NCBI GenBank assembly: GCA_913009825.1
Contig: CAJVYQ010000028.1
Coordinates: 1-62,802 of the forward strand
Reading direction: 5' to 3'
Source of the DNA: an uncultured Deferribacteres bacterium
GTDB taxonomy: Bacteria; Zhuqueibacterota; JdFR-76; DREG01
DNA: 62,802 nt
Positions 1 through 62,802 of the stretch are shown here, piece by piece. The first letter of the stretch is position 1. Each line of letters begins with the position of its first letter. The position numbers were made by a program, and so were the translations under genes. The notes under the pieces are model-generated. The model was not told the origin of the DNA and made no database searches. It was given only the letters and a program-made list of their open reading frames with translations.

Positions 1-61
1 CGGTATTGTCACTACTCAGGCAGCCCGCGAAAGACTCAAAAAAAAACAGGAAAAAAGTTAG
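1..61 (+). CDS. C-terminal end of an unidentified protein (5' truncated)
   Basis: The reading frame starting at base 2 stays open from the left window edge to a TAG at 59-61. It gives a short basic tail (GIVTTQAARERLKKKQEKS) typical of a protein C-terminus. Only about 19 residues are visible, so the family cannot be named. The frame could also be open by chance. Confidence 0.35.
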   Translation, partial: GIVTTQAARERLKKKQEKS

Positions 62-200
62 ATGAGATCATTCGATTGTTTCGTGCGCTTTCTGCCTGTG
101 TCAGACAGACGTGAGCTGAATAGTTACCAATAAATTTTAATTACTGTATCATCCAAGTAAAATTTATGCACATTCATCCAACTTCAATTCCGGAGTTGAT

Positions 201-305
201 ATGAAAAAAATCTTGTTTCTCTTTTTGCTTTTTTTTATCTGTGTTCCACCGATTCTCCCGGCACAGAAGCGGGCGATGACACTCGACGATCTGATTTGCA
301 AATAA
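201..305 (+). pseudogene. Stub of an exported S9-type (prolyl oligopeptidase-like) peptidase gene
   Basis: A 34-codon frame encodes a clear signal peptide (MKKILFLFLLFFICVPPILPAQ) in which hydrophobic residues run up to a Pro-Ala-Gln cleavage-like site. It is followed by KRAMTLDDLICK and a stop. MTLDDL is how the mature part of many exported S9/acylaminoacyl peptidases begins (MTLDDLL..., then a beta-propeller). Here it ends after a dozen residues and no propeller or catalytic domain follows in any frame before aroQ. It is therefore read as the 5' stub of a deleted gene; a genuine small exported peptide is the alternative. Just upstream, around 114-127, lies CTGAATAGTTACC, the right end of the MITE-like family seen at 7416 and 23313. 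Just downstream, around 328-343, is GTGATTGGTTACGAAAG, which recurs near 3177, so the deletion may be repeat-mediated. Confidence 0.4.
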
Positions 306-377
306 AATGCACCGATCATATTTCTGTGATTGGTTACGAAAGATTCTCTTTAAACAATAAACTTTTCCGGAGACCTA

Positions 378-830
378 ATGAAAACAGGAACATTGCATAT
401 TTTAGTGCTGCACGGCCCCAATCTGAATTTTTTGGGGCAGAGAGAACCGGAAATTTACGGTAAAACCACACTGGACGAAATCAACCGGACTCTTGTTGAG
501 CTGGGGAAAAAACGGGAAGCGGAAGTGAAATGTTTTCAATCTAATCATGAGGGACAGTTAATCGACCGGCTGTATGAGTATCGTCAATGGGCTAACGGGA
601 TTATTATCAATCCTGCTGCGTTTACTCATTACAGTCTCGCCATTTATGATGCTTTGCTGGTAGTGGAAAATCCGGTGGTGGAAGTACACCTGTCCAATAT
701 TTTTAAGCGGGAAGAATGGCGGCATAAATCCGTCATTTCGCCTGCCTGTATGGGAATCATCGGCGGATTTGGCGCAGACAGCTATTTTATGGCGCTGCGG
801 GAATTATTGAAGAAATTGCGGGATGAGTAA
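378..830 (+). CDS. aroQ: 3-dehydroquinate dehydratase, type II
   Basis: This enzyme dehydrates 3-dehydroquinate to 3-dehydroshikimate, the third step of the shikimate pathway, in the cytoplasm. The 150-residue length is normal for the dodecameric type II family. Family landmarks are all present: LHGPNLNFLG at 11-20, the flexible lid with Arg22 and the catalytic Tyr27 (REPEIYG), FQSNHEG at 53-59, the substrate-binding NPAAFTH at 78-84 and the catalytic His104 in VEVHLSN. The ATG is preceded by a CCGGAG-like ribosome site about 7 nt upstream. It stands alone between the peptidase stub and pruA, with no other shikimate gene in the window. I am confident of the identity. Confidence 0.95.
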   Translation: MKTGTLHILVLHGPNLNFLGQREPEIYGKTTLDEINRTLVELGKKREAEVKCFQSNHEGQLIDRLYEYRQWANGIIINPAAFTHYSLAIYDALLVVENPVVEVHLSNIFKREEWRHKSVISPACMGIIGGFGADSYFMALRELLKKLRDE

Positions 831-921
831 AAAAAGGCAACAAATTTGTTCCTTATTCTTTCCTTTGTGAGAGCATTGCCAAAGCTAAATTCCGGACTGT
901 GCCAATCTCGTGAGTAAAGCA

Positions 922-950
922 TTGACCAAACCATTATTATTACTTATCTT
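922..950 (+). promoter_or_regulatory. Possible sigma70-type promoter of pruA
   Basis: TTGACC at 922-927 and TATCTT at 945-950 are separated by 17 bp. This leaves a leader of roughly 48 nt before the pruA start. The -35 matches consensus at 5 of 6 positions and the -10 at 4 of 6. This is a sequence match only. Confidence 0.35.
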
Positions 951-1004
951 TTACGAAATAAAAAAGTCACAAAAAATGTTAACAACAAGTAAGGAGCAAA
1001 AACG

Positions 1005-2636
1005 ATGTCGAACGGTTTTTTTTCTGTTCCCAAACCTTACAATGAAACGATTTTACCCTATCTGCCCGGCAGTTCGGAAAAGGCTGAGGTAAAAGCACAA
1101 TTAAATGAGATGCTTACCAAAGAAATTGAAATTCCCATGTATATTGGCGGAGAGGAAGTAAAATCGGGCAATCCTGGTGAATGCTGCTGTCCCCATGATC
1201 ATCAGCACTTGCTGGGTACATATCACAGAGGGGACGAGAAGTATGTAAAGATGGCTGTCGATGCCGCACTTGAAGTTCGAAAAACCTGGGCAGAGATGCC
1301 GTGGGAAGAACGTGCGGCGATCTTTTTAAAAGCGGCTGATTTGCTGGCAGGTCCCTATCGCCGGATTTTGAATGCGGCGACCATGCTGAGTCAGAGTAAA
1401 AATGTCTTTCAGGCGGAAATCGATTCTGCTTGTGAGATCATCGATTTTTTCAGATTCAATGTTCATTATATGCAGGAACTATACAAAAATCAGCCGGGAT
1501 CCGCCAAGACGATCTGGGATCGTTTGGAATACCGGCCGTTGGAAGGGTTCGTCTTTGCGGTAACTCCCTTCAATTTTACTTCCATCGCCATGAACCTGCC
1601 CACATCACCTGCTTTGATGGGCAATGTGGTTCTCTGGAAACCGGCATCATCGGCCGTTTATCCTGCTTACTACGCCATGCAATTGCTCAAAGAAGCGGGC
1701 TTGCCTGACGGCGTCATCAACATGGTTCCGGGTTCCGGTGCTTCTATCGGTAATCCGGCTATGAACAATCCGAATCTGGCCGGCATACATTTTACCGGCA
1801 GTACGGCTACTTTCCAAACCATGTGGCGTGTGATTGGCAGTAATATTTCCCACTACAAAACTTATCCGCGCATTGTGGGCGAAACCGGCGGTAAAGATTT
1901 TATTTTTGTGCACAATAGCGCAGATGTGGAGGAAGTTACTGCTGCAACCGTGCGCGGCGCTTTTGAATACCAGGGTCAGAAATGTTCCGCGGCTTCGCGC
2001 ATGTATGTGCCGCAAAGTGTCTGGCCGAATCTGAAAGAGACCGTTTTAAAAATGGTCGGTGAAATTAAAATGGGCGATGTGACGGATTTCACCAATTTTA
2101 TGAATGCAGTGATCGACCGTGCCGCATTTACAACCATTACCGAATATATTGAATACGCTAAAAAAGCCGGAGACGCGGAGATTATTACCGGCGGCGGCTA
2201 TGACGACAGCAAAGGCTATTTCATCGAACCGACAATTATTCTTACTACCGATCCTCATTTTAAAACCATAGAAGAAGAAATTTTTGGCCCGGTGATGACG
2301 GTTTATGTTTATGATGACAATAAATATGAGGCCACCCTGCATCTATGTGATGAAACCTCTCCTTATGCTTTAACCGGAGCCATTTTTGCTAAAGACAGGC
2401 AGGCGGTTGTTCTGGCAGACAATATTTTGCGCAATGCCGCCGGGAATTTTTATATCAATGACAAACCCACCGGCGCAGTGGTAGGCCAGCAGCCATTTGG
2501 CGGTTCCCGCGCTTCCGGTACCAACGATAAAGCCGGTTCTTTTCTTAATCTGATCCGTTGGATTTCCACCCGGTCAATCAAAGAAAATTTTATGCCGCCC
2601 AAAGATTTCAAATATCCATTTATGAGTGAAGAATGA
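1005..2636 (+). CDS. pruA: L-glutamate gamma-semialdehyde (1-pyrroline-5-carboxylate) dehydrogenase
   Basis: This enzyme oxidises glutamate-gamma-semialdehyde, the ring-opened form of P5C, to glutamate with NAD+, completing proline catabolism. The 543 residues match the stand-alone P5CDH subfamily of aldehyde dehydrogenases (PruA/RocA long form). Visible ALDH features are TPFNFTSIAMNL, a WKPASSA cofactor strand, the HFTGST nucleotide loop, Glu293 in GETGGK and the catalytic Cys327 in YQGQKCSAASR. The C-terminal FGGSRASGTNDKAG motif is typical of P5CDH rather than of generic ALDHs. AAGGAG about 9 nt upstream supports the ATG at 1005. No proline dehydrogenase (putA/fadM) lies nearby. A hairpin follows the stop codon. 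Confidence 0.95.
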   Translation: MSNGFFSVPKPYNETILPYLPGSSEKAEVKAQLNEMLTKEIEIPMYIGGEEVKSGNPGECCCPHDHQHLLGTYHRGDEKYVKMAVDAALEVRKTWAEMPWEERAAIFLKAADLLAGPYRRILNAATMLSQSKNVFQAEIDSACEIIDFFRFNVHYMQELYKNQPGSAKTIWDRLEYRPLEGFVFAVTPFNFTSIAMNLPTSPALMGNVVLWKPASSAVYPAYYAMQLLKEAGLPDGVINMVPGSGASIGNPAMNNPNLAGIHFTGSTATFQTMWRVIGSNISHYKTYPRIVGETGGKDFIFVHNSADVEEVTAATVRGAFEYQGQKCSAASRMYVPQSVWPNLKETVLKMVGEIKMGDVTDFTNFMNAVIDRAAFTTITEYIEYAKKAGDAEIITGGGYDDSKGYFIEPTIILTTDPHFKTIEEEIFGPVMTVYVYDDNKYEATLHLCDETSPYALTGAIFAKDRQAVVLADNILRNAAGNFYINDKPTGAVVGQQPFGGSRASGTNDKAGSFLNLIRWISTRSIKENFMPPKDFKYPFMSEE

Positions 2637-2649
2637 TCCGTGAAAATGC

Positions 2650-2681
2650 CCTCCCGGAATGTTTCATTTCGGGAGGAGATT
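2650..2681 (+). terminator. Hairpin after pruA, probable terminator
   Basis: An 11-bp stem (CCTCCCGGAAT pairing with ATTTCGGGAGG, one G-U pair) with a 5-nt loop starts 14 nt after the pruA stop. The following bases (AGATTT) give only a weak U-tract, so termination strength is uncertain. Confidence 0.5.
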
Positions 2682-2691
2682 TATGCTGTGT

Positions 2692-2879
2692 ACCTGAAAA
2701 ATTCATTCGCCACGAAGGCACAAAGACACAAAGGTTGAAAAAATAAAGTGTTATGTAAAATTATACGTAAATAGAAAAATACACAAAATAAACTGAGTTA
2801 ATATTAGGTTTTTACTTTAAATATAATATTTTTCGTGCCTTAGTGTCTTTATGGCAATGGTTTGTGAATAATGCAGGTG
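2692..2879. repeat. MITE-like inverted repeat, family A (AAGGCACnAAGnCAC arms)
   Basis: The left arm (2692-2735, CGCCACGAAGGCACAAAGAC) and right arm (about 2831-2879) are imperfect reverse complements. The reverse complement of the right arm reads ACCTGCATTATTCACAAACC, then ATAAAGACACTAAGGCACG. They flank an AT-rich core of about 95 bp. The same arms recur near 23113/23512, and a single arm is near 25022. It encodes nothing, and the arrangement fits a non-autonomous mobile element. The core also carries AAATAAAGTGTTATGTAAAA, repeated near 32957. Confidence 0.55.
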
Positions 2880-2988
2880 TAGTGGATAACCCCGATCACA
2901 GGTGTAAGCACAATAGACTTCTTATGTCCTACTATGTCCAGATGTTGTTGACATAAGGATAGTTTTTTGTGTTCAATCGATTTACAAC

Positions 2989-3277
2989 GCCCGCCTGATG
3001 GTGAATCATCAGGCTAAGATTAGCAAACATCATAAATGATGCTCAGAGGACAGGGAAAGTGTAGGCTTACGGCGAGTACATTTTATTATTAGCCCTGTGC
3101 TGAATTATGGATTAATTACAGAAACAAAATTTAAAATTGATAGATGAATTTTTTCTCAGCCTTTAGTGGCTACCCGTGATTGGTTACGAAAGAACGCTAA
3201 ATCGCCCTATAGTAGTGAGCGTCATTTATGGCGCTTGCAGATATTAGCCCTGTGATTTATCGCAGGGCGGACTTGTA
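2989..3277. repeat. Diverged REP-like hairpin units related to the 46.3 kb array
   Basis: The left part (2989-3059) has CCGCC, a hairpin CCTGATG...CATCAGG, GGCTAAGA, then CATCATAAATGATG. The right part (about 3186-3277) has AACGCTAAATCGCCCTAT, a hairpin AGCGTCATTTATGGCGCT and a hairpin GCCCTG...CGCAGGGC followed by GGAC. Order, spacing words (GGCTAAGA, CGCTAAA.CGCCCTAT) and the outer CCGCC/GGCGGAC match the units at 46301-47341, but the stem sequences differ and still pair. I read this as one or two old units interrupted by about 125 bp. Together with the family A element it fills the 2637-3357 gap. Confidence 0.5.
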
Positions 3278-3357
3278 AATAGCCCAGATTAAAGAGGCGA
3301 AAAATTATTTTCACTGGCAATTAGAAATTGATTCTTCACAATTCACAGGAAATAAGT

Positions 3358-3960
3358 TTGAAATTTTATCTGCCGTTTTTGATTAGCTTAAGCGCTTTGT
3401 TGCTTGGTTGTGCCGCGACGAGAGACATGCCATCTATAGAAATAGGTGGGGTTAAAATATACAGTCGTGAAAACTGGCATTCCCTGCCGATTCATTCCGG
3501 ATACAGAGCGCATCAAATTAAAAAAATTACGCTGCACCATGGCGGGGTCATTTTTAACGGCGAAAAACCTACATCCCAATACCTGCGTAATCTACAGGTC
3601 TGGAGCAGGAGAGAACGACCCTGGCCGGATATCCCTTACCATTTTATCATCGATTTAGCCGGTAAAATATGGCAGGGCAGACCGCTACAGTATGCCGGCG
3701 ACACCAATACGGAATACGATCCCACCGGCCATGCGTTGATTGTCCTGCTTGGCAATTATGAGGTGCAGCAGGTTTCTCCCCGGCAATTGCAGGCGATTAT
3801 CGATTTGTCCGTTGCCCTGTGCCGGAAATACCGGTTGGATCCGGCAGAAATTAGAGGGCACAAAGATTATGCTAAAACTACCGATTGTCCGGGCAAAAAT
3901 TTGTACCGCTATCTTGCCGACGGCACCATCGTAAACGAGGTGAAGAAACGGTTGCGATGA
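3358..3960 (+). CDS. Lipoprotein N-acetylmuramoyl-L-alanine amidase (amidase_2/PGRP fold)
   Basis: Predicted zinc amidase that cleaves the MurNAc-L-Ala bond of peptidoglycan from a lipid-anchored position in the periplasm. The TTG at 3358 is chosen because AGGA lies about 7 nt upstream and because it starts directly with a lipoprotein signal (KFYLPFLISLSALLLGC, lipid-acceptor Cys18); a longer TTG start at 3328 lacks both. The domain spans roughly residues 35-195: LHHGG with zinc ligand His60, PYHFII at 93-98, GHALIVLLGNYE, GHKDY with His168 and the third ligand Cys177 in TTDCPG. All expected ligands are present. Its stop codon overlaps the start of the next glycosyltransferase (ATGA), implying translational coupling. 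Confidence 0.8.
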   Translation: MKFYLPFLISLSALLLGCAATRDMPSIEIGGVKIYSRENWHSLPIHSGYRAHQIKKITLHHGGVIFNGEKPTSQYLRNLQVWSRRERPWPDIPYHFIIDLAGKIWQGRPLQYAGDTNTEYDPTGHALIVLLGNYEVQQVSPRQLQAIIDLSVALCRKYRLDPAEIRGHKDYAKTTDCPGKNLYRYLADGTIVNEVKKRLR

Positions 3961-5027
3961 AGCGGATTCTTTTCTATATCAGCGGCCACGGTTACGGACA
4001 CGCCACCCGTTCTATCGAAGTGATCAAAAATATCCGGCAGCAAAATCCCCGGGTTGAGATTCACATTCAGAGCGATGCACCGCAGTGGCTTTTTTCGCTC
4101 AATTTGAAAAATGAATTTCATTTTATACCGAAATCGTGCGATGTCGGCGCGGTTCAAAAAAATAGTTTTGACGTCGATCAACACACTACGCTGAGCCGGT
4201 TTGCAAACTTTTATGCATCATTCTCCCTGCGGATTGCTGTAGAAAAAAGCTACATTCAAAAAAATAAAATCGACTGCATTATAGGAGATATTCCGCCATT
4301 GGCGTTTCTAGCAGCCGATGCCTGCGATCTTCCTTCCGTTGCCATCGCTAATTTCAGTTGGGATTGGATTTACGAACCTTATGCCGAAAAATATGCGGAG
4401 TACGCCTGGGTTCCCGCCAGGATAAAAGAGGCTTACGGGAAAGCGGGGATTTTGCTGCGCCTTCCCATGCATGGCGACCTGCGCGCTTTCGGAAATAGAA
4501 TAGACATCCCTTTCATCGCCCGGAAAGCCTGGTTAAGTTCAGCAGATGTCAGAGAAAAACTACGGGTTGAAGAAAAAGAAAAATTGATTCTTGTCGCGCT
4601 GCGCCGGGAGGATTTGGCGCCGGTGCGGTTGGACAAGTTAGCGAAACTATCCGGATTTCGTTTCCTGTTTTTTTCACCGGTGCCCCGGGCAGACAATTTT
4701 GTCTCCGTAGCAGCGGATTTTCTGCCCTTCCCCAATCTGATTGCCGCCGGCGATCTGGTGGTGTCAAAACCGGGTTACGGCATTGTTTCCGAATGTCTGG
4801 CAAATCGCACTCCGTTGTTGTACACGGGGCGAAAAAATTTCAGAGAGTACGATGTTCTTGCGGCTGGGATCGAAAAATTGAATATGGGCAGGTTGCTGGA
4901 TTACCTGGATTTTATCGCCGGTGATTGGCAGTTGGCTTTAGCAAAGCTTATTGGCGAAAAAATGACCTGGCCGGAGAGGCCGGTAAACGGGGCGGAAACA
5001 GCGGCTCAAAAAATATTGACTTTTTGA
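3957..5027 (+). CDS. MurG/GT28-like glycosyltransferase
   Basis: Probable GT-B fold glycosyltransferase of 356 residues. The N-terminus MKRILFYISGHGYGHATRS carries the GHGxGHxxR loop found in MurG-like enzymes and in the sugar-binding domain of plant L-arabinokinase homologues. The C-terminal half has the donor-site pattern VVSKPGYGIVSECLANRTP, equivalent to the GGxGxxxE region of GT28. The ATG at 3957 overlaps the amidase stop (ATGA), so the two are probably one transcription unit acting at the envelope. It ends two bases from the convergent GT2 gene. The acceptor and donor sugars cannot be told from sequence. Confidence 0.7.
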   Translation: MKRILFYISGHGYGHATRSIEVIKNIRQQNPRVEIHIQSDAPQWLFSLNLKNEFHFIPKSCDVGAVQKNSFDVDQHTTLSRFANFYASFSLRIAVEKSYIQKNKIDCIIGDIPPLAFLAADACDLPSVAIANFSWDWIYEPYAEKYAEYAWVPARIKEAYGKAGILLRLPMHGDLRAFGNRIDIPFIARKAWLSSADVREKLRVEEKEKLILVALRREDLAPVRLDKLAKLSGFRFLFFSPVPRADNFVSVAADFLPFPNLIAAGDLVVSKPGYGIVSECLANRTPLLYTGRKNFREYDVLAAGIEKLNMGRLLDYLDFIAGDWQLALAKLIGEKMTWPERPVNGAETAAQKILTF

Positions 5028-5029
5028 AT

Positions 5030-5917
5030 TCAGACCATTCTTTCTTTCACTCTAAAATAACTCCAGCGTACGCTGCCAAGAATAATCAGAAACGGAATGC
5101 CAAAAAAAGTGCAAAGCCACCCTGTCGGTGAGCGGTACCATTTTAAAAAATAACGGATGAAATCCTGATGCGATTGCCGTATCATTTTGGTGCGGCGATT
5201 GTAAATGGAACTGCCTTTACGGTGAACAACGGTTGATTTTGAGTAAAAATAGATTTTTTTTCCTATCTGCTTTATCCGGCGGCAAAAATCCACATCGCTG
5301 AAGAACATAACGAATCGCTCGTCTAACCAGCCTATCTGTTCTCCGATGGATTTTGTCAACAACAGGCAGGCGCCTTGCGGCTGGTCCACTTCCCGGGTGG
5401 CTGTGTGATCAAAATCTCCCATCCTCCAACCGTTGAAGAGTTTAGTTTTGGGAAACAACCGGTTGAGCCCGAATGCCTCGGAAAGCAGATATCTGTATTG
5501 GGGAAATCTGCGGCAGGACGGTTGAATGCTGCCGTCCGGATAATGTAATTGGGGTGCCACGGCGCCGGCATTTGGATTGTTGCTCAGGAAATGAATCATC
5601 TTTTCGATGCTCTGCGGCGTGATTTGTGTGTCCGGATTGAGCAACAAAACAAATTTTCCCCCGGCCATCCGCAAACCCTGATTGGATGCGTGTGTAAATC
5701 CCGTATTTGTACTGTTGCGCAGAATGCGCAACTGCAAAGATTTTGCTTTTAGTCTGAACCGTTTATCTTCCACGGCAGCAATGGTTCTATCTTGTGAATG
5801 ATTGTCCACCACGATAATTTCTGCGGGACGTATGGACAGGTGATCCCCTAATGAAGTCAGGCAGGTTTTGATGTCGTTTTCATGATTGTAAGTTACAATT
5901 ACCGTGGACAGAATCAT
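5030..5917 (-). CDS. Family 2 glycosyltransferase (rhamnosyltransferase-like)
   Basis: GT-A fold glycosyltransferase of 295 residues. The N-terminal TVIVTYNHENDI and EIIVVDNHSQD are the nucleotide-binding strands. NTGFTHASNQG and LLNPDTQI carry the DxD-type metal site (here NPDT). The later QPQGACLLL and FFSDVDFCRRI are typical of the WsaE/rhamnosyltransferase-like subgroup acting on surface polysaccharides. A hydrophobic stretch near the C-terminus (GWLCTFFGIPFLIILGSV) suggests membrane association. It lies 2 bp downstream of the TPR gene on the same strand, so the two form an operon. The sugar specificity is unknown. Confidence 0.8.
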   Translation of the reverse strand: MILSTVIVTYNHENDIKTCLTSLGDHLSIRPAEIIVVDNHSQDRTIAAVEDKRFRLKAKSLQLRILRNSTNTGFTHASNQGLRMAGGKFVLLLNPDTQITPQSIEKMIHFLSNNPNAGAVAPQLHYPDGSIQPSCRRFPQYRYLLSEAFGLNRLFPKTKLFNGWRMGDFDHTATREVDQPQGACLLLTKSIGEQIGWLDERFVMFFSDVDFCRRIKQIGKKIYFYSKSTVVHRKGSSIYNRRTKMIRQSHQDFIRYFLKWYRSPTGWLCTFFGIPFLIILGSVRWSYFRVKERMV

Positions 5918-5919
5918 GT

Positions 5920-7344
5920 TTATTCTTCAAAATCCGGCCGTTCCGCTTCTTCCTGTTTTCGTTTTAAACTTTCAATTTTTTCTTTATAAAATTCATTGCC
6001 GGGATTTTTTTTCAACAGAACTTCGTAGACGCCGACGGCTTTGGCAAAATGACCCTGAGCTGCGTAAATTTCTCCCAATGTGGAAGTCACAATTGGCTCC
6101 TTTGCATGCCCGGAGGGCTTCTCTTCGGTGCTTTTTTCTTCCGGCGGTGCCGGAGATTCTTCTGTCGGCTGTTCCCGCAGCGGTTCAGCCTCTGCCCTTG
6201 CTTCATTTTCCACTTCTAAAATGCTTTTTTCAGCTTCCGTTTCTGCCGTAACGGGCGGTTCGGTTGATTCCTCGTCACCGAATACCTCCCGAACCGCTTT
6301 TTCTCTTTTTTTAATTTCCGGTCCATTCTCCGTGATGATATTTCCCTCTGCTTCGGTCCCCGGTTCCGTTTGTTCCTCTTTTGTCTCGCCGGCAAAAATA
6401 TCCTGTAATGATTCGATTTCCGTAACCGCTTCTGCGCCTTCATCCTCCGGCGTAGTAGCTATTTCCGCTTCACTCTCTTCTTCGAACTGTTCCACCCGGT
6501 CACGGATTTGGGACACAATTTCCTCTTCATCTTCCACCTTTTCCCCAACGATCTCTTCGGTTGCGTCCCCGGCTTCTTCAACGATGGGTTCCGGCTGTTC
6601 GTAAGATTCCATATCTTCCATGGTTGTTCCATCTGTTCCATCTGTTTCCTCAGCGCCGGGCGCCACTTCGTCCTGAAAAATATCATCGAGGATAAATTCG
6701 TATTGCTTATCGTCCGCTTTTGTTTCGGTTCCTTCTGTTTCTTCGGGATTCTCTTCCTCAGCGACCTCCGTTTCGGTAAAAGATGTTTCCTCTTCTGCCA
6801 AAGAACTTTCCCCAACTGTTTTTTCGCTGATGATTTCGTCAAATTCCGGAATGGTCTCTTCTTCCATGATCTCTTCTTCGAACACGACGGTTGAATCACC
6901 GGCTGTTTCCGTATCCACTGCAAGCGGTTCATCGAATACTTCTTCGGAAGCCTCTTCTAACATGGAGTGCGCTAATCGATCTAACGGATCGATAGCCAGA
7001 ATCCTCTTCAGCCAAAGAGAATATGCATTGTTCCAGCCTCGCTCTTTCATGATATTTACTTGAAAATAATGGGCGCACAGATGTTGCGGATCGTGCAACA
7101 AGGTTTTGTTGAATTCGCTTTCTGCGGAATCGAAATCACGGTTTATAAAAAAACACTGTCCGAGAACAAAGTGAGCATTTGCATAATTGGATTGATGTTC
7201 CAGTCCCCGGTTGCAAACTTTAATTGCTTCCGGAACCCGGTTCACCCGGATAAGATATTCCGCTAACCGAGCAAATTGCATACTTCGGGGATTGATAGAC
7301 ATGTGTTGTTTTAATCTGTCTATTTCCCCTGCGATCGTTTTCAT
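5920..7344 (-). CDS. Tetratricopeptide protein with a long acidic linker
   Basis: A 474-residue protein with no signal peptide. Residues about 1-135 form TPR helices (FARLAEYLIRVNRVPEAIKV, then ANAHFVLGQCFFINRDFDSA). About 135-415 is a low-complexity Glu/Thr/Ala-rich, strongly acidic linker without obvious fold. The C-terminus has one more TPR unit (TLGEIYAAQGHFAKAVGVY) and a charged tail. Such tethered TPR modules are common in FCB-group genomes and usually act as scaffolds, but no partner is named by the sequence. It is the first gene of a two-gene operon with the GT2 gene. The acidic repeat region generates long false reading frames in the other frames. Confidence 0.7.
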   Translation of the reverse strand: MKTIAGEIDRLKQHMSINPRSMQFARLAEYLIRVNRVPEAIKVCNRGLEHQSNYANAHFVLGQCFFINRDFDSAESEFNKTLLHDPQHLCAHYFQVNIMKERGWNNAYSLWLKRILAIDPLDRLAHSMLEEASEEVFDEPLAVDTETAGDSTVVFEEEIMEEETIPEFDEIISEKTVGESSLAEEETSFTETEVAEEENPEETEGTETKADDKQYEFILDDIFQDEVAPGAEETDGTDGTTMEDMESYEQPEPIVEEAGDATEEIVGEKVEDEEEIVSQIRDRVEQFEEESEAEIATTPEDEGAEAVTEIESLQDIFAGETKEEQTEPGTEAEGNIITENGPEIKKREKAVREVFGDEESTEPPVTAETEAEKSILEVENEARAEAEPLREQPTEESPAPPEEKSTEEKPSGHAKEPIVTSTLGEIYAAQGHFAKAVGVYEVLLKKNPGNEFYKEKIESLKRKQEEAERPDFEE

Positions 7345-7415
7345 AAAACCTCCCGGTTTTGTAAAATGTTCTGTGAAGATACCGGCCGGTATCTTTCAGT
7401 AAAAAAATTCTTGTA

Positions 7416-7542
7416 ACTATTCAGGTATGCCGGTTTTCTGATTTGAGATAAGCCTTTAACTCCGCTCAGGCCGGCTTTGAAAGCTATGCCGGGCGGAGTT
7501 GAAGCGTGATTACAGCTAATTAACGGAGCATACCTGAATAGT
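7416..7542. repeat. MITE-like element, family 1 (15-bp perfect terminal inverted repeats)
   Basis: ACTATTCAGGTATGC at 7416-7430 is the exact reverse complement of GCATACCTGAATAGT at 7528-7542. The 127-bp element holds an inner inverted repeat (AACTCCGCTCAGGCCGGC against GCCGGGCGGAGTT) and the word GAAGCGTGATTACAGCTAATTAA. Related copies are at 23313-23449 and 50836-50985. A degenerate copy ends near 33146 and a right end lies near 127. There is no coding capacity. The element occupies most of the gap between the TPR gene and lptE. Confidence 0.65.
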
Positions 7543-7631
7543 CAAAATTTTTTCAAATATAATGATAAATTTACGATAAATCCAGAATTATTAATAATGT
7601 AAACAATTTCATCAGCCATCGCAACAGGAAT

Positions 7632-8132
7632 TTACCAACCCGAAACGGTTTTGTTTAAAACATCTTCGGCAATCTTTTTCAATGCGTTATCAATTCCTTC
7701 CCGGCGGGCGTCTGTCGTCGGGTCCAGCACGTATTCACCCCATTGCTGCCACCTCTCTTTCCACAGCGGTTTGACATTTTTTACATCTTTCACTTCCACT
7801 TCCACTGTGATATAAACCCGGTAGGAATTGACCTTCTCGTTCTGGTTGTAATTGTATGCCTGATCCGAAACAGAAATTATTTTACCAACTACAATGGCAT
7901 CCGCCTGATTTTCACCGGCGATTTTTAACGAATTGTCGCGGGTTATCTCATTGATTACTGCATCCGTCAGTTTTTCTTTGATTTGAAATTCCGAAGATCG
8001 ATCTTCAAATAGCGGTACGGCGATGGTTTTGATATGCGGCGGTATGCTGCTTCCTTTAAATGAATAGGGACCGCACCCAATCAGAACCGCCGCAAGGAAG
8101 AAGAAACTAATTTTCCTGTAGATTGTATTCAT
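7632..8132 (-). CDS. lptE: LptE-family outer-membrane LPS-assembly lipoprotein
   Basis: A 166-residue lipoprotein. The signal ends in the lipobox VLIGC (Cys20). The mature part begins GPYSFKGSSIPPHIKTIAVPLFEDRS, the usual opening of LptE-family (PF04390-like) proteins. LptE plugs LptD and delivers lipopolysaccharide to the outer leaflet. The conserved middle (EFQIKEKLTDAVINEITRD) and the late EGIDNALKKIAEDV fit the family. Its start codon lies inside the end of the upstream sigma-54 activator gene (26-bp overlap), so the two are co-transcribed and translationally coupled. No lptD is present in the window. Confidence 0.8.
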   Translation of the reverse strand: MNTIYRKISFFFLAAVLIGCGPYSFKGSSIPPHIKTIAVPLFEDRSSEFQIKEKLTDAVINEITRDNSLKIAGENQADAIVVGKIISVSDQAYNYNQNEKVNSYRVYITVEVEVKDVKNVKPLWKERWQQWGEYVLDPTTDARREGIDNALKKIAEDVLNKTVSGW

Positions 8133-9270
8133 TTATTTTCCTGTACAATGTTCGTTCGCTGATGTTTAACAGTTTGGCAGTTTTCCGTTTGCTCCAATTT
8201 GTTTTTTTCAGGGTTTTCACAATCAACTCTTTTCCCGCCTCTTGCATGGTTTTTATTTCTTCTTCCGGTTTAACCTCTTCCGCTTGTTGAATCGTGTGTT
8301 CTGGGTTCACCGGCCGCCATTCCTGCAACGATTTGGGTTGCATGAATTGGGAAAACAGAAGCTGTTTCATCTGATCCACGTCTGATTTTAATTCCAGTAA
8401 CACCCGGTAGATCAGTTCCCGTTCTGCCTGATCGACCGATTTGTTGGTTGGTACCGGAAACCTTGATTCGGTGGTTTCTTCCGGTTTTAGGTGCCGGCTT
8501 AGAATCTGAGCATCGATTTTTTGGCCTCTTTCCAGAACAATCACACTTTGTACCAGATTACGTAATTCACGCACATTACCGGGCCACAGTTGAGAATGCA
8601 GCAGTTCGATGGCATCGGCGGTGAAACCGGCAAAATCGATGCGGTTCTCCCGGGTAAATTCACTTTGGAATTTTTCAACCAAAATTGGGATGTCTTCAAC
8701 CCTGTCCCTTAAAGGTGGGACCGTAATTTTCACAGCGTTCAGGCGAAAATAAAGGTCCTGGCGAAAATTGCCTGCCCGGACTTCTTTATCCAGATTTTTA
8801 TTGGTGGCAGCCACTATCCGGACATCCGCTTTGTAATTGGTGTTGCCGCCGACGCGCATGAACTCCTTCTCTTCCAGTACGCGCAGGACTTTAACCTGCG
8901 TGGAGAGCGGCATTTCGCCAATTTCGTCCAGGAACAACGTGCTGCCGCGGGCCATTTCAAAATAACCTTTCCTGGCCTCAACTGCACCGGTGAAAGCGCC
9001 TTTTTGATGCCCAAACAGTTCACTCTCCAAAATTCCTTCCGGGATGGCGCCGCAATTAACCGTGAACATAGTTTTATCTTTGCGCCGGCTGTGCCGGTGA
9101 AGCGCTCTGGCAACCAACTCCTTGCCGGTGCCGCTTTCTCCTTCGATGAGAACCGGAATATTGGTAGGCGCCACCTGATGAATGGTCTCCCGGATTTGCC
9201 GAATGACGCGGGAACTGCCTAAAATTTCCATGTTATCTTGAGAGCGGTTCAATGCTGGTTTCTGATTCAT
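8107..9270 (-). CDS. Sigma-54-dependent transcriptional activator (AAA+ and Fis HTH, no receiver domain)
   Basis: A 387-residue enhancer-binding protein that remodels RNA polymerase-sigma54. The AAA+ domain starts almost at the N-terminus: Walker A GESGTGKE at 44-51, the sigma54-contacting GAFTGA loop at 91-96, Walker B LFLDEIGEMP and the sensor/arginine-finger region (VAATNKNL, FRQDLYFRLNA, WPGNVREL). A linker follows, then a Fis-type helix-turn-helix at the extreme C-terminus (KRKTAKLLNISERTLYRKI). There is no response-regulator, GAF or PAS domain, so the sensory input must come from another protein or expression level. Overlap with lptE ties it to envelope biogenesis, a layout seen in other FCB-group genomes. 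Confidence 0.9.
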   Translation of the reverse strand: MNQKPALNRSQDNMEILGSSRVIRQIRETIHQVAPTNIPVLIEGESGTGKELVARALHRHSRRKDKTMFTVNCGAIPEGILESELFGHQKGAFTGAVEARKGYFEMARGSTLFLDEIGEMPLSTQVKVLRVLEEKEFMRVGGNTNYKADVRIVAATNKNLDKEVRAGNFRQDLYFRLNAVKITVPPLRDRVEDIPILVEKFQSEFTRENRIDFAGFTADAIELLHSQLWPGNVRELRNLVQSVIVLERGQKIDAQILSRHLKPEETTESRFPVPTNKSVDQAERELIYRVLLELKSDVDQMKQLLFSQFMQPKSLQEWRPVNPEHTIQQAEEVKPEEEIKTMQEAGKELIVKTLKKTNWSKRKTAKLLNISERTLYRKINEYNLQEN

Positions 9271-9543
9271 ACTGAGTGTCTTTTCTGGTTGTTTTGTATG
9301 TTCTGTCTGGCGACCGGTTACAGGATGAAGGACAGCAAAATAATTTGCGAGCCGTGTTTTACCCGGTTAATAGTTTTACACCCACCTTTAAGGGGGATTT
9401 TTTAGCTTACTTCCAGGAAAGGTGTTTATCGCTGAAAGCAATTCCTGTGACCGGGTATTTTGTCCGTCGTTCGGAACTTTTCCATTTCTTCCGGTAAAAA
9501 AATCACCAGTTTGAATTGGCAATCTCGTCTTCAATTGTTCAGC

Positions 9544-10065
9544 TTAAGTGAACATTTGCTTAATTGAATCCGGCAATGATGTAATTAAATCCGAATACGC
9601 TTCCACAATTCTGAAGATATCGGCCAAATCTTTTTGCCTTTTGCTGTTTCTTCTTTGCGTGTCCGAATAAGCCCATATTTTCCCCTTTAATACATCTTCT
9701 ACAGCGGCAACATTCATTTGATACCCTAAAACATTTTTTATTGCCGCTCTGTCGATAAAAGACTGATAGCGGGAATCGGTTTGAATCTGAATTCTCAAAT
9801 CCGATCCCGGAAATACAATATTGATGCTGTGAGTGAATTTTTTCAAAGTTGCAAATGTTTCAATTCTTTCATTCAATTTTTTTACTGAATGAACGGCAAT
9901 TACGATATCAATGTCAAGACTGACAACCGGTTCAACATAAGCATTGACCGCTAATCCACCGATCACGCAATACGGAACTTCCATCTTCCGCAACAAATCA
10001 ATAAACTGCTGCAGGATATCGGTGTTGTTGCCGGCTATTCTATTTAGAAATTCCTTTTCCGTCAT
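9544..10065 (-). CDS. AbiEii-like nucleotidyltransferase-fold protein
   Basis: A 173-residue protein with a nucleotidyltransferase signature: VIGGLAVNAY at 34-43 and the metal-binding pair Asp51/Asp53 in SLDIDIVI, then DVLKGKIWAYSD and KDLADIFRIVE, as in AbiEii/DUF1814-like toxins and solitary minimal nucleotidyltransferases. AbiEii acts with an AbiEi antitoxin in phage-resistance and toxin-antitoxin systems, but no AbiEi-like partner is adjacent. It may be an orphan or perform an unrelated nucleotidyl transfer. It sits 115 bp downstream of the epimerase gene on the same strand. Between them is a hairpin (CCGGTATA...TATACCGG, 10131-10155). Confidence 0.6.
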   Translation of the reverse strand: MTEKEFLNRIAGNNTDILQQFIDLLRKMEVPYCVIGGLAVNAYVEPVVSLDIDIVIAVHSVKKLNERIETFATLKKFTHSINIVFPGSDLRIQIQTDSRYQSFIDRAAIKNVLGYQMNVAAVEDVLKGKIWAYSDTQRRNSKRQKDLADIFRIVEAYSDLITSLPDSIKQMFT

Positions 10066-10180
10066 TGTAAGACTCTATTGATAATTTAGGAAAAACACTC
10101 CTGCATATTGTTCTGAATCTACCGGTTTTGCCGGTATATTCCAATTTTATACCGGGAAATATCTGCGGAGAATCGACTAA

Positions 10181-11104
10181 TTATCCTTTTATGTTTTTGA
10201 AGTACGTCACGGTTTTTGCCAGTCCATCCGCCAGATCCACCTGCGGTTCCCAACCTAGTTGTGCTTTTGTTTTAGCGTAGGAAATAACGCTGCGCATCTG
10301 TTCGCCTTCTTTAGCCGGGCCGTGATTTTCCGCAATGTCTTTTCCGACCAACCGATTCACTTCCCGGAAAATTTGGTTGACATCCGATTCGATACCGGTG
10401 CCCACATTAAAGATGTCGTTTAAACCTTTTTCCAGCGCCAGCAGATTAGCTTGCACAACATCGCCTACGTAAACAAAATCCCGGGTCTGCCTGCCATCTC
10501 CGTTGATCACCGCTGGTTTGTTGTTCATCATCCTTTTGATGAAAATAGCGACAACGCCCGCTTCACCATGGGGGTTTTGCCGCGGGCCGTAAACGTTGGC
10601 GTAGCGCAGAATAGTGTAATTCAAATCAAAAACCAAATTGTAGTAAAAAAGATATTTTTCTACGGTTAATTTTGTGATGCCGTATGGGGAACAGGGGCGG
10701 GTCGGGTGTTCCTCGTCGGCCGGGAAATAATCCTGTTCGCCATAAATGGCGCCGCCCGTTGAAGCAAAAATGAACCGTTTTATTTTGTACTTCACGGAAT
10801 TTTGCAGCAAATTCAACGTGCCGGAGACATTTACGTCCGCATCGAACATGGGGTCTTCCACCGATTTGCGCACGTCCATCTGTGCGGCCTCGTGGTAAAC
10901 CACATCGATGTTTTCCAAATCGAAAACTTTGGCCAGTTCCGGAGAACGAATGTCCATAAGGTAGAATTTTACCCTGGGATGTAGATTTTTCGTTTGTCCC
11001 ATGTAGAGATTGTCCACAACAACCACATCGTGTCCTTTTTGAATCAACGCATCTGCCAAATTCGATCCGATAAAACCGGCGCCGCCTGTCACCAATACTT
11101 TCAT
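10181..11104 (-). CDS. NAD-dependent sugar-nucleotide epimerase (UDP-glucose 4-epimerase-like)
   Basis: Extended short-chain dehydrogenase of 307 residues. The N-terminal Rossmann motif TGGAGFIGS at 6-14 binds NAD. The catalytic triad is visible as Ser115/Thr116 (FASTGG) with Tyr141 and Lys145 (SPYGITK). RYANVYGPRQ and NGDGRQTRDFVYVGD are the sugar-nucleotide-binding motifs of GalE-like and WbpP-like enzymes. It probably interconverts UDP-hexoses for surface glycan synthesis; exact substrate is undetermined. It follows purD by 26 bp on the same strand and may share its transcript. Confidence 0.85.
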   Translation of the reverse strand: MKVLVTGGAGFIGSNLADALIQKGHDVVVVDNLYMGQTKNLHPRVKFYLMDIRSPELAKVFDLENIDVVYHEAAQMDVRKSVEDPMFDADVNVSGTLNLLQNSVKYKIKRFIFASTGGAIYGEQDYFPADEEHPTRPCSPYGITKLTVEKYLFYYNLVFDLNYTILRYANVYGPRQNPHGEAGVVAIFIKRMMNNKPAVINGDGRQTRDFVYVGDVVQANLLALEKGLNDIFNVGTGIESDVNQIFREVNRLVGKDIAENHGPAKEGEQMRSVISYAKTKAQLGWEPQVDLADGLAKTVTYFKNIKG

Positions 11105-11130
11105 AATTCTCTCCAGTTATCAATCCATGA

Positions 11131-12396
11131 TTATTTTAGTCCTTTACGTCCGATGTCTTTACGATAAAATGCTCCTTCGAAATGAATCTGTTTCACCGCT
11201 TTGTACGCGCTGTCTATCGATTGCTTCAGATCATCGCCGCAAGCCGTGATTCCTAACACACGGCCGCCGTTGGTGACAATTTGGCCGTCTTTTAGTTTCG
11301 TCCCTGCGTGAAAGATAACCACATCATCGCCAAAATCCGTATCCAATCCTTCAATCACTTTGCTCTTTTCATAATGGCCCGGATATCCTCCCGAAGCCAT
11401 CACCACACAAGTGCTGAATTTATTTTTGATTCGCAGGGGCTGAGCTGCCAGAGATTCGTCTGCTACTGCCATTAAAATATTAAACAGGTCAAAATCCAGA
11501 AGCGGCAGAATGGATTGCGTTTCCGGGTCGCCGAAGCGGGCATTGAACTCAATCACCTTTGGTCCATCGGCAGAAATCATCAAACCTGCGTAAAGGATTC
11601 CTTTGTATTTAATACCGTCTTCTTTTAACCCTTTGACAGTGGGTGCTAATATTTCTTCGTAAATCCGGTCTTGCATGGGTTGATCCACAAACGGCACAGG
11701 GGCGTAGGAGCCCATTCCGCCGGTATTGGGGCCTAAATCGTCATCGTAAACCGCCTTGTGATCCTGCGCCGGGATGAGAGGCACAACATGATCTCCATCC
11801 GAAAAAGCCAGAACGGAAACTTCCTGCCCCACCAGACATTCTTCGATAATCACCTGTTTTCCCGCTTCGCCAAAAATCCGTTTGATCATCATCTCTTCCA
11901 GAGCAATTTGCGCTTCTTTGTGGCTGTGGCAAACCACTGCTCCTTTTCCGGCAGCCAAGCCGTCCGCTTTTACTACAAGAGGCGTTTTTTGATTGTAAAT
12001 ATATGTTTTGGCGTTTTGTAAATTTTTAAAAATTTCAAAATTTGCGGTTGGAATTTCCTTTCTTTTCATAAAATTTTTGGAAAATGCTTTACTGCCTTCC
12101 AATTTCGTTGCTTCTGCAGAGGGTCCGAAAATTTTCAAGCCCTCTTTTTCAAATTGATCCACGATGCCGTACCACAACGGAATTTCCGGGCCGACAACGG
12201 TTAAATCAACGTTGTTCTTTTGGGCAAAATTTAAAAGCCGGCCAATGTCCGTACCAGGTATATCGATACATTCGGCAAGATTCTGAACACCTGCATTGCC
12301 GGGCGCGCAAAAGATGGTATCTACATGTGAACTTTGACTGATTTTCCAAATTAGGGCGTGTTCCCTGCCGCCGCTTCCGATTACGAGCACTTTCAT
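11131..12396 (-). CDS. purD: Phosphoribosylamine--glycine ligase
   Basis: GAR synthetase joins 5-phosphoribosylamine and glycine with ATP, the second step of de novo purine synthesis. Length (421) and architecture are standard: N-terminal MKVLVIGSGGREHALIWK, ATP-grasp domain with VKADGLAAGKGAVV and FGEAGKQVIIEE, PNTGGMGSYAPVP, the metal-site stretch FNARFGDPETQ, and the C-terminal SGGYPGHY...GTK and TNGGRVLGI. No other pur gene lies in the window. It is the first gene of a minus-strand group with the epimerase. Confidence 0.97.
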   Translation of the reverse strand: MKVLVIGSGGREHALIWKISQSSHVDTIFCAPGNAGVQNLAECIDIPGTDIGRLLNFAQKNNVDLTVVGPEIPLWYGIVDQFEKEGLKIFGPSAEATKLEGSKAFSKNFMKRKEIPTANFEIFKNLQNAKTYIYNQKTPLVVKADGLAAGKGAVVCHSHKEAQIALEEMMIKRIFGEAGKQVIIEECLVGQEVSVLAFSDGDHVVPLIPAQDHKAVYDDDLGPNTGGMGSYAPVPFVDQPMQDRIYEEILAPTVKGLKEDGIKYKGILYAGLMISADGPKVIEFNARFGDPETQSILPLLDFDLFNILMAVADESLAAQPLRIKNKFSTCVVMASGGYPGHYEKSKVIEGLDTDFGDDVVIFHAGTKLKDGQIVTNGGRVLGITACGDDLKQSIDSAYKAVKQIHFEGAFYRKDIGRKGLK

Positions 12397-12755
12397 GAAA
12401 ACCTCATCATTTTGGCAAAGGTTGTGGATACGCTCTGTTCGGGAAGTCCGTAAAAAAATCGACTATCCCGGAGAATTGCAAAAACAAGCAAGAAAATTTC
12501 ATTGCTTTGGTTGCATCTTTAACGGATCGAACAGAACTTTTTGTTGTGAAAAAAGCTACCTAAAAATAAGGTAGTGAGTTGGAAATTGCAACTCAATTTT
12601 TATAATTTGTGATTATCTCTGTCATAATTGCAGAATAATTGCCGGATTGTGAAGATTTCGATTGCGGTGGTGAATTTCCGGGAGAATTTAGCCGGTGGCG
12701 CAGTGGATCCCTTTGGATAAAAAAGCGAAGTAAAAAAACTTTGCCTGATTTTTTG
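12397..12755. other. Gap between purD and tRNA-Gln with no gene seen
   Basis: No convincing reading frame, RNA or strong hairpin was found. The stretch is AT-rich and presumably carries the purD promoter (minus strand) near its left end; no clear -35/-10 pair was identified. Confidence 0.4.
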
Positions 12756-12826
12756 CTACCCGGGGAGGACTCGAACCTCCAACGGAGGGACCAAAACCCT
12801 CTGTGTTGCCATTACACCACCGGGTA
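12756..12826 (-). tRNA. tRNA-Gln (anticodon TTG)
   Basis: On the minus strand a 71-nt cloverleaf can be drawn: acceptor arm TACCCGG pairing with CCGGGTA plus discriminator G, a D-arm ending ATGGCAAC, an anticodon arm GAGGG-TTTTGGT-CCCTC with anticodon TTG, and a T-arm GGAGG-TTCGAGT-CCTCC. No CCA is encoded (CAA follows the discriminator). The small reading frames crossing this locus are spurious. Confidence 0.95.
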
Positions 12827-12967
12827 AATTTTAACGGGTAAAATATACAATTTTTCGCCTGTGAATGCAAGCACAAATTTTTGGCAGGGTTTCTTGTCAA
12901 ACCCTGTCTGTACAACCATTGCCGGTTTGTGGGAAATAAATATACAGAGCGAACTGCTATGTAGTGC

Positions 12968-13089
12968 CTGAACGAAAAGTGGAAAACATGCATCTTGCTT
13001 GTTTTATAAACTGTTTAGTTTCCTGCTTTTCAATAAGATCATAATTCGAACAAGATGTTTGATATACAATTTAGATACTTTTCGTTCAG
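12968..13089. repeat. Short inverted-repeat element with 13-bp arms
   Basis: CTGAACGAAAAGT at 12968-12980 is the exact reverse complement of ACTTTTCGTTCAG at 13077-13089. A second inner pair (GCATCTTGCTTG against CGAACAAGATG) makes the 122-bp segment foldable. It is the only structure seen in the gap between the tRNA and the next gene. No second copy was noticed in the window. Confidence 0.45.
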
Positions 13090-13188
13090 CCTCTATGTAT
13101 TCAATCTTAATCAAAATTACTATTTGCATTTTAATTTTGAATCTTTTAAATTGAAAACCATTATTAATAATAAAGAGAAAGGGTGCTT

Positions 13189-13989
13189 ATGTCTTTATTA
13201 AAGTCAAATACTTTTCGCTGGGTTTTAGCCGTACTCATCACGCTTGGCCTCGCCGAATACCAAAGGATTACCGGGCCAACTCATCCGGTGCGTGGTGAAG
13301 TGGAATTTGAAAATGTGACGGTACACTATAAGTTGGCTCGTTCCCAGGGCGGGGAAGGAGATCAACCGGTGATTGTTGATGTGCCGGATACTTCCATGCA
13401 TGCACTACTGGTTTACCGCCATTATCCGACTCGTGCGGAATGGACAAAATCCCCTATGGTAAGAAAGGGGAATCAATTGGTTGGGAGCCTGCCGCATCAA
13501 CCTCCTGCCGGGAAAGTGGAATATTATTTAATTCTGCAAAAAAACGGTCGTCAACACAAATTGCCGGAAGCCGTCAGTGTGGTTACACGTTTCAAAGGCG
13601 CCGTTCCCGCTTTTATTTTAGTACCGCACATTTTTTTTATGTTTCTGGCCCTGTTGCTGGCCACCCGGACAGGCATCGAAGCGCTGGATAAGAACAGCAA
13701 CCCCAGAAAATTGGCCTGGTGGACACTGGGTGTTCTCACCATCGGAGGAATGATCTTAGGGCCAATCGTGCAGAAATATGCTTTCGGCGCTTTATGGACC
13801 GGAGTGCCGTTTGGCTGGGACCTGACCGACAACAAAACTTTGATTGCATTTTTAGGGTGGGTTGTCGCTCTCTGGGCCACAAGAGGCGGGCGGAAAGCAA
13901 ACATCCTGATGCTGGGTGCTTCCCTGGTAACGTTGGCGGTTTTCTTAATTCCGCACAGCGTTATGGGATCGGAATTGAAATATGAATAG
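13189..13989 (+). CDS. Conserved membrane protein of unknown function
   Basis: About 266 residues. ATG 13189 is preferred over the GTG two codons earlier because AAAGGG lies 5 nt before it. Residues about 8-24 form an N-terminal signal anchor. About 28-130 look like an extracytoplasmic beta-rich domain (HPVRGEVEFENVTVHYKLAR; RGNQLVGSLPHQPPAGKVEYY style strands). About 140-265 contain four hydrophobic helices (FILVPHIFFMFLALLLATR, a Trp-rich WWTLGVLTIGGMILGPI, FLGWVVALWATR, LMLGASLVTLAVFLIP). No enzyme motif is evident and I do not recognise the family. The soluble domain followed by a helix bundle suggests an envelope sensor or transport accessory role, which is a guess. Confidence 0.65.
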   Translation: MSLLKSNTFRWVLAVLITLGLAEYQRITGPTHPVRGEVEFENVTVHYKLARSQGGEGDQPVIVDVPDTSMHALLVYRHYPTRAEWTKSPMVRKGNQLVGSLPHQPPAGKVEYYLILQKNGRQHKLPEAVSVVTRFKGAVPAFILVPHIFFMFLALLLATRTGIEALDKNSNPRKLAWWTLGVLTIGGMILGPIVQKYAFGALWTGVPFGWDLTDNKTLIAFLGWVVALWATRGGRKANILMLGASLVTLAVFLIPHSVMGSELKYE

Positions 13990-14132
13990 ACCCTGATTTT
14001 TGCTGAACCGCGGCCGTACGCCGCAGCGGATAAACCGGCAACCTGTTCCCTCGCTGTAACCGGTTGCCGATAAAAAGCGCATTTCAAATTCCAAACGATC
14101 TTCACTCCGGTGTCTGCAAGGTTGTTCGTCCG

Positions 14133-14591
14133 CTACCGCTGTCTTTTGTATTTGCCCATCAACCGGCATTCGGACAAAATGTTGTTTTGCATTGCGGACA
14201 TTACATTTTTTTCGGCGGCGCCGGGTTTCAAATCCAATTTGATTTTAAGGGCATAAAGTTTGAAAAAATAGCGATGCGTGCCGCCCGGAGGACAGGGTCC
14301 GCCGTAACCAAATTTGCCGAAATCGTTTTTACCGTGAATAGCGCCGTCGGCAAATTTTTCTTTTGCCGGGAAAGCCTCGGGCAACTCTGTAGTGCCGGCG
14401 GGAATATTAAAAAGTACCCAATGTACCCAGGTTCCCATCGGCGCGTCCGGGTCATCGGCAATGAGGGCAAAACTGACTGTGCCTGCCGGTGCTTTTTGCC
14501 ATTTTAACGGCGGCGATATATCTACATCGTCGCAGGTGTATTTTTTCGGAATCATTTCCCCTGCCGAAAATGCTGAACTGGTTAATTCCAT
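14133..14591 (-). CDS. YbhB/YbcL family Raf-kinase-inhibitor-like (PEBP) protein
   Basis: Phosphatidylethanolamine-binding-protein fold, 152 residues from the chosen start. Landmarks are the ligand-site DDPDAPMGTWVHWVLFNIP and GPCPPGGTHRYFF, plus the usual N-terminal ELTSSAFSAGEMIPKKYTC. Bacterial members have no settled role. ATG 14591 is chosen because AGGAGA lies 7 nt upstream and the family starts here. An in-frame ATG at 14678 would add 29 residues with a hydrophobic stretch that could export the protein, so location is uncertain. A stem (CGGCAACC/GGTTGCCG, 14036-14069) lies between this gene and the convergent membrane-protein gene. Confidence 0.85.
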   Translation of the reverse strand: MELTSSAFSAGEMIPKKYTCDDVDISPPLKWQKAPAGTVSFALIADDPDAPMGTWVHWVLFNIPAGTTELPEAFPAKEKFADGAIHGKNDFGKFGYGGPCPPGGTHRYFFKLYALKIKLDLKPGAAEKNVMSAMQNNILSECRLMGKYKRQR

Positions 14592-15528
14592 TTTATAATC
14601 TCCTTTCTTTTCAAAGGGTAAACCATCAGGGAGTGACATTAAAAGAGCACAAGATATAATAAGAGAAATACAATTCATAATCGGCCTCTCATTGATTGGT
14701 CTTTCCTAATTGCACATGAGAATGGGAAAGAGACTGTAAGTTAATTTATATTGGTTCTGCTTACGGATTACTTTGGCGCTCTGTCCACTTACAGAGCCGG
14801 GAACCGCAAAGAGCGGAAATAACCGGGCAATTAAAAAAATCGTAACATTTTAGTCCTTACCGGGACTTGCAAATTTCTACTATTGAATGAACTCCACCAT
14901 GACACTCCGGCCGGTAACTTAAAAAAGAAATCTGCTGCCCGGAAGCTTTGTATATTTGTGACACTTTAGTTTTTTTGAAAAATAGCAATTATCAAGCAAC
15001 CTGTCTTTCCCGAATGCTTTTATCGGCTTTTCTGCAACAGGCAGGCCTGCCCGGGCAGGAAATGACATGTTTTGGTAGATATATATGTGTTTGTTGATTT
15101 ACTCCCAAAAAACTTCCAAAGTTTATAATCGGGTCAGAAAATTGTAGTATTAATTTTCAAATCCTACAATATGTTGATAATAATCCGGTGAAAAACTTTG
15201 GAAATTTACTAAATCAACAGAGTCATATATGTTGATAACAGACCGTCTGTTTTTAAAAAACTAAAATGTAATCAATATTTACATTTTATAAAAAGAATGG
15301 CTAAAAATCAATTGTTTTTACGAAAGAACCTGAGATGAATTTTATGAAACCAATCCATTAAGTTCATCCAATTGATACCCTGTTTTCCGTCGCAGCTCAA
15401 ATGTTACAGTTTTTTCATTTGCAAATTATTTAAGCATTGTTTACCTTTTGCCGATATTATGAACAGATTCTTTCATCTGTTTTGTTGGGAAAGGTAATCC
15501 AATTTTTATTTAAAATTTCAGGACAAAA
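14592..15528. other. Long non-coding gap with repeat debris
   Basis: No gene was found over about 0.9 kb. Around 14945-15055 the sequence resembles 32810-32890: both carry a TTTTAGT-like word, then a few dozen bases later a CCCGAA(T/C)GC(T/T)(T/C)TTATCGG hairpin, an abundant GTCATTCCCG-type intergenic repeat. A CCTGCCCGGGCAGG palindrome lies near 15047-15060. The inverted repeat at 15081-15230 is listed separately. The promoter of the giant gene at 15529 should lie near the right end, but no convincing pair was found. Confidence 0.45.
15081..15230. repeat. MITE-like inverted repeat of about 150 bp
   Basis: The left arm (15081-15124) contains GTTGATTTAC and CTTCCAAAGTTT. The right arm (15191-15230) contains AAACTTTGGAAATTTAC and AAATCAAC, ending in ATATAT as the left arm begins. 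The arms are about 40 bp with a few mismatches. The core has a further pair, ATTGTAGTATT/AATCCTACAAT. No coding capacity. Confidence 0.5.
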
Positions 15529-18500
15529 ATGAGAAGATATCGCATCTTTTTCCCGGTGCTTTTTGTCAATTTTCTGCTGCTGATTAATTTGGCAAAAGGG
15601 GCGGATCCCATTTCAGTCATCCGGTATCCGTTAACCACACAACCGGCCATTTTACGGGCCGGGGATCCATTGGTGATAACATGCAATGCATCTGCAACCG
15701 CATCCAATTGGCAGGCACGGATATTCACACTGTATAATGAAGTCAAATTAACCGTGAAACCTGTTTATGATTCGGCCTTGCAATTGTGGAAATTGACGAC
15801 AACCATTCCTGAGAATACTCCTTTCGAACTGTATCACCTTGAAGTGACTGCCGGCGGGGTGTCCGATCAGATGATTCACGCGGTAAAAGTTGTGCAGAAT
15901 TTTAAGCACAGTTATTACTTTGTCCATCTTCCGGATTTGCATCTGCCATCCGTTTCCTGGATCGGTTATTATGATGACGCCAATACGATCCCGGAATTTT
16001 TACAGGTAAATAAGGAATTGGAGTTAATTAATCCGGAATTTATTCTGCAAACGGGAGATGTGGTCGACAACGGCCGGCAGGAAGACCAGTACCGGATTGC
16101 TCAGGACTTACTGGCAAAATTGCAGCAACCGGTTTATATGGCCGGCGGCAATCACGATCTGTGGTACGATGGTCATACTAACTGGCACAAATATTTTAAT
16201 CCGGTGATGGACTACAGTTTTCAATATGGCAGCCATCATTTTGCCGGAATGGAAATGTATGATATCCCCACGGTTACTTTCACTGCGGAACAGATGCTGT
16301 GGCTGCAAAACGATCTGCAGGCATCGATCGATAGAAACGATCCGTTACGCATTCTTTTTTACCATTACGATGAGTCCCGGCAAATCGATGCCGATTTTGT
16401 GGATGCCTATTTCATCGATCTGATTCTGTACGGGCATACACATATCAATGGTGAAAATACAATTGGCAACCATCCGGCTTTAAATTTGAACACTTCTTTC
16501 ACCATGAACAATAACAAAGAATACCGTCTGGTAAAAATTGCCAATGATCAGATTCAGGAATATCCGGTGCTCTCTGCCGGCAGTCTCTCCTGCATCTATT
16601 CTCCGGCAAATGACGGCACCAACCGGCAAGTGCGGGCGAAGATTCGCAATGACAATTCAATCTCTTTCGAGCATGGTCTGATTAAGTTTTTTGTCAGGCA
16701 TGATCCGGCGGGATATCAGGTGCAGGGCGGCACAGTTGCCCAAATTATAACCGCAGATACGCTGGATATTTACTATGTAAATGTGAACATCGCAGAAAAT
16801 TCACAGCAGGAAGTGAGTATTGTCAGCGTCAGTCCGCCGGCAGATAATCCGCCGGTTATTTCTGCGTTTTCCCCGGCGGCAGATACAGCAATCTATGCCG
16901 GCATACAAACTAACTTTTCTGTGCAAGCCGTGGATAGCGACAATCAGTCGCTCACTTTTTCCTGGTACCGGGATGGGACGACCGTTCCCGGTGCCGAGCA
17001 GGCATCATTCAATTTTGTCCCGGAAGTCGGTTTCACCGGTGTCACTTATTTAAGTGTCCGGGTTTCGGATGGGGAGTTTTACGATGAACAGGAATGGATG
17101 GTGGAGGTATTGCCGTTTTCAAACAAACCGATGGTGCTCACTTCCGTAGTAAATTTTTTCCCGCACGATCAATCGCTGACCATCCAATGGTTCGAACCTA
17201 CGCCCATCGACGCCAATTTTGAATTCGGGTTAACCCCCGGCGTTTATACCGGTTCCATTCCGGAATCGGGAAATAATCATGTGACATTTACACCGGAATT
17301 GGCCGGCATGGGATTGGGCAAATACTACTGCCGCATCAGCGACGGAACGATCTCCAGCGACCCGTTCGTTGTCGTCATCGAGAGCCCCAAAGCGCCCCGG
17401 ATGTTGGCGCCGTTGGGCAATATTCAGTTTCTCTCGCCATCCTTTTCCTGGGCCGGTGTGCCGGGTGTGCCGTATTATATGGTGATCTGCTCGGATCAGG
17501 AAATCCGAATTAGCGAGGACCCGGTTACCGGAGAGATATCTGTTGAAGGCGCTAATCCTATTTGGGCTGTGCTTACCTCGGAAACCAGTGTTCCTTATGG
17601 CATCGAGGATCCTAGCGGGACGTTCACCAGTGTACCGGCGCCGTTAACTCCGGGCAGCAGTTACTGGTGGGTTGTGCTCAATTGTTACGGCAATGCGCCG
17701 GAACTAACATCTCCGGTACAATCCGGGATTTCCATGTTCACCGTTGATCTGCCACCGCCGGATTTGTCCGCTCCGGCTTTAATCAGTCCGGATAATGGTG
17801 CAACCCTTACGGCGGATGTGATCACCTTCAAATGGCAGCCGGTGGAAAATGCAACAGCCTATCATTTTTATCCGTTCAAAATTGAACAGGAATCCGGTAT
17901 TGAAACGGCACGTGCGCTGTGGGAAAATATCATTGCCACAACCGACCAATCGTACGATTATCCGGCGGGAGACATGCTGATCGAAGGCCACTACCGCTGG
18001 AAAGTGGCGGCAGTGGCCGCAGACGGCATGGAAGTACACAGTGAAACCCGGGATTTCACATACTCCGCTCCATCGGCTACGCTGACAATTCATACTTACG
18101 ACAATAAAAACACAGCCGGAGACATCACGGATGATCTGAGCCTGCCCAGAGTAAGTATCACGTTTTCTGCTCTGGATGGTATCTATAATGGTTTGCCGTT
18201 ATCCACAGACCTGCACGGTCTGCGGGAAAACTACAAAATAGCACCCGGAGCTTACCGGTTTGTGGTGGAAAAGGAAGGATTCGATACCATTATCGATACG
18301 TTAACCTTTGCCAACGGGCAGACGTACCAACTTCAGTATCGCCTGTCGCCAAGCAAGAGCCGGATCACCGGGAAAGTGGTTGACAATCTGGACGAATCCC
18401 TGAGTGATGCTGAAGTGACTGCCCGGCACACGCTGCATCCGGAAATCACAAAATCTACGGTTACGGACGCGATGGGGAATTTTTCCCTCGCTTTGCTGCC

Positions 18501-21500
18501 CGGCACCTATCAGGTTCAGGCGGAAAAAGATGAATATGAACCTTCCGCGTCGATCTCGATTTCTGTCGCACCCGGAGAAGTGAAATCGCTTGCAACGTTG
18601 TTAAAATTAAACAAAAATAAAAATATCATTTCCGGAACCGTGCTGAACACAGAACATCAGGCAGTATTGGGGGTAAAAATTGTTCTCTCCGGGAAAGATG
18701 TTCAGTTTGATAAAATGACCGACGCCAACGGTTTTTTCCAATTCATCGTGCCAAACGGCACCTGGAAATTGTATGTGGAAAAAAGTGGTTTTGTTTCCCC
18801 CGGCGTGCGGAATCTTTCGGTTTCCGGTGGCAGCAATATTACCGTCTCACCTCCGATCACACTGACGCCCAACGCTGCCATCATTCAGGGGCAGGTTCGC
18901 GATGGCTTCCGTTTTCTCCGGGATGTAACCATCAAAGCATTTCCGGCAGCAGGCACGCCGTACCAGGTTGTCAGCGATGCTTACGGGCAGTTCAGTTTGA
19001 ATGTGTTGCCGGGGGTCTACACCCTGTTGGCCGAAAAAACCGGCTACACATTTCAACAGAATTTGCAAATCACATTAGCTGCGGGACAAACTCAATCCGG
19101 CGTAGAAATTCAACTTGCTGCTGCGCAAAGTGTCATCAGAGGAAAGGCAACCCTCGATGGATTCACCCCGGTGAAAGATGTGCAGATCAGCAATGCCAAT
19201 TTGACAACCTTCACATCGGAAGCAGGCGCTTATGAACTGGGCGTCGATTACGGCAGTCACGTTATTTCAGCCGGTAAATCCGGGTACACAATCAGTCCAC
19301 CGGAATCGGTTACCGTGGCGCCGGGACAGGTAGTCGAAAATGTCGATTTCATTCTAACGCCGAATGCCAGCGCCATAAAAGGAAGAATCACTTCTTCCGG
19401 CGGTGGAGTCGTTCGTGCACAAATTAGGGCATCTAACTCTACGGATGTAGTTAGCATAAGCGATGAGACGGGGTATTATTCATTGAATTTGGAAGCGGGC
19501 ACTTGGAATCTTTCCGTTGCAAAAAACGGTTTTATCACAGCTTACAAAGAGAATGTGCCGGTAGGTATCGGCCAGACAATTTCCGGAATTAATTTTTATC
19601 TTGCGCCGAATATTACCACTGTTTCCGGGATTGTTACCGATACACAGACCCGGTTGCCATTGCGAAATGCGGAAGTGAAGATTGCGGAAAAAGAACTAAG
19701 CTCGCATTCATCCGGCGACGGTTCTTACTCACTTGTGGTAGAGCCCGGTAATTATTCCCTTGTGGTTACCAAACCGGGTTACAAAACACGGTTGCAAAGC
19801 ACGGGTGACTTGCAGGCTAATCAAACCAAATCCATCGATTTCGATCTCGAAGCCCTGCCGAGCCGGTTCGCAGGAAGAGTAGCAGACCAAAATAGCGAAT
19901 CACTGTCCGGTGTGCATCTTTTGGCTGTGGAAGGCAGTAACCGCTACGAGGCGGTTTCAGAACCGGACGGCCAATTTCGGCTCGATGTGCAGCCGGGAGT
20001 ATACTCAATAAGCGGCAGCAAATCCGGCTATAAATCCGCAACCTTGCCCGGAGCCGAATCGATCTTCGCCGGTGAAACAAAATCGCTGTCCGACTTGCAG
20101 CTGCAGCGCAATTTTGGCAATATTGCCGGTACAATAAAGGTAAAGGGAAGCGGGCGGGTGATTGGCGCCGCGCGGGTTGTTGTGCAGGAGAATTCCGGCT
20201 TTTCCGCGCAGACCAATTCGGACAACGATGGGAATTTTCATTTTTGGGATGCGGCCGGCCAGGCTGTGCTTCTGCCCGGCACTTATCAGGCTGCCGTGAC
20301 GAAAAATGGGTTCAAACCATATTTTGAAGAAAACATCGCGGTGAACGGCGGCGCTGTTGTTACACTGCAAGTTGAGTTGGAGAAAAACTTAGGTAAAATT
20401 ACCGGCACGGTTTCCGCTGCTGCCGGACCTGTTGCCGGAGCTTCAATTACCGTACAGCAAATCTCTACACGGCTGGTCTTTACTGCCATTAGTCAGGCGA
20501 ACGGTTATTTTGAAATCACAGGATTGCCGCAGGGGAATTACGAAATCCGGGTGGCAAAAACCGGTTACACAAGTCCGGATCCGCAAAATGTGGCGCCCGG
20601 AAGCAGTGTGCAATTGACACTGCTTAAAAACAACGGCAGACTTTTTGGCGTGATAACCGATGCGGAAATTTCCATACTCATTTCCGGTGTGTCTGTTGTG
20701 GTTGATGACCAGCATGGAAATAACGGCGGCGCCCATTCCAATGCGCAGGGATTTTATGAAATCACAAATTTGCCCCGATTATTTCCCTATCAAATCAGAG
20801 TGAGAAAGGGTGGATATTCCGGAATCGACCGGCCAACCACACAAATATCCAGCGACACGGAAATTAATTTTCAAATGCAGCGGCTTTACGGCAATATTTC
20901 CGGCAGTGTGGTAAATGAAGAAAATCTGCCGATGGTAAATATGATCATTTCCGTGAGTTCTTCCATTTTTTCAGCAAAAGATTCCACAGATGCCGCGGGG
21001 AAATTTCAATTTCTGCATTTACCCAGTTACAGCTACAAAGTGACGGCGCAGAAAATCGGTTTTTTGAGTGATCCGGTGGAGCAGTATGTAAGCTTGTGGC
21101 AGGGTGGCGATGTGACTAATGTAAACTTTTCCATGCGCGAGGCTAAGGCGGCATCGATTAAAATTATCGGTCTGGATAATTTGAGCAATACGGAGAAACA
21201 ACGCTACACATTTTCGGCAAAGACAGCCAATATGAAAGAAGCCAGCATCGAGCCGGAATGGGAAATAAACCTTGTGCAGGCTGTGGACAGTCTCAGTCAG
21301 GATGGTTTACTGGATCCTAAAAATGATTTCATCGGTACGCTGGAGTTAAAATTGACCGACCGGTATTCCGGAATTACCGGCAAAAAAGCAATTTCGGTCT
21401 ATCAGATGGTGGGCCCGGGCGCCGGCTTATTGCATATTTCCAATCAGCAAGGCATTCAACTAATTCTGCAGGATAGCTCGGTGTCGCAAAATATCACGAT

Positions 21501-22101
21501 TCAGTTAAAGAAACCCAATTTTGCCGAAATCAGACGGAACACGCGTTCGTTCAAAGTCGTAGGCGATATTTATCAATTCATGCCGGAAAATTTTCACTTG
21601 TTGAAACCGGCCGAACTGCTGCTGCCGATCCCTGCGGAAACAACTGCGGAAAATGTAACTGCAGGGAAATGGGACAGCAAATGGCTTGAATGGAAGGCGA
21701 TTCCCGCCACGCCGGCAGGCAATTCCCAATTAAAGATCATGATTGCCGAATTGGGTAGATACGGAATTTTGGAACAAGCCGAACCGCTGGCGGTGAAGAA
21801 TATTCATATTACGCCAAATCCGTTCTCGCCTCTCAACGCACCAGTGGAGATTGAATATGAAGTATCATCGGATCAAACCCCAAATCCGGAAGTAACCATC
21901 CGCATTTACAACATGATTGGCGATCTGGTGAAAACTCTGCTTCCGGGAGAAGCTCAACCGAGAGGCCTCAATACGGTTACATGGGACGGCATGACCGGGC
22001 ATGGCAGAATGGCGAAAAATGGCCGTTACGTGCTGCATTTCCAGGTAAAGGATATTACCGGGACAAAAGAGGATTTAAAGCCATTTGTTCTGATAAAATA
22101 G
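15529..22101 (+). CDS. Giant secreted metallophosphoesterase with about 12 carboxypeptidase-regulatory-like repeats and a FlgD/T9SS-like C-terminal domain
   Basis: This is a 2190-residue exported protein. Residues 1-25 are a signal peptide (ending LAKGAD). A calcineurin-like phosphoesterase domain spans about 125-320 and has all the metal motifs: Asp136-Leu-His138, GD177VVD, GN208HD (His209), His279 in FYHYD and GH303TH305. A PKD/Ig-like unit follows at about 440-540, then fibronectin-like segments. From about 855 to 1865 come about 12 tandem units of roughly 80 residues, each with an xIxGxV opening, a (D/S)xxGxF/Y middle and a PGxYxLxVxKxGY core, the signature of carboxypeptidase-D regulatory-like beta-sandwiches. 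The C-terminus (about 2090-2190) has ITPNPFSP, IYNMIGDLVKTL and TWDG...NGRYVLH, a FlgD-Ig/T9SS-type sorting domain. The substrate is unknown; the stalk probably holds the enzyme away from the cell. A PorV-like gene follows 41 bp downstream. Confidence 0.85.
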   Translation: MRRYRIFFPVLFVNFLLLINLAKGADPISVIRYPLTTQPAILRAGDPLVITCNASATASNWQARIFTLYNEVKLTVKPVYDSALQLWKLTTTIPENTPFELYHLEVTAGGVSDQMIHAVKVVQNFKHSYYFVHLPDLHLPSVSWIGYYDDANTIPEFLQVNKELELINPEFILQTGDVVDNGRQEDQYRIAQDLLAKLQQPVYMAGGNHDLWYDGHTNWHKYFNPVMDYSFQYGSHHFAGMEMYDIPTVTFTAEQMLWLQNDLQASIDRNDPLRILFYHYDESRQIDADFVDAYFIDLILYGHTHINGENTIGNHPALNLNTSFTMNNNKEYRLVKIANDQIQEYPVLSAGSLSCIYSPANDGTNRQVRAKIRNDNSISFEHGLIKFFVRHDPAGYQVQGGTVAQIITADTLDIYYVNVNIAENSQQEVSIVSVSPPADNPPVISAFSPAADTAIYAGIQTNFSVQAVDSDNQSLTFSWYRDGTTVPGAEQASFNFVPEVGFTGVTYLSVRVSDGEFYDEQEWMVEVLPFSNKPMVLTSVVNFFPHDQSLTIQWFEPTPIDANFEFGLTPGVYTGSIPESGNNHVTFTPELAGMGLGKYYCRISDGTISSDPFVVVIESPKAPRMLAPLGNIQFLSPSFSWAGVPGVPYYMVICSDQEIRISEDPVTGEISVEGANPIWAVLTSETSVPYGIEDPSGTFTSVPAPLTPGSSYWWVVLNCYGNAPELTSPVQSGISMFTVDLPPPDLSAPALISPDNGATLTADVITFKWQPVENATAYHFYPFKIEQESGIETARALWENIIATTDQSYDYPAGDMLIEGHYRWKVAAVAADGMEVHSETRDFTYSAPSATLTIHTYDNKNTAGDITDDLSLPRVSITFSALDGIYNGLPLSTDLHGLRENYKIAPGAYRFVVEKEGFDTIIDTLTFANGQTYQLQYRLSPSKSRITGKVVDNLDESLSDAEVTARHTLHPEITKSTVTDAMGNFSLALLPGTYQVQAEKDEYEPSASISISVAPGEVKSLATLLKLNKNKNIISGTVLNTEHQAVLGVKIVLSGKDVQFDKMTDANGFFQFIVPNGTWKLYVEKSGFVSPGVRNLSVSGGSNITVSPPITLTPNAAIIQGQVRDGFRFLRDVTIKAFPAAGTPYQVVSDAYGQFSLNVLPGVYTLLAEKTGYTFQQNLQITLAAGQTQSGVEIQLAAAQSVIRGKATLDGFTPVKDVQISNANLTTFTSEAGAYELGVDYGSHVISAGKSGYTISPPESVTVAPGQVVENVDFILTPNASAIKGRITSSGGGVVRAQIRASNSTDVVSISDETGYYSLNLEAGTWNLSVAKNGFITAYKENVPVGIGQTISGINFYLAPNITTVSGIVTDTQTRLPLRNAEVKIAEKELSSHSSGDGSYSLVVEPGNYSLVVTKPGYKTRLQSTGDLQANQTKSIDFDLEALPSRFAGRVADQNSESLSGVHLLAVEGSNRYEAVSEPDGQFRLDVQPGVYSISGSKSGYKSATLPGAESIFAGETKSLSDLQLQRNFGNIAGTIKVKGSGRVIGAARVVVQENSGFSAQTNSDNDGNFHFWDAAGQAVLLPGTYQAAVTKNGFKPYFEENIAVNGGAVVTLQVELEKNLGKITGTVSAAAGPVAGASITVQQISTRLVFTAISQANGYFEITGLPQGNYEIRVAKTGYTSPDPQNVAPGSSVQLTLLKNNGRLFGVITDAEISILISGVSVVVDDQHGNNGGAHSNAQGFYEITNLPRLFPYQIRVRKGGYSGIDRPTTQISSDTEINFQMQRLYGNISGSVVNEENLPMVNMIISVSSSIFSAKDSTDAAGKFQFLHLPSYSYKVTAQKIGFLSDPVEQYVSLWQGGDVTNVNFSMREAKAASIKIIGLDNLSNTEKQRYTFSAKTANMKEASIEPEWEINLVQAVDSLSQDGLLDPKNDFIGTLELKLTDRYSGITGKKAISVYQMVGPGAGLLHISNQQGIQLILQDSSVSQNITIQLKKPNFAEIRRNTRSFKVVGDIYQFMPENFHLLKPAELLLPIPAETTAENVTAGKWDSKWLEWKAIPATPAGNSQLKIMIAELGRYGILEQAEPLAVKNIHITPNPFSPLNAPVEIEYEVSSDQTPNPEVTIRIYNMIGDLVKTLLPGEAQPRGLNTVTWDGMTGHGRMAKNGRYVLHFQVKDITGTKEDLKPFVLIK

Positions 22102-22142
22102 GAATAGTTACGGAATAAGAAATTATACAAGCAGGTAAAAAT

Positions 22143-23066
22143 ATGCTGCATAGAATTTTAAACAACATGCTGTTCCTGTGCGTGTTAACCGGAACGGTCT
22201 GGTCGTCCTCCTTTGCGGATATCCCGGGTGCTTTTGTGGATATCGGCTTCGGCGCCCGTCCCATGGGCATGGGCGGCGCATTCACAGCGGTGAGTAACGA
22301 TGCACAGGCTATCTTCTGGAACCCCGCCGGGTTAACGTTGCTGACGGAAAGCGAACTCACTGTAATGCACACCAAACAGTTGGGATTGATCCCCTATAAT
22401 TTGGGCGCTTTTGCATCGCAAGTTGGCACCCATTATTTAGGGTTGGCATTTCTTGCCTCCGGGAATGATGTGTTGAAGGAAAATACTTTTTTTGTTTCCT
22501 ATGCCCGAACCGTGCAGTTGCCCGTCTTTGGCGCTACGGCGTTCGGCTTTAATTTTCGTTACCGGAGTTCTTCTTTCGGCAACAACGAGGATGGCGGAGA
22601 AAACCGGAGTCAGGGAGATGCGTTTGGCTATGGTATCGATTTGGGCCTGCTGTGGTCTGTCGATAAACAAACCCGGTTTGGCATTTTTGCCAGAGACCTT
22701 TTTAATAGCATGATCTATAATAACAAAACCATGGAATCCCGCTACAACGAAGCGGTTCCCACAGAATTGATTTTAGGTTTCTCCCGCCAGGTCGGGAAAA
22801 ATGCTCTGCTGGCGCTGGATTGGCAGCCTTCCATTTACGCCGATACTTATGCTAAAATCCGTTTGGGTGGGGAAATTACATTTTTCAAAATGCTGGTATT
22901 GCGGGGCGGTTTGTGGCAAAATATAGATGCCGTTGTGAATCGCAATTATAGCCTGGGGCTGGGATTAAATATCAAACGTAAGAATTTTGGCGTTAAATTT
23001 GATTTTGCTTACCTGATCAATGATTTGGCAAATGCGCCGCGCATCTCTTTTTCTATTTATCATTGA
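22143..23066 (+). CDS. PorV/PorQ-family outer-membrane beta-barrel protein
   Basis: A 307-residue protein with a signal peptide ending SSSFAD. The mature N-terminus carries the diagnostic DIGFGARPMGMGGAFTAVSN and DAQAIFWNPAGL segment of the PorV/PorQ (UPF0164, FadL-fold) family. Alternating beta-strands follow to a C-terminal SFSIYH. In type IX secretion PorV ferries cargo CTDs from the translocon to the PorU sortase. Paralogues are numerous in FCB genomes, so a general role is safer than calling this porV itself. It lies 41 bp after the giant CTD-bearing protein, which suggests it serves that cargo. No Shine-Dalgarno is strong (AGCAGGT). Confidence 0.8.
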   Translation: MLHRILNNMLFLCVLTGTVWSSSFADIPGAFVDIGFGARPMGMGGAFTAVSNDAQAIFWNPAGLTLLTESELTVMHTKQLGLIPYNLGAFASQVGTHYLGLAFLASGNDVLKENTFFVSYARTVQLPVFGATAFGFNFRYRSSSFGNNEDGGENRSQGDAFGYGIDLGLLWSVDKQTRFGIFARDLFNSMIYNNKTMESRYNEAVPTELILGFSRQVGKNALLALDWQPSIYADTYAKIRLGGEITFFKMLVLRGGLWQNIDAVVNRNYSLGLGLNIKRKNFGVKFDFAYLINDLANAPRISFSIYH

Positions 23067-23100
23067 TCCGTTTTGAGTTGAAAAATGAGGTTTTATGAAA

Positions 23101-23512
23101 TGGCTGTAAAAACTTAAAACATTCATTCGCCACAAAGGCACAAAAGTTTAATAAATAAAATATTAGGTAGATTGAATGAAAATAAAAAAAGCACCATAAT
23201 AAAATGAGATTAGATTATAAGGCTGCTCTGATTTTGTAACTTTCAAGAAACTTGATTTTTTTTAGAAGTTTCTTGTATTTATTGAGACGCGCGTACTAGA
23301 CGGGTCTTGGTCACTATTCAAGTATGTTTCGCAGCAAGCCTTCGACTCTCCGCTCAGGCCGGCTTTATTAGCCATGCTGAGCCCCTGCTTGCTGCAGGCA
23401 GGGAGTCGAAGCGTGATTGCAGTTAATTAATGGAGCATACCTGAATAGTTACCTGATTTTTACAATTTTCGTGACTTAGTGCCTTCGTAGTAGAAGTTTA
23501 TGAATATGCAAG
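23101..23512. repeat. MITE-like family A inverted repeat, interrupted by a family 1 element
   Basis: The left arm (about 23113-23145, ATTCATTCGCCACAAAGGCAC) and right arm (about 23470-23512, GACTTAGTGCCTTCGTAG then TTTATGAATATGC) are imperfect reverse complements and match the arms at 2692-2879. Here the core is longer because a complete family 1 element (23313-23449) sits inside it. This fills the 23067-23546 gap. Confidence 0.55.
23313..23449. repeat. MITE-like element, family 1, nested copy
   Basis: ACTATTCAAGTATG (23313-23326) pairs with CATACCTGAATAGT (23436-23449) at 13 of 14 positions. The interior carries CTCCGCTCAGGCCGGC, a GAGTCGAAGCGTGATTGCAG stretch and TTAATTAATGGAG, matching the copy at 7416-7542. 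It lies inside a family A inverted repeat. Confidence 0.65.
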
Positions 23513-23546
23513 CTAAGGATCGTAATAGTTTTTTTGAAAGGTTATC

Positions 23547-24998
23547 ATGAAAAAAATAGGGTTTACATTTCTTTTTCTCATCGGTTTGGTTGATTTTCTG
23601 TCCGGACAAACCACTCCGGAAAACGCCATTCTTCTGCTGAACAGTGGCAGAATGGATGTGCAAACTTCCTTTTACTGGCAGCTTTTATCGGACAATGGCC
23701 AGTCCCTCGGTTTCAAATCTCCCGGTGTTTGGGATGTCTGGAGCAACCCTGCCAGCCTGATTTCGTTCAAGCGGCCGTACATTTCACTCGCCCTCAAACC
23801 CGGTTTTAGAATCGATCCGGCAAATTTTTACGATGTGGATGGCACGATTAAGCGGAAGATGGATAATTCTATCGCAGATTACAAAACATCGGCGACGGAG
23901 GTCGCTTATCCTCAATTATCTTCAAGCATCGGGCAAAAAGGCGGCTTGTTCGGTTTTCAGTTGGTCTATCCTGTTCACGGTGGTGTATTTGCTTTCGAAA
24001 TGGGTCAACCTCTTTTCCTCTCTCTCAATGCCCGTAACAATGGTTTAGCTACTCTGATCGAAACCAGAAAATCCGTGGGCAGCCGGGATATGATCATTCA
24101 CTTGCGCATCGATGCGCTGCTTCAGGCCGATTTGCAATTGAAAGCCTCCACATACAAACTGAATTATGTCCGGAAAGTGAATGAAAAATTAGCTGTGGGC
24201 GGTGGTGTAAGCAAAACAAAAATCAGTGCGTATTTTAATGGCAGCGCCAACCTCAACGGAATCATGGAAACAGCCGGTACGGAATATGTGTTCAACGATC
24301 CGTACGATAAGAGAATCGATTTTGACGCCGGTGAAACCAACAAACTGGATCAGGCGGCTTTTCTGGATTTTAACGGTGGTGGCTGGGATTTTCATTTTGG
24401 CGCTCTGTATCATGCGGCCAGGTCAGTCGTCATCGGCGCTAGTTATTCACGGAGCGCTCCGGTTACTTTGAAGGGTGACATGTCCGTTATTCAGTATAAA
24501 ATTCCCGCCCTCAACGCGGACGCACTTCTCAGTGATGACCCCAATGCGGAACTTGTGGAACCTACCAAGCTCAATCTGGCCAAATTGACGCTAACCGAGC
24601 CGGTAGAAAATCCGGTCGGCGACCGAATTAAAATTAATTTTCCATCCTCTTTCGGTTTGCAATTTTCTTATCAAAGCCTGTTTTTCGAATCCACAATCAG
24701 TTTGCAGAAATATTTCAACCGTTTCGGTTATGATTTTTTGCAGGATGAAAGATATGCAGAACTAAATTACGGCCTGAATCTTGATTTGTGTTTCGGAACA
24801 GTTAAACTGTCCATCGGTGCCATAAAGGGAAATATTGTCCATAAAAAACATGGGAAAATACAAAGCAGCTCCGGTCTTTGGGTACCGCACACTTCTCTGG
24901 AATTTGCCATATTTATTCTGCGCAATTATCACTTCAGCAGCAAACTTTTCGCTTCGCCAACCCCGGGGGTGGGGGTGAAATTGGGGTATTTTTTCTGA
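23547..24998 (+). CDS. Predicted outer-membrane beta-barrel protein of unknown function
   Basis: A 483-residue exported protein. Signal peptide MKKIGFTFLFLIGLVDFLSG is followed by QTTPENA. The mature part has a repeated amphipathic beta-strand pattern with aromatic girdles, a SNPASLISF segment resembling the WNPAGL box of PorV/FadL-like barrels, and a C-terminal strand ending GVGVKLGYFF, the terminal Phe usual for barrels inserted by BamA. I infer a PorV/OMPP1-like barrel but cannot name a substrate. It follows the PorV-like gene after a 480-bp repeat-filled gap, so it is probably transcribed separately. Confidence 0.65.
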   Translation: MKKIGFTFLFLIGLVDFLSGQTTPENAILLLNSGRMDVQTSFYWQLLSDNGQSLGFKSPGVWDVWSNPASLISFKRPYISLALKPGFRIDPANFYDVDGTIKRKMDNSIADYKTSATEVAYPQLSSSIGQKGGLFGFQLVYPVHGGVFAFEMGQPLFLSLNARNNGLATLIETRKSVGSRDMIIHLRIDALLQADLQLKASTYKLNYVRKVNEKLAVGGGVSKTKISAYFNGSANLNGIMETAGTEYVFNDPYDKRIDFDAGETNKLDQAAFLDFNGGGWDFHFGALYHAARSVVIGASYSRSAPVTLKGDMSVIQYKIPALNADALLSDDPNAELVEPTKLNLAKLTLTEPVENPVGDRIKINFPSSFGLQFSYQSLFFESTISLQKYFNRFGYDFLQDERYAELNYGLNLDLCFGTVKLSIGAIKGNIVHKKHGKIQSSSGLWVPHTSLEFAIFILRNYHFSSKLFASPTPGVGVKLGYFF

Positions 24999-25817
24999 GA
25001 CGAGACACAGATCTGTATTTGTTAACCTGCATTATTCACAAATTTTTCCCACCAAGGCACTAAATCACTAAGAATATACAAATTAGGACAATTTAGTAAT
25101 TTAAACTCAGTTTGTTTTGCTGTTTTGCAAATTTTTTATTTAGGGACAATTTTATATACGTTTTGGTAACTATTCAGGCTCAGTATTCCTTGTAGAGCGA
25201 GACGCTGTCTCGCTAAAGCGATTCAGCGAATCGCCCTACAATCGCTCAATTCAGGTTACAATTTATTTCGCCTCTTCAGGGCTGTTAACAGGTTGTTGTT
25301 ATTTCGAATCCCGGGGCAGCGCCCCGGATTGGTTTATATAATATTTTCCAAAGCCCTTAAGGGGCGTAATAGTTGTCCCCTTTTTTTCACTTTTGGCAAG
25401 GTCTATGCTGAGTTTGCTAAAGGGGAAGGTTAGAAAAGGGTTGAATTCCATATTTTCAAAGAACTAAAATGTTACGAAACCATAAACATGAGACTCCTTT
25501 TATATTTCATACATGTTACTTATCCTGATGTAACCCAATCACAGTTGCAGATGAATGAGTTCTTATAAACCGCTGAAGCGTTTAAAAAACTTTTTACATT
25601 AGAGCCCACAACTTAAGTCGGGGGCTAACGTATTGATACGGACTACAACCGTTTTAACGGTTTAGGATGTTTTTATACATCTTGTAAATGGTTCCATTGG
25701 GATATATTGCAACTGCGAAAAATAACTTTGATTTTCTGTGGATATTTATTAAATTTATATCGTTAAATCAAATGTAAATTTAGTTTTACAATTGATTCGT
25801 TTCGCCGAGGAGGTATT
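24999..25817. other. Repeat-rich intergenic region
   Basis: No gene is seen in about 820 bp. From left to right it contains: a lone family A arm (25022-25065); a TAACTATTCAGG end (25168-25179) followed by a REP-like double hairpin, GCGAGACGCTGTCTCGC and GCGATTCAGCGAATCGC, inside TTGTAG...CTACAA (about 25190-25242), and a TCAATTCAGGTTACA end; a CCGGGGCAGCGCCCCGG hairpin (about 25311-25327) with a nearby GCCCTTAAGGGGC hairpin; and around 25568-25665 three more short palindromes (CGCTGAAGCG, AGCCC...GGGGGCT, ACCGTTTTAACGGT). The region looks like a landing zone for several intergenic repeat families. Confidence 0.55.
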
Positions 25818-26318
25818 ATGTTAAAAAAAACCGTTGTTGTTGTCTTTTTACTTCTTATACCCGTTTTCACTTTTGCACAATTGAAATCGCAATCGAATGG
25901 GATTGATTTGCGGACAATTCTCAGATATGGCGCAAAACCTATCGGGCTTTTTTCGAACGCTTTGCTGGATCCCAATAAATTTAGCATGTCGCAGAGCTAC
26001 TCCATGACCATGACCGGTTTTGGCGGAAATGCCATTGGTCAAGCTGTGTATTTGAATACCATGAGCTACCAAATATCCAATCCACTTAGTTTTAAACTGC
26101 AATGGGGGTACCTGATGAACCAACCATTAGGTGGCGGGGAAAAGAATGCGATGGGATTTAATACCGGTTTACCATTCAATAACGGTTTTTTTATCTCCGG
26201 CGCACAGCTTAAATATAAACCGTGGGAAAATACAGAATTAAAACTGGAATTCCGGCAGATGCCTTATCGCTATAATCCTTATTATGGATTGGGTAGTTTT
26301 TACGATCGGGAATTTTGA
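25818..26318 (+). CDS. Small secreted protein of unknown function
   Basis: A 166-residue exported protein. A strong GAGGAGG site precedes the ATG by 6 nt. Signal peptide MLKKTVVVVFLLLIPVFTFAQ has a cleavage site at TFA-Q. The mature protein is rich in Asn, Gly, Tyr and Met, with SMSQSYSMTMTGFGGNAIGQ and a C-terminal PYRYNPYYGLGSF. Alternating hydrophobicity suggests several beta-strands, perhaps a small outer-membrane-associated protein. I do not recognise a family. An intrinsic terminator lies about 200 bp downstream. Confidence 0.6.
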   Translation: MLKKTVVVVFLLLIPVFTFAQLKSQSNGIDLRTILRYGAKPIGLFSNALLDPNKFSMSQSYSMTMTGFGGNAIGQAVYLNTMSYQISNPLSFKLQWGYLMNQPLGGGEKNAMGFNTGLPFNNGFFISGAQLKYKPWENTELKLEFRQMPYRYNPYYGLGSFYDREF

Positions 26319-26665
26319 AGAGACTGTGTTAGATAGTCAATGAGTCCTACAGTATTTAAATATGTCAAACTCGTAAAAAATCAAGAAATGGCATATAAGA
26401 TCAATATGTAGTGTTGAAAATATTTCACTATCTACCATATATGTGGACACATAACAAATATTTTAGACTTTTTACGATTTCGACAAATATGATAAATGAG
26501 AACCATCTTATATGAATTTCCATAACCGGGAGACCCTCCCGGTTATTTTTTTAATGAATCCGGTGAGGGAAGCGGAATTTGTGACACCGGTGGCAGTGCT
26601 TTTAATTGATCGATAGACAGTCTCTTGCTTACTTGTAAGTTCTGATTCAATGGAAGGAAAATCAA
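26319..26665. other. Gap between the small secreted protein and the LytR_C gene
   Basis: Apart from the terminator hairpin at 26522-26552 I see no gene. The first 200 bp are AT-rich without a clear frame. The GTG start and AAGGAAA ribosome site of the next gene lie at the right end. Confidence 0.4.
26522..26552 (+). terminator. Strong intrinsic terminator
   Basis: A perfect 11-bp stem (ATAACCGGGAG / CTCCCGGTTAT) with a 3-nt loop is followed directly by a run of T. It closes the transcript of the small secreted protein and insulates the downstream LytR_C-rsfS-argS group. Confidence 0.85.
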
Positions 26666-27217
26666 GTGCAGCGAAGGAGAATTCAACCGAAGAAAAAACC
26701 GCCGAAGAGAACGGTTCGTAAAAAAACAGTAAAAAAGAAACCGCCGGTGCCATTTTCGGAGATGGTACTGAATTGGGTGATTATCATCCTGGCTGTGGTG
26801 ATTTTGGGCTTTTTCGCCTCCATGATCCGGCGGGTTTTCATGAACCGGGAAACAGTTCAGACCCCGTCGGAGCAAGTGACGCAACCGGCGGAATCTGTGC
26901 AGAAAATTATTCGCATCGAAGTTCTTAACGGCTGCGGCAAGCGGGGAATTGCCGCTAAATTTACAGATTACCTGCGGAGTCAGGGTTTTGATGTGGTGAA
27001 TACGGATAACTACCGAAATTTTGATGTGGATTCTTCATTTGTCATCGACCGGCGTTCCATGCAAAAGATATACGGAGACCGGTTAGTAAAAAGTCTGGGC
27101 ATTTCCAGCCATCGTGTTGAAGCCGTTCTGAGTGAAGAGATGTCCCTGGAGGCAACCCTGGTTCTGGGAAAAGATTACCAAAGTTTACGGGGCTATGCGG
27201 GTTCGACCGGAAATTAA
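26666..27217 (+). CDS. LytR C-terminal-domain protein, single-pass membrane
   Basis: A 183-residue protein starting at GTG with AAGGAAA 6 nt upstream. Residues 1-28 are very basic (RRRIQPKKKPPKRTVRKK). About 35-55 are a transmembrane helix (VLNWVIIILAVVILGFFASM). About 75-175 form a LytR_C domain: IRIEVLNGCGKRGIAAKFTD is the classic opening (VxVLNGxGxxGxA), followed by a repeated strand-helix and the closing ATLVLGKDY. In Gram-positive LCP proteins this domain follows the ligase domain; here it stands alone, and its role, perhaps cell-wall or polysaccharide binding, is unknown. It heads the rsfS-argS group. Confidence 0.75.
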   Translation: MQRRRIQPKKKPPKRTVRKKTVKKKPPVPFSEMVLNWVIIILAVVILGFFASMIRRVFMNRETVQTPSEQVTQPAESVQKIIRIEVLNGCGKRGIAAKFTDYLRSQGFDVVNTDNYRNFDVDSSFVIDRRSMQKIYGDRLVKSLGISSHRVEAVLSEEMSLEATLVLGKDYQSLRGYAGSTGN

Positions 27218-27260
27218 TTGGCCATTAGTAACCATCGGGAATTAAAAGAAAAGAAGCTTT

Positions 27261-27674
27261 ATGAATCAGGTAAACAAAACAGTGCGGAAAAGGGGTGCGG
27301 AAAAACGCCTCGCCAAACGACTGGCAAAATATTCATTTGAAAAAAAGGCGTTTGATGTCCGGGTACTGGATTTACGCAAATTAACAACAATGACAGATTT
27401 CTTTGTCCTGTGCTCAGCCGATTCGGATACGCAGGTGAAGGCGATTGTGGATCATATCCGGGATAAAATGAACCAGCGGGATGTGAAACCCTGGCACGTG
27501 GAAGGATACAGTCGGTTGCGCTGGGTATTGATGGATTATGTGGACGTGGTTGTCCATGTGTTCCTCAAAGAAGCACGGGAATTTTACAATCTGGAAGGAT
27601 TATGGGGGGATGCAAAGTTTGAAACCATTGAAGATGATCTTAAAACCGGCAGAGCAGGTGAACATGAAAATTGA
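27261..27674 (+). CDS. rsfS: Ribosomal silencing factor RsfS
   Basis: Binds ribosomal protein uL14 and blocks 30S-50S joining to save energy during starvation. The 137 residues show the DUF143/RsfS pattern: VRVLDLRKLTTMTDFFVLCS, ADSDTQVKAIVDHIRDKM, HVEGYSRLRWVLMDYVDVVV and the late HVFLKEAREFYNLEGLWGDA. It follows the LytR_C gene by 43 bp and its end overlaps the argS start by 11 bp, so argS is translationally coupled. The LytR_C-RsfS neighbourhood is common in bacteria. Confidence 0.92.
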   Translation: MNQVNKTVRKRGAEKRLAKRLAKYSFEKKAFDVRVLDLRKLTTMTDFFVLCSADSDTQVKAIVDHIRDKMNQRDVKPWHVEGYSRLRWVLMDYVDVVVHVFLKEAREFYNLEGLWGDAKFETIEDDLKTGRAGEHEN

Positions 27675-29307
27675 AGAAACCGTTATTCATGCTGTCAGAG
27701 ATGCGCTTTTAAAATTGAATTTTATCAACGATCCCGCATTTGCAATCGAATTAACACGAACAAAAAGCAAGGATCACGGCGATGTTGCCACCAACGTTGC
27801 TTTGAAACTGGCGGCAGTGCTGAAAAAAAATCCCCGGGACATTGCTGTGCAGATTCAGCAAAACTTAAAAATCAATACCGAACGGATCAGCAAAACCGAA
27901 ATTGCCGGGCCGGGTTTCATCAACTTTTTTTACAATCCGGATTGGGTTTATATCCAGTTGGAAAATATTCTGGCGGAGAAGGAAAATTTTGGCCGGAATC
28001 GAATTGGCGCCGGCAAAAAAGCGCAGGTTGAGTTTGTCAGTGCCAACCCGACAGGACCGCTCACCATCGGCCACGGGCGACAGGCTGTTTTAGGAGATAC
28101 TATTGCCGGCATTCTCGCCGCCTGCGGTTATCAGATTGAGCGGGAATATTATTTTAATAATGCCGGTCGACAGATGCGTATTTTGGGCGAATCGGTGCGA
28201 CTTCGGTATCTGGAAATATTGGGCGAAAACATCGAATTTTCCGAGGAGTATTATCAGGGTGAATATATTACCGATATTGCCCGCTCAATATTGCAGAAAT
28301 ATGGCGATTCTCTGCGGGATAAGGTGGAAAGTCCTGTTTTTAAAGATACTGCCGAAGAGATGATTTTTGCCGACATCAAAAAAACACTCGGCCGGATTGG
28401 GATCATATTTGATAGTTTTTACAACGAAAAATCTCTCTATGACGAGGGCCGGATCGATGAAATGATTCGTTTTTTTAAAGAAAGGGATCTGGCCTATGAA
28501 AAGGATGGCGCTCTTTGGTTCCGTACTTCACAATTCGGCAGCGACCAGGATCGTGTGATCGTGAAGAGTACGGGCGAGCCCACCTACCGCTTGCCGGATA
28601 TCGCTTACCATAAAACCAAATTCGACCGTTCTTTTGATTTAATTGTAGATATCTTCGGTGCCGATCATATCGATACCTATCCCGATGTTTTAACCGGACT
28701 GACGGCGCTTGGCTATGATACGGGGAAAGTGCGTGTGCTCATTCATCAATTTGTCACTCTTTTTGAAGGGAACGAGAAGGTGAAGATGTCCACCCGGCGC
28801 GCTAATTTTGTTACGTTGGATGAATTGATGGACCGGGTTGGAGAGGATGTGACCCGCTATTTTTTTATCATGCGCAGTATGAACAGCCACTTGAATTTTG
28901 ATCTGTCGCTGGCTACCAAAGAGTCCGATGAAAATCCTGTGTTCTATCTGCAATATGCGTACGCCAGAATTTGCAATATCGAAAAATTTGCCGCCACTCA
29001 GGGGATATCATTGGGAAAAAAGCCGGCGTTCAGCTTGCTGCAGGAAGAGGAAGAGCTTGATCTCATTCGTAAAATGATCGATTTTCCGGCCCTTATTCTG
29101 CACATGCATAAAACTCTCGAACCGCAAAACCTGGCCCAATATTTAACGGAACTGGCCAGTATCTTTCATAAATACTATTATGATTTCCGTGTAGTGACAG
29201 ATGATGCCAATCTATCGACTGCCCGTCTGGCTCTGATAACGGCTGTTAAGAAAGTTATTGCCAATGGATTGAAGATTCTGGGTATCTCAGCACCGGAAAA
29301 AATGTGA
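27664..29307 (+). CDS. argS: Arginyl-tRNA synthetase
   Basis: Class I aminoacyl-tRNA synthetase that charges tRNA-Arg. ATG 27664 is chosen because it yields the standard N-terminal Arg_tRNA_synt_N opening (MKIEETVIHAVRDALLKL); upstream codons in this frame belong to the rsfS region. The protein has 547 residues. FVSANPTGPLTIGHGR holds the HIGH-type motif. KMSTRRANFVTL is the KMSKR-equivalent loop (KMST variants are usual in this family). The C-terminal DALR anticodon-binding domain is seen in ENPVFYLQYAYARICNI and LTELASIFHKYYYDFRV. Overlap with rsfS implies coupling. Confidence 0.95.
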   Translation: MKIEETVIHAVRDALLKLNFINDPAFAIELTRTKSKDHGDVATNVALKLAAVLKKNPRDIAVQIQQNLKINTERISKTEIAGPGFINFFYNPDWVYIQLENILAEKENFGRNRIGAGKKAQVEFVSANPTGPLTIGHGRQAVLGDTIAGILAACGYQIEREYYFNNAGRQMRILGESVRLRYLEILGENIEFSEEYYQGEYITDIARSILQKYGDSLRDKVESPVFKDTAEEMIFADIKKTLGRIGIIFDSFYNEKSLYDEGRIDEMIRFFKERDLAYEKDGALWFRTSQFGSDQDRVIVKSTGEPTYRLPDIAYHKTKFDRSFDLIVDIFGADHIDTYPDVLTGLTALGYDTGKVRVLIHQFVTLFEGNEKVKMSTRRANFVTLDELMDRVGEDVTRYFFIMRSMNSHLNFDLSLATKESDENPVFYLQYAYARICNIEKFAATQGISLGKKPAFSLLQEEEELDLIRKMIDFPALILHMHKTLEPQNLAQYLTELASIFHKYYYDFRVVTDDANLSTARLALITAVKKVIANGLKILGISAPEKM

Positions 29308-29357
29308 TATCAGCGTTTTGGTATATTCGATTTTTATTAAAAACTGAAGGAGCGATG

Positions 29358-30338
29358 ATGCGAAAGAAAACTTTTCTTTCCCTTCTATTGATTTTCCACC
29401 TTTTCTCTTTCTCCTCTTCCCCGGCGCAGCAAACTACTGAACGGAAAATTGCCATTTTGCCTTTTTTGCCAATGGGAGTTGAACCCGCGGCAGCTCAAAG
29501 TAGTGAATCTATTTTTCGTCTTGAACTGCAGAAGTTGGAAGTTTTTGAACTTATCCCGGAAGATATTATTTCAGATGCCGTTGGTGAAAAATACTGTACC
29601 GATTTCCCTTGCGCTTTGAAGCTGGGCAAAAAATTATCAGTCGACAAAGTGCTTACCTGTAAGTTGGTAGCTTTGGGAGAAAAAATAATCGTACAGTATT
29701 CACTTATCGATGTAAACACCGAAAAAATTCTGTTGTTGGATCAGACCACATCTGTTTCTGTTGAAGACCTCGACGCCGTAATGAAAAGGATTGCAATAGC
29801 CGTAAGCCGCGGGGAACCGATTAAAGAGACGGCAGAAGTGGGCAACATAACGGAACAGGAAACCATGACGCCGCGCAGACGAAGGGCGCGGAATTTTACC
29901 GGATTTCTGTTTGGCTATATGTATCCGCTGAACGGTTACGATGATGCGGGACGCTCTTTTACTATGCAATTTCGTACCGGTGCGGAAATGAAAAATTATG
30001 CTATCGGTGTTCAGTTGGCTGCCCGAAAAGGATTTGCCATGAATGTATTTGCATTATATTTGTTCACGAAAACGGATTTTTGTCCTTATGTGGGAAGCGG
30101 TTTCGGTTTCCATTGGGTTTCGCATCCACATTCTTATGAATATGCTCATTATCCGGATCATGGCTATTCTTATAATGAGGAAAAGATGAAAGGTGACGGT
30201 TTCGAGTTAACGGCAAATATCGGTTTTATCGCCTTTCGCACTTATGTTTTTAAATTGGTTGCTGATTTTGCTTTTGCGTATACGTTTAATGATTATAATG
30301 ACAGCGCGTTTACTTTTACTTTAGGTTTTGTGCATTAA
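29358..30338 (+). CDS. Exported two-domain protein: CsgG/TolB-like N-terminus plus beta-barrel-like C-terminus
   Basis: About 326 residues. Two adjacent ATGs follow AAGGAG; the second (29358) has the better 5-nt spacing. A signal peptide ends SSSPAQQ. Residues about 25-150 resemble the nucleotide-independent CsgG/TolB-N-like fold common in FCB lipoproteins: RKIAILPFLP, FRLELQKLEVFELIPED, a Cys pair (YCTDFPCALKLGKKLSVDKV) and VQYSLIDVNTEKILL. A basic hinge (RRRRARNFTG) leads to about 140 residues of beta-strand pattern rich in Tyr/Phe, ending FTFTLGFVH like an 8-stranded OmpA/OmpX-type barrel. I infer an outer-membrane protein with a periplasmic CsgG-like head; function is unknown. Confidence 0.6.
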   Translation: MRKKTFLSLLLIFHLFSFSSSPAQQTTERKIAILPFLPMGVEPAAAQSSESIFRLELQKLEVFELIPEDIISDAVGEKYCTDFPCALKLGKKLSVDKVLTCKLVALGEKIIVQYSLIDVNTEKILLLDQTTSVSVEDLDAVMKRIAIAVSRGEPIKETAEVGNITEQETMTPRRRRARNFTGFLFGYMYPLNGYDDAGRSFTMQFRTGAEMKNYAIGVQLAARKGFAMNVFALYLFTKTDFCPYVGSGFGFHWVSHPHSYEYAHYPDHGYSYNEEKMKGDGFELTANIGFIAFRTYVFKLVADFAFAYTFNDYNDSAFTFTLGFVH

Positions 30339-30361
30339 TTTGGGTCGAGAAAGGAGAAAAG

Positions 30362-31282
30362 ATGAGTTCAGTATTGGTGGTTGGCTCGATAGCGTATGAT
30401 TCGGTTGAAACAATTCATAGTAAAAGAGATGAAATGCTTGGTGGTTCGGCTACGTTTTTTAGTACCGCTGCTTCATTCTTTGCTCCGGTTCATGTAGTGG
30501 CAGTTGTGGGCGATGATTTTGACGATAACGATCTGGAGTTTCTGGCGAATCGACAGGTGGATTTTAGCGGATTACAAAAACAACCGGGCAAAACTTTTCG
30601 CTGGGGCGGAATCTATTCGGACGATTTTTCCAACCGGAAGACAATCTTTACTCATTTAAATGTTTTTGAAAAATTCCAACCACATATTCCTGCCCAGTTG
30701 AGACAAACTCCTTATGTCTTCCTGGCCAATATCGGGCCGGATCTGCAATTAAATGTTCTTTCCCAAATGGGAAAGCCCAAATTTGTTGCGCTGGATACCA
30801 TGAATTTCTGGATCGATCGGGATCCGGAGACATTGCGCCAGGTGCTTGCCCGGGTGGATGGGCTCATCATCAATGATGAGGAAGCCAAAATGTTAACCGG
30901 CGAAAATAATCAGATCCTTGCCATGCAAAAAATTGAGGCCATGGGGCCAAAAGTCCTGATTGTGAAAAAAGGTGAGCATGGCGCCGTTCTGTACTACCGG
31001 AGGAAATATTTTTATCTGCCGGCTTTTCCGGTGGAAAACCTGATCGATCCTACCGGCGCCGGAGATACTTTTGCCGGCGGTTTTATGGGATATCTGGCGG
31101 CTGAAAATGAACTGAATCACGACACTTTACGCAACGCAGTGGTTCTTGGCAGTGCATTGGCTTCTTTCAATGTGGCCGGCTTCGGCGTGGATCGGTTGAA
31201 GGAGATCGGCAGAGAGGAAATTTTTGCACGGTATGAAAAATTTCAGGAATTGACCCGTTTTGAATTTCTGGAACGGATATAA
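30362..31282 (+). CDS. PfkB/ribokinase-family carbohydrate kinase
   Basis: A 306-residue sugar or nucleoside kinase. The N-terminal GGSATFFSTAASFF matches the PfkB substrate-site glycine motif. The C-terminal signature DPTGAGDTFAGGF at 229-241 contains the catalytic base Asp235 and the anion hole. KPKFVALDTMNFW and VDGLIINDEEAKMLTGE resemble a subgroup of PfkB kinases annotated only as sugar kinases, so the substrate is not assigned. AAAGGAG precedes the ATG. It is 23 bp after the CsgG-like gene and may share its transcript. Confidence 0.85.
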   Translation: MSSVLVVGSIAYDSVETIHSKRDEMLGGSATFFSTAASFFAPVHVVAVVGDDFDDNDLEFLANRQVDFSGLQKQPGKTFRWGGIYSDDFSNRKTIFTHLNVFEKFQPHIPAQLRQTPYVFLANIGPDLQLNVLSQMGKPKFVALDTMNFWIDRDPETLRQVLARVDGLIINDEEAKMLTGENNQILAMQKIEAMGPKVLIVKKGEHGAVLYYRRKYFYLPAFPVENLIDPTGAGDTFAGGFMGYLAAENELNHDTLRNAVVLGSALASFNVAGFGVDRLKEIGREEIFARYEKFQELTRFEFLERI

Positions 31283-31479
31283 AATTACGTCCTGTTTTAT
31301 TCCGGGGAATTTTGCTTTTTCCTGTGCGGCCATTTTTGTGCGTCATACATCCCGCGAAAAAGAACTTTTGGACAAAATCTTCCCGCATTTGCTTTTGCCT
31401 AAATCCCATTTCCCTGAATGACTAATAAAACGGCTCAAAAGAAAACAAAATTCCGTTACTCATAATTGTGAAAAATATC

Positions 31480-31508
31480 TTGACAAAAAATATTTCTTTC
31501 CTTATACT
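31480..31508 (+). promoter_or_regulatory. Near-consensus sigma70-type promoter of the M20 peptidase gene
   Basis: TTGACA (31480-31485, 6 of 6) and TATACT (31503-31508, 5 of 6) are 17 bp apart. Transcription would start near 31515, giving a leader of about 35 nt to the ATG at 31550. It is among the best-looking promoters in the window. Confidence 0.7.
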
Positions 31509-31549
31509 GAAGTAGTCAATATTTCTATTTATAAAACCTTACATTGAAA

Positions 31550-32668
31550 ATGAAAGATTCTCTGGTCGAAACGCTTTTTAACCTCATTAAACTGGATGGT
31601 CAGTCCCGGGCAGAACGTCCGGTTGCGGATTTTATCGGTCAAAAAATGAAAGCGCTGGGCTACCGGGTTGAAGAAGACCTGAGTGCAAATTCCGTTGATG
31701 GCAATACCGGTAATCTTCTTTGCTTTCCGCCTCATTTTCGTGCGGATCGTCCGGCGATGATGTTGGCTGCTCATATGGATACGGTTCGCCCGGCGTGGCA
31801 GGCACAACCTGTCGTACAGGACAATGTTATTCGCAGCGATAATAATCACGCTATCGGAGTGGATAACCGGGCAGGCTGTACTGTTTTATCTCACGCTGCC
31901 GATTATTTGTTACGGCAGCATGCACAGGAAGCGAACATCATGTTTGTTTTTACTGTTTGCGAAGAGATCGGATCGAAAGGTGCAAAAGAATTGGCGGTGC
32001 CGGCCAATGTGATCATGGGGACGGTTTTTGATTGCAGCGCCAGGCCGGGGACTTTTATCCAATCCACATTCGGAGCGAAACAATTTACGCTGGAAATTCA
32101 TGGAAAAAGCGCTCACGCTGGGGTGGATCCGGAAAAAGGTATCAATGCTATTCTTTTGGCAAGTAATATTATTGCCGGACTCCCGGTTGGCAGAGTTTCT
32201 CCTGATTTGACTTGCAATGTGGCCAAAATATCCGGTGGAGGACCGATCAATGTTGTTCCCGACTATGTCCGGGTCGATGGAGAAATCAGAGGAAGTGACA
32301 GGGAACAGATTTCAAGTATGCTACAGCGAATGAAAGAATTGGGGGATAAAGTTTGTCAAATCTCAGGAGGCATGTTCTCTTTATCCACCGAAAGTCATTT
32401 TTCCCCTTACCGGATTGACGAAAATTCACAAATTTTTCAGCTTGTCTTCCGTGTATTAAGTTCGTCGGGACTTACGCCAAATCCGATTCACTACCCCGGC
32501 GGCAGCGATGCAAATGTTTTTAATGAAAAAGGATTGCCGAGCATCAATGTTGGCATCGGGGCACAACGGCCACACTCAGGTGGTGAATTTATTTTCGTTG
32601 AAGACCTGATTGCTTCTTACAATATTGCGACAAAATTGGTTGACGAATTTTCTGCCGCAAACTGGTGA
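31550..32668 (+). CDS. M20-family metallopeptidase (peptidase T-like)
   Basis: Dinuclear zinc aminopeptidase-type protein of about 372 residues. ATG 31550 is preferred to an upstream TTG. LAAHMDTVRP supplies His75 and Asp77. HAIGVDNRAG supplies the bridging Asp. FTVCEEIGSKGA carries the catalytic Glu pair, and DCSARPG and the late RPHSGGEFI supply remaining ligands. The dimerisation lid follows KSAHAGVDPEKGINA. This resembles PepT and PepT-like tripeptidases of the M20/M25/M40 group. It has its own near-consensus promoter and is therefore a single-gene unit, probably cytosolic peptide turnover. Confidence 0.85.
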   Translation: MKDSLVETLFNLIKLDGQSRAERPVADFIGQKMKALGYRVEEDLSANSVDGNTGNLLCFPPHFRADRPAMMLAAHMDTVRPAWQAQPVVQDNVIRSDNNHAIGVDNRAGCTVLSHAADYLLRQHAQEANIMFVFTVCEEIGSKGAKELAVPANVIMGTVFDCSARPGTFIQSTFGAKQFTLEIHGKSAHAGVDPEKGINAILLASNIIAGLPVGRVSPDLTCNVAKISGGGPINVVPDYVRVDGEIRGSDREQISSMLQRMKELGDKVCQISGGMFSLSTESHFSPYRIDENSQIFQLVFRVLSSSGLTPNPIHYPGGSDANVFNEKGLPSINVGIGAQRPHSGGEFIFVEDLIASYNIATKLVDEFSAANW

Positions 32669-33202
32669 AATATTCCCGGAACTTCCTTCTGTTTTTCTTT
32701 ATCCTGCTTTGTTTTTCTCATTTATATGGGTCATTATTCTGAGTTAAGTGTTTTTCTCTTGTATATTAAAAAATTATAATTATTTTTACCATGGAGCGTT
32801 TTTGTAAAATTGTGATATTTTAGTCCTTTGAAAAAATGACATATATTTACCAGGATGTCATTCCCGAACGCTCTTATCGGGAATCTATTATTAAGATTTG
32901 TGTAGATCCCCGCTAAAATCATGCAGGAACGATAGTTTGGTTTATTGTTTCAAAGAAATAAAGTGTTATGTAAAATTTTACTATCGGTTCCTGCAGGCAG
33001 GTTTCCCGATGTGAAAAAAGTCTTCGACTGCCCGTTAGAATCGGGTGCATGCCCGGTCCGCGGCTGGAAAAGCCGTGTTGAATTCCCGGGATAAACTTAG
33101 CTGGAGCGTGATTATTGCCGATAGGTAGAGCATACCTGTATCATTACAAATTTTGTCACGGGGAAGGAGTGAACATTTAACCATGTTTAAATGGAGGGAA
33201 AT
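32669..33202. other. Gap with degenerate MITE/REP repeats
   Basis: No gene is seen. A GTCATTCCCGAACGCTCTTA-type hairpin lies near 32859-32884 within a segment resembling 14945-15035. AATAAAGTGTTATGTAAAA (about 32960) repeats a word from 2743. A TTCCTGCAGGCAGG palindrome follows. Around 33023-33146 a degraded family 1 element ends in GAGCATACCTGTATCATTAC. The leader of the RpiR regulator occupies the right end. Confidence 0.45.
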
Positions 33203-34051
33203 ATGGATTTTAAAGCGCTGGTAATCAGCAAATATCCCGAGTTGCCCAATCATCAAAAACGCGTTGGGGATTTTTTCCTCGATCATCCTCATGATTTTGC
33301 CATGTTATCTATTCTTGATCTTGCCAGTAAAATCGGTGTTAGTGAAGCGACTATTTTTCGCTTTGCCCAAAGTTTAGGTTTCAGGAGCTTTACTCATTTT
33401 AAAAATAAGGTGATGGAAGAGACTCAAAAAGTTGTAAAACCAGCTCAACCTTTTAAACTTCTGAAAGAGGAAGAATTACCGGATAATACACTCACGGGTG
33501 TAGCACGGATGGACATCGAAAATATTAATATGACCATGCATAAAATCTCGCCGGAGAGGTTTGTTTCTGCGGTAGACCTTATCGATAAAGCGGATCATGT
33601 TTACACCTGTGGATTAGGTGTTTCGGCAATTTCCTGCCAGGTCCTGGCCTATTTATTGAATCAGATGGCAATTCCGGCGAAAGTTTTTCTCCATAATTCG
33701 GCAACTTTTATTGAACAGGTTACATTTTTAAAACCGTCTGATCTTCTCATCACTTTTTCTTTTCCTCCTTACTCCCGGGAATCCATCGATGCGGCGCGGC
33801 TGGCCAACAAAAGGAATATCCCTGTTTTGGGTATCTGTGACCGGGAAACTGCTCCCATCTCTTTGTATGCTCAGGAAATTCTGCCCATTGAAACGAAAAA
33901 TCTTTTGTTCACCAACTCGATTACTGCCGTGATTGTTGTGATCAATGCCATTACTACCGAAGTTGCCCGGCGGAATAAAATTGAAATTTCCAAATACCAG
34001 GAAGAACTGGTTCGCTTATTGCGCGAAAATAATTATTTGGCGCGGATTTAG
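33203..34051 (+). CDS. MurR/RpiR-family transcriptional regulator
   Basis: About 282 residues. ATG 33203 follows GGAGGG by 4 nt. An N-terminal RpiR-type helix-turn-helix occupies residues about 1-75 (NHQKRVGDFFLDHP, LDLASKIGVSEATIFRFAQS, GFRSFTHFK). A SIS sugar-phosphate-binding domain occupies about 120-255 (VYTCGLGVSAISCQVLAYLL, ITFSFPPYSRESIDAARLAN). These proteins respond to phosphosugars and control sugar-catabolic genes. No adjacent sugar operon is obvious; the closest target candidates are itself and the nitroreductase 65 bp downstream. Confidence 0.88.
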   Translation: MDFKALVISKYPELPNHQKRVGDFFLDHPHDFAMLSILDLASKIGVSEATIFRFAQSLGFRSFTHFKNKVMEETQKVVKPAQPFKLLKEEELPDNTLTGVARMDIENINMTMHKISPERFVSAVDLIDKADHVYTCGLGVSAISCQVLAYLLNQMAIPAKVFLHNSATFIEQVTFLKPSDLLITFSFPPYSRESIDAARLANKRNIPVLGICDRETAPISLYAQEILPIETKNLLFTNSITAVIVVINAITTEVARRNKIEISKYQEELVRLLRENNYLARI

Positions 34052-34116
34052 GCCGGTGTTTCAGGACATTTGCTGCTAATTTGAGCCTTCACATTCAGAG
34101 TAAAGTTTGCTTCGTC

Positions 34117-34701
34117 ATGCCCCATTCAAATATATATCAATTGATTTTAAGCCGAAGAACGATCCGGCGTTTTCAACAAAAGGAAATTCCCGGGGAAACA
34201 TTGTCCGAACTGGTTCAGGCCGCCCGATTGGCGCCTTCCGGGAGCAATTTACAGCCTCTGACATCTATAATCGTAAACCGGAAAGAGCTGCTGCCGGAAG
34301 TTTTTTTCACCACCCGCTGGGCCGGTTACATCACACCAAAGGGAACGCCTTCACCAGAGGAGCGTCCCACAGCCTACATAGTTGTTTTGATCAATCGCAA
34401 TATTCGCGCTGCCGGCGGATACCACGACAGCGGTGCGGCGATGATGAGTATGATATTAGCTGCCTGGGAGAAGGGGATCGGTAGCTGCTGGATCGGTTCA
34501 GTTGAAAGAGAACAACTTGCCGCACTGTTAGCAATCCCGGCTCATTTTGAAATTGACTGTGTTTTAGCGCTGGGTTATCCTGCAGAACAACCGGTAGTAG
34601 AGGACTATTCCGGCTCCGTGGAATATTGGAAGGATGAAACGGGTGTACTTCACGTGCCAAAACGAAAGCTGAAAGATATTCTTCACTGGAATGGATTTTA
34701 A
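34117..34701 (+). CDS. Nitroreductase-family FMN-dependent oxidoreductase
   Basis: About 194 residues from ATG 34117; a TTG 12 codons earlier is possible, and no strong ribosome site helps the choice. The FMN-binding N-terminus reads ILSRRTIRRFQQKEIPGE and AARLAPSGSNLQP. GAAMMSMILAAWEKGIGSCW is the central helix and LALGYPAEQ the late flavin-contact loop. These NAD(P)H-dependent enzymes reduce nitroaromatics, flavins, quinones or act as dehalogenases; substrate unknown. It follows the RpiR gene on the same strand. Confidence 0.85.
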   Translation: MPHSNIYQLILSRRTIRRFQQKEIPGETLSELVQAARLAPSGSNLQPLTSIIVNRKELLPEVFFTTRWAGYITPKGTPSPEERPTAYIVVLINRNIRAAGGYHDSGAAMMSMILAAWEKGIGSCWIGSVEREQLAALLAIPAHFEIDCVLALGYPAEQPVVEDYSGSVEYWKDETGVLHVPKRKLKDILHWNGF

Positions 34702-35015
34702 CAGAAGAGGGGACTGCGATTGTTTCAGGAATCCCGGCATGGGATACCATAACGACAGAAACTAAGCCGACTAAACAGGAAACTAAACTATAAAATGAGA
34801 AAAAGCCTGAACCAAAGCCACAAAAAATTCCAAATTGCAGTCCGCTGTTTCGGTCAGCTTTAGCGGATTGTTAGAGTAACTAAAAACTTGACACAGGAAA
34901 ATAAACTTACAAAACCTGGAACAAACCTCCAGAACCAATACGAACACCATGCGGGCAAACCAACCTGCAAAAAAACGTCTCCTTTTTTAGCCAATTTTTT
35001 ACACCGGAACAATCC
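34702..35015. other. Gap before the cohesin-like remnant, no gene seen
   Basis: There is no open frame of note. A hairpin CCGCTGTTTCGGTCAGCTTTAGCGG lies near 34842-34866. The sequence may be decayed coding DNA of the remnant that follows, but I could not translate it convincingly. Confidence 0.3.
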
Positions 35016-35270
35016 ATGAGCATAATAAAACCTTCGGACGGGAAATTCATACCGTCCGCTTTAACATCATATTTCTTGTTTGAGTTAAATGATGTTTCCG
35101 GAAAAGTAAAGTTTGCGGGAATTATTTCAAAATCTATTAATTCGGAAGGTCTTTTACTTAAGTTAAGATTCATCGTTAATAATTCCTTTACGGATGACAG
35201 CACTATTGTAAAAATTAATTGGATAAAATGGAATGAAAGCCATTTCTGTGAAAGCTTTCACACCGGCTAA
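35016..35270 (+). pseudogene. Remnant of a cohesin-like domain from a larger secreted protein
   Basis: An 84-codon frame whose residues resemble the second half of a type I cohesin-like domain: KPSDGKFIPSALTSYFLF, SGKVKFAGIISKSINSEGLL, LKLRFIVNNSFTDDST and ending KINWIKWNES. Cohesin-like modules of this sort occur in large exported FCB proteins. No signal peptide, first half or downstream domain is present. Directly after KWNES the frame runs into a short inverted repeat (35243-35334), which supplies the last codons. I read it as a decayed fragment truncated by a repeat insertion; family assignment is by eye. Confidence 0.45.
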
Positions 35271-35334
35271 AAGAATATTTCTACAATATGGCCTCAGACA
35301 TCTTTTTAAAACCATGGATAAGCTTTCACAGAAA
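35243..35334. repeat. Short inverted repeat at the end of the cohesin-like remnant
   Basis: TTTCTGTGAAAGCTT (35243-35257) is the exact reverse complement of AAGCTTTCACAGAAA (35320-35334), flanking about 62 bp. The ends resemble the TTCCTGTGAA arms of the repeat at 56600-56682. Non-coding. Confidence 0.5.
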
Positions 35335-35346
35335 CAGGCTTATCTG

Positions 35347-36066
35347 TTAGATATCAATATTTTTTGTCTCTATTTGGCAAATAAAAATAAATTGATAAGA
35401 ATACTTTAAAGGTAATAATTTCAACCAAAGATAGAAAAGTACGTTTTTTAGAGGATTTTTTTTACGAATAAAAAATAGATCTTTGTGAACTTTTAAAATT
35501 TTCAAGCCGTTTTCCTGAAGAATATTTCTCCATTCTTTATATAAGTGTAATTCTTCCTGCATTTCTTTTTGCTTAGTGCCAACTATTTTCTTTATTCCCC
35601 ATTTTGATTTAGCATCCAATCGATAATGAATATTATTAGGTACCAAAACACAGAATGTTGCGTCCGGTTTTGCTACTCTTTTCATTTCAAAAATTGCTTT
35701 TGGTATATCTAAAAAATGTTCGAGACTTCCAAGACAAGTAATATAGTCGAAAGATTTTGTTTTAAAACAAATATCTTCACCGGAACATAAAACGATTTGG
35801 CTTTTCTCCACGTTTTCTTTCGCTTCTTTAAGGGCATTTTTTGAAATATCCAGACCAAAAGTTTTAAGACCTTTTTTCTCAGCATTTTTCAAAGTAAGTC
35901 CTTGGCCGCAAGCAATATCGAATAAAGATTTTTCTAAAGGATCTTTAATTTTCAAGTGGTTAATAAATACTTTATAATCGTCTAATCTTCTGCTGGTTCT
36001 GGCTTTATCAGTATAACGTTCATTATAATATTTTTTTACTTCCATAAACTTATTATTTTGTTCCAT
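35347..36066 (-). CDS. Class I SAM-dependent methyltransferase
   Basis: A 239-residue Rossmann-fold methyltransferase. Motif I is LFDIACGQGLTLKNAE, motif II KTFGLDISKNAL, then VLCSGEDI and FDYITCLGSLEHFLDIPKA. It lies last in the minus-strand group sulfotransferase-GT4-methyltransferase, so it may methylate a sugar of the surface polysaccharide. The gene is visibly richer in A/T and Lys/Ile codons than its neighbours, which suggests it arrived separately. It ends close to the repeat-filled gap at 35243-35346. Confidence 0.85.
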   Translation of the reverse strand: MEQNNKFMEVKKYYNERYTDKARTSRRLDDYKVFINHLKIKDPLEKSLFDIACGQGLTLKNAEKKGLKTFGLDISKNALKEAKENVEKSQIVLCSGEDICFKTKSFDYITCLGSLEHFLDIPKAIFEMKRVAKPDATFCVLVPNNIHYRLDAKSKWGIKKIVGTKQKEMQEELHLYKEWRNILQENGLKILKVHKDLFFIRKKNPLKNVLFYLWLKLLPLKYSYQFIFICQIETKNIDI

Positions 36067-36076
36067 AAAAAAGTCC

Positions 36077-37216
36077 TTAAAATGTAGAAAATTTCAATAG
36101 CATCTTCTTAAAATTCCTTCTAAAATAGGAAGAATCAAATTTAGCAATATTCCTAACCAAATCCCGCTTCATTTTTTCCATATTTAACCCCTCGATCCCC
36201 TTCAGCTTCGCAACCGCATCCTCTTTATTTTTGAAGCGCAATTCTGCAAACGGCACAATTTCAACCTGCCCGCCCGAATTGGGAACTATGGGGATACAGC
36301 CGGCGGCGACAGCCTCCACCGTGGAAAGTCCGAACGGTTCATTCCGTAAATTATGCATAAAATATTTTGCGGAATGCAACATTTCCATTGTCTTTTCCTG
36401 CGGGAGGTTGTGAAAAAAGCGGACATTTTTTATATTTTTTTCAGCAACATACTGTTGGCACAAACCGAAGTAACGCCTGCTTTCCCGGTCGCCGATAAAA
36501 CCGATAATATTAAAACGCAGTTCCGGAAATTCTTCGGCAATTTTAATCTGTTCAAGCTGGCGTTTTTCCGGGTTGAACCGGCCCAGTGTGGTTACTTCTT
36601 CCCGCCGCTGCGGCGCAGAATTTCCCCATCTTTTCACATCCACAGGCGGATAGATCACAGTTACGGAATCGGCAGGGCAATCGGGATAAGCCTGCAGAAA
36701 CATGCTTTTGGTAAAACCGGAATCGGCGACAATTGTGTTATTTGCCGTATATTTTCTCAGGCTGTAGAGTTTGCGCAGGGAATTGCGGTAGAACCGGTAG
36801 GTAAAACTCTTTTCCTGCACAAGTTTCCTATCCGGAAAGGCAAGGGAAACATAATCGGTCAGAATCCGCATTTCACGGGGGAAATAAATGTAAGTCAATA
36901 TGGATATGTCCCGCGGCAGAAACAGCAAAGAATTATTTGAGTTGATCAGCAGATCGTAATCTGCACTGCGGGAACGCATCAGATAGTTAAGCAGGACGAT
37001 TTTCAATTCGTAAAATCCGCGGAGGAATTGGGGCAGTTTTTTGATGGAAAAACGGAGACGCTTATCTTTTTTGAAGGAGGGATTTACGCGAAATGTGTAA
37101 ATATCCGGAGCGATGCCCAGTTCATTCAAAACCGCAATCATTTCATTTACAACCCGGATCCTGCCGCCGCCGGTGATAGTATTTTGAAAAACAGCCACTT
37201 TTTGGGGTTCAGTCAA
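36077..37216 (-). CDS. Group 1 (GT4) glycosyltransferase
   Basis: GT-B fold retaining glycosyltransferase of 379 residues. N-terminal VAVFQNTITGGGRIRVVNEM has the glycine-rich acceptor loop. The C-terminal half has TLGRFNPEKRQLEQIKIAEE and EPFGLSTVEAVAAGCIPIVP, with the EPFGxxxxE donor-site motif of ALG2/ALG11-like and other GT4 enzymes. Between the sulfotransferase (20 bp upstream) and the methyltransferase (10 bp downstream), it forms part of a polysaccharide-modification operon. The sugar is unknown. Confidence 0.87.
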   Translation of the reverse strand: MTEPQKVAVFQNTITGGGRIRVVNEMIAVLNELGIAPDIYTFRVNPSFKKDKRLRFSIKKLPQFLRGFYELKIVLLNYLMRSRSADYDLLINSNNSLLFLPRDISILTYIYFPREMRILTDYVSLAFPDRKLVQEKSFTYRFYRNSLRKLYSLRKYTANNTIVADSGFTKSMFLQAYPDCPADSVTVIYPPVDVKRWGNSAPQRREEVTTLGRFNPEKRQLEQIKIAEEFPELRFNIIGFIGDRESRRYFGLCQQYVAEKNIKNVRFFHNLPQEKTMEMLHSAKYFMHNLRNEPFGLSTVEAVAAGCIPIVPNSGGQVEIVPFAELRFKNKEDAVAKLKGIEGLNMEKMKRDLVRNIAKFDSSYFRRNFKKMLLKFSTF

Positions 37217-37236
37217 AAGCTTCTCTCCCCGCCCGC

Positions 37237-38133
37237 TCAGAGTTTATACCCGTACTTTCCCGCGAGCGGTGTTAAATTTTTCAAAGCCGTTTTGTCCGAT
37301 TCCGGCCAATCTTCGTATTTGGGATACTTCCTTTTTTTCTGCACATTCACCGGATGTTGTATCATCTTTGCCACTCGTTTGGGGTTGAAATCGTTTAAAT
37401 GCAAAAATTCATAGATTTTTTTTGTTATTTCGATGTGAGTAAAAAGATCTTCCGCCCGGATAAAAAGAAAATCTTCCGGTTTCAGCGTCGCTGTAAAATC
37501 TGCAATGAAGCGGTTGGTTTCATTCCAGAGCCAGCCGATCTTTTCGATGAGGGAAAACCTGTCCCATTTTTCGGCTGCTTCTCCCTGAATCGGTACGATG
37601 CGCCCCAGGTCGTGATCCTCCGTGCCGGAGTACCATTTCCTGCGCAGGCCGCTGCGGACAAAATCGGCCGGGCGGCGTGTCAGATGAATGAACACCGCGT
37701 TGGGAAAAACCCGGCGGATAACCGGGGCAAAAAAAGTGATGCGGTTGTTGGTTTCGATGAAAATTTGGTTGTGCAGCGCAGCTTCGAAAATCAGCTCTTC
37801 CCGGGCGCTTTTGAAGGTTTCGGCAAAAATTTCCGGTTGCCTGTCGATCTCTTCGTAGGCGCGTTTGGAAGCGCGGATCAACTCCGGCCGGGGAGCGTGA
37901 ACCGCGTGCGCATTCGGCGCCGGCAGAAGCAGGCGGTTAAGGAGCAGCGTGCCGGCCCTGCCGGTGGACAAAACGAAAGCCGGGCGTACATTTTGCCAGT
38001 TTTGTTTCTCGCAGTCAATCATGGTAAGGGCTTGCTGCGGCGCCGCCCGGTTGGCCGCACCGCGCAATTTACGCACTACAATCTCCAGCTTGTCGGAAAG
38101 CGAGAAGAAAAAATGTCTGGCCGGCTGGCTCAT
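37237..38133 (-). CDS. Sulfotransferase-family protein
   Basis: A 298-residue protein with the PAPS 5'-phosphosulfate loop near residue 55 (PAFVLSTGRAGTLLLNRLLL) and a 3'-phosphate region in VFIHLTRRPADFVRSGLRRK, where the R-x-P-x-x-x-x-x-S pattern is typical of carbohydrate sulfotransferases. It probably transfers sulfate to a surface glycan. It is the first gene of the minus-strand group and has a good candidate promoter 120 bp upstream (38254-38282). Confidence 0.8.
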   Translation of the reverse strand: MSQPARHFFFSLSDKLEIVVRKLRGAANRAAPQQALTMIDCEKQNWQNVRPAFVLSTGRAGTLLLNRLLLPAPNAHAVHAPRPELIRASKRAYEEIDRQPEIFAETFKSAREELIFEAALHNQIFIETNNRITFFAPVIRRVFPNAVFIHLTRRPADFVRSGLRRKWYSGTEDHDLGRIVPIQGEAAEKWDRFSLIEKIGWLWNETNRFIADFTATLKPEDFLFIRAEDLFTHIEITKKIYEFLHLNDFNPKRVAKMIQHPVNVQKKRKYPKYEDWPESDKTALKNLTPLAGKYGYKL

Positions 38134-38253
38134 TGAACCCCGCAGAATAAAAGTAAGATCATCAATTTTTGCTTGAACCCATTCGTGCTATTTGCGCAAT
38201 TCGCGGGCTAAATAACGGTTCAAATAAAAATGTTATCTGTCCGATTGTCACTT

Positions 38254-38282
38254 AATTTATGAAGTGCCGGAATCTTTGTCAA
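38254..38282 (-). promoter_or_regulatory. Candidate promoter of the sulfotransferase operon
   Basis: On the minus strand TTGACA (38277-38282) and TAAATT (38254-38259) are 17 bp apart, in the 308-bp divergent gap between the sulfotransferase and flippase genes. The leader would be about 115 nt. The -10 matches only 4 of 6. No equally good promoter was seen for the plus-strand flippase. Confidence 0.5.
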
Positions 38283-38441
38283 CAAAATACTAAAATTCCT
38301 TGAATAAAAAATGGCGGATCGATATATTGATAAGGAATTGTTTTTCAAAAATCAGCCTGCAAAACTGATGAAATTTTTAAATACCTTTTTTAAAGAGTTC
38401 CTGTTTTTTAGTCTGCTTTCAACAGAATAGATAAAAACGGC

Positions 38442-39902
38442 ATGGCAGAAAATCAAAGCATAGATTCGGAATTAAGACGGGTCGGAAAAAATACGGCTAT
38501 TTACAGCATCGGTAACATCGGCGTAAAAGTGGTTTCTTTCCTGCTCATTCCGGTTTACACCCATTATCTCAGTTTGTACGATGTTGGTATCATCGTACTG
38601 CTGGAACTGATAGAAGTTCTTTACGGCTACGTAGCGCCGCTGGGTGTTCTCAATTCAACCTTCCGGTTTTTTTACAGCGCGAAACAAGAGGGACGGGAAA
38701 AACGTTTTTGGGCCAGTAATTTCTATTTTGTTTTTGTTGTGAATATTTTCCTGCTCATCATCCTCATCCTCACCGGCAATACCGGCGCCCGTATCATTCT
38801 TTCCGATGCAAGCCTGACCCGCCTGATGCAGATATTTTATGTAACGCTTTTTTTGGGGCTGACACGTATTTTTTTACTGAACCTACTGCGGATTTATGAA
38901 AAACCGGTACCCTTCATCTTCATCGTTTTTATCTATTTTCTGCTGGTGATGTCGTTGAATGTCTGGTTCATTGTGGGGCTGAACCTTGGATTATGGGGCG
39001 TCGTTTGGGCCAAACTGATCACATCGAGCATCCTGTTTATTTTCGCCTTCGCTTATTTAGTCCGGCATTTCGGTTTCCGGTTTGATAAGTCCGACCTGAT
39101 CCGTTCTCTGTCGTACGGCGCGCCCATGATTCTGCACGGCGTCAGCCTGCTGATTCTCTCCCTGTCGGACCGTTTTCTCATCAAAGAGATCATTTCCGTA
39201 GAGTCCAGCGGCATTTACGGTATCGCCTACAAGTTCGGCATGGTAATGAATATGGCGCTGGTGACACCTTTCATCCAGGCGTGGCAGCCCATGCTGTTCC
39301 GTCTGGAAAATCGCCCGGAGCAGAAACAAACTTATCAGAAAACAGCGCTCTATTTCGTGCAAATCGGCATCATCCTCTGGCTGCTTGTCTCTGTAGGCGG
39401 CAAATATTTAATCAAATGGACCACCACCGAACCGTATCATGTAGGGACGATTTTGGTACCGTTCATCGCTTTCGGCTATTTTTTGTATGGCCTGCAGGAC
39501 ATTTTGAAGGCGGGCGCGCTGCTTAAAAACCTGACCATGCGGGTTACGGTTTTGGGAATGACCGCCGCCATGCTGAACGTCATTTTAAATCTGTTTATGA
39601 TCCCCGGATACGGTCTGTTGGGCGCGGCGATGGTTACGGTGATCTCGTATCTGATTTTACTCCTGCTGATCCTTAATCTTTCCCAGCGACATTTTTATGT
39701 GAACTGGCTGTGGGGAAAGATGATACGTGTTGCGGCGCTGGGTATTGGCATCTACTTTTTGAGCCTGAAAGAGTTGTCTTCCGCAAATCTCTCTTTTTTG
39801 AAAGATGTTCTCGTCGTGATTTTGCTGCCGGTTCTGATGATCGTTTTCCGTTTGATTTCCGTTGCCGAAATCCGCCGCTTTTTACAGGGGTTCCGCAAAT
39901 AA
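38442..39902 (+). CDS. Oligosaccharide flippase (Wzx/MATE-like polysaccharide transporter)
   Basis: A 486-residue polytopic membrane protein with 12-14 hydrophobic helices. The N-terminus NTAIYSIGNIGVKVVSFLLI and PVYTHYLSLYDVGI is characteristic of the Wzx/PST (polysaccharide_synt) family, as is SLSDRFLIKEIISVESSGIY in the middle. It flips lipid-linked oligosaccharide across the inner membrane. It is divergent from the sulfotransferase operon and followed by the YfhO gene, making this a compact surface-polysaccharide locus. No Wzy polymerase is recognised. Confidence 0.87.
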   Translation: MAENQSIDSELRRVGKNTAIYSIGNIGVKVVSFLLIPVYTHYLSLYDVGIIVLLELIEVLYGYVAPLGVLNSTFRFFYSAKQEGREKRFWASNFYFVFVVNIFLLIILILTGNTGARIILSDASLTRLMQIFYVTLFLGLTRIFLLNLLRIYEKPVPFIFIVFIYFLLVMSLNVWFIVGLNLGLWGVVWAKLITSSILFIFAFAYLVRHFGFRFDKSDLIRSLSYGAPMILHGVSLLILSLSDRFLIKEIISVESSGIYGIAYKFGMVMNMALVTPFIQAWQPMLFRLENRPEQKQTYQKTALYFVQIGIILWLLVSVGGKYLIKWTTTEPYHVGTILVPFIAFGYFLYGLQDILKAGALLKNLTMRVTVLGMTAAMLNVILNLFMIPGYGLLGAAMVTVISYLILLLLILNLSQRHFYVNWLWGKMIRVAALGIGIYFLSLKELSSANLSFLKDVLVVILLPVLMIVFRLISVAEIRRFLQGFRK

Positions 39903-40044
39903 TAGTAATCCCGCGACCGATTCCGGAAAATTTCATTTTACCTGTTGTTTTTGAGGGATATTCATTTTATTTTTAAATAATCCATTCTTCACTGTTTAAT
40001 AGAACAGCCAGACTATTTCAACTTACGGCAAACGGAGATTTCAA

Positions 40045-42570
40045 ATGGTTCAAAAAAAGAGAAAGAAAAAATCACAGAAACCGGAAAAAACAACATCCGT
40101 TAAAATAGATATCTCATCTGTTTCATCTTTCTTCGATAAGCATCCCCATGCGCTGCCGATGATTCTGCTGCTGGCACTGCTTTTGCTGTTTTTCAACCAG
40201 ATGATGTTTTCCGGCAAAACACTTCTGCCGCCGGATAAAGTTACCTCTATCAGTTACGAACCGTTTGTCCAACAGTCCTTCAAAAGCGGCGAATATCCGC
40301 TCTGGTATCCTTATATTTTCAGCGGCATGCCCTCCTTTGCCAGCTTGACACGGGCGCCATTTGTGGACATTTTGAGCTGGTCGATCAAAGGGATTCTTTA
40401 TTTGATCTCATACATTTTCCCGCTGCCGGCTTTTACGCTGATTTTTATCAATTATTTTCTACTGGGATTTTTCACCTATCTGCTCCTGATGCGCATAACC
40501 AAGATCCGTACCATTGCCTTGTTCGCCGCGCTGACGCTGGCCTTCCAGCCGGCGATCATCGCCTTTTCCGCTTTCGGGCACAACACAAAATTGTCCACCG
40601 TCCTGTTGATCCCTCTCATTTTCCTGTTAGCCGAAGAGGTGCTGGAACGGCGGCGAATGCTTCACTTCGCCCTGTTGGCGCTGGCTGTGGGCCTGCAGAT
40701 GCTGAAAGCACACACGCAAATGTCCTACTACACTTTCATGTTCACCGGCCTGTTTGCCATTTACTGGGTCATTGATTCCATGAGAAAAAAACGGCCGGTT
40801 TCCGGCATTTTCAAATCGCTTGGAGTTTTGGCCGCCGCGCTGCTCATCGGCATTGCCATGTCTTCCTGGCTTTATCTTTCGGTGCAGGAGTACGCCCACT
40901 ATTCCATCCGCGGCGGTGGTGGCCTGGATTACAATTACGCTTCCAGTTGGTCTTTTTCACCGCTGGAAACGCTCACTTTTTTTGTCCCCTCTTTCGTCGG
41001 ATTCGGCGGCCAGACTTATTGGGGACACATGCCGTTCACCAGCTTTCCCATGTATATGGGCATCATTCCCCTTTTCTTTGCCGGACTGGCCCTGGTCATT
41101 CGCCGGGATCGAACCGTGTGGTTCCTGGGCCTGACCGCGGTTCTGGCTCTGTTGATTTCATACGGGAAGGAATTTTCCCTGTTCTACGATCTTCTGTTCC
41201 GCTACCTGCCCTATTTTAACAAGTTTCGCGTGCCGAGTATGATCTTAATCCTGGTGCAATTTTCCGTAGCAGTACTGGCTGCGCTAAGCTTGCATTCGCT
41301 GTGGCAAATGTCCGGCCAATCCATTTCGGCGGAGATGAGAAAGCGGATCAAGCTGTATGTGTATATTTTCAGCGGCATTGCCGGGCTTATTTTTCTCTAT
41401 CTCCTGGCGGCGAAGAGTTCCGTCATCGGTCATATCGCCGCTTCCGGGAAAGTTGCCGATCCCCGGGTGCAGGAGCAAAGTTATCGCATGGCCATGAATG
41501 ACGCCGTTTTAATGATCATTTTTACCGCCATCAGCATTGTGCTGCTGCTGGCCCGGCTCAATCAAAAGATCAAAGCAAGCAGCTTTGTTTACGCCGTCAT
41601 TGCCGTCACCGTACTTAACCTGTGGCTGACCGATTTTAAAATCATCGACCCGAAGCCCAAAACCAGCAGGGAAAACTTTTTCCGGGCGGATGATGTAGTC
41701 AAATTTTTAAAATCAGACAAGACACAATATCGCATTTTACCGGTTTTTGATAATCGACCCGCCAACTGGTACGCCTATCATTTTATTCAAAGCGCCACCG
41801 GTTACCACGCGGCAAAGTTGAAAATTTATCAGGAGATGCTGGAAGAAACCGGCTTCCCCCGCAATTTTTTGCTGAAATATCTGAAGCCGGTGACGCAAAA
41901 CGGACGCCGGACCATGGCTTTCCGCGCTCCCGCAGAAATTGATGCCAAACAGCGGCGTCTCCATCAAAATGTGCTGCGCATGTTAAATGTAAAATATATC
42001 ATCACGCCCTACGCTTTTTCCGATTCCGGTTACAAGCCGGTGTTCCGGGGCAGTAAAAATATTTTTCAAAATCTTGCAGTGTTGCCACGCGCGTTTTTTG
42101 TGGATGAAGTAAAAAAAGTAAGTTCCAAAGAAGCGGTTTTTGCCAGTCTGCAATCAGTCGATTTTGATCCGGCACGGCAGGCAATGATCTACAAAGACCC
42201 GCCGTTTCGGGCGAGCGCTGCTTCGGGAAACCGGGCTACACTGACCACATGGGGCAACCGCCATCTTAAATTTGACCTTGCTGCGCAAAACGCCGGATTT
42301 CTGGTTATTAGTGAAATATTTTATCCGGCTGGCTGGCACGCCGAACTGGACGGCAAAGAGGTTGAAATCTATCAAACCAACCACATTCTGCGGGGCGTGT
42401 TTGTACCGGCGGGCCGGCATGTATTAACGCTTACTTTTCATCCGAAGCGGTTCTACATCGGCTTCTGGATTACGGCCGTTCTGTTTGTGGTATGTCTTGC
42501 GATGGTGGTGGTTGCTTACAGGAAACAGAAAAAAAGCGATCCGGGCAGGGAGATTAAAAATCTGAATTAA
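40045..42570 (+). CDS. YfhO-family membrane glycosyltransferase-like protein
   Basis: An 841-residue integral membrane protein. A basic N-tail (KKRKKKSQKPEK) is followed by a first helix (PMILLLALLLLFFN), then the extracytoplasmic PDKVTSISYEPF...SGEYPLWYPYIFSGMPSF region conserved in YfhO proteins (compare LWNPYIFSGMP), about a dozen helices and a C-terminal soluble domain (ISEIFYPAGWHAELDGKEVE, VPAGRHVLTLTFHPKRF) before a last helix. YfhO relatives are GT-C fold enzymes; in Gram-positives they glycosylate lipoteichoic acid. Here it lies 142 bp after the flippase and probably decorates the surface glycan. Confidence 0.85.
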   Translation: MVQKKRKKKSQKPEKTTSVKIDISSVSSFFDKHPHALPMILLLALLLLFFNQMMFSGKTLLPPDKVTSISYEPFVQQSFKSGEYPLWYPYIFSGMPSFASLTRAPFVDILSWSIKGILYLISYIFPLPAFTLIFINYFLLGFFTYLLLMRITKIRTIALFAALTLAFQPAIIAFSAFGHNTKLSTVLLIPLIFLLAEEVLERRRMLHFALLALAVGLQMLKAHTQMSYYTFMFTGLFAIYWVIDSMRKKRPVSGIFKSLGVLAAALLIGIAMSSWLYLSVQEYAHYSIRGGGGLDYNYASSWSFSPLETLTFFVPSFVGFGGQTYWGHMPFTSFPMYMGIIPLFFAGLALVIRRDRTVWFLGLTAVLALLISYGKEFSLFYDLLFRYLPYFNKFRVPSMILILVQFSVAVLAALSLHSLWQMSGQSISAEMRKRIKLYVYIFSGIAGLIFLYLLAAKSSVIGHIAASGKVADPRVQEQSYRMAMNDAVLMIIFTAISIVLLLARLNQKIKASSFVYAVIAVTVLNLWLTDFKIIDPKPKTSRENFFRADDVVKFLKSDKTQYRILPVFDNRPANWYAYHFIQSATGYHAAKLKIYQEMLEETGFPRNFLLKYLKPVTQNGRRTMAFRAPAEIDAKQRRLHQNVLRMLNVKYIITPYAFSDSGYKPVFRGSKNIFQNLAVLPRAFFVDEVKKVSSKEAVFASLQSVDFDPARQAMIYKDPPFRASAASGNRATLTTWGNRHLKFDLAAQNAGFLVISEIFYPAGWHAELDGKEVEIYQTNHILRGVFVPAGRHVLTLTFHPKRFYIGFWITAVLFVVCLAMVVVAYRKQKKSDPGREIKNLN

Positions 42571-42588
42571 TCAGGAAATGTAACATAA

Positions 42589-42778
42589 ACCTAAATTGAG
42601 CGATTCTCATATCATTCAGCCTGCCCGATGAACCGCCCGCCTGTGCGGACAGGCAGGCAGGAATCTTGTTGGTTTGGTGCACGGAACTAACAAGATTCTT
42701 TCCCGCCTGTGGCCGGGCAGGCAGAAAGACAAAACTCTTTGAGTGGTCGTTTCAAGCTAAGAATCGCTCGATTCAGGT
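42589..42778. repeat. MITE-like element, family 2 (ACCTGAATTGAGCGATTCT ends)
   Basis: ACCTAAATTGAGCGATTCT (42589-42607) and AGAATCGCTCGATTCAGGT (42760-42778) are reverse complements at 17 of 19 positions. Inside are GAATCTTGTT/AACAAGATTC and several CCTGCCCG-type palindromes. The same end (TCGCTCAATTCAGGTTACA) is seen at about 25243-25260, and a relative lies near 56515. Non-coding; fills the YfhO to 42820 gap. Confidence 0.6.
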
Positions 42779-42819
42779 CTTTCTAAGTTACAAAATTTTA
42801 GTGGCAAAATTGTTAGACT

Positions 42820-43071
42820 TCAATTTACCGGATAGGGATCACTTTTTATATAGCCGGTGCACCGGGTTTCTTCGCACGCGTAGCAGGTGAAGAACCAGCC
42901 GTCCGCATCCGGCTCGATGGAAACCGGCGGGTCATCGGGGTCGATTTTTTCCTGCATACAGAAGGGGCAATGTCGAAGAAAATCGACCATTAGTTGTTTC
43001 ACTTCAATGGGGATCAAAGCGTCATGAAGCGAAAGTTTTTTAAGTACTGTTGTCTGCAAATTATTTTCCAT
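42820..43071 (-). CDS. Small zinc-ribbon-like protein of unknown function
   Basis: About 83 residues from the ATG at 43071; an in-frame ATG further upstream would add 22 poorly conserved-looking residues. It has two Cys pairs, HCPFC and CYAC, plus a third Cys (EETRCTGY) spaced as in a zinc ribbon or a degenerate DnaK-suppressor-type finger, and an N-terminal helix. I do not recognise a family. It stands alone on the minus strand between YfhO and comEC. The two cysteine pairs and the intact frame support it as real, but it is short. Confidence 0.5.
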   Translation of the reverse strand: MENNLQTTVLKKLSLHDALIPIEVKQLMVDFLRHCPFCMQEKIDPDDPPVSIEPDADGWFFTCYACEETRCTGYIKSDPYPVN

Positions 43072-43305
43072 ATCCGGTTTCTGAATATCAGGTTTCCATA
43101 TAATAAAAATAACCGTATCTTTTCTACTCATTATCAATAAATATGCCAGAGAATAAACCAGGTTATTAACGCTAAGTCTATTATTTACAATAAGCGAAAC
43201 AAACTGATTTTCAAAGATATTTGACGCAATCTGTTCGCAGGAAACACACTGTTCCGATTTGGGAAAATTTACATTCAGCCTTCACAATTTTAAAATCAGA
43301 CTAAA

Positions 43306-45675
43306 ATGAAAAAACGCCCGTTTGTTTTTTTGCTGGTTCCATTTATAGCCGGTATTTTTGTTGCCGACCGGATAAATTATTCCCTACATTTTCTTGCAAT
43401 CCCGGCCATTGCTTTTTCCGGACTCATCCTGATTTTTATCCTGGCACGCAAATATCCACAGATTGCTTTCTTCATTCTCCTCACATTACTGTTTTTAACG
43501 GGATGGAGCCGGATCCGGTTTCAACAAAAATCATTCAATCAATTCACTATCCGGAACTATCTGAACAAACCGATGCATACAACGGTAACGGTTCGTATTA
43601 AAAATGATCCTGAAATTCTTCATGAAGGCATGCGCGCCGTGGTTTCCGCAGAATCGCTGCAGGTGGGAAACAGGACGATTCCGGTCACCGGCAACATTCT
43701 GCTGCGCTGGCGGCAAAAACAGCCCAAACTGGAAACCGGTGATCTTATTTCCGCCACAGGAACGGGAACAGTTGCCGACGGCGAAAGGAATCCCGGTGAA
43801 TTCAACTATAGGCAATACCTCAAAAGGAGAATGATCTGCGGCATTTTTTATGTGGGCAGAAAAGAAAAAATCAACATCATAAAAAGAAACCCGGCTATTT
43901 CCCTGACCAGCTACTTGTTCACTGCGCCGCGGAATTTCATTGCACACGTCTTTCGACGCTACATAACAAAAGTTGAAAATGCAGCTCTTTTAAAAGGTTT
44001 GATCCTGGGACTGCGCGGGGAGATCACTCCGGAAATCAGAACTGAGTTTGCCAATACAGGCGTGATTCACGTTTTGGCTGTTTCCGGATTGCATGTCGGC
44101 TATGTGACAATTTTTCTGTTGGGACTCGCCTTTCTTTTCCCTCTGCCTTCTTTTTATCGCACGGTTTTTGTCATGCTGGGGCTGCTTTATTATGCGGGTT
44201 TAACCGGCTTCAAACCGCCGGTGGTGCGCGCCGTCATTATGGCCGACCTGTTCTTTTTGGGTGAACTTCTGCAACGCCGGCGTGATGTGTACAATATTTT
44301 GGCCGCAGCAGCTTTTCTGATTCTGTTGTTCAAACCCCAGGCTCTTTTTGATGTGGGTTTTCAACTTTCTTTCACTGCGGTTTTCAGCATCATTTTCCTT
44401 TACTCCAAAGCCTATGCCTATTTTAAGGGAAAAGGCTTTCTGCCTAAAAACAGAATTCTGCATGGAATTTTCCAGCTCTTTCTGGTTTCCATTTCCGCCC
44501 AATTGGGCACACTGCCGCTCACCATTATTTATTTTAGCAGAATCCCCCTTCTCGCCACCTTTGCCAATCTGATTGTTGTGCCGCTGGTGCAGGTGATCGT
44601 CATTCTGGGCTTTGCTCTGATTGCTGTTGCCGCAATCTGGGCCGGACCGGCAACCGTGATCGGCATGATTATTTCTGCCCTGCTCAGTATTCTGACATTT
44701 TTTGTCGGTTCTCTCTCCTCATTGCCTTTTGTCAAATTGGATGTCTCGTTCCTTTCGCCTTTTGTCACGTTATTTATTTTCTCATTTCTTCTGCTTATGC
44801 TGCTGACCATGACAAAACGGCGATACGGCTATACAATCATTCTGCTTTTTCTGCTTGCAGATGTGACGGTATGGTCGTCGGTTTTCAAAATAAATGAACT
44901 ACGTCTGACCTATCTGGACATTGGCCAGGGGGATGCCTGTCTCATTGAACTACCGGACAAGCGGGCATTTTTGATCGATACCGGTCCCCACAGCCAAAAT
45001 TACGACGCCGGTTTCCGTACCATTATTCCCTATCTGAAACGAAGGCATATTTTCAAACTGGACGCAATTTTCATCTCCCACTCCCACAATGATCACTCGG
45101 GCGGATTGTATTCAATTGCACAGCAGATAAAGGTAAAAAAAGTTTACACGGTAAATGTTGCCGCAGAAAAACCAGAAGAAGATTTCGTTGCCTTCTGTGA
45201 TTCCCTTCATTTGCCGGTGCAATTTTTATCAGCCGGTGATATTGTTTCATGTTTCGAACCGCTACAGATCCAGGTTTTATCACCTTTCCGGTTCATGTTA
45301 AAAAAGAATTCCGGTTTTGATGTCAATGAAACATCCCAGGTGCTGCGATTGATTTATGGCCACCATCATTTTTTGTTTTGCGGGGATATGGAAAAACAAA
45401 CGGAAAATGTCCTGTTGCTTTACGATTCCTTCCTTCGAGCCGAAATTCTCAAATCGCCGCACCATGGCAGCAAGACTTCCAGCACGCTGCCTTTTTTACA
45501 AAAGGTGCATCCGAACTGGACGGTTATCTCTGTGGGAAAATGGAACCGGTTTCATCATCCTTCCCGATCCGTTCTGAGGCGATTGAAACAGGAAAGCATA
45601 AAATATATCCGCACCGATGAAAATGGTGCGGTAATTTTTACCAGCGATGGAAATAGGTTGCGGAGGGTGAGGTGA
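43306..45675 (+). CDS. comEC: ComEC/Rec2 DNA-uptake channel protein
   Basis: A 789-residue inner-membrane competence protein that conducts single-stranded DNA into the cytoplasm. The order is three N-terminal helices, a DUF4131/OB-like periplasmic domain (about 90-190), the Competence domain (about 220-480) with the diagnostic VIHVLAVSGLHVGYV and the following helices, then a C-terminal metallo-beta-lactamase-fold domain (about 530-780) with YLDIGQGDACLIELP and the metal motif HSHNDH at 592-597. All expected metal residues are present, so the domain may be an active nuclease. No other competence gene lies nearby. Confidence 0.93.
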   Translation: MKKRPFVFLLVPFIAGIFVADRINYSLHFLAIPAIAFSGLILIFILARKYPQIAFFILLTLLFLTGWSRIRFQQKSFNQFTIRNYLNKPMHTTVTVRIKNDPEILHEGMRAVVSAESLQVGNRTIPVTGNILLRWRQKQPKLETGDLISATGTGTVADGERNPGEFNYRQYLKRRMICGIFYVGRKEKINIIKRNPAISLTSYLFTAPRNFIAHVFRRYITKVENAALLKGLILGLRGEITPEIRTEFANTGVIHVLAVSGLHVGYVTIFLLGLAFLFPLPSFYRTVFVMLGLLYYAGLTGFKPPVVRAVIMADLFFLGELLQRRRDVYNILAAAAFLILLFKPQALFDVGFQLSFTAVFSIIFLYSKAYAYFKGKGFLPKNRILHGIFQLFLVSISAQLGTLPLTIIYFSRIPLLATFANLIVVPLVQVIVILGFALIAVAAIWAGPATVIGMIISALLSILTFFVGSLSSLPFVKLDVSFLSPFVTLFIFSFLLLMLLTMTKRRYGYTIILLFLLADVTVWSSVFKINELRLTYLDIGQGDACLIELPDKRAFLIDTGPHSQNYDAGFRTIIPYLKRRHIFKLDAIFISHSHNDHSGGLYSIAQQIKVKKVYTVNVAAEKPEEDFVAFCDSLHLPVQFLSAGDIVSCFEPLQIQVLSPFRFMLKKNSGFDVNETSQVLRLIYGHHHFLFCGDMEKQTENVLLLYDSFLRAEILKSPHHGSKTSSTLPFLQKVHPNWTVISVGKWNRFHHPSRSVLRRLKQESIKYIRTDENGAVIFTSDGNRLRRVR

Positions 45676-45688
45676 AAATGGAATGTAG

Positions 45689-45815
45689 CCCGCCCCGCCT
45701 CGTGGTAAACCACGGGGCTAAGAATAGAAAGGACGCTAAAGCGCCCTATGGGGGATAGCGCCATTTATGGCGCTTGCTCATTTGAGCCTGGTGGTTCACC
45801 ACCAAGCGGACGGGG
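45689..45815. repeat. Multi-hairpin repeat unit upstream of the Y1 transposase
   Basis: A single copy of the unit that follows the transposase in tandem. In order it contains CGTGGTAAACCACG, GGACGCTAAAGCGCCCTATG, AGCGCCATTTATGGCGCT and TGGTGGTTCACCACC, with CCCGCC near the left end and GCGGACGGGG at the right end. It lies between comEC and the transposase start, so transposase and repeats are flanked on both sides. Confidence 0.85.
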
Positions 45816-45845
45816 AAATTTTTTCAGTATAATATTCACAAAAAA

Positions 45846-46316
45846 ATGTCGGAGGTAATTGTGGCATATTGGCGTTTACATTACCATGCTGTTTGGACAT
45901 GTAAGAACCGACAACCGCTCATCACCACAGAAATTGAGGCATCTTTGCACAAATATTTACGCAATAAGGGAGCAGAATTCGGCGGAATTATGCATGCTGT
46001 TGGCGGTATCGAAAATCATGTTCATATCGTTTTTTCACTACCTCCCAAAATTTCAATCGCTGATTTTATTGGGAAATTAAAGGGTGCAAGTTCCCATTTT
46101 GTAACTCACATTTTACAAAATCAGTCTGAATTCGATTGGCAACGGGGTTATGGCGTATTTTCCTTTAATGATGGAGCAATGACAAAAATAATCGCCTATG
46201 CATTAAATCAGAAAGAACATCACCATAAAAATACAATTCGGGCTTCCTTTGAAAAATGGAGCGAAGAGGATGACGGTGTGTGTGTCTATCGGGATGAAAA
46301 CTCCGCTCCGTGGTAA
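45846..46316 (+). CDS. Y1 (HUH) transposase, IS200/RAYT-like
   Basis: A single-strand-DNA transposase of 156 residues. The HUH motif is His58-Val-His60 (ENHVHIVFS), the catalytic tyrosine is Tyr118 in IIAYALNQKEHH, and the N-terminal strand LHYHAVWTCKNRQPLI is typical of IS200/IS605 TnpA. Its position between multi-hairpin repeats, one copy upstream and seven downstream, resembles the REP-associated RAYT arrangement, in which the enzyme recognises hairpin ends. The stop codon TAA lies inside the loop of the first downstream CGTGGTAAACCACG, so the last four codons (SAPW) come from the repeat. The active-site residues are intact. No TnpB partner is present. Confidence 0.9.
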   Translation: MSEVIVAYWRLHYHAVWTCKNRQPLITTEIEASLHKYLRNKGAEFGGIMHAVGGIENHVHIVFSLPPKISIADFIGKLKGASSHFVTHILQNQSEFDWQRGYGVFSFNDGAMTKIIAYALNQKEHHHKNTIRASFEKWSEEDDGVCVYRDENSAPW

Positions 46317-47341
46317 ACCACGAGGCTAAGAATAGAAAGGACGCCAAAGCGCCCTGCGAGGGATAGCGCCATTTATGGCGCTTGCTCATTTGAACCTGGT
46401 GGTTCACCACCTGGCGGACGGGGGAAATTAAAATAACGTTTGAAATTTTAGCCTGCCCGCCCCGTGGTAAACCACGAGGCTAAGAATAGGAAGGACGCTA
46501 AAGCGCCCTATGGGGGATAGCGCCATTTATAGCGCTTGCTCATTTGAACCTGGTGGTTCACCACCTGGCGGACGGGGGAATTTAAAATAACGTTTGAAAT
46601 TTTAGCCTGCCCGCTCCGTGGTAAACCACGAGGCTAAGAATAGGAAGGACGCTAAAGCGCCCTATGTGGGATAGCGCCATTTATAGCGCTTGCTCATTTG
46701 AGCCTGGTGGTTCACCACCTGGCGGACGGGGGAAATTAAAATAACGTTTGAAATTTTAGCCTGCCCGCTCCGTGGTAAACCACGAGGCTAAGAATAGAAG
46801 GACGCTAAAGCGCCCTGTGGGGGATAGCGCCATTTATGGCGCTTGCTCATTTGAGCCTGGCGGTTCACCACCTGGCGGACGGGGGAATTTAAAAATAACG
46901 TTTGAAATTTTACCCTGCCCGCCCCGTGGTAAACCACGAGGCTAAGAATAGGAAGGACGCTAAAGCGCCCTATGGGGGATAGCGCCATTTATGGCGCTTG
47001 CTCATTTGAGCCTGGCGGTTCACCACCTGGCGGACGGGGGAAATCAAAATAACGTTTGAAATTTTACCCTACCCGCTCCGTGGTAAACCACGAGGCTAAA
47101 AATAGAAGGACGCTAAAGCGCCCTATGGGGGATAGCGCCATTTATGGCGCTTGCTCATTTGAGCATGGTGGTTCACCACCAAGCGGACGGGAGAATTTAA
47201 AATAACGTTTGAAATTTTACCCTGCCCGCCCCGTGGTAAACCACGAGGCTAAAAATAGAAAGGACGCTAAAGCGCCCTATGGGGGATAGCGCCATTTATG
47301 GCGCTTGCTCATTTGAGCCTGGCGGTTCACCACCAGGCGGA
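46301..47341. repeat. Tandem array of seven 154-bp multi-hairpin units
   Basis: The marker GTGGTAAACCAC occurs at 46310, 46464, 46618, 46772, 46926, 47080 and 47233: five intervals of 154, one intervening 154 and a last of 153. Each unit has four short palindromes (CGTGGTAAACCACG; GCTAAAGC within GGACGCTAAAGCGCCC; AGCGCCATTTATGGCGCT; TGGTTCACCA-type) and an AT-rich spacer (GAAATTAAAATAACGTTTG). Units 2 and 3 share a TTATAGCGCT variant, so some arose by duplication inside the array. It is not a CRISPR: units are long, palindromic and adjacent, with no unique spacers. Confidence 0.92.
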
Positions 47342-47413
47342 CTCCCCACAACAGACCTATTTGCAATTTTTTGGATTTTCAGTAAGAATTTGTTGAATAA
47401 TTACAAAAAAACC

Positions 47414-47431
47414 TTACTTTAAATAAAGTAA
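47414..47431. promoter_or_regulatory. Palindrome upstream of pckA, possible operator
   Basis: TTACTTTA-AA-TAAAGTAA: 8-bp perfect half-sites with a 2-bp centre, 78 bp before the pckA start, between the end of the repeat array and the gene. It has the size of a dimeric regulator site. It is a sequence observation only. Confidence 0.35.
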
Positions 47432-47509
47432 TCATTTTCAAAAACAACTCCGATAAATATTTCAACAGGCTATTGAATAGAATCACATTTTAAACAGGGA
47501 GGTTTAGAC

Positions 47510-49114
47510 ATGCAGTACAAAACAAAGCCACATTCTCAATTTGGTTTGGAGAATCACGGGATTCAAAACGTAAATATGGTGTATTGGAATCTCTCCACGG
47601 CTGCACTTATCGAGGAAGCCATTCGCCGGCGTGAGGGACATCTTGCTCATTTGGGTCCACTAATTGTACGAACGGGTCAGTACACCGGTCGCGCTGCCAA
47701 AGATAAATTCATAGTCCGTGAGCCTACCAGTCAGGACAAAGTATGGTGGGGAGATGTAAACAACGCCATGGAGCCGGAAAAATTTGAAGCCCTTCACCAA
47801 AGACTGCTTGCCTACTGGCAGGGCCGGGATATTTTTGTGCAGGATTGTTTTGCCGGCGCTGATCCCAATTATCAATTGCCCATCCGGGTGGTTACCGAAA
47901 CGGCCTGGCACAACATGTTTGTACGGAACATGTTCATTCAAGCTGAGTGGGAACAACTCGCGAATCATGTTCCCCTGTTCACCGTCCTTCATGCTCCTAA
48001 TTTCCAGGCCATACCCAGCGTGGACGGCACCCGCTCGGAAGTTTTTGTTGTTTTAAATTTCGGCAAAAAGCTAGTACTGATTGGCGGTACCCAATATGCC
48101 GGTGAAATAAAAAAATCGATTTTTACCGCATTAAACTATATGCTGCCCCAGAAAGATGTCCTTTCTATGCACTGCTCGGCAAACACCGGGAAGAATGGAG
48201 ATACGGCTATCTTTTTCGGCCTCTCCGGCACGGGGAAAACCACTCTGTCAACGGAACCAACGCGGACGCTTATCGGCGACGACGAACATGGCTGGAGCAC
48301 AAAGGGGATATTCAACATTGAAGGCGGATGCTACGCAAAAGTTATCAACCTTTCTGCGGAAGCGGAGCCGGAAATTTATCAAACCACGCGCAGATTCGGT
48401 TCTATACTGGAAAACGTCGGTTTTGACAATGTAACCGGTCGAATCGATCTAAACGACAATTCACTTACAGAAAATACCCGCGCCGCGTATCCAATCAGTC
48501 ACATCGTTTCCGCTACCCGGGAGGGAACCGGCGGCCATCCGAAAAATATCATCATGCTGACCGCCGATGCTTTTGGCGTGCTGCCGCCCATTGCCAGGCT
48601 CACATCGGCTCAGGCGGTTTATCATTTCCTTTCCGGCTATACGGCCAAAGTGGCCGGAACGGAAAAGGGAATCACGGAACCGGAGGCAACCTTTAGTGCT
48701 TGTTTCGGCGCGCCGTTTATGGTTCTTTCACCAACAGTTTACGCAAAGATGCTCGGCGAGAAGATTGAAAGACATCATGTTGCTGTCTGGCTGGTGAACA
48801 CAGGCTGGAGCGGCGGGGCCTACGGCGTTGGCAACAGGATGAAAATCGCTTACACCCGCGCCATGATTCATGCGGCATTGAACGGCGCATTGGCAAACGT
48901 TCCCACAAATCCCGATCCTAATTTCAACGTTTCCGTACCGGTATCCTGTCCCGGTGTTCCGGCTGAAGTATTGAACCCGCGTAATACCTGGGCGGATAAA
49001 GCAGCTTACGATCGACAAGCAAAGAAATTAGCGGCTATGTTTGTGGAGAATTTTAAAATATTTACATCGGAAGTAAGCGAGGACGTGCACGCAGCGGGAC
49101 CAAAAGCAGGATAA
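47510..49114 (+). CDS. pckA: Phosphoenolpyruvate carboxykinase (ATP)
   Basis: Converts oxaloacetate and ATP to PEP, the entry to gluconeogenesis, or runs in reverse in some anaerobes to fix CO2 and make ATP. The 534 residues match the ATP-dependent family. The kinase-1a P-loop GLSGTGKT spans 237-244 (Lys243). The metal/kinase-2 stretch IGDDEHGW follows at about 260-267. The ATP-class signature YPISHIVSATREGTGGHPKN precedes the adenine-binding region (GYTAKVAGTEKG). It opens a run of four central-carbon genes on the plus strand; pckA and the next gene are only 44 bp apart. Confidence 0.96.
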   Translation: MQYKTKPHSQFGLENHGIQNVNMVYWNLSTAALIEEAIRRREGHLAHLGPLIVRTGQYTGRAAKDKFIVREPTSQDKVWWGDVNNAMEPEKFEALHQRLLAYWQGRDIFVQDCFAGADPNYQLPIRVVTETAWHNMFVRNMFIQAEWEQLANHVPLFTVLHAPNFQAIPSVDGTRSEVFVVLNFGKKLVLIGGTQYAGEIKKSIFTALNYMLPQKDVLSMHCSANTGKNGDTAIFFGLSGTGKTTLSTEPTRTLIGDDEHGWSTKGIFNIEGGCYAKVINLSAEAEPEIYQTTRRFGSILENVGFDNVTGRIDLNDNSLTENTRAAYPISHIVSATREGTGGHPKNIIMLTADAFGVLPPIARLTSAQAVYHFLSGYTAKVAGTEKGITEPEATFSACFGAPFMVLSPTVYAKMLGEKIERHHVAVWLVNTGWSGGAYGVGNRMKIAYTRAMIHAALNGALANVPTNPDPNFNVSVPVSCPGVPAEVLNPRNTWADKAAYDRQAKKLAAMFVENFKIFTSEVSEDVHAAGPKAG

Positions 49115-49158
49115 TAACTTTTTGTAATCCCGGATTCTCATTTTTTAAAGCACCTGCT

Positions 49159-50523
49159 ATGCCGGAGAAAAAAACAATGAAAAGCTTAATCGAACGGGTG
49201 AAAGAGACGCCCGAGGAATTTGATTTTTCAATTGAAGATTTGGGTGAATGCACCATCGAATCGCCGCTTGAGCATTGCCAGTTTAGTGAAGATTCGGAAC
49301 ATATCTCCTTCTTTTCAGATGCTGGGGCCATCGAGAAAATGGTAAAATCGGGGAAGAAGATTCCCGCGCTTCAAAAGGCGGGTCCGAGACACAAAATATT
49401 TCACGACCCGGCCTGGACCCGTGTGGCAATTGTAACCTGTGGCGGCCTTTGTCCCGGTTTAAACGATGTTATTCGTGGTCTCGTCATGGTGCTGCATTTC
49501 GGTTATAGTGTAAAAAATATCTTTGGCATCCGCTACGGCTACCGTGGCCTTAACGCGGAATACAGTCTTTCGCCAATCATTCTCACCCCGGAATTGGTGG
49601 ATACTATTCACGAAGACGGCGGCACCATCCTGGGATCGTCACGGGGTCATCAGGATATTTCGATGATGGTAGACACTCTGCAAAGATTAAACATCAACAT
49701 TTTGTTCACCATCGGCGGCGACGGCACTTTAAAAGGCGCACAAAAGATTGCCGGGGAAGTAAAAAAGAGAAAGCAGAAAATAAGTATTATCGGCGTTCCC
49801 AAAACCATCGATAACGACCTGAATTTTATCGAGAAATCTTTCGGCTTTGAGAGTGCTATCTATGCCTCTTTCGATACCATCACCTGCGCGCACAACGAAG
49901 CAAACGGCGCCTACAATGGTATCGGCCTGGTAAAACTGATGGGACGTGATTCAGGATTTATCGCCGCATATGCTTCCATTGCTAATCCGGTAGTCAATTT
50001 TTGTCTTATTCCCGAGGTAAAATTCGCACTGGAAGGAAAACACGGTCTGTTTAAAGCGCTGGAACGAAGATTAGCCGACAAGAAAAAACATACGATTATC
50101 GTGGTTGCCGAGGGTGCCGGACAGGACCTGTTTAAAGATTTGCCGGTCATCAAAGATGATTCCGGAAACATCACTAAATATGACATCGGAATTTATCTGA
50201 AAAACAGCATTATCGAACATTTTCAAAGGCATAAAAAAGAGGTCGGTGTAAAATATTTCGATCCCAGTTATTCAATCCGCAGCGTGGCTGCTGAGGGAAC
50301 CGATGCTATTTTCTGTTTGAGCCTGGCGGAAAATGCGGTTCATGCAGCGATGGCCGGAAAAACCAATACGGTGATCGGTTATTGGAACAGCAATTTCACT
50401 CATGTGCCGATCCAATTGGCCACAATCGAACGGAAGAAAGTGAATACAAAAGGCTCCCTGTGGAGGACCGTGCTGATGACCACCGGCCAAAATGACTACT
50501 TCTTTGGCGAAGACTCAGTTTAA
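49159..50523 (+). CDS. 6-phosphofructokinase, predicted ATP-dependent
   Basis: Phosphorylates fructose-6-phosphate. At 454 residues it belongs to the long plant/trypanosome-like subgroup, with about 85 extra N-terminal residues. Glycine-rich VTCGGLCPGLNDVIRG is at 92-107. The phosphoryl-donor determinants are GGDGT at 186-190, with Gly189 at the position where PPi enzymes carry Asp, and PKTIDND at 214-220, with Lys215. A Gly at the first site is the established mark of ATP use. F6P contacts are seen in GRDSGFIAAYAS. It follows pckA by 44 bp, likely co-transcribed; a PPi-type paralogue lies 0.6 kb downstream. Confidence 0.9.
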   Translation: MPEKKTMKSLIERVKETPEEFDFSIEDLGECTIESPLEHCQFSEDSEHISFFSDAGAIEKMVKSGKKIPALQKAGPRHKIFHDPAWTRVAIVTCGGLCPGLNDVIRGLVMVLHFGYSVKNIFGIRYGYRGLNAEYSLSPIILTPELVDTIHEDGGTILGSSRGHQDISMMVDTLQRLNINILFTIGGDGTLKGAQKIAGEVKKRKQKISIIGVPKTIDNDLNFIEKSFGFESAIYASFDTITCAHNEANGAYNGIGLVKLMGRDSGFIAAYASIANPVVNFCLIPEVKFALEGKHGLFKALERRLADKKKHTIIVVAEGAGQDLFKDLPVIKDDSGNITKYDIGIYLKNSIIEHFQRHKKEVGVKYFDPSYSIRSVAAEGTDAIFCLSLAENAVHAAMAGKTNTVIGYWNSNFTHVPIQLATIERKKVNTKGSLWRTVLMTTGQNDYFFGEDSV

Positions 50524-51141
50524 ATTCACAGTTTTTCAGTTCAAACAGAAGTTGAATTCCGTCCCAAATAAATACCACAATCTCATGCTTGGGCAGGAAT
50601 TATCTCCCTGCTCGCATGAAAGATAGCACATGCCATCCCGATCTTTTCAAATCCTCTGCGTCTCGATCGTTAAAACAACAACACTCTCAAACGCAGAGAC
50701 GCAGAGAGCACAAAAAAGGCAGATTTTGTTAAAATATTAAAGTTTTACCTGATTTCTATCCTACCATTGTAAAAGTTTTCACTATTTGTATTGATTCTTA
50801 AAAAATAAAATTTTATTTTAGGAATCGAGTGGCTGCTCAGGTATGCTTCATGAATTAGCCGTCATCACGCGCTTCGACTCCGCTTAGCATGGCTATGTTA
50901 GCCGGCCTGAGCCCTCGTCAAGCTCAGTATAAACTCAGTCGAAGGCTTCCCTGTACATCAAACAATGAACATACCTGAATAGTTACGAAATTAATTTTTA
51001 TTCAAGGGTTGTCGATTTCATAGAGAACGGTTTGTAAATCCGCAACGAAAACAATCCGGCACTCTACCGGATTTGACAAAATCATCCCGATATTTTAAGT
51101 ATGATATTTTATAACATTTAACCACGAATGGAGTTTTTGTC
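50524..51141. other. Gap between the two phosphofructokinase genes
   Basis: No gene is seen. A stem CATGC-TTGGGCAGG...CCCTGC-TCGCATG lies at about 50583-50617 without a T-run. CTCTGCGTCTC (50654-50664) pairs exactly with GAGACGCAGAG (50696-50706). The family 1 MITE-like element at 50836-50985 is listed separately. TTGACA at 51073 and TATGAT at 51100 lie before the second gene, but the 21-bp spacing is too long for a standard promoter. Confidence 0.5.
50836..50985. repeat. MITE-like element, family 1, copy between the two PFK genes
   Basis: CTCAGGTATGC (50836-50846) and CATACCTGAATAGTTA (50970-50985) form the ends. The interior shares GCGCTTCGACTCCGCTTAGC and a GGCCGGCCTGAG-type palindromic tract with the copies at 7416 and 23313, in inverted internal order. 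Confidence 0.55.
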
Positions 51142-52344
51142 ATGGCAATGATTAAGAAAAAGAAGGGTATAATCGGCATTCTCACCGGCGGTGGTGACGT
51201 TCCCGGCCTCAATCCGGCGATCCGGGCGATCACCATCCGGGCGTTACGCGAAGGTTATCAGGTTATCGGCCTGCGCCGCGGTTGGGCAGGCATCACCGAA
51301 ATCATTCGGGATAAAAAGGCAGACAACAGTGAACATTTCATGATTCTCACGGAAGAGATTGTCAACAGAGCAGGCAGAACCGGCGGTACTTTTTTGCACA
51401 CTTCCAGAACTCGTCCCAGCCACATGGCCAAAGCGGATGTACCCAAACATCTTCAGGATAAATATAATGATGATATGAATGACATTACCCGGGAAGTGAT
51501 TAAAAATTTGGATTTTCTCGGCATAGATTATTTAATCCCCATCGGCGGAGACGACACGCTGAGTTACGGCGTGCGGTTATATCATGAAGGGGTGAAAGTG
51601 GTCGCCATGCCAAAAACCATGGATAACGATGTCCCGGGCACCGATTACTGTATCGGCTTTAGTACCTGCGTCACCAGAACGATCATGATGACACATAATC
51701 TGCGTACCATCGCCGGTTCCCATGAAAGAATTCTGGTGCTGGAAGTATTCGGCCGGTATGCCGGTTTTACTGCCATGCTGCCCACTATGGCCGGCGCGGC
51801 CAACCGTTGCGTTATTCCGGAATATAAATTTGAAATAGATAAATTGGCAGAACTGTTGGTTCAGGACCGCTATAAAAATCCCAGCAAATATTCGGTAGTG
51901 CTGGTTTCGGAAGGCGCCTTGTTTAAAGGCGGAGAGATGGTGTTCCAGGACAGTGAAAAAGACGCTTACGGCCATGCAAAACTTGGCGGTATCGGCGATC
52001 TGGTTTCGGCGGAATTAAAAATCCGAACCGCAAAATTTAATCACGGTAAAGAAGTCAATGTGATCAACCAGAAATTAGGTTATCTGGTACGCGGCGGCGA
52101 TCCGGACGCCATCGATTCCATTGTGCCCATGGCGTACGGCAACCTGGCCCTGGATTTGATCCTGAAGGGAATTCACGGCCGGCTGGTTGTCCTGAAAAAC
52201 GGTCGTTACGATGACATGCCCATCGATGTGGTAACCAGCACCAAAAAAGTGGTGGATGTGAAAAAGCATTATAATACGGACCGGCTGCGTCCTTTCTACA
52301 AAAGCTTTGAAACAAAACCGCTTTTCATCATGACCAGCGAATGA
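51142..52344 (+). CDS. 6-phosphofructokinase, predicted pyrophosphate-dependent
   Basis: A 400-residue PFK. ILTGGGDVPGLNPAIRA is the glycine-rich N-terminus. GGDD at 135-138 has Asp138 where ATP enzymes have Gly, and PKTMDND at 157-163 has Lys158. The Asp/Lys pair is the established fingerprint of PPi-using enzymes, which act reversibly in glycolysis and gluconeogenesis. The F6P loop (FGRYAGFTAM) and the C-terminal GYLVRGGDPDAIDS are intact. Donor specificity is inferred from residues alone. It lies 618 bp after the ATP-type gene, probably with its own promoter. Confidence 0.9.
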   Translation: MAMIKKKKGIIGILTGGGDVPGLNPAIRAITIRALREGYQVIGLRRGWAGITEIIRDKKADNSEHFMILTEEIVNRAGRTGGTFLHTSRTRPSHMAKADVPKHLQDKYNDDMNDITREVIKNLDFLGIDYLIPIGGDDTLSYGVRLYHEGVKVVAMPKTMDNDVPGTDYCIGFSTCVTRTIMMTHNLRTIAGSHERILVLEVFGRYAGFTAMLPTMAGAANRCVIPEYKFEIDKLAELLVQDRYKNPSKYSVVLVSEGALFKGGEMVFQDSEKDAYGHAKLGGIGDLVSAELKIRTAKFNHGKEVNVINQKLGYLVRGGDPDAIDSIVPMAYGNLALDLILKGIHGRLVVLKNGRYDDMPIDVVTSTKKVVDVKKHYNTDRLRPFYKSFETKPLFIMTSE

Positions 52345-52486
52345 GTTTGAGCATGGCTCGTTATACATTATTTTAGCGTATATGTATAGTTGACCGAAAG
52401 AGTAATGAAGATACGAAAAAACATAGCTTAAGACGTAGCGCCCTTTGCGGCGGGAAGATCATTGATAACAGGAAAGGATGTACACA

Positions 52487-52600
52487 ATGGGAGACAAAGG
52501 CGGCAAGAAGGATAAGAACAAGAGTCAGAAACAGAAGAAAAGTAAACAGGAACAAAAGGCAAAAAAGAAGTTAGATAAGCAACCGAAAAGAACCCCGTAA
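52487..52600 (+). CDS. Small lysine-rich protein of unknown function (37 residues)
   Basis: The frame MGDKGGKKDKNKSQKQKKSK continues with Lys/Gln-rich repeats and ends DKQPKRTP. A ribosome site (AGGAAAGGA) lies about 8 nt before the ATG. Short proteins of this kind, opening MGDK and ending in a PKRTP-like tail, are often annotated only as hypothetical. About half the residues are Lys, suggesting nucleic-acid or ribosome binding. It is in the gap between the PPi-PFK and pyk genes, on the same strand. Confidence 0.55.
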   Translation: MGDKGGKKDKNKSQKQKKSKQEQKAKKKLDKQPKRTP

Positions 52601-53000
52601 CTGAAAGCAGGATTTAAATACGAGAGGACCACGATTCCTAACGAAGTTCGATTTCCGCTAATGGAACTAAAGATATAGATGCCAACCATGCCCCATTAAA
52701 GCGTCGTCATCAGGAACGCTTGATGCCTGGCGTTACTCACTGCCGATTTGTTAGAAAAACTTATAGATCGTAAAAGCAAAAAAGAACAGAAAAACTTTAA
52801 CAGATCACAGGGTATCAAATCATATATAGGAAACCGTTAAAACATGGTTAAAAAGTCTTCGGTGCAGTCTATAAACACCATGATAAATTATGGTGTTTGT
52901 TCAAAAATTAATTGTACAAATACTCAGTACTTTCCGGTTAGGTTTTTGCAGAGAACAACAGAGTCAGAAATAAAATGGATTGTACTGTTCGCAAATCCAC
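52601..53000. other. Gap before pyk with no gene seen
   Basis: I found no credible frame, RNA or strong hairpin in this AT-rich stretch. Its right border is a partial copy of the multi-hairpin repeat (53001-53030). Confidence 0.35.
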
Positions 53001-53030
53001 GCCGTGGTAAACCACGAGGCTAAGAATGGG
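53001..53030. repeat. Truncated copy of the 154-bp array unit
   Basis: CCGTGGTAAACCACGAGGCT is followed by AAGAATGGGAAG. This matches the first 25-30 bases of the units at 46301-47341, then diverges. It is an isolated 5' fragment 6 kb from the array and about 85 bp upstream of pyk. Confidence 0.75.
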
Positions 53031-53114
53031 AAGCCGAAAGCAGACAGGTGTGCACTGAAGAATTACAAAATTTGAACTGTTCTGTTATTCCTCTCACAAC
53101 ATGGAAAGCAGCTT

Positions 53115-54542
53115 ATGCGAAGAACAAAAATTATCGCCACATTAGGACCGGCGTCCAATTCACAGAATATTTTAGCAGATCTATTAAAGGCCGGCGTCAA
53201 TATCGCCCGTTTCAATTTTTCTCACGGCACCCACCAGAAACATGCGGAGACGCTGCATAATTTGAAAATAGCCAGCAAAAAAACCGGTGTTCCGGTTTCC
53301 TTTTTACAGGATCTGCAGGGACCGAAAATCCGGGTGGGCAAATTTCGCAGCAACGGCATTTTCCTCAAAAAAAATCAGAAAATAGATATTACCACCCGGG
53401 ATGTCACCGGCGACGATACGGTTATTCCGGTTACTTTTAGCGCTCTTCCCCAAAACATGCACAAAGGGAATATAATTTTGATGGATGACGGCTTGCTGGA
53501 GCTGGTGGTCATCGGCGTCGAAAACACGGAAATCCATTGCAAAGTACGTATCGGCGGACCCCTCACTTCTCACAAAGGGATCAATCTTCCCGGTATACCG
53601 GTATCGGTGCCCAGTTTAACCGCAAAAGACAAAGAGGATTTGCAATTCGGTTTGGAACACAATTTCGATTTCATCGCACTCTCCTTCGTCCGGGAGGCCA
53701 AAGATATTTTGGAACTGCGGGAAGAGATCGGCAGGATGAACAAACAGACGCCGGTGATCGCCAAAATCGAAAAACCGGAAGCCTGCCGGAATATCGACGG
53801 GATCATCAATGCGGCGGATGGCATTATGATCGCCCGCGGCGACTTGGGTGTGGAAATGGGTCCCGAAAAAGTTCCCATCATCCAAAAAGATATTGTCAGG
53901 CTCTGCCTTGCAGCCAACAAACCGGTGATCATCGCCACACAGATGCTGGAATCCATGCACGAGAATCCCCGGCCAACCCGGGCAGAGGCTTCCGATGTGG
54001 CCAATGCTATTTTTGACGGCGCCGACGCCGTTATGCTTTCCGGCGAAACTTCCGTGGGCAAATACCCCGTGGAGACGGTAAAGATGATGGTGAAAATTGC
54101 CCGGCAGTCTGAAAAACATATTTTCTCAGGACAAACCGGACCGGCGCAATTCAGCGCAAATAAAAACACATTTCCTGATGCCGTCAGCGAAGCAGCCTGT
54201 AAAGCGGCGTTCGAATTGAAAGCGAAGGCCATCGTGGCTTTCACACAATCCGGTTTCACGGCAAAACTCATTTCAAAATTCCGGCCGGTCACACAGATTT
54301 TCGCCTTCACCCCCGCTGAAGCCGTGATCAGGCACCTGGCCATTTACTGGGGCGTGGAAGCAAAAAGGATGGCCATTGTTACCAATATAGACGAAATGAT
54401 TAAAAAAGTGGACGCACGGCTACAAAAAGAAAATCTTGTTCGCAAAGGCGATATCATTGCCATTTTGGCCGGCGCGCCGGTGGGCGTGACCGGCACCACC
54501 AACATGTTAACCCTGCACCGGGTGGGTCGGGACAACGCGTAA
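53115..54542 (+). CDS. pyk: Pyruvate kinase
   Basis: Transfers phosphate from PEP to ADP to make pyruvate. The 475 residues cover the barrel (MRRTKIIATLGPAS, NIARFNFSHG, LQDLQGPKIRVG), the catalytic AKIEKPEA and the metal site IMIARGDLGVEMG, the signature IIATQMLESM and MLSGETSVGKYP, and a C-terminal allosteric-type domain ending ILAGAPVGVTGTTNMLTLHR. It closes the pckA-PFK-PFK cluster. The start ATG follows GGAAAGCAGCTT, a modest ribosome site. Confidence 0.96.
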   Translation: MRRTKIIATLGPASNSQNILADLLKAGVNIARFNFSHGTHQKHAETLHNLKIASKKTGVPVSFLQDLQGPKIRVGKFRSNGIFLKKNQKIDITTRDVTGDDTVIPVTFSALPQNMHKGNIILMDDGLLELVVIGVENTEIHCKVRIGGPLTSHKGINLPGIPVSVPSLTAKDKEDLQFGLEHNFDFIALSFVREAKDILELREEIGRMNKQTPVIAKIEKPEACRNIDGIINAADGIMIARGDLGVEMGPEKVPIIQKDIVRLCLAANKPVIIATQMLESMHENPRPTRAEASDVANAIFDGADAVMLSGETSVGKYPVETVKMMVKIARQSEKHIFSGQTGPAQFSANKNTFPDAVSEAACKAAFELKAKAIVAFTQSGFTAKLISKFRPVTQIFAFTPAEAVIRHLAIYWGVEAKRMAIVTNIDEMIKKVDARLQKENLVRKGDIIAILAGAPVGVTGTTNMLTLHRVGRDNA

Positions 54543-54567
54543 ATTTTATCAAAAGAAAGGGGAAAAC

Positions 54568-55554
54568 ATGGGACATTGCATCACAAAATGCGTAAGTTTA
54601 TTTATTCTGCTTTTTTCCGTGCATCTTCAGGCTCAAACAACCATCCGGGTTCTTTCTCCGCCTGAACCGATTTCGTCCGATTCTGTTCGCTTGATGCAGC
54701 CTGAATATTCGCCGGACGGAAATTATATTGCTGCAGCCGGAGAAAATTTTCGCGGCATTGCCCTGTTGAAACAGAACGGGAAATTCATCCGCTGGCTCAC
54801 CGGAGCGGAAGGCGCCGGATACCGTTTTTCCTGGTCAGATGACAGCCAAAAACTAATTTGCCGCATATTTAAAAGTGACAAGCGGCGCAGACAAGCGGCT
54901 GTAGCCATCATTTTTGTGCAGAGTGACAGTTTGCGACTCATCACCGAATGGGATAAAAATATCGGCGTGCCCGGCTGGTGCAACCGAAGCAAATCGGTCT
55001 ATTTTCTGCATCATAACGAATTGCAGCGTATCACTATTGAAAAAACAGAACTCTCCGAAGAGACCCGGTGGCTGCGTTATCAAAATCTGGGCAATCTGCA
55101 ACCGTTTGATCTTTTTGCTTACATCTCCGCTGACCGTCTTGTTGTGCAGGATGTGCGAAATACCTACTATTCTCACATCATCTATCCCGGCCGGCAATTG
55201 CTCAACCCTCAATTATCCGCGGATCAAAACCGGATTGCCTACGAAATTTTGGGACAGGGCTTGCAAATAGCCCACAAAAGCGGTAAACCCATCATCGATG
55301 CAGGCAATTTCCACAACGCAAGCTGGTTGCCGGACGGCAACTGGCTGGTATGCAGCCGGGAGCAGGACGACGGCCTGCGAATTGTTGCCTCCGATCTGTA
55401 CGCCATTTCCGCCGACGGACGTACAACCATCCAACTAACTCAAACGGACAATCTGCTGGAACAGCAGCCAAACTGGTCCCCGGATGGACAATTTATTATT
55501 TGCAGTGATCATCTGCAAAAGCGGATTTACCGGCTGCAAATTCAGGTGCGGTGA
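54568..55554 (+). CDS. Secreted TolB-like beta-propeller protein
   Basis: A 328-residue exported protein. A GAAAGGGG ribosome site precedes the ATG. The signal peptide ends at SVHLQAQT. The body has repeated WD40-like/PD40 blades: MQPEYSPDGNYIAAAG, YRFSWSDDSQKLICRIF, GVPGWCNRSKSVYFL, NASWLPDGNWLVCSRE and the closing EQQPNWSPDGQFIICSD. These resemble TolB-type and S9 peptidase propellers, here without any catalytic domain. It probably acts as a periplasmic binding or scaffold protein. It lies 25 bp after pyk and 7 bp before radC, so the three may share a transcript. Confidence 0.75.
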   Translation: MGHCITKCVSLFILLFSVHLQAQTTIRVLSPPEPISSDSVRLMQPEYSPDGNYIAAAGENFRGIALLKQNGKFIRWLTGAEGAGYRFSWSDDSQKLICRIFKSDKRRRQAAVAIIFVQSDSLRLITEWDKNIGVPGWCNRSKSVYFLHHNELQRITIEKTELSEETRWLRYQNLGNLQPFDLFAYISADRLVVQDVRNTYYSHIIYPGRQLLNPQLSADQNRIAYEILGQGLQIAHKSGKPIIDAGNFHNASWLPDGNWLVCSREQDDGLRIVASDLYAISADGRTTIQLTQTDNLLEQQPNWSPDGQFIICSDHLQKRIYRLQIQVR

Positions 55555-55561
55555 GGGTGGC

Positions 55562-56299
55562 ATGGTAAAAAAAATCTATGAAAATGCCATCACAAACTGG
55601 CCGAAAGAAGAACGTCCTCGGGAGAAATTGCTGCAAAGGGGCGCGGCACAATTAACCAATGCGGAATTGTTGGCCATTTTAATTCGCACCGGTGTAAAGG
55701 GAAAGAGCGCCGTCGACCTGGCGCGCAGTATTTTACAGTTGTTGGGCGGCTTACGCGCGCTGGAACAGTGGGAAAACGAAGATTTATACAGCATCCGCGG
55801 ACTCAGTTTAGCCAAAGTTGCCCAGATTAAAGCGGCCATCGAACTGGGAAAACGGATCATTATCGAGGAGAAAAAAACATTTGGCAAGATCTATTCTTCC
55901 CTGCAGGTGTACGAATATTTGCTGCCTTCCATGCGGGATTTGAAACGGGAAGTATTTAAAGCCGTCTACCTCAACGCCCGGAATCAGATCATCTACGAAG
56001 CGATCAGCAGTTCCGGCAGCCTGACATCCAGCGCGGTTTATACCCGCGAAGTAATGAGCCAGGCTTCCCGTGTGGGTGCGGCTGCGGTAGTTTTTGCCCA
56101 TAACCACCCCTCCGGCTCAACGGTTCCCAGCGCAGAAGACCGCCGGGTGACCAAAGAATTGGTGATCGCCGGAGAAGCCATCCAGATTTCCGTTATCGAT
56201 CATCTGATCATTGGCGAAAACAAGTACACCAGCTTCGCCGACGAGGGATTTATAGAGCAGTGTAAAAAGGAATATTTGCAATTTTTGCGCAGAGGGTGA
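55562..56299 (+). CDS. radC: RadC-family JAB-domain protein
   Basis: A 245-residue protein, full length for the family. ATG 55562 is used because the conserved region begins directly after it (WPKEERPREKLLQRGAAQLT, NAELLAILIRTGVKGKSAVD, a helix-hairpin-helix-like segment). The JAB/MPN metalloprotease-like domain carries H180NH182PSG...D193, all zinc ligands present. The historical DNA-repair role of RadC is disputed; its true biochemical activity is unknown. It is 7 bp after the propeller gene. Confidence 0.93.
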   Translation: MVKKIYENAITNWPKEERPREKLLQRGAAQLTNAELLAILIRTGVKGKSAVDLARSILQLLGGLRALEQWENEDLYSIRGLSLAKVAQIKAAIELGKRIIIEEKKTFGKIYSSLQVYEYLLPSMRDLKREVFKAVYLNARNQIIYEAISSSGSLTSSAVYTREVMSQASRVGAAAVVFAHNHPSGSTVPSAEDRRVTKELVIAGEAIQISVIDHLIIGENKYTSFADEGFIEQCKKEYLQFLRRG

Positions 56300-56758
56300 C
56301 TGGGAAGGCACTAAATAGAGTCTGTCCGAAAACTTCCGTTTTTGTCATTTCGATCCGCTGGTTGGCGGAGAGAAATCCGTTTAACCTATTGATTTATCGC
56401 GGCATACAGATTCCCCGACTTCGCTTTGCTCCGCCCGGGATGCGCGTGAGCCGAAGTGATGTCAAGCCCAGTCTTAAACGGTGCAAATCCTGGTGACGAT
56501 TCAGCGAATCGTCCTACAATTGTTCAATTCAGATATAAATAATTTATTAAGCCAAATTACTGGTGGCTGGACGAAAGATCCCCAAGACGGAAAAAAGCGT
56601 CATTCCTGTGAAAGCAGGAATCCAAAAAAAACTTCTCGATGCCAACTTCCCGTTTCAACGAGGATGAACTTCACAGGAATGATAGATAGGCGAAGTTTTT
56701 GTTTAAGCACTAACTACAAAATTTAATATACAGGAAGCTTATATGAAATTGTCAATAT
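56300..56758. other. Repeat-filled gap between radC and the PorU-like gene
   Basis: There is no gene apart from the 8-codon leader at 56743. A GTCATTTCGATCCGCTGGTT hairpin pairs with GGCGGAGAGAAATCC (about 56345-56379). CGATTCAGCGAATCGTCCTACAA near 56498-56520 repeats the hairpin at about 25219-25242. A GTCATTCCTGTGAAAGCAGG repeat follows, listed separately. These are the common genome-wide REP-type words rather than a regulatory region. Confidence 0.5.
56600..56682. repeat. Inverted repeat of the GTCATTCCTG type
   Basis: TCATTCCTGTGAA (56600-56612) is the exact reverse complement of TTCACAGGAATGA (56670-56682). A local hairpin CCTGTGAAAGCAGG lies at the left end. Repeats with this word are abundant in many bacterial genomes; here about 83 bp long and non-coding. 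Confidence 0.6.
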
Positions 56759-56769
56759 ATGGATACTAA
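56743..56769 (+). other. 8-codon leader frame overlapping the PorU-like start
   Basis: ATG at 56743 has the better ribosome site (CAGGAAGCTTAT) and encodes MKLSIYGY before a stop at 56767-56769, nine bases past the PorU-like ATG at 56759. A ribosome finishing this peptide could reinitiate on the large gene. It may equally be chance. Confidence 0.25.
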
Positions 56770-59700
56770 CATCAAAAAACAAATTTTTAAAACCTGGAAA
56801 GTTTGCGCTCATCTTCAATTCCTTCTCTGCTGCTTTTTTCTTCTTTCATTTCCGTCCTTCGCGCATAGTCAGGTGTTCCATGTCAAACAACTGACCGATC
56901 GCATTTATCAAATCGATTTTCAGTTACGGAATTTAAGATTTGATAAAGTTGAAATAAGGGACAGGCAGAACGGCGGTACGCTGCATACCGCAGTGATTCC
57001 GCAATTTGAGAGCGGCATTATTCCGGCACTGCCCGGCGCACCTTTGCTGCCGCAGACGGGTTTTTCACTGGCCGATCCTTCCGCAGGAAAACCGACAATC
57101 AAAATTCTCACAAAAAAAATTGAACCGGCGTTGAATATTGAAGTCGCCTTTTATCCGGATACATCGTATGCTCAGTTAAGCAACCGGACTTCTTTGGATT
57201 CTTCCGTTGTCTCTTACGGCGGCAGGCAGGTCTTCCGCGGCGTTCCATTACACAGTTTTCAAATCAAGCCGTTTCGCTATGATGAAAGCAAAAAGAAATT
57301 GTCCATTTACTCCCGTATTTCGCTGCTTGTTGAATTTACCGCCGCGGAGAACGGTTCAATCTTGCAGCAGAAAATCGCTGGCTCTCAATTGCAGGGCATT
57401 GTTCTGAACGCAGATCAATTGCGGGCACCGGCAAAGAAAAAATTGTTGCATAAAAAAAGCGAAGATTGGCGTGTTTCCGGGCAGACTTATTTGAAAATCA
57501 GTCTCCATCAGGATGGCCTTTACCGAATAAGCTATGCCGGTCTTCTGCAAACCGGCGTACAGCCGGACGGTATCAATCCGAACAATTTTGCCGTGTTTTA
57601 CAAAGGTCAGCCGTACCCTGTTTTTGTCAGCGGCGAACCGGACGGCGTGTTTGATGCACAGGATTACATCGAATTTTACGGACGGCGAAATCCGGGCCAG
57701 AACCAATTTTACAACGATTATTCCGATACCTCCGTTTACTGGCTCACTTGGGGCGGGAATCCCGGTTTGCGCGTGCAGCACAGGGATATTGCGCCAAAGA
57801 CGGGAACAACGCCGACCGCTTTTTATCAAACAACGCACCGGGAAGAGGATAAATTGTATTACAGCGGCGATAATAATTTAGCCGTTTTTAACAGCGACAA
57901 AACGCCCGGCGAAGGCTGGATATGGGCGCGGATTTATGCCGGGGATGAATTTACCTACAATGTAATGGCGTTAAATTACGCCGATTCGCCGCTGCCCGAC
58001 AGCCTGAAAATAAAAGTGCACGGTTTTACCAATGATGCCGTTCAGCCGGATCATCATCTGCAGATTCTGGTAAATAACAAATATGTGTCCGATTTCTATT
58101 TTGAAGGAGTCGGCGATTATTTTTACCGCTGTGAAATTCCCAAAGGAATCGTTAAACTGGGGGAGAATCACGTCACGCTGCGGTCTTTGGGAGATACGGG
58201 CGCTCAATATGATGTGCTGTATCTGGATTGGTTCGAATTGTCTTACCCGCGTATATTTATTGCTGCGGACAACCGGTTGTTTTTTTCATTTCCGGACAGT
58301 CTGCAAGGCCGGATTGCCTCGGTGGATATCACAAATTTTCATCAAAATTCCGTCACCGTGTATGACATCTCCTCGCTGACGAAGCTGGACGATTTCAAAA
58401 TAGTGCCGTATGCGGACAAATTTTACATTTCCCTTTCAGACACGGTTCGAACCGGTAAAAAATATGTTGCGTTTGCCGATGCGGCGGCTTTGTCACCGGA
58501 CAGGATGGTTGTTGCCAAACCAATCGAACTGCGCGGCCCGGCTCATCAGGCGGATTATCTCATCATCACCAATAGAAAATTCCGGCAGCAGGCCGATGAA
58601 TTGGCGCAGTATCGCCGGCAAACGCAGGGGCTCAAACCATTTGTGGCGGAAGTTGAACAGATCTTCGACGAGTTCAATTTCGGTTCAATTGATCCTCTTG
58701 CCCTGCGTGATTTTATCCGGTATGCGGCGGAAAACTGGCGTAAACCGGCGCCGCGGTTTGTTCTGTTTTTCGGCGATGCCAGTTGGGATTACAAGAAAAA
58801 TTCCGGCAGCTCCGTGAAAGAGAATTATGTCCCGACCTACGGGAATCCGGTTTCCGACAGCCGTTTGGTGAGTATCGACGGCGACAATGATTTTTTGCCC
58901 GATCTGTTCGCCGGCCGCATTGCCGTAGAGTCGCAACAGGAAGCCGAACAAGTAATTGCCAAAATCAGAGCCTACGAAAGTTCTCCCTATTCTGATTGGC
59001 AAAAGAATGTCATTTTTCTAAACGGCGGTTTTGATGACTGGGAGCAGAATCTCTTTAAAAATCAATCGGAAGCGCTCATCCGCGACTTTGTTGCGCCTGC
59101 ACCTTTTGGCGGCAATCCGGTACGTATTTACAAAGAAGCGGATGGCCTGATTGTCGGCGAGCTGCGCAGCGAAATTCTTCCGGCAATCAACCGGGGCGCT
59201 TTGTGGCTTTCCTTTTTGGGACACGCCGGCAGCGAAACCTGGGATCTTATGCTGCGCAACGAAGATATTTTCCAACTGAAAAACGGTGACCGCCTGCCGT
59301 TTATCACCAGCATGACCTGCCACACCGCCCGTTTTGCCAATCCGGTCATTACCAGTTTCGGCGAACTGTTTGTTAAAGTTCCCGAAAAAGGCGCCGTCGC
59401 TTTCTGGGGAACCACCGGCTGGGGCTATATTTTTCAGGATAAAGTGTTGATCGATGAACTGTTCAAATTAATGTTGCAGGAGGGCGTGAATTCGTTTGGA
59501 GAAGCGACTACCCGTACTAAACTCTTTCTCTGGAGTTTACTGGGAGATTCGCCAATCAATCGCAGTACGATCGATCAATACACCTTATTGGGCGATCCTG
59601 CTATGAAGCTGCGGTTACCGGAGCAGCCGGATTTCGCCATCGACAGGAAAAATGTACTCCTCTATCCGGAACAACCCACGGAAAATGACACAAGTATGCG

Positions 59701-62119
59701 AGTTGATCTGACGTTGCACAATTTCGGCCTGGTACCGGAGGATAGTGTAACGGTGCGTTTGGATTTAATTCCCCATGCCGCCGGGTTTGCCGCCGTACAA
59801 AAAATCGTAAAAATCGCGCCGCCGCTCTATGAAACAAAACTTTTAGTTCCTCTTAAATTGAACCGGTTTGTGGGTAACGTAAAATTAAAAGTAACCCTGG
59901 ATCCGGAAAATCGCATCGCCGAGATTTATGAAGATAACAATTCGGCGGAACTGAATTTTTACATCTATTCTACTTCCATCTCTTTGTCCAAACCGCCGCC
60001 ATTCTCGCTGCTTTCGCAATCACAACCGACCTTGCAGGTCTATTCGCCGGAATCGGGCGGGGAGAACGAGCGGTTCTATTATTTTAATCTGGACACAACA
60101 CCGGATTTTAATTCGGATTTTTTAATAAATTCCGGTGAATTGCCGGAAGGAACTATCGTGACCAAATGGCAGCCACCGGCAAATCTTTCCCCCGGAGCCT
60201 GGTTTTGGCGCTGCCGCATGTCCGATGGCGGGCAATTCAGCCGCTGGTTGCAGAGTACTTTCTCGGTTGCAACACAACCGTCTTCTTTTGCGTGGCGGCA
60301 GGACGATGGAACCGGTTTTTCGTTGACCGGCCAATCCCATCTCTTTTTGAAAAACGGCGCGGTTCAATTGAAAAAAGACCCGGGCAATTTTATTCATCTG
60401 GAAGTGCAGTCGGCGGGGCACGATGATGGAAATCGATGTTATTTAATTGTAAATTTTAAAATTGTGAGTTCGGGCGGCAGAGGGCAAAATGTAGTGGCTC
60501 TCGAACCCTCCGGTAAAATTATTGCCGGGCCGGAAAATTTCGACACTTATGCCGATTCTTCCGCCGCCGACCGGATGGCCGATTTTATTAGCGCACAGCC
60601 GGAAAACGCTCTTTTTCTTATCGGCATCAGAGATGACGGCTTCTTCAGCATGACGGAAAAAGGTTACCGTGCGCTGGAATCCATTGGCAGTTTGTATTGT
60701 CGTAACGTTGGATTCCGGGATTCCTGGGCGATGATCGGCAAAAAAGGAGCGCTGCCCGGTACGGTACCGGAAATTTGGCAGCCGAAAGGGAGCGGTACGG
60801 CGGTGGCGCGGGATACGCTGGCGCTCTATTTTTACCCGCAGGGAACACTGGCTTCCGGAGAAATCGGACCGGCGACAAGTTGGCAGCAGGTAAGCTGGAA
60901 CGTGGAGGTTGCCGAACCGGGCACCCGTTTTCGCCTCAGGGTTGATGCCTTCAACCGGCAGACACAGAAATGGGAGTTGTACCGGGAAATTGAGCATGGC
61001 GGCCGGCTTTCTTTGCAGGATTTGCCGGCGCAAATATACACAAAGATCAAATGTGAAATGGCTCTGTTCTCCGATGACGCGCTGCACACCCCGAAATTTT
61101 ATAACTGGCAGGTCAGTTACCGGCCGCCGCCCGATTTAACGACTCATCCGGCTCTGTTCTCCTTTGCGGCCGATTCCGTTTTGGAAGGCACACCGCTGCG
61201 GGTGACCGTGCCGGTTTTCAATGTGGGCATGGCGAATGCCGATTCCGTGGCGCTGAAATTTGAATTGCTGACCGATGAGTCCGGCTGGACGCCTGCTGCC
61301 GATGCTTCTATCCCCTTGATTAAAACAGATGATTCTGTACACGTCACGGTCAATTTACCCACCGCAGGGAATGTTGGCATACGCAAATTTCGTGTCACTA
61401 TTGATCCCCAAAACCGCTGGAATGAAATTCTGGAAACAAACAATCAATATGCGGCAAGCTTTTTTGTCCGCAGCGATTCCGTACGGCCGGTCGTTTCCAT
61501 CTCATTTGACGATCGTGATATTTTACCCGGCGACCTGGTTTCCAGTGAGCCGGATATTGAGATTCAGGTAAAAGACAATAGTCTGCTGGCAATTGCAGAT
61601 ACGGCTTTGGTGCAACTGTTTCTGGATTCCCGGCCGGTGTATTACGGTTTAAATCAGGATATTCTGGAATTTCAATCCGTTGCTTCCGGACCTGAAAACA
61701 ATTCGGCAGCGTCCGTACATTTTCGACCGAAATTGAAATCCGGACAGCACGTACTGGAAGTTATCGCCAAAGACGCCACACAAAATGCCGCATACAACCG
61801 CGCTGATTTTATCGTGGAAACCGATTTTTCCCTGCAAAACGTGCTCAATGTGCCCAACCCTTTCCGGGATGAAACCCATTTCACCTACATTTTAACCCAG
61901 CCGGCGCAGAGTGTAACCCTGTCCGTTTTCACCGTTACCGGCCGTCTCATTCTGCGCCGGCAGGACTTGCCCGGAAATGTGGGTTTCAATTCCTACCGCT
62001 GGGACGGCCTGGATGCCGATGGGGATCCCCTCGCCAATGGAACTTACCTGTATAAAATCCGGGCCGGTTCGGCGAAAGAAACTGTCTCCCAAATCGGTAA
62101 ATTGGTTGTCATGAGATAG
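56759..62119 (+). CDS. PorU-like C25 (gingipain-type) cysteine peptidase, type IX secretion-associated
   Basis: A 1786-residue exported protein. The signal sequence (FLLCCFFLLSFPSFAHSQ) ends near residue 40. An N-terminal propeptide-like region (about 45-600) precedes the C25 caspase-fold domain (about 600-960). The catalytic dyad is His822 in LGHAG and Cys854 in SMTCHTARF, 32 residues apart as in gingipains. DASWDYKKN and WGTTGWGY are further C25 landmarks. Two CARDB-type domains follow (about 960-1065 and 1460-1570). The C-terminus (about 1694-1786) has NVPNPFRDE, FTVTGRLILRRQ, YRWDGLDADG and NGTYLYKI, ending GKLVVMR, a FlgD-Ig/T9SS sorting-domain type. PorU is the T9SS sortase that removes cargo CTDs. 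This one may be that or a secreted paralogous protease; the CARDB domains and the CTD of its own leave both open. Confidence 0.85.
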   Translation: MDTNIKKQIFKTWKVCAHLQFLLCCFFLLSFPSFAHSQVFHVKQLTDRIYQIDFQLRNLRFDKVEIRDRQNGGTLHTAVIPQFESGIIPALPGAPLLPQTGFSLADPSAGKPTIKILTKKIEPALNIEVAFYPDTSYAQLSNRTSLDSSVVSYGGRQVFRGVPLHSFQIKPFRYDESKKKLSIYSRISLLVEFTAAENGSILQQKIAGSQLQGIVLNADQLRAPAKKKLLHKKSEDWRVSGQTYLKISLHQDGLYRISYAGLLQTGVQPDGINPNNFAVFYKGQPYPVFVSGEPDGVFDAQDYIEFYGRRNPGQNQFYNDYSDTSVYWLTWGGNPGLRVQHRDIAPKTGTTPTAFYQTTHREEDKLYYSGDNNLAVFNSDKTPGEGWIWARIYAGDEFTYNVMALNYADSPLPDSLKIKVHGFTNDAVQPDHHLQILVNNKYVSDFYFEGVGDYFYRCEIPKGIVKLGENHVTLRSLGDTGAQYDVLYLDWFELSYPRIFIAADNRLFFSFPDSLQGRIASVDITNFHQNSVTVYDISSLTKLDDFKIVPYADKFYISLSDTVRTGKKYVAFADAAALSPDRMVVAKPIELRGPAHQADYLIITNRKFRQQADELAQYRRQTQGLKPFVAEVEQIFDEFNFGSIDPLALRDFIRYAAENWRKPAPRFVLFFGDASWDYKKNSGSSVKENYVPTYGNPVSDSRLVSIDGDNDFLPDLFAGRIAVESQQEAEQVIAKIRAYESSPYSDWQKNVIFLNGGFDDWEQNLFKNQSEALIRDFVAPAPFGGNPVRIYKEADGLIVGELRSEILPAINRGALWLSFLGHAGSETWDLMLRNEDIFQLKNGDRLPFITSMTCHTARFANPVITSFGELFVKVPEKGAVAFWGTTGWGYIFQDKVLIDELFKLMLQEGVNSFGEATTRTKLFLWSLLGDSPINRSTIDQYTLLGDPAMKLRLPEQPDFAIDRKNVLLYPEQPTENDTSMRVDLTLHNFGLVPEDSVTVRLDLIPHAAGFAAVQKIVKIAPPLYETKLLVPLKLNRFVGNVKLKVTLDPENRIAEIYEDNNSAELNFYIYSTSISLSKPPPFSLLSQSQPTLQVYSPESGGENERFYYFNLDTTPDFNSDFLINSGELPEGTIVTKWQPPANLSPGAWFWRCRMSDGGQFSRWLQSTFSVATQPSSFAWRQDDGTGFSLTGQSHLFLKNGAVQLKKDPGNFIHLEVQSAGHDDGNRCYLIVNFKIVSSGGRGQNVVALEPSGKIIAGPENFDTYADSSAADRMADFISAQPENALFLIGIRDDGFFSMTEKGYRALESIGSLYCRNVGFRDSWAMIGKKGALPGTVPEIWQPKGSGTAVARDTLALYFYPQGTLASGEIGPATSWQQVSWNVEVAEPGTRFRLRVDAFNRQTQKWELYREIEHGGRLSLQDLPAQIYTKIKCEMALFSDDALHTPKFYNWQVSYRPPPDLTTHPALFSFAADSVLEGTPLRVTVPVFNVGMANADSVALKFELLTDESGWTPAADASIPLIKTDDSVHVTVNLPTAGNVGIRKFRVTIDPQNRWNEILETNNQYAASFFVRSDSVRPVVSISFDDRDILPGDLVSSEPDIEIQVKDNSLLAIADTALVQLFLDSRPVYYGLNQDILEFQSVASGPENNSAASVHFRPKLKSGQHVLEVIAKDATQNAAYNRADFIVETDFSLQNVLNVPNPFRDETHFTYILTQPAQSVTLSVFTVTGRLILRRQDLPGNVGFNSYRWDGLDADGDPLANGTYLYKIRAGSAKETVSQIGKLVVMR

Positions 62120-62340
62120 GTTCTCTTTTCTTATCGTCCCAAAAATTCCGTCCGGACAGCAGAAAGTAAACTTGATAGAAACCAAAAATGTGAATCAAAA
62201 CCTTACTAAAAATCCAAAAAACCATCGGCTGACAAATTCGGACTTGATGTCCTGGTTATACGGCTACGCAACTTATTATTTTAATATGAATGAATAACAC
62301 TATTATTAAAACTGATATTAATATAGGAATTGCTTTTAAT
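62120..62340. other. Gap after the PorU-like gene, one weak short frame
   Basis: A GTG-started 35-residue frame (62190-62297, ending LMSWLYGYATYYFNMNE) has no recognised family and may be chance. No terminator hairpin was found directly after the protease gene. Confidence 0.3.
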
Positions 62341-62468
62341 TTACTTTTTTGGTAAACTAGATTTTAACATTTTAAAAACTCATCAGCATTGGCAATTCCA
62401 ATTTTGCTCAATTTATAATCCTGTTTATTACGAGTAATTATAAATTTAATCAATAGTGTTCGGCACGA
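62341..62468 (-). pseudogene. C-terminal tail of a PIN-domain toxin
   Basis: On the minus strand an in-frame tail reads KFIITRNKQDYKLSKIGIAN followed by ADEFFKMLKSSLPKK and a stop. This is the usual C-terminus of a VapC/PIN toxin: the TRNxxDF strand, then a late (T/N)xxEFL helix. The upstream codons hit a stop (TAA) at 62469-62471, with none of the N-terminal Asp/Glu active-site motifs visible. Only about 40 residues remain, so it is called a remnant. Confidence 0.45.
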
Positions 62469-62490
62469 TTATTGAAAGTTGAAAAATAAA

Positions 62491-62553
62491 CCTCCATTTG
62501 CATATATTGTATTTATAAAATCAACAATAATATACAAATACGCAAAATGGAGG
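62491..62553. repeat. Inverted repeat with CCTCCATTT ends
   Basis: CCTCCATTTGCATATATTGT at the left and the reverse complement of ATACAAATACGCAAAATGGAGG at the right form arms of about 25 bp with a few mismatches. Its right arm contains the ATG of the next small frame. Confidence 0.55.
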
Positions 62554-62690
62554 TGCTGATTATTACTGAAAAACGAACAAATTTGTTCCATGAAATCGCA
62601 CAACCTGTTATTGATTTGATAAAAGACCCTACCCCAAGTTCACCACGGATTTTTATAAAAGCGGAGAAAACCGGTCAAAATCGGGTCTAA
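62547..62690 (+). CDS. Small protein of unknown function, possibly antitoxin-like (47 residues)
   Basis: ATG at 62547 lies inside the inverted repeat. The frame MEVLIITEKRTNLFHEIAQP continues VIDLIKDPTPSSPRIFIKAE and ends after KTGQNRV. The opening resembles a Phd/YefM-type antitoxin N-terminus (a short strand, then a TExRxNLxxxI helix), but it is too short for a confident call. It faces away from the PIN-toxin remnant. Confidence 0.3.
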   Translation: MEVLIITEKRTNLFHEIAQPVIDLIKDPTPSSPRIFIKAEKTGQNRV

Positions 62691-62741
62691 GTTCAATATT
62701 TTAGTAAGGATTTTCAATGTAGTGACCTATAAATTAAGAAC

Positions 62742-62770
62742 TTGACAAGCATTGCACACCTTGTTATTTT
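62742..62770 (+). promoter_or_regulatory. Candidate promoter before the right-edge gene
   Basis: TTGACA (62742-62747) and TATTTT (62765-62770) are 17 bp apart. Transcription would begin at or next to the ATG at 62776, so the transcript would be leaderless unless the true start lies beyond the window. Confidence 0.35.
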
Positions 62771-62775
62771 ATGAC

Positions 62776-62802
62776 ATGTTTATTCGAACTGCTTACAAAA
62801 GA
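62776..62802 (+). CDS. Start of an unidentified gene (3' truncated), possibly a transposase
   Basis: MFIRTAYKR up to the window edge. IS1634-type (IS4-group) transposases often begin MF(I/L)R..., followed by a basic region, but nine residues are not enough to decide. An alternative ATG at 62771 in another frame is also open to the edge. Confidence 0.2.

Follow-up and report, generated by a model that had tools for sequence, protein, structure and literature searches.

REPs and their neighboring enzymes are a classic example of transposases that have been retained for work related to the host or to the repeat. In P. fluorescens SBW25, clusters of REPINs lie beside each of three RAYT genes, and the tandem REPIN clusters contain at most four units (Bertels and Rainey 2011, PMC3116915). 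CGTC-tagged REPs have been reported without any transposase association (Di Nocera 2013, PMC3733652). The TnpA-Y1 enzymes of subclass 1.2 carry the motif Y---Q--HH, are low in copy number, generally have no IS200 ends and are listed with REP association 'no' (Quentin et al. 2018, PMC6006769); they were reported mostly in Cyanobacteria and Bacteroidetes (PMC6006769). A search of open-licence papers published after 2018 found nothing on repeats at subclass 1.2, and later descriptions may exist.

The window analyzed here is a 62,802-bp stretch of an uncultured Deferribacteres bacterium (contig CAJVYQ010000028.1), whose genome assembly comprises 5.1 Mb in 123 contigs. A transposase reading frame is open on the plus strand at 45846-46316 and encodes 156 amino acids counted from the ATG at 45846; the true start is likely the GTG at 45861, which lies behind a GGAGG. 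The protein matched Pfam Y1_Tnp (PF01797, E=5e-24) and the NCBIfam IS200/IS605 entry (NF033573, E=3e-21), and it contains both catalytic motifs, the HUH motif as NHVH and the tyrosine motif as YALNQKEHH. It also matched the PDB entry 2xm3, a TnpA that we take to be of the ISDra2 type (E=3e-9), with the focal tyrosine aligned to the TnpA tyrosine. The open frame, the family matches and the two motifs agree with the sequence-only reading that an intact HUH/Y1 transposase is present at this locus.

That reading had compared the locus with RAYT/REP systems. The RAYT motif Y---NP (NP(L/V)(R/K)xG) is absent from the focal protein, which reads Y-ALNQ, and by its motif the enzyme belongs instead to the IS200-related subclass 1.2 type. 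Its YALNQKEHH corresponds to the Y---Q--HH of that subclass, and Y..NQ..HH or a close variant was common to the relatives of the protein. The genome encodes three intact enzymes of this type, the focal one and two that share 30 and 39% identity with it, and no second copy of the focal gene was found in the genome assembly; low copy number and divergent paralogues are likewise features of subclass 1.2. In a phylogenetic tree, a 100/99 branch separated the 57 relatives of sufficient length from class-2 proteins, the relatives being chosen partly by the Y---Q--HH motif and the tree containing no subclass 1.1 sequence. Named relatives include Bacteroidales, Cloacimonadota and others. Judged by its sequence, the focal enzyme is of the TnpA-Y1 subclass 1.2 type.

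Eight multi-hairpin units of about 136 bp lie beside the gene in the same orientation (plus strand), one upstream and seven downstream. The upstream unit, U0 (45686-45821), is 93% identical to U2 over 135 positions. Tandem Repeats Finder (TRF) reported the downstream array at 46303-47342 with a period of 154, 6.8 copies, 95% match and a score of 1826. U1 with its spacer (46303-46448) shares the last 14 nt of the gene, so that the stop codon, TAA, sits in the loop of its hairpin A. It is followed by U2, which we used as the reference unit (46449-46602), U3 (46603-46756, 97% identical to U2), U4 (46757-46910, 95%), U5 (46911-47064, 96%) and U6 (47065-47217, 93%), each with its spacer, and by the last unit, U7, which has no spacer, ends in GGCGGAC and is 94% identical to U2 over 125 positions (47218-47342). 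An isolated remnant of hairpin A lies elsewhere in the window, on the plus strand upstream of a pyruvate-kinase-like ORF (53002-53033, 97% over 32 nt). Start-to-start spacings were 608, which spans the gene, and then 154, 154, 153, 155, 153 and 154. The layout of one unit before and seven behind the transposase had been described correctly from the sequence alone, but the exact 154-bp period with only the last interval off was not confirmed: the period is 154 ± 1 and several intervals depart from it, because U4 and U6 each lack one linker base and the spacer behind U4 has one base extra.

The AT-rich spacers are homologous and nearly identical across the array units. Separate insertions would not produce such a common spacer, which indicates that the array originated by tandem duplication, as had been proposed. 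The amplification had further been called recent, which the divergence does not bear out. Array units differ from one another by 3-7%, and the interior units U2-U6 by 4-11 differences per 156 aligned columns, suggesting that growth of the array is not very recent. Two other kinds of array were considered and rejected, a CRISPR- or TIGR-like array because the spacers are near identical between units and not variable, and an integron-like attC array because no cassette genes lie between the 154-bp units and no integrase was seen by eye among the ORFs at 43-50 kb.

Each unit contains four local hairpins, A (GCCCCGTGGTAAACCACGAGGC), B (AGGACGCTAAAGCGCCCT), B2 (AGCGCCATTTATAGCGCT) and C (ACCTGGTGGTTCACCACCTGGC in U2), which in U2 occupy 46459-46480, 46492-46509, 46519-46536 and 46548-46569 of the plus strand. 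Hairpins A and C represent a single palindrome in opposite orientations, with the common apex GTGGTRAACCAC, and B and B2 are smaller hairpins between them. This inversion also allows the whole unit to fold back as one long hairpin; two inverted palindrome copies thus form one element, as in a REPIN or BIME. Folded as single-stranded RNA, the unit was more stable than 200 of 200 dinucleotide shuffles (z -3.3 on the plus and -5.4 on the minus strand). Among 25 distinct genomic copies, the four-hairpin structure had 89% of cells paired and a covariation score of 0.292, compared with 84% and 0.198 for shuffles, none of 500 of which attained the observed values. Sixteen pairs and 61 cells had changed on both sides, compared with 9.9 and 29.7 in shuffles (0 of 500 as high), and slid versions of the structure collapsed to at most 9 pairs and 22 double-changed cells; such counts are inflated by the relatedness of the sequences, and 61 cells lie well above the slid control of at most 22. 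Covariation, which extends to all four hairpins, supports the four predicted local hairpins per unit, and the long-hairpin pairing was also backed, less strongly than the local hairpins.

No constant GT[AG]G foot, as found in RAYT-associated REPs, was seen at the feet of hairpins A and C in the 25 copies, and the tetranucleotide CGTC is present 5' of hairpin C in some copies and is not constant. Membership in the GTAG-tagged and the CGTC-tagged REPs was tested and rejected. An Rfam scan of the window matched tRNA only, so the unit is not a curated RNA family.

BLAST located the unit at 56 places in the genome, comprising the 8 array units, the remnant, 5 second-strand echoes and about 42 other copies of 73-93% identity. 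The unit is therefore not confined to the array; its absence elsewhere is what the sequence-only reading had named as counting against it. The dispersed copies sit between genes in every orientation, and by a simple ORF test 29 of the 30 full-length copies checked were intergenic. Two-copy tandems away from the gene occur on contigs C53, C46, C8, C52 and C82. Even the nearest long dispersed copy matches the array units at no more than 87% identity, suggesting that the spread of the unit was not recent. The array spacer was not seen next to the dispersed copies inspected, and from these copies the unit ends could be bounded only roughly; no empty site was found. The unit thus occurs in many, mostly intergenic copies whose structure is conserved, and it is present on both sides of the gene.

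Some dispersed copies belong to subfamilies with long outer inverted repeats (TTGTTGACTTAAG...; AATTTCCGGTTAGGTTTTTGC...GCAAAAACCTAACCGGAAATT), as if they were larger MITE-like elements (L019, L020, L022, L027; L030, L033, L037, L040, L041, L044, L046). At L028, L034 and L045, half-units consisting of hairpins A and B only are joined to a long hairpin, AAGAAGCTGACCTTTT...AAAAGGTCAGCTTCT, and to CTCTGCGTCTCTGCG repeats.

The two other enzymes of the genome, on contigs C82 and C1, each have their own unit, unrelated to the focal unit. The C82 enzyme (L049, G000:C82:11500-15500, 884-2436) has three units upstream and one downstream at a spacing of about 262 bp, and diverged copies of its unit occur on five other contigs. 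The last 24 nt of the C82 gene recur three times upstream of it, and the dispersed copies on C50, C87, C29 and C76 begin with about 25 nt of the transposase 3' coding end. The peptide encoded by this repeated gene end, DERYIWG, belongs to a C-terminal motif that is frequent among family members. Since the repeated unit includes transposase coding sequence, its origin is tied to the gene. At the joints of the C82 units, GAAAAGAGAAGGAA is joined to the gene end at a GAA common to both sides. That the C82 array units keep flanking host DNA was considered and rejected, because the dispersed copies end in the same GAAAAGAGAAGGA. Recurrence of the gene end was also seen at L099 and L170. The C1 enzyme has one unit on each side, 99% identical, and no clear dispersed copies of this unit were found in the genome. 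Gene end and unit overlap at the focal, C82 and C1 loci, the focal overlap covering only the first 14 nt of U1.

Homologues of the focal unit lie beside the genes of the closest enzymes (61-65% amino acid identity), in genomes G035, G053 and G073, and likewise beside a broken enzyme gene in G077. These relatives belong to other genera and families, and the arrangements are 1+1 and 1+2: in G035 the unit occurs once upstream and twice downstream, and in G073 a part of it lies on each side. A transposase unrelated to proteins that neighbor such repeats would have argued against the sequence-only reading, and this check did not refute it. In the stretches next to the enzymes of G035, G053, G073 and G077, which reach at most 1.5 kb, neither the ComEC-like nor the PEPCK gene of the window was found. 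A comparison of 59 distinct proteins of the subclass-1.2 type detected similar flanking DNA in 5 of 1459 pairs below 45% amino acid identity, 3 of 136 at 45-55%, 15 of 71 at 55-75% and 36 of 45 at 75% or more. Unit DNA was present in 3 of the 5 other genomes with a close enzyme and in 5 of the 141 without (p=0.001), and distant relatives of the enzyme carry unrelated units. The rise of flank similarity with enzyme identity indicates that enzyme and unit travel together, and shared descent of the locus may contribute to the similar flanks among very close enzymes. Cognate, dispersed intergenic repeats that coevolve with the enzyme, a feature of RAYT systems, are thus found here. The focal unit also occurs more than once in G005, a genome of the same order (6 matches, obtained from the 5 scored of 44 candidates); two matches lie near contig ends, and no subclass-1.2-type enzyme was found in G005.

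We also surveyed repeats around genes of this type. Among 49 subclass-1.2-type loci with both flanks, gathered non-randomly by similarity to the focal protein, the same direct repeat was present on both sides at 24, any repeat at 32 and at least three copies at 17, against 7 and 1 of 43 control windows (p=2e-6 and 5e-5), these being windows of similar length from the focal window and a few other records and not matched intergenic sites. The remaining 17 of the 49 loci had no flanking repeat. With repeats at 32 of 49 loci, the description of subclass 1.2 as having no REP and generally no IS200 ends, which is descriptive and not exclusive, does not fit these loci. The most repeat-covered 120 nt beside the genes were more structured than in controls (median z -2.9 vs -0.9, p=1.6e-4). 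TRF-grade arrays of at least 2.8 copies occur at four subclass-1.2-type loci on separate branches (L049, L055, L088 and L164). In G049, a genome in five contigs, units of 190-194 bp flank the gene, 4.6 on one side and 4.1 on the other (L206, G049:C5:345000-360500, 6811-9629), and dispersed copies and further three-copy arrays of related units occur elsewhere in that genome. Subclass 1.1 loci had 3-4 copies in 2 of 8 cases, a group too small to serve as a control.

RAYT-class loci of the same phylum behaved alike, with 10, 11 and 5 of 16 having a repeat on both sides, any repeat and at least three copies. The sequence-only reading had held that RAYT/REP systems usually lack an array behind the gene, a view that these 5 loci and the known SBW25 clusters (PMC3116915) do not support. 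Since tandem REPIN clusters by RAYT genes were already known, the array layout has a precedent and is less exceptional than first claimed. At L204 (G076:C197), 6.1 tandem units of 165 bp follow a RAYT-class (Y---NP) gene.

We consider it fairly probable that the locus is a REPtron-like system on a subclass-1.2 Y1 enzyme, in which a single-copy enzyme is paired with a cognate four-hairpin REPIN-like unit and the gene-side copies have grown by tandem duplication. From the characterized ISDra2 and IS608 TnpA and the E. coli TnpA-REP, we infer that the enzyme acts on the unit: it would recognize the folded unit in single-stranded DNA and would cut beside it, and in the past it may have moved unit copies to other intergenic sites. 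Slippage, or unequal exchange between the direct repeats, would then have made the gene-side array grow and diverge. Either process suffices for the growth of the array, and rolling or single-strand copying by the enzyme may be another route. A role of the array in storing or buffering substrate is speculation. Several observations count against this REPtron-like system: no recent mobilization is evident, as the nearest dispersed copy is 87% identical, the C1 enzyme has no clear dispersed unit copies, 17 of the 49 loci have no flanking repeat, and G005 has units with no enzyme found. A wider proposal, which we advance tentatively and rate a little short of even, is that subclass-1.2 enzymes form a separate REPtron-type lineage that maintains and spreads multi-hairpin REP-like elements devoid of GT[AG]G, with a unit that includes the gene 3' end and with recurrent arrays around the gene.

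The divergence of the array units by 3-7%, the age of the dispersed copies and the two-copy tandems away from the gene on C53, C46, C8, C52 and C82 would also suit a passive satellite, in which hairpin repeats expand by replication slippage anywhere and lie near the transposase only because the element originated there, without any role today. We regard this as unlikely, because covariation points to maintenance of the fold while the unit spread and because repeats are far more frequent beside this enzyme type than in control windows. Somewhat less likely still is an IS200/IS605 element that has ordinary hairpin ends and underwent tandem duplication of the right one, the dispersed copies being its internal-deletion derivatives of the MITE/PATE type. 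The Pfam, NCBIfam and PDB matches are all to IS200/IS605 transposases, the dispersed C82 units begin within the transposase 3' coding end as a right end would, and the gene end overlaps the unit at the focal, C82 and C1 loci. However, the gene is not multicopy, the two other intact enzymes being only 30 and 39% identical to it, one directly repeated unit takes the place of distinct left and right ends on the two sides of the gene, and subclass 1.2 has been described as having no IS properties (PMC6006769).

The array could in principle be a transcriptional or RNA element that terminates or processes transcripts running antisense or reading through between three genes, the ComEC-like one, the transposase and the PEPCK gene. 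Hairpin B of each unit is terminator-like on the minus strand (45730-47278) and accounts for 8 of the 9 such sites in the region, where shuffles gave an expectation of 2.9. Nonetheless, the tails are only moderately T-rich, the terminator match recurs because the unit recurs, the dispersed copies lie between genes in all orientations and no Rfam family matched, making this explanation improbable. We give a shade less weight again to the suspicion that the copy number of the array is an artefact of draft assembly: the genome is a draft of 123 contigs and several related loci stop at a contig edge near the gene, yet the eight units carry distinguishing substitutions and indels, and a like layout exists in the five-contig genome G049.

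If subclass 1.2, so far an orphan HUH class, has cognate repeats, the partnership of enzyme and repeat extends to the IS200-like side and offers a testable substrate. Recurrent arrays in separate branches also provide natural material on the amplification of hairpin DNA in bacteria.

Compared with known systems, the focal enzyme shares with TnpA-Y1 subclass 1.2 the Y---Q--HH motif, a length of about 150 amino acids, low copy number and divergent paralogues, and differs in being flanked by multi-hairpin repeats that are also dispersed in the genome. With the IS200/IS605 elements ISDra2 and IS608 it shares the catalytic domain, the HUH and tyrosine motifs and hairpins on both sides of the gene, whereas the focal gene is not multicopy, has one directly repeated unit on both sides and has no adjoining tnpB that we could see. 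The CGTC-tagged REPs (PMC3733652) are also intergenic palindromes in inverted pairs, and CGTC precedes hairpin C in some focal copies, but the focal stem of about 10 bp and loop of 2 nt differ from their 8-9 and 4-5, and the focal tag is not constant. BIME-2 and REPIN tandem arrays likewise contain inverted palindrome pairs in tandem with conserved spacers; the focal sequence is different, has extra internal hairpins and lies beside a subclass-1.2 enzyme. The RAYT or TnpA-REP REPtrons (Nunvar 2010, PMC2817692; PMC3116915) similarly consist of a single-copy Y1 enzyme with its own coevolving intergenic palindromic repeats around it. They differ in having Y---NP where the focal enzyme has Y---Q--HH and a GT[AG]G foot that the focal repeats lack; the focal unit has four hairpins, and seven units follow the gene, compared with four REPINs in the largest ordered SBW25 cluster. 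Taken together, these comparisons suggest that what is new here is the presence of repeats at subclass 1.2, which was thought to have none, while the array layout itself was already known.
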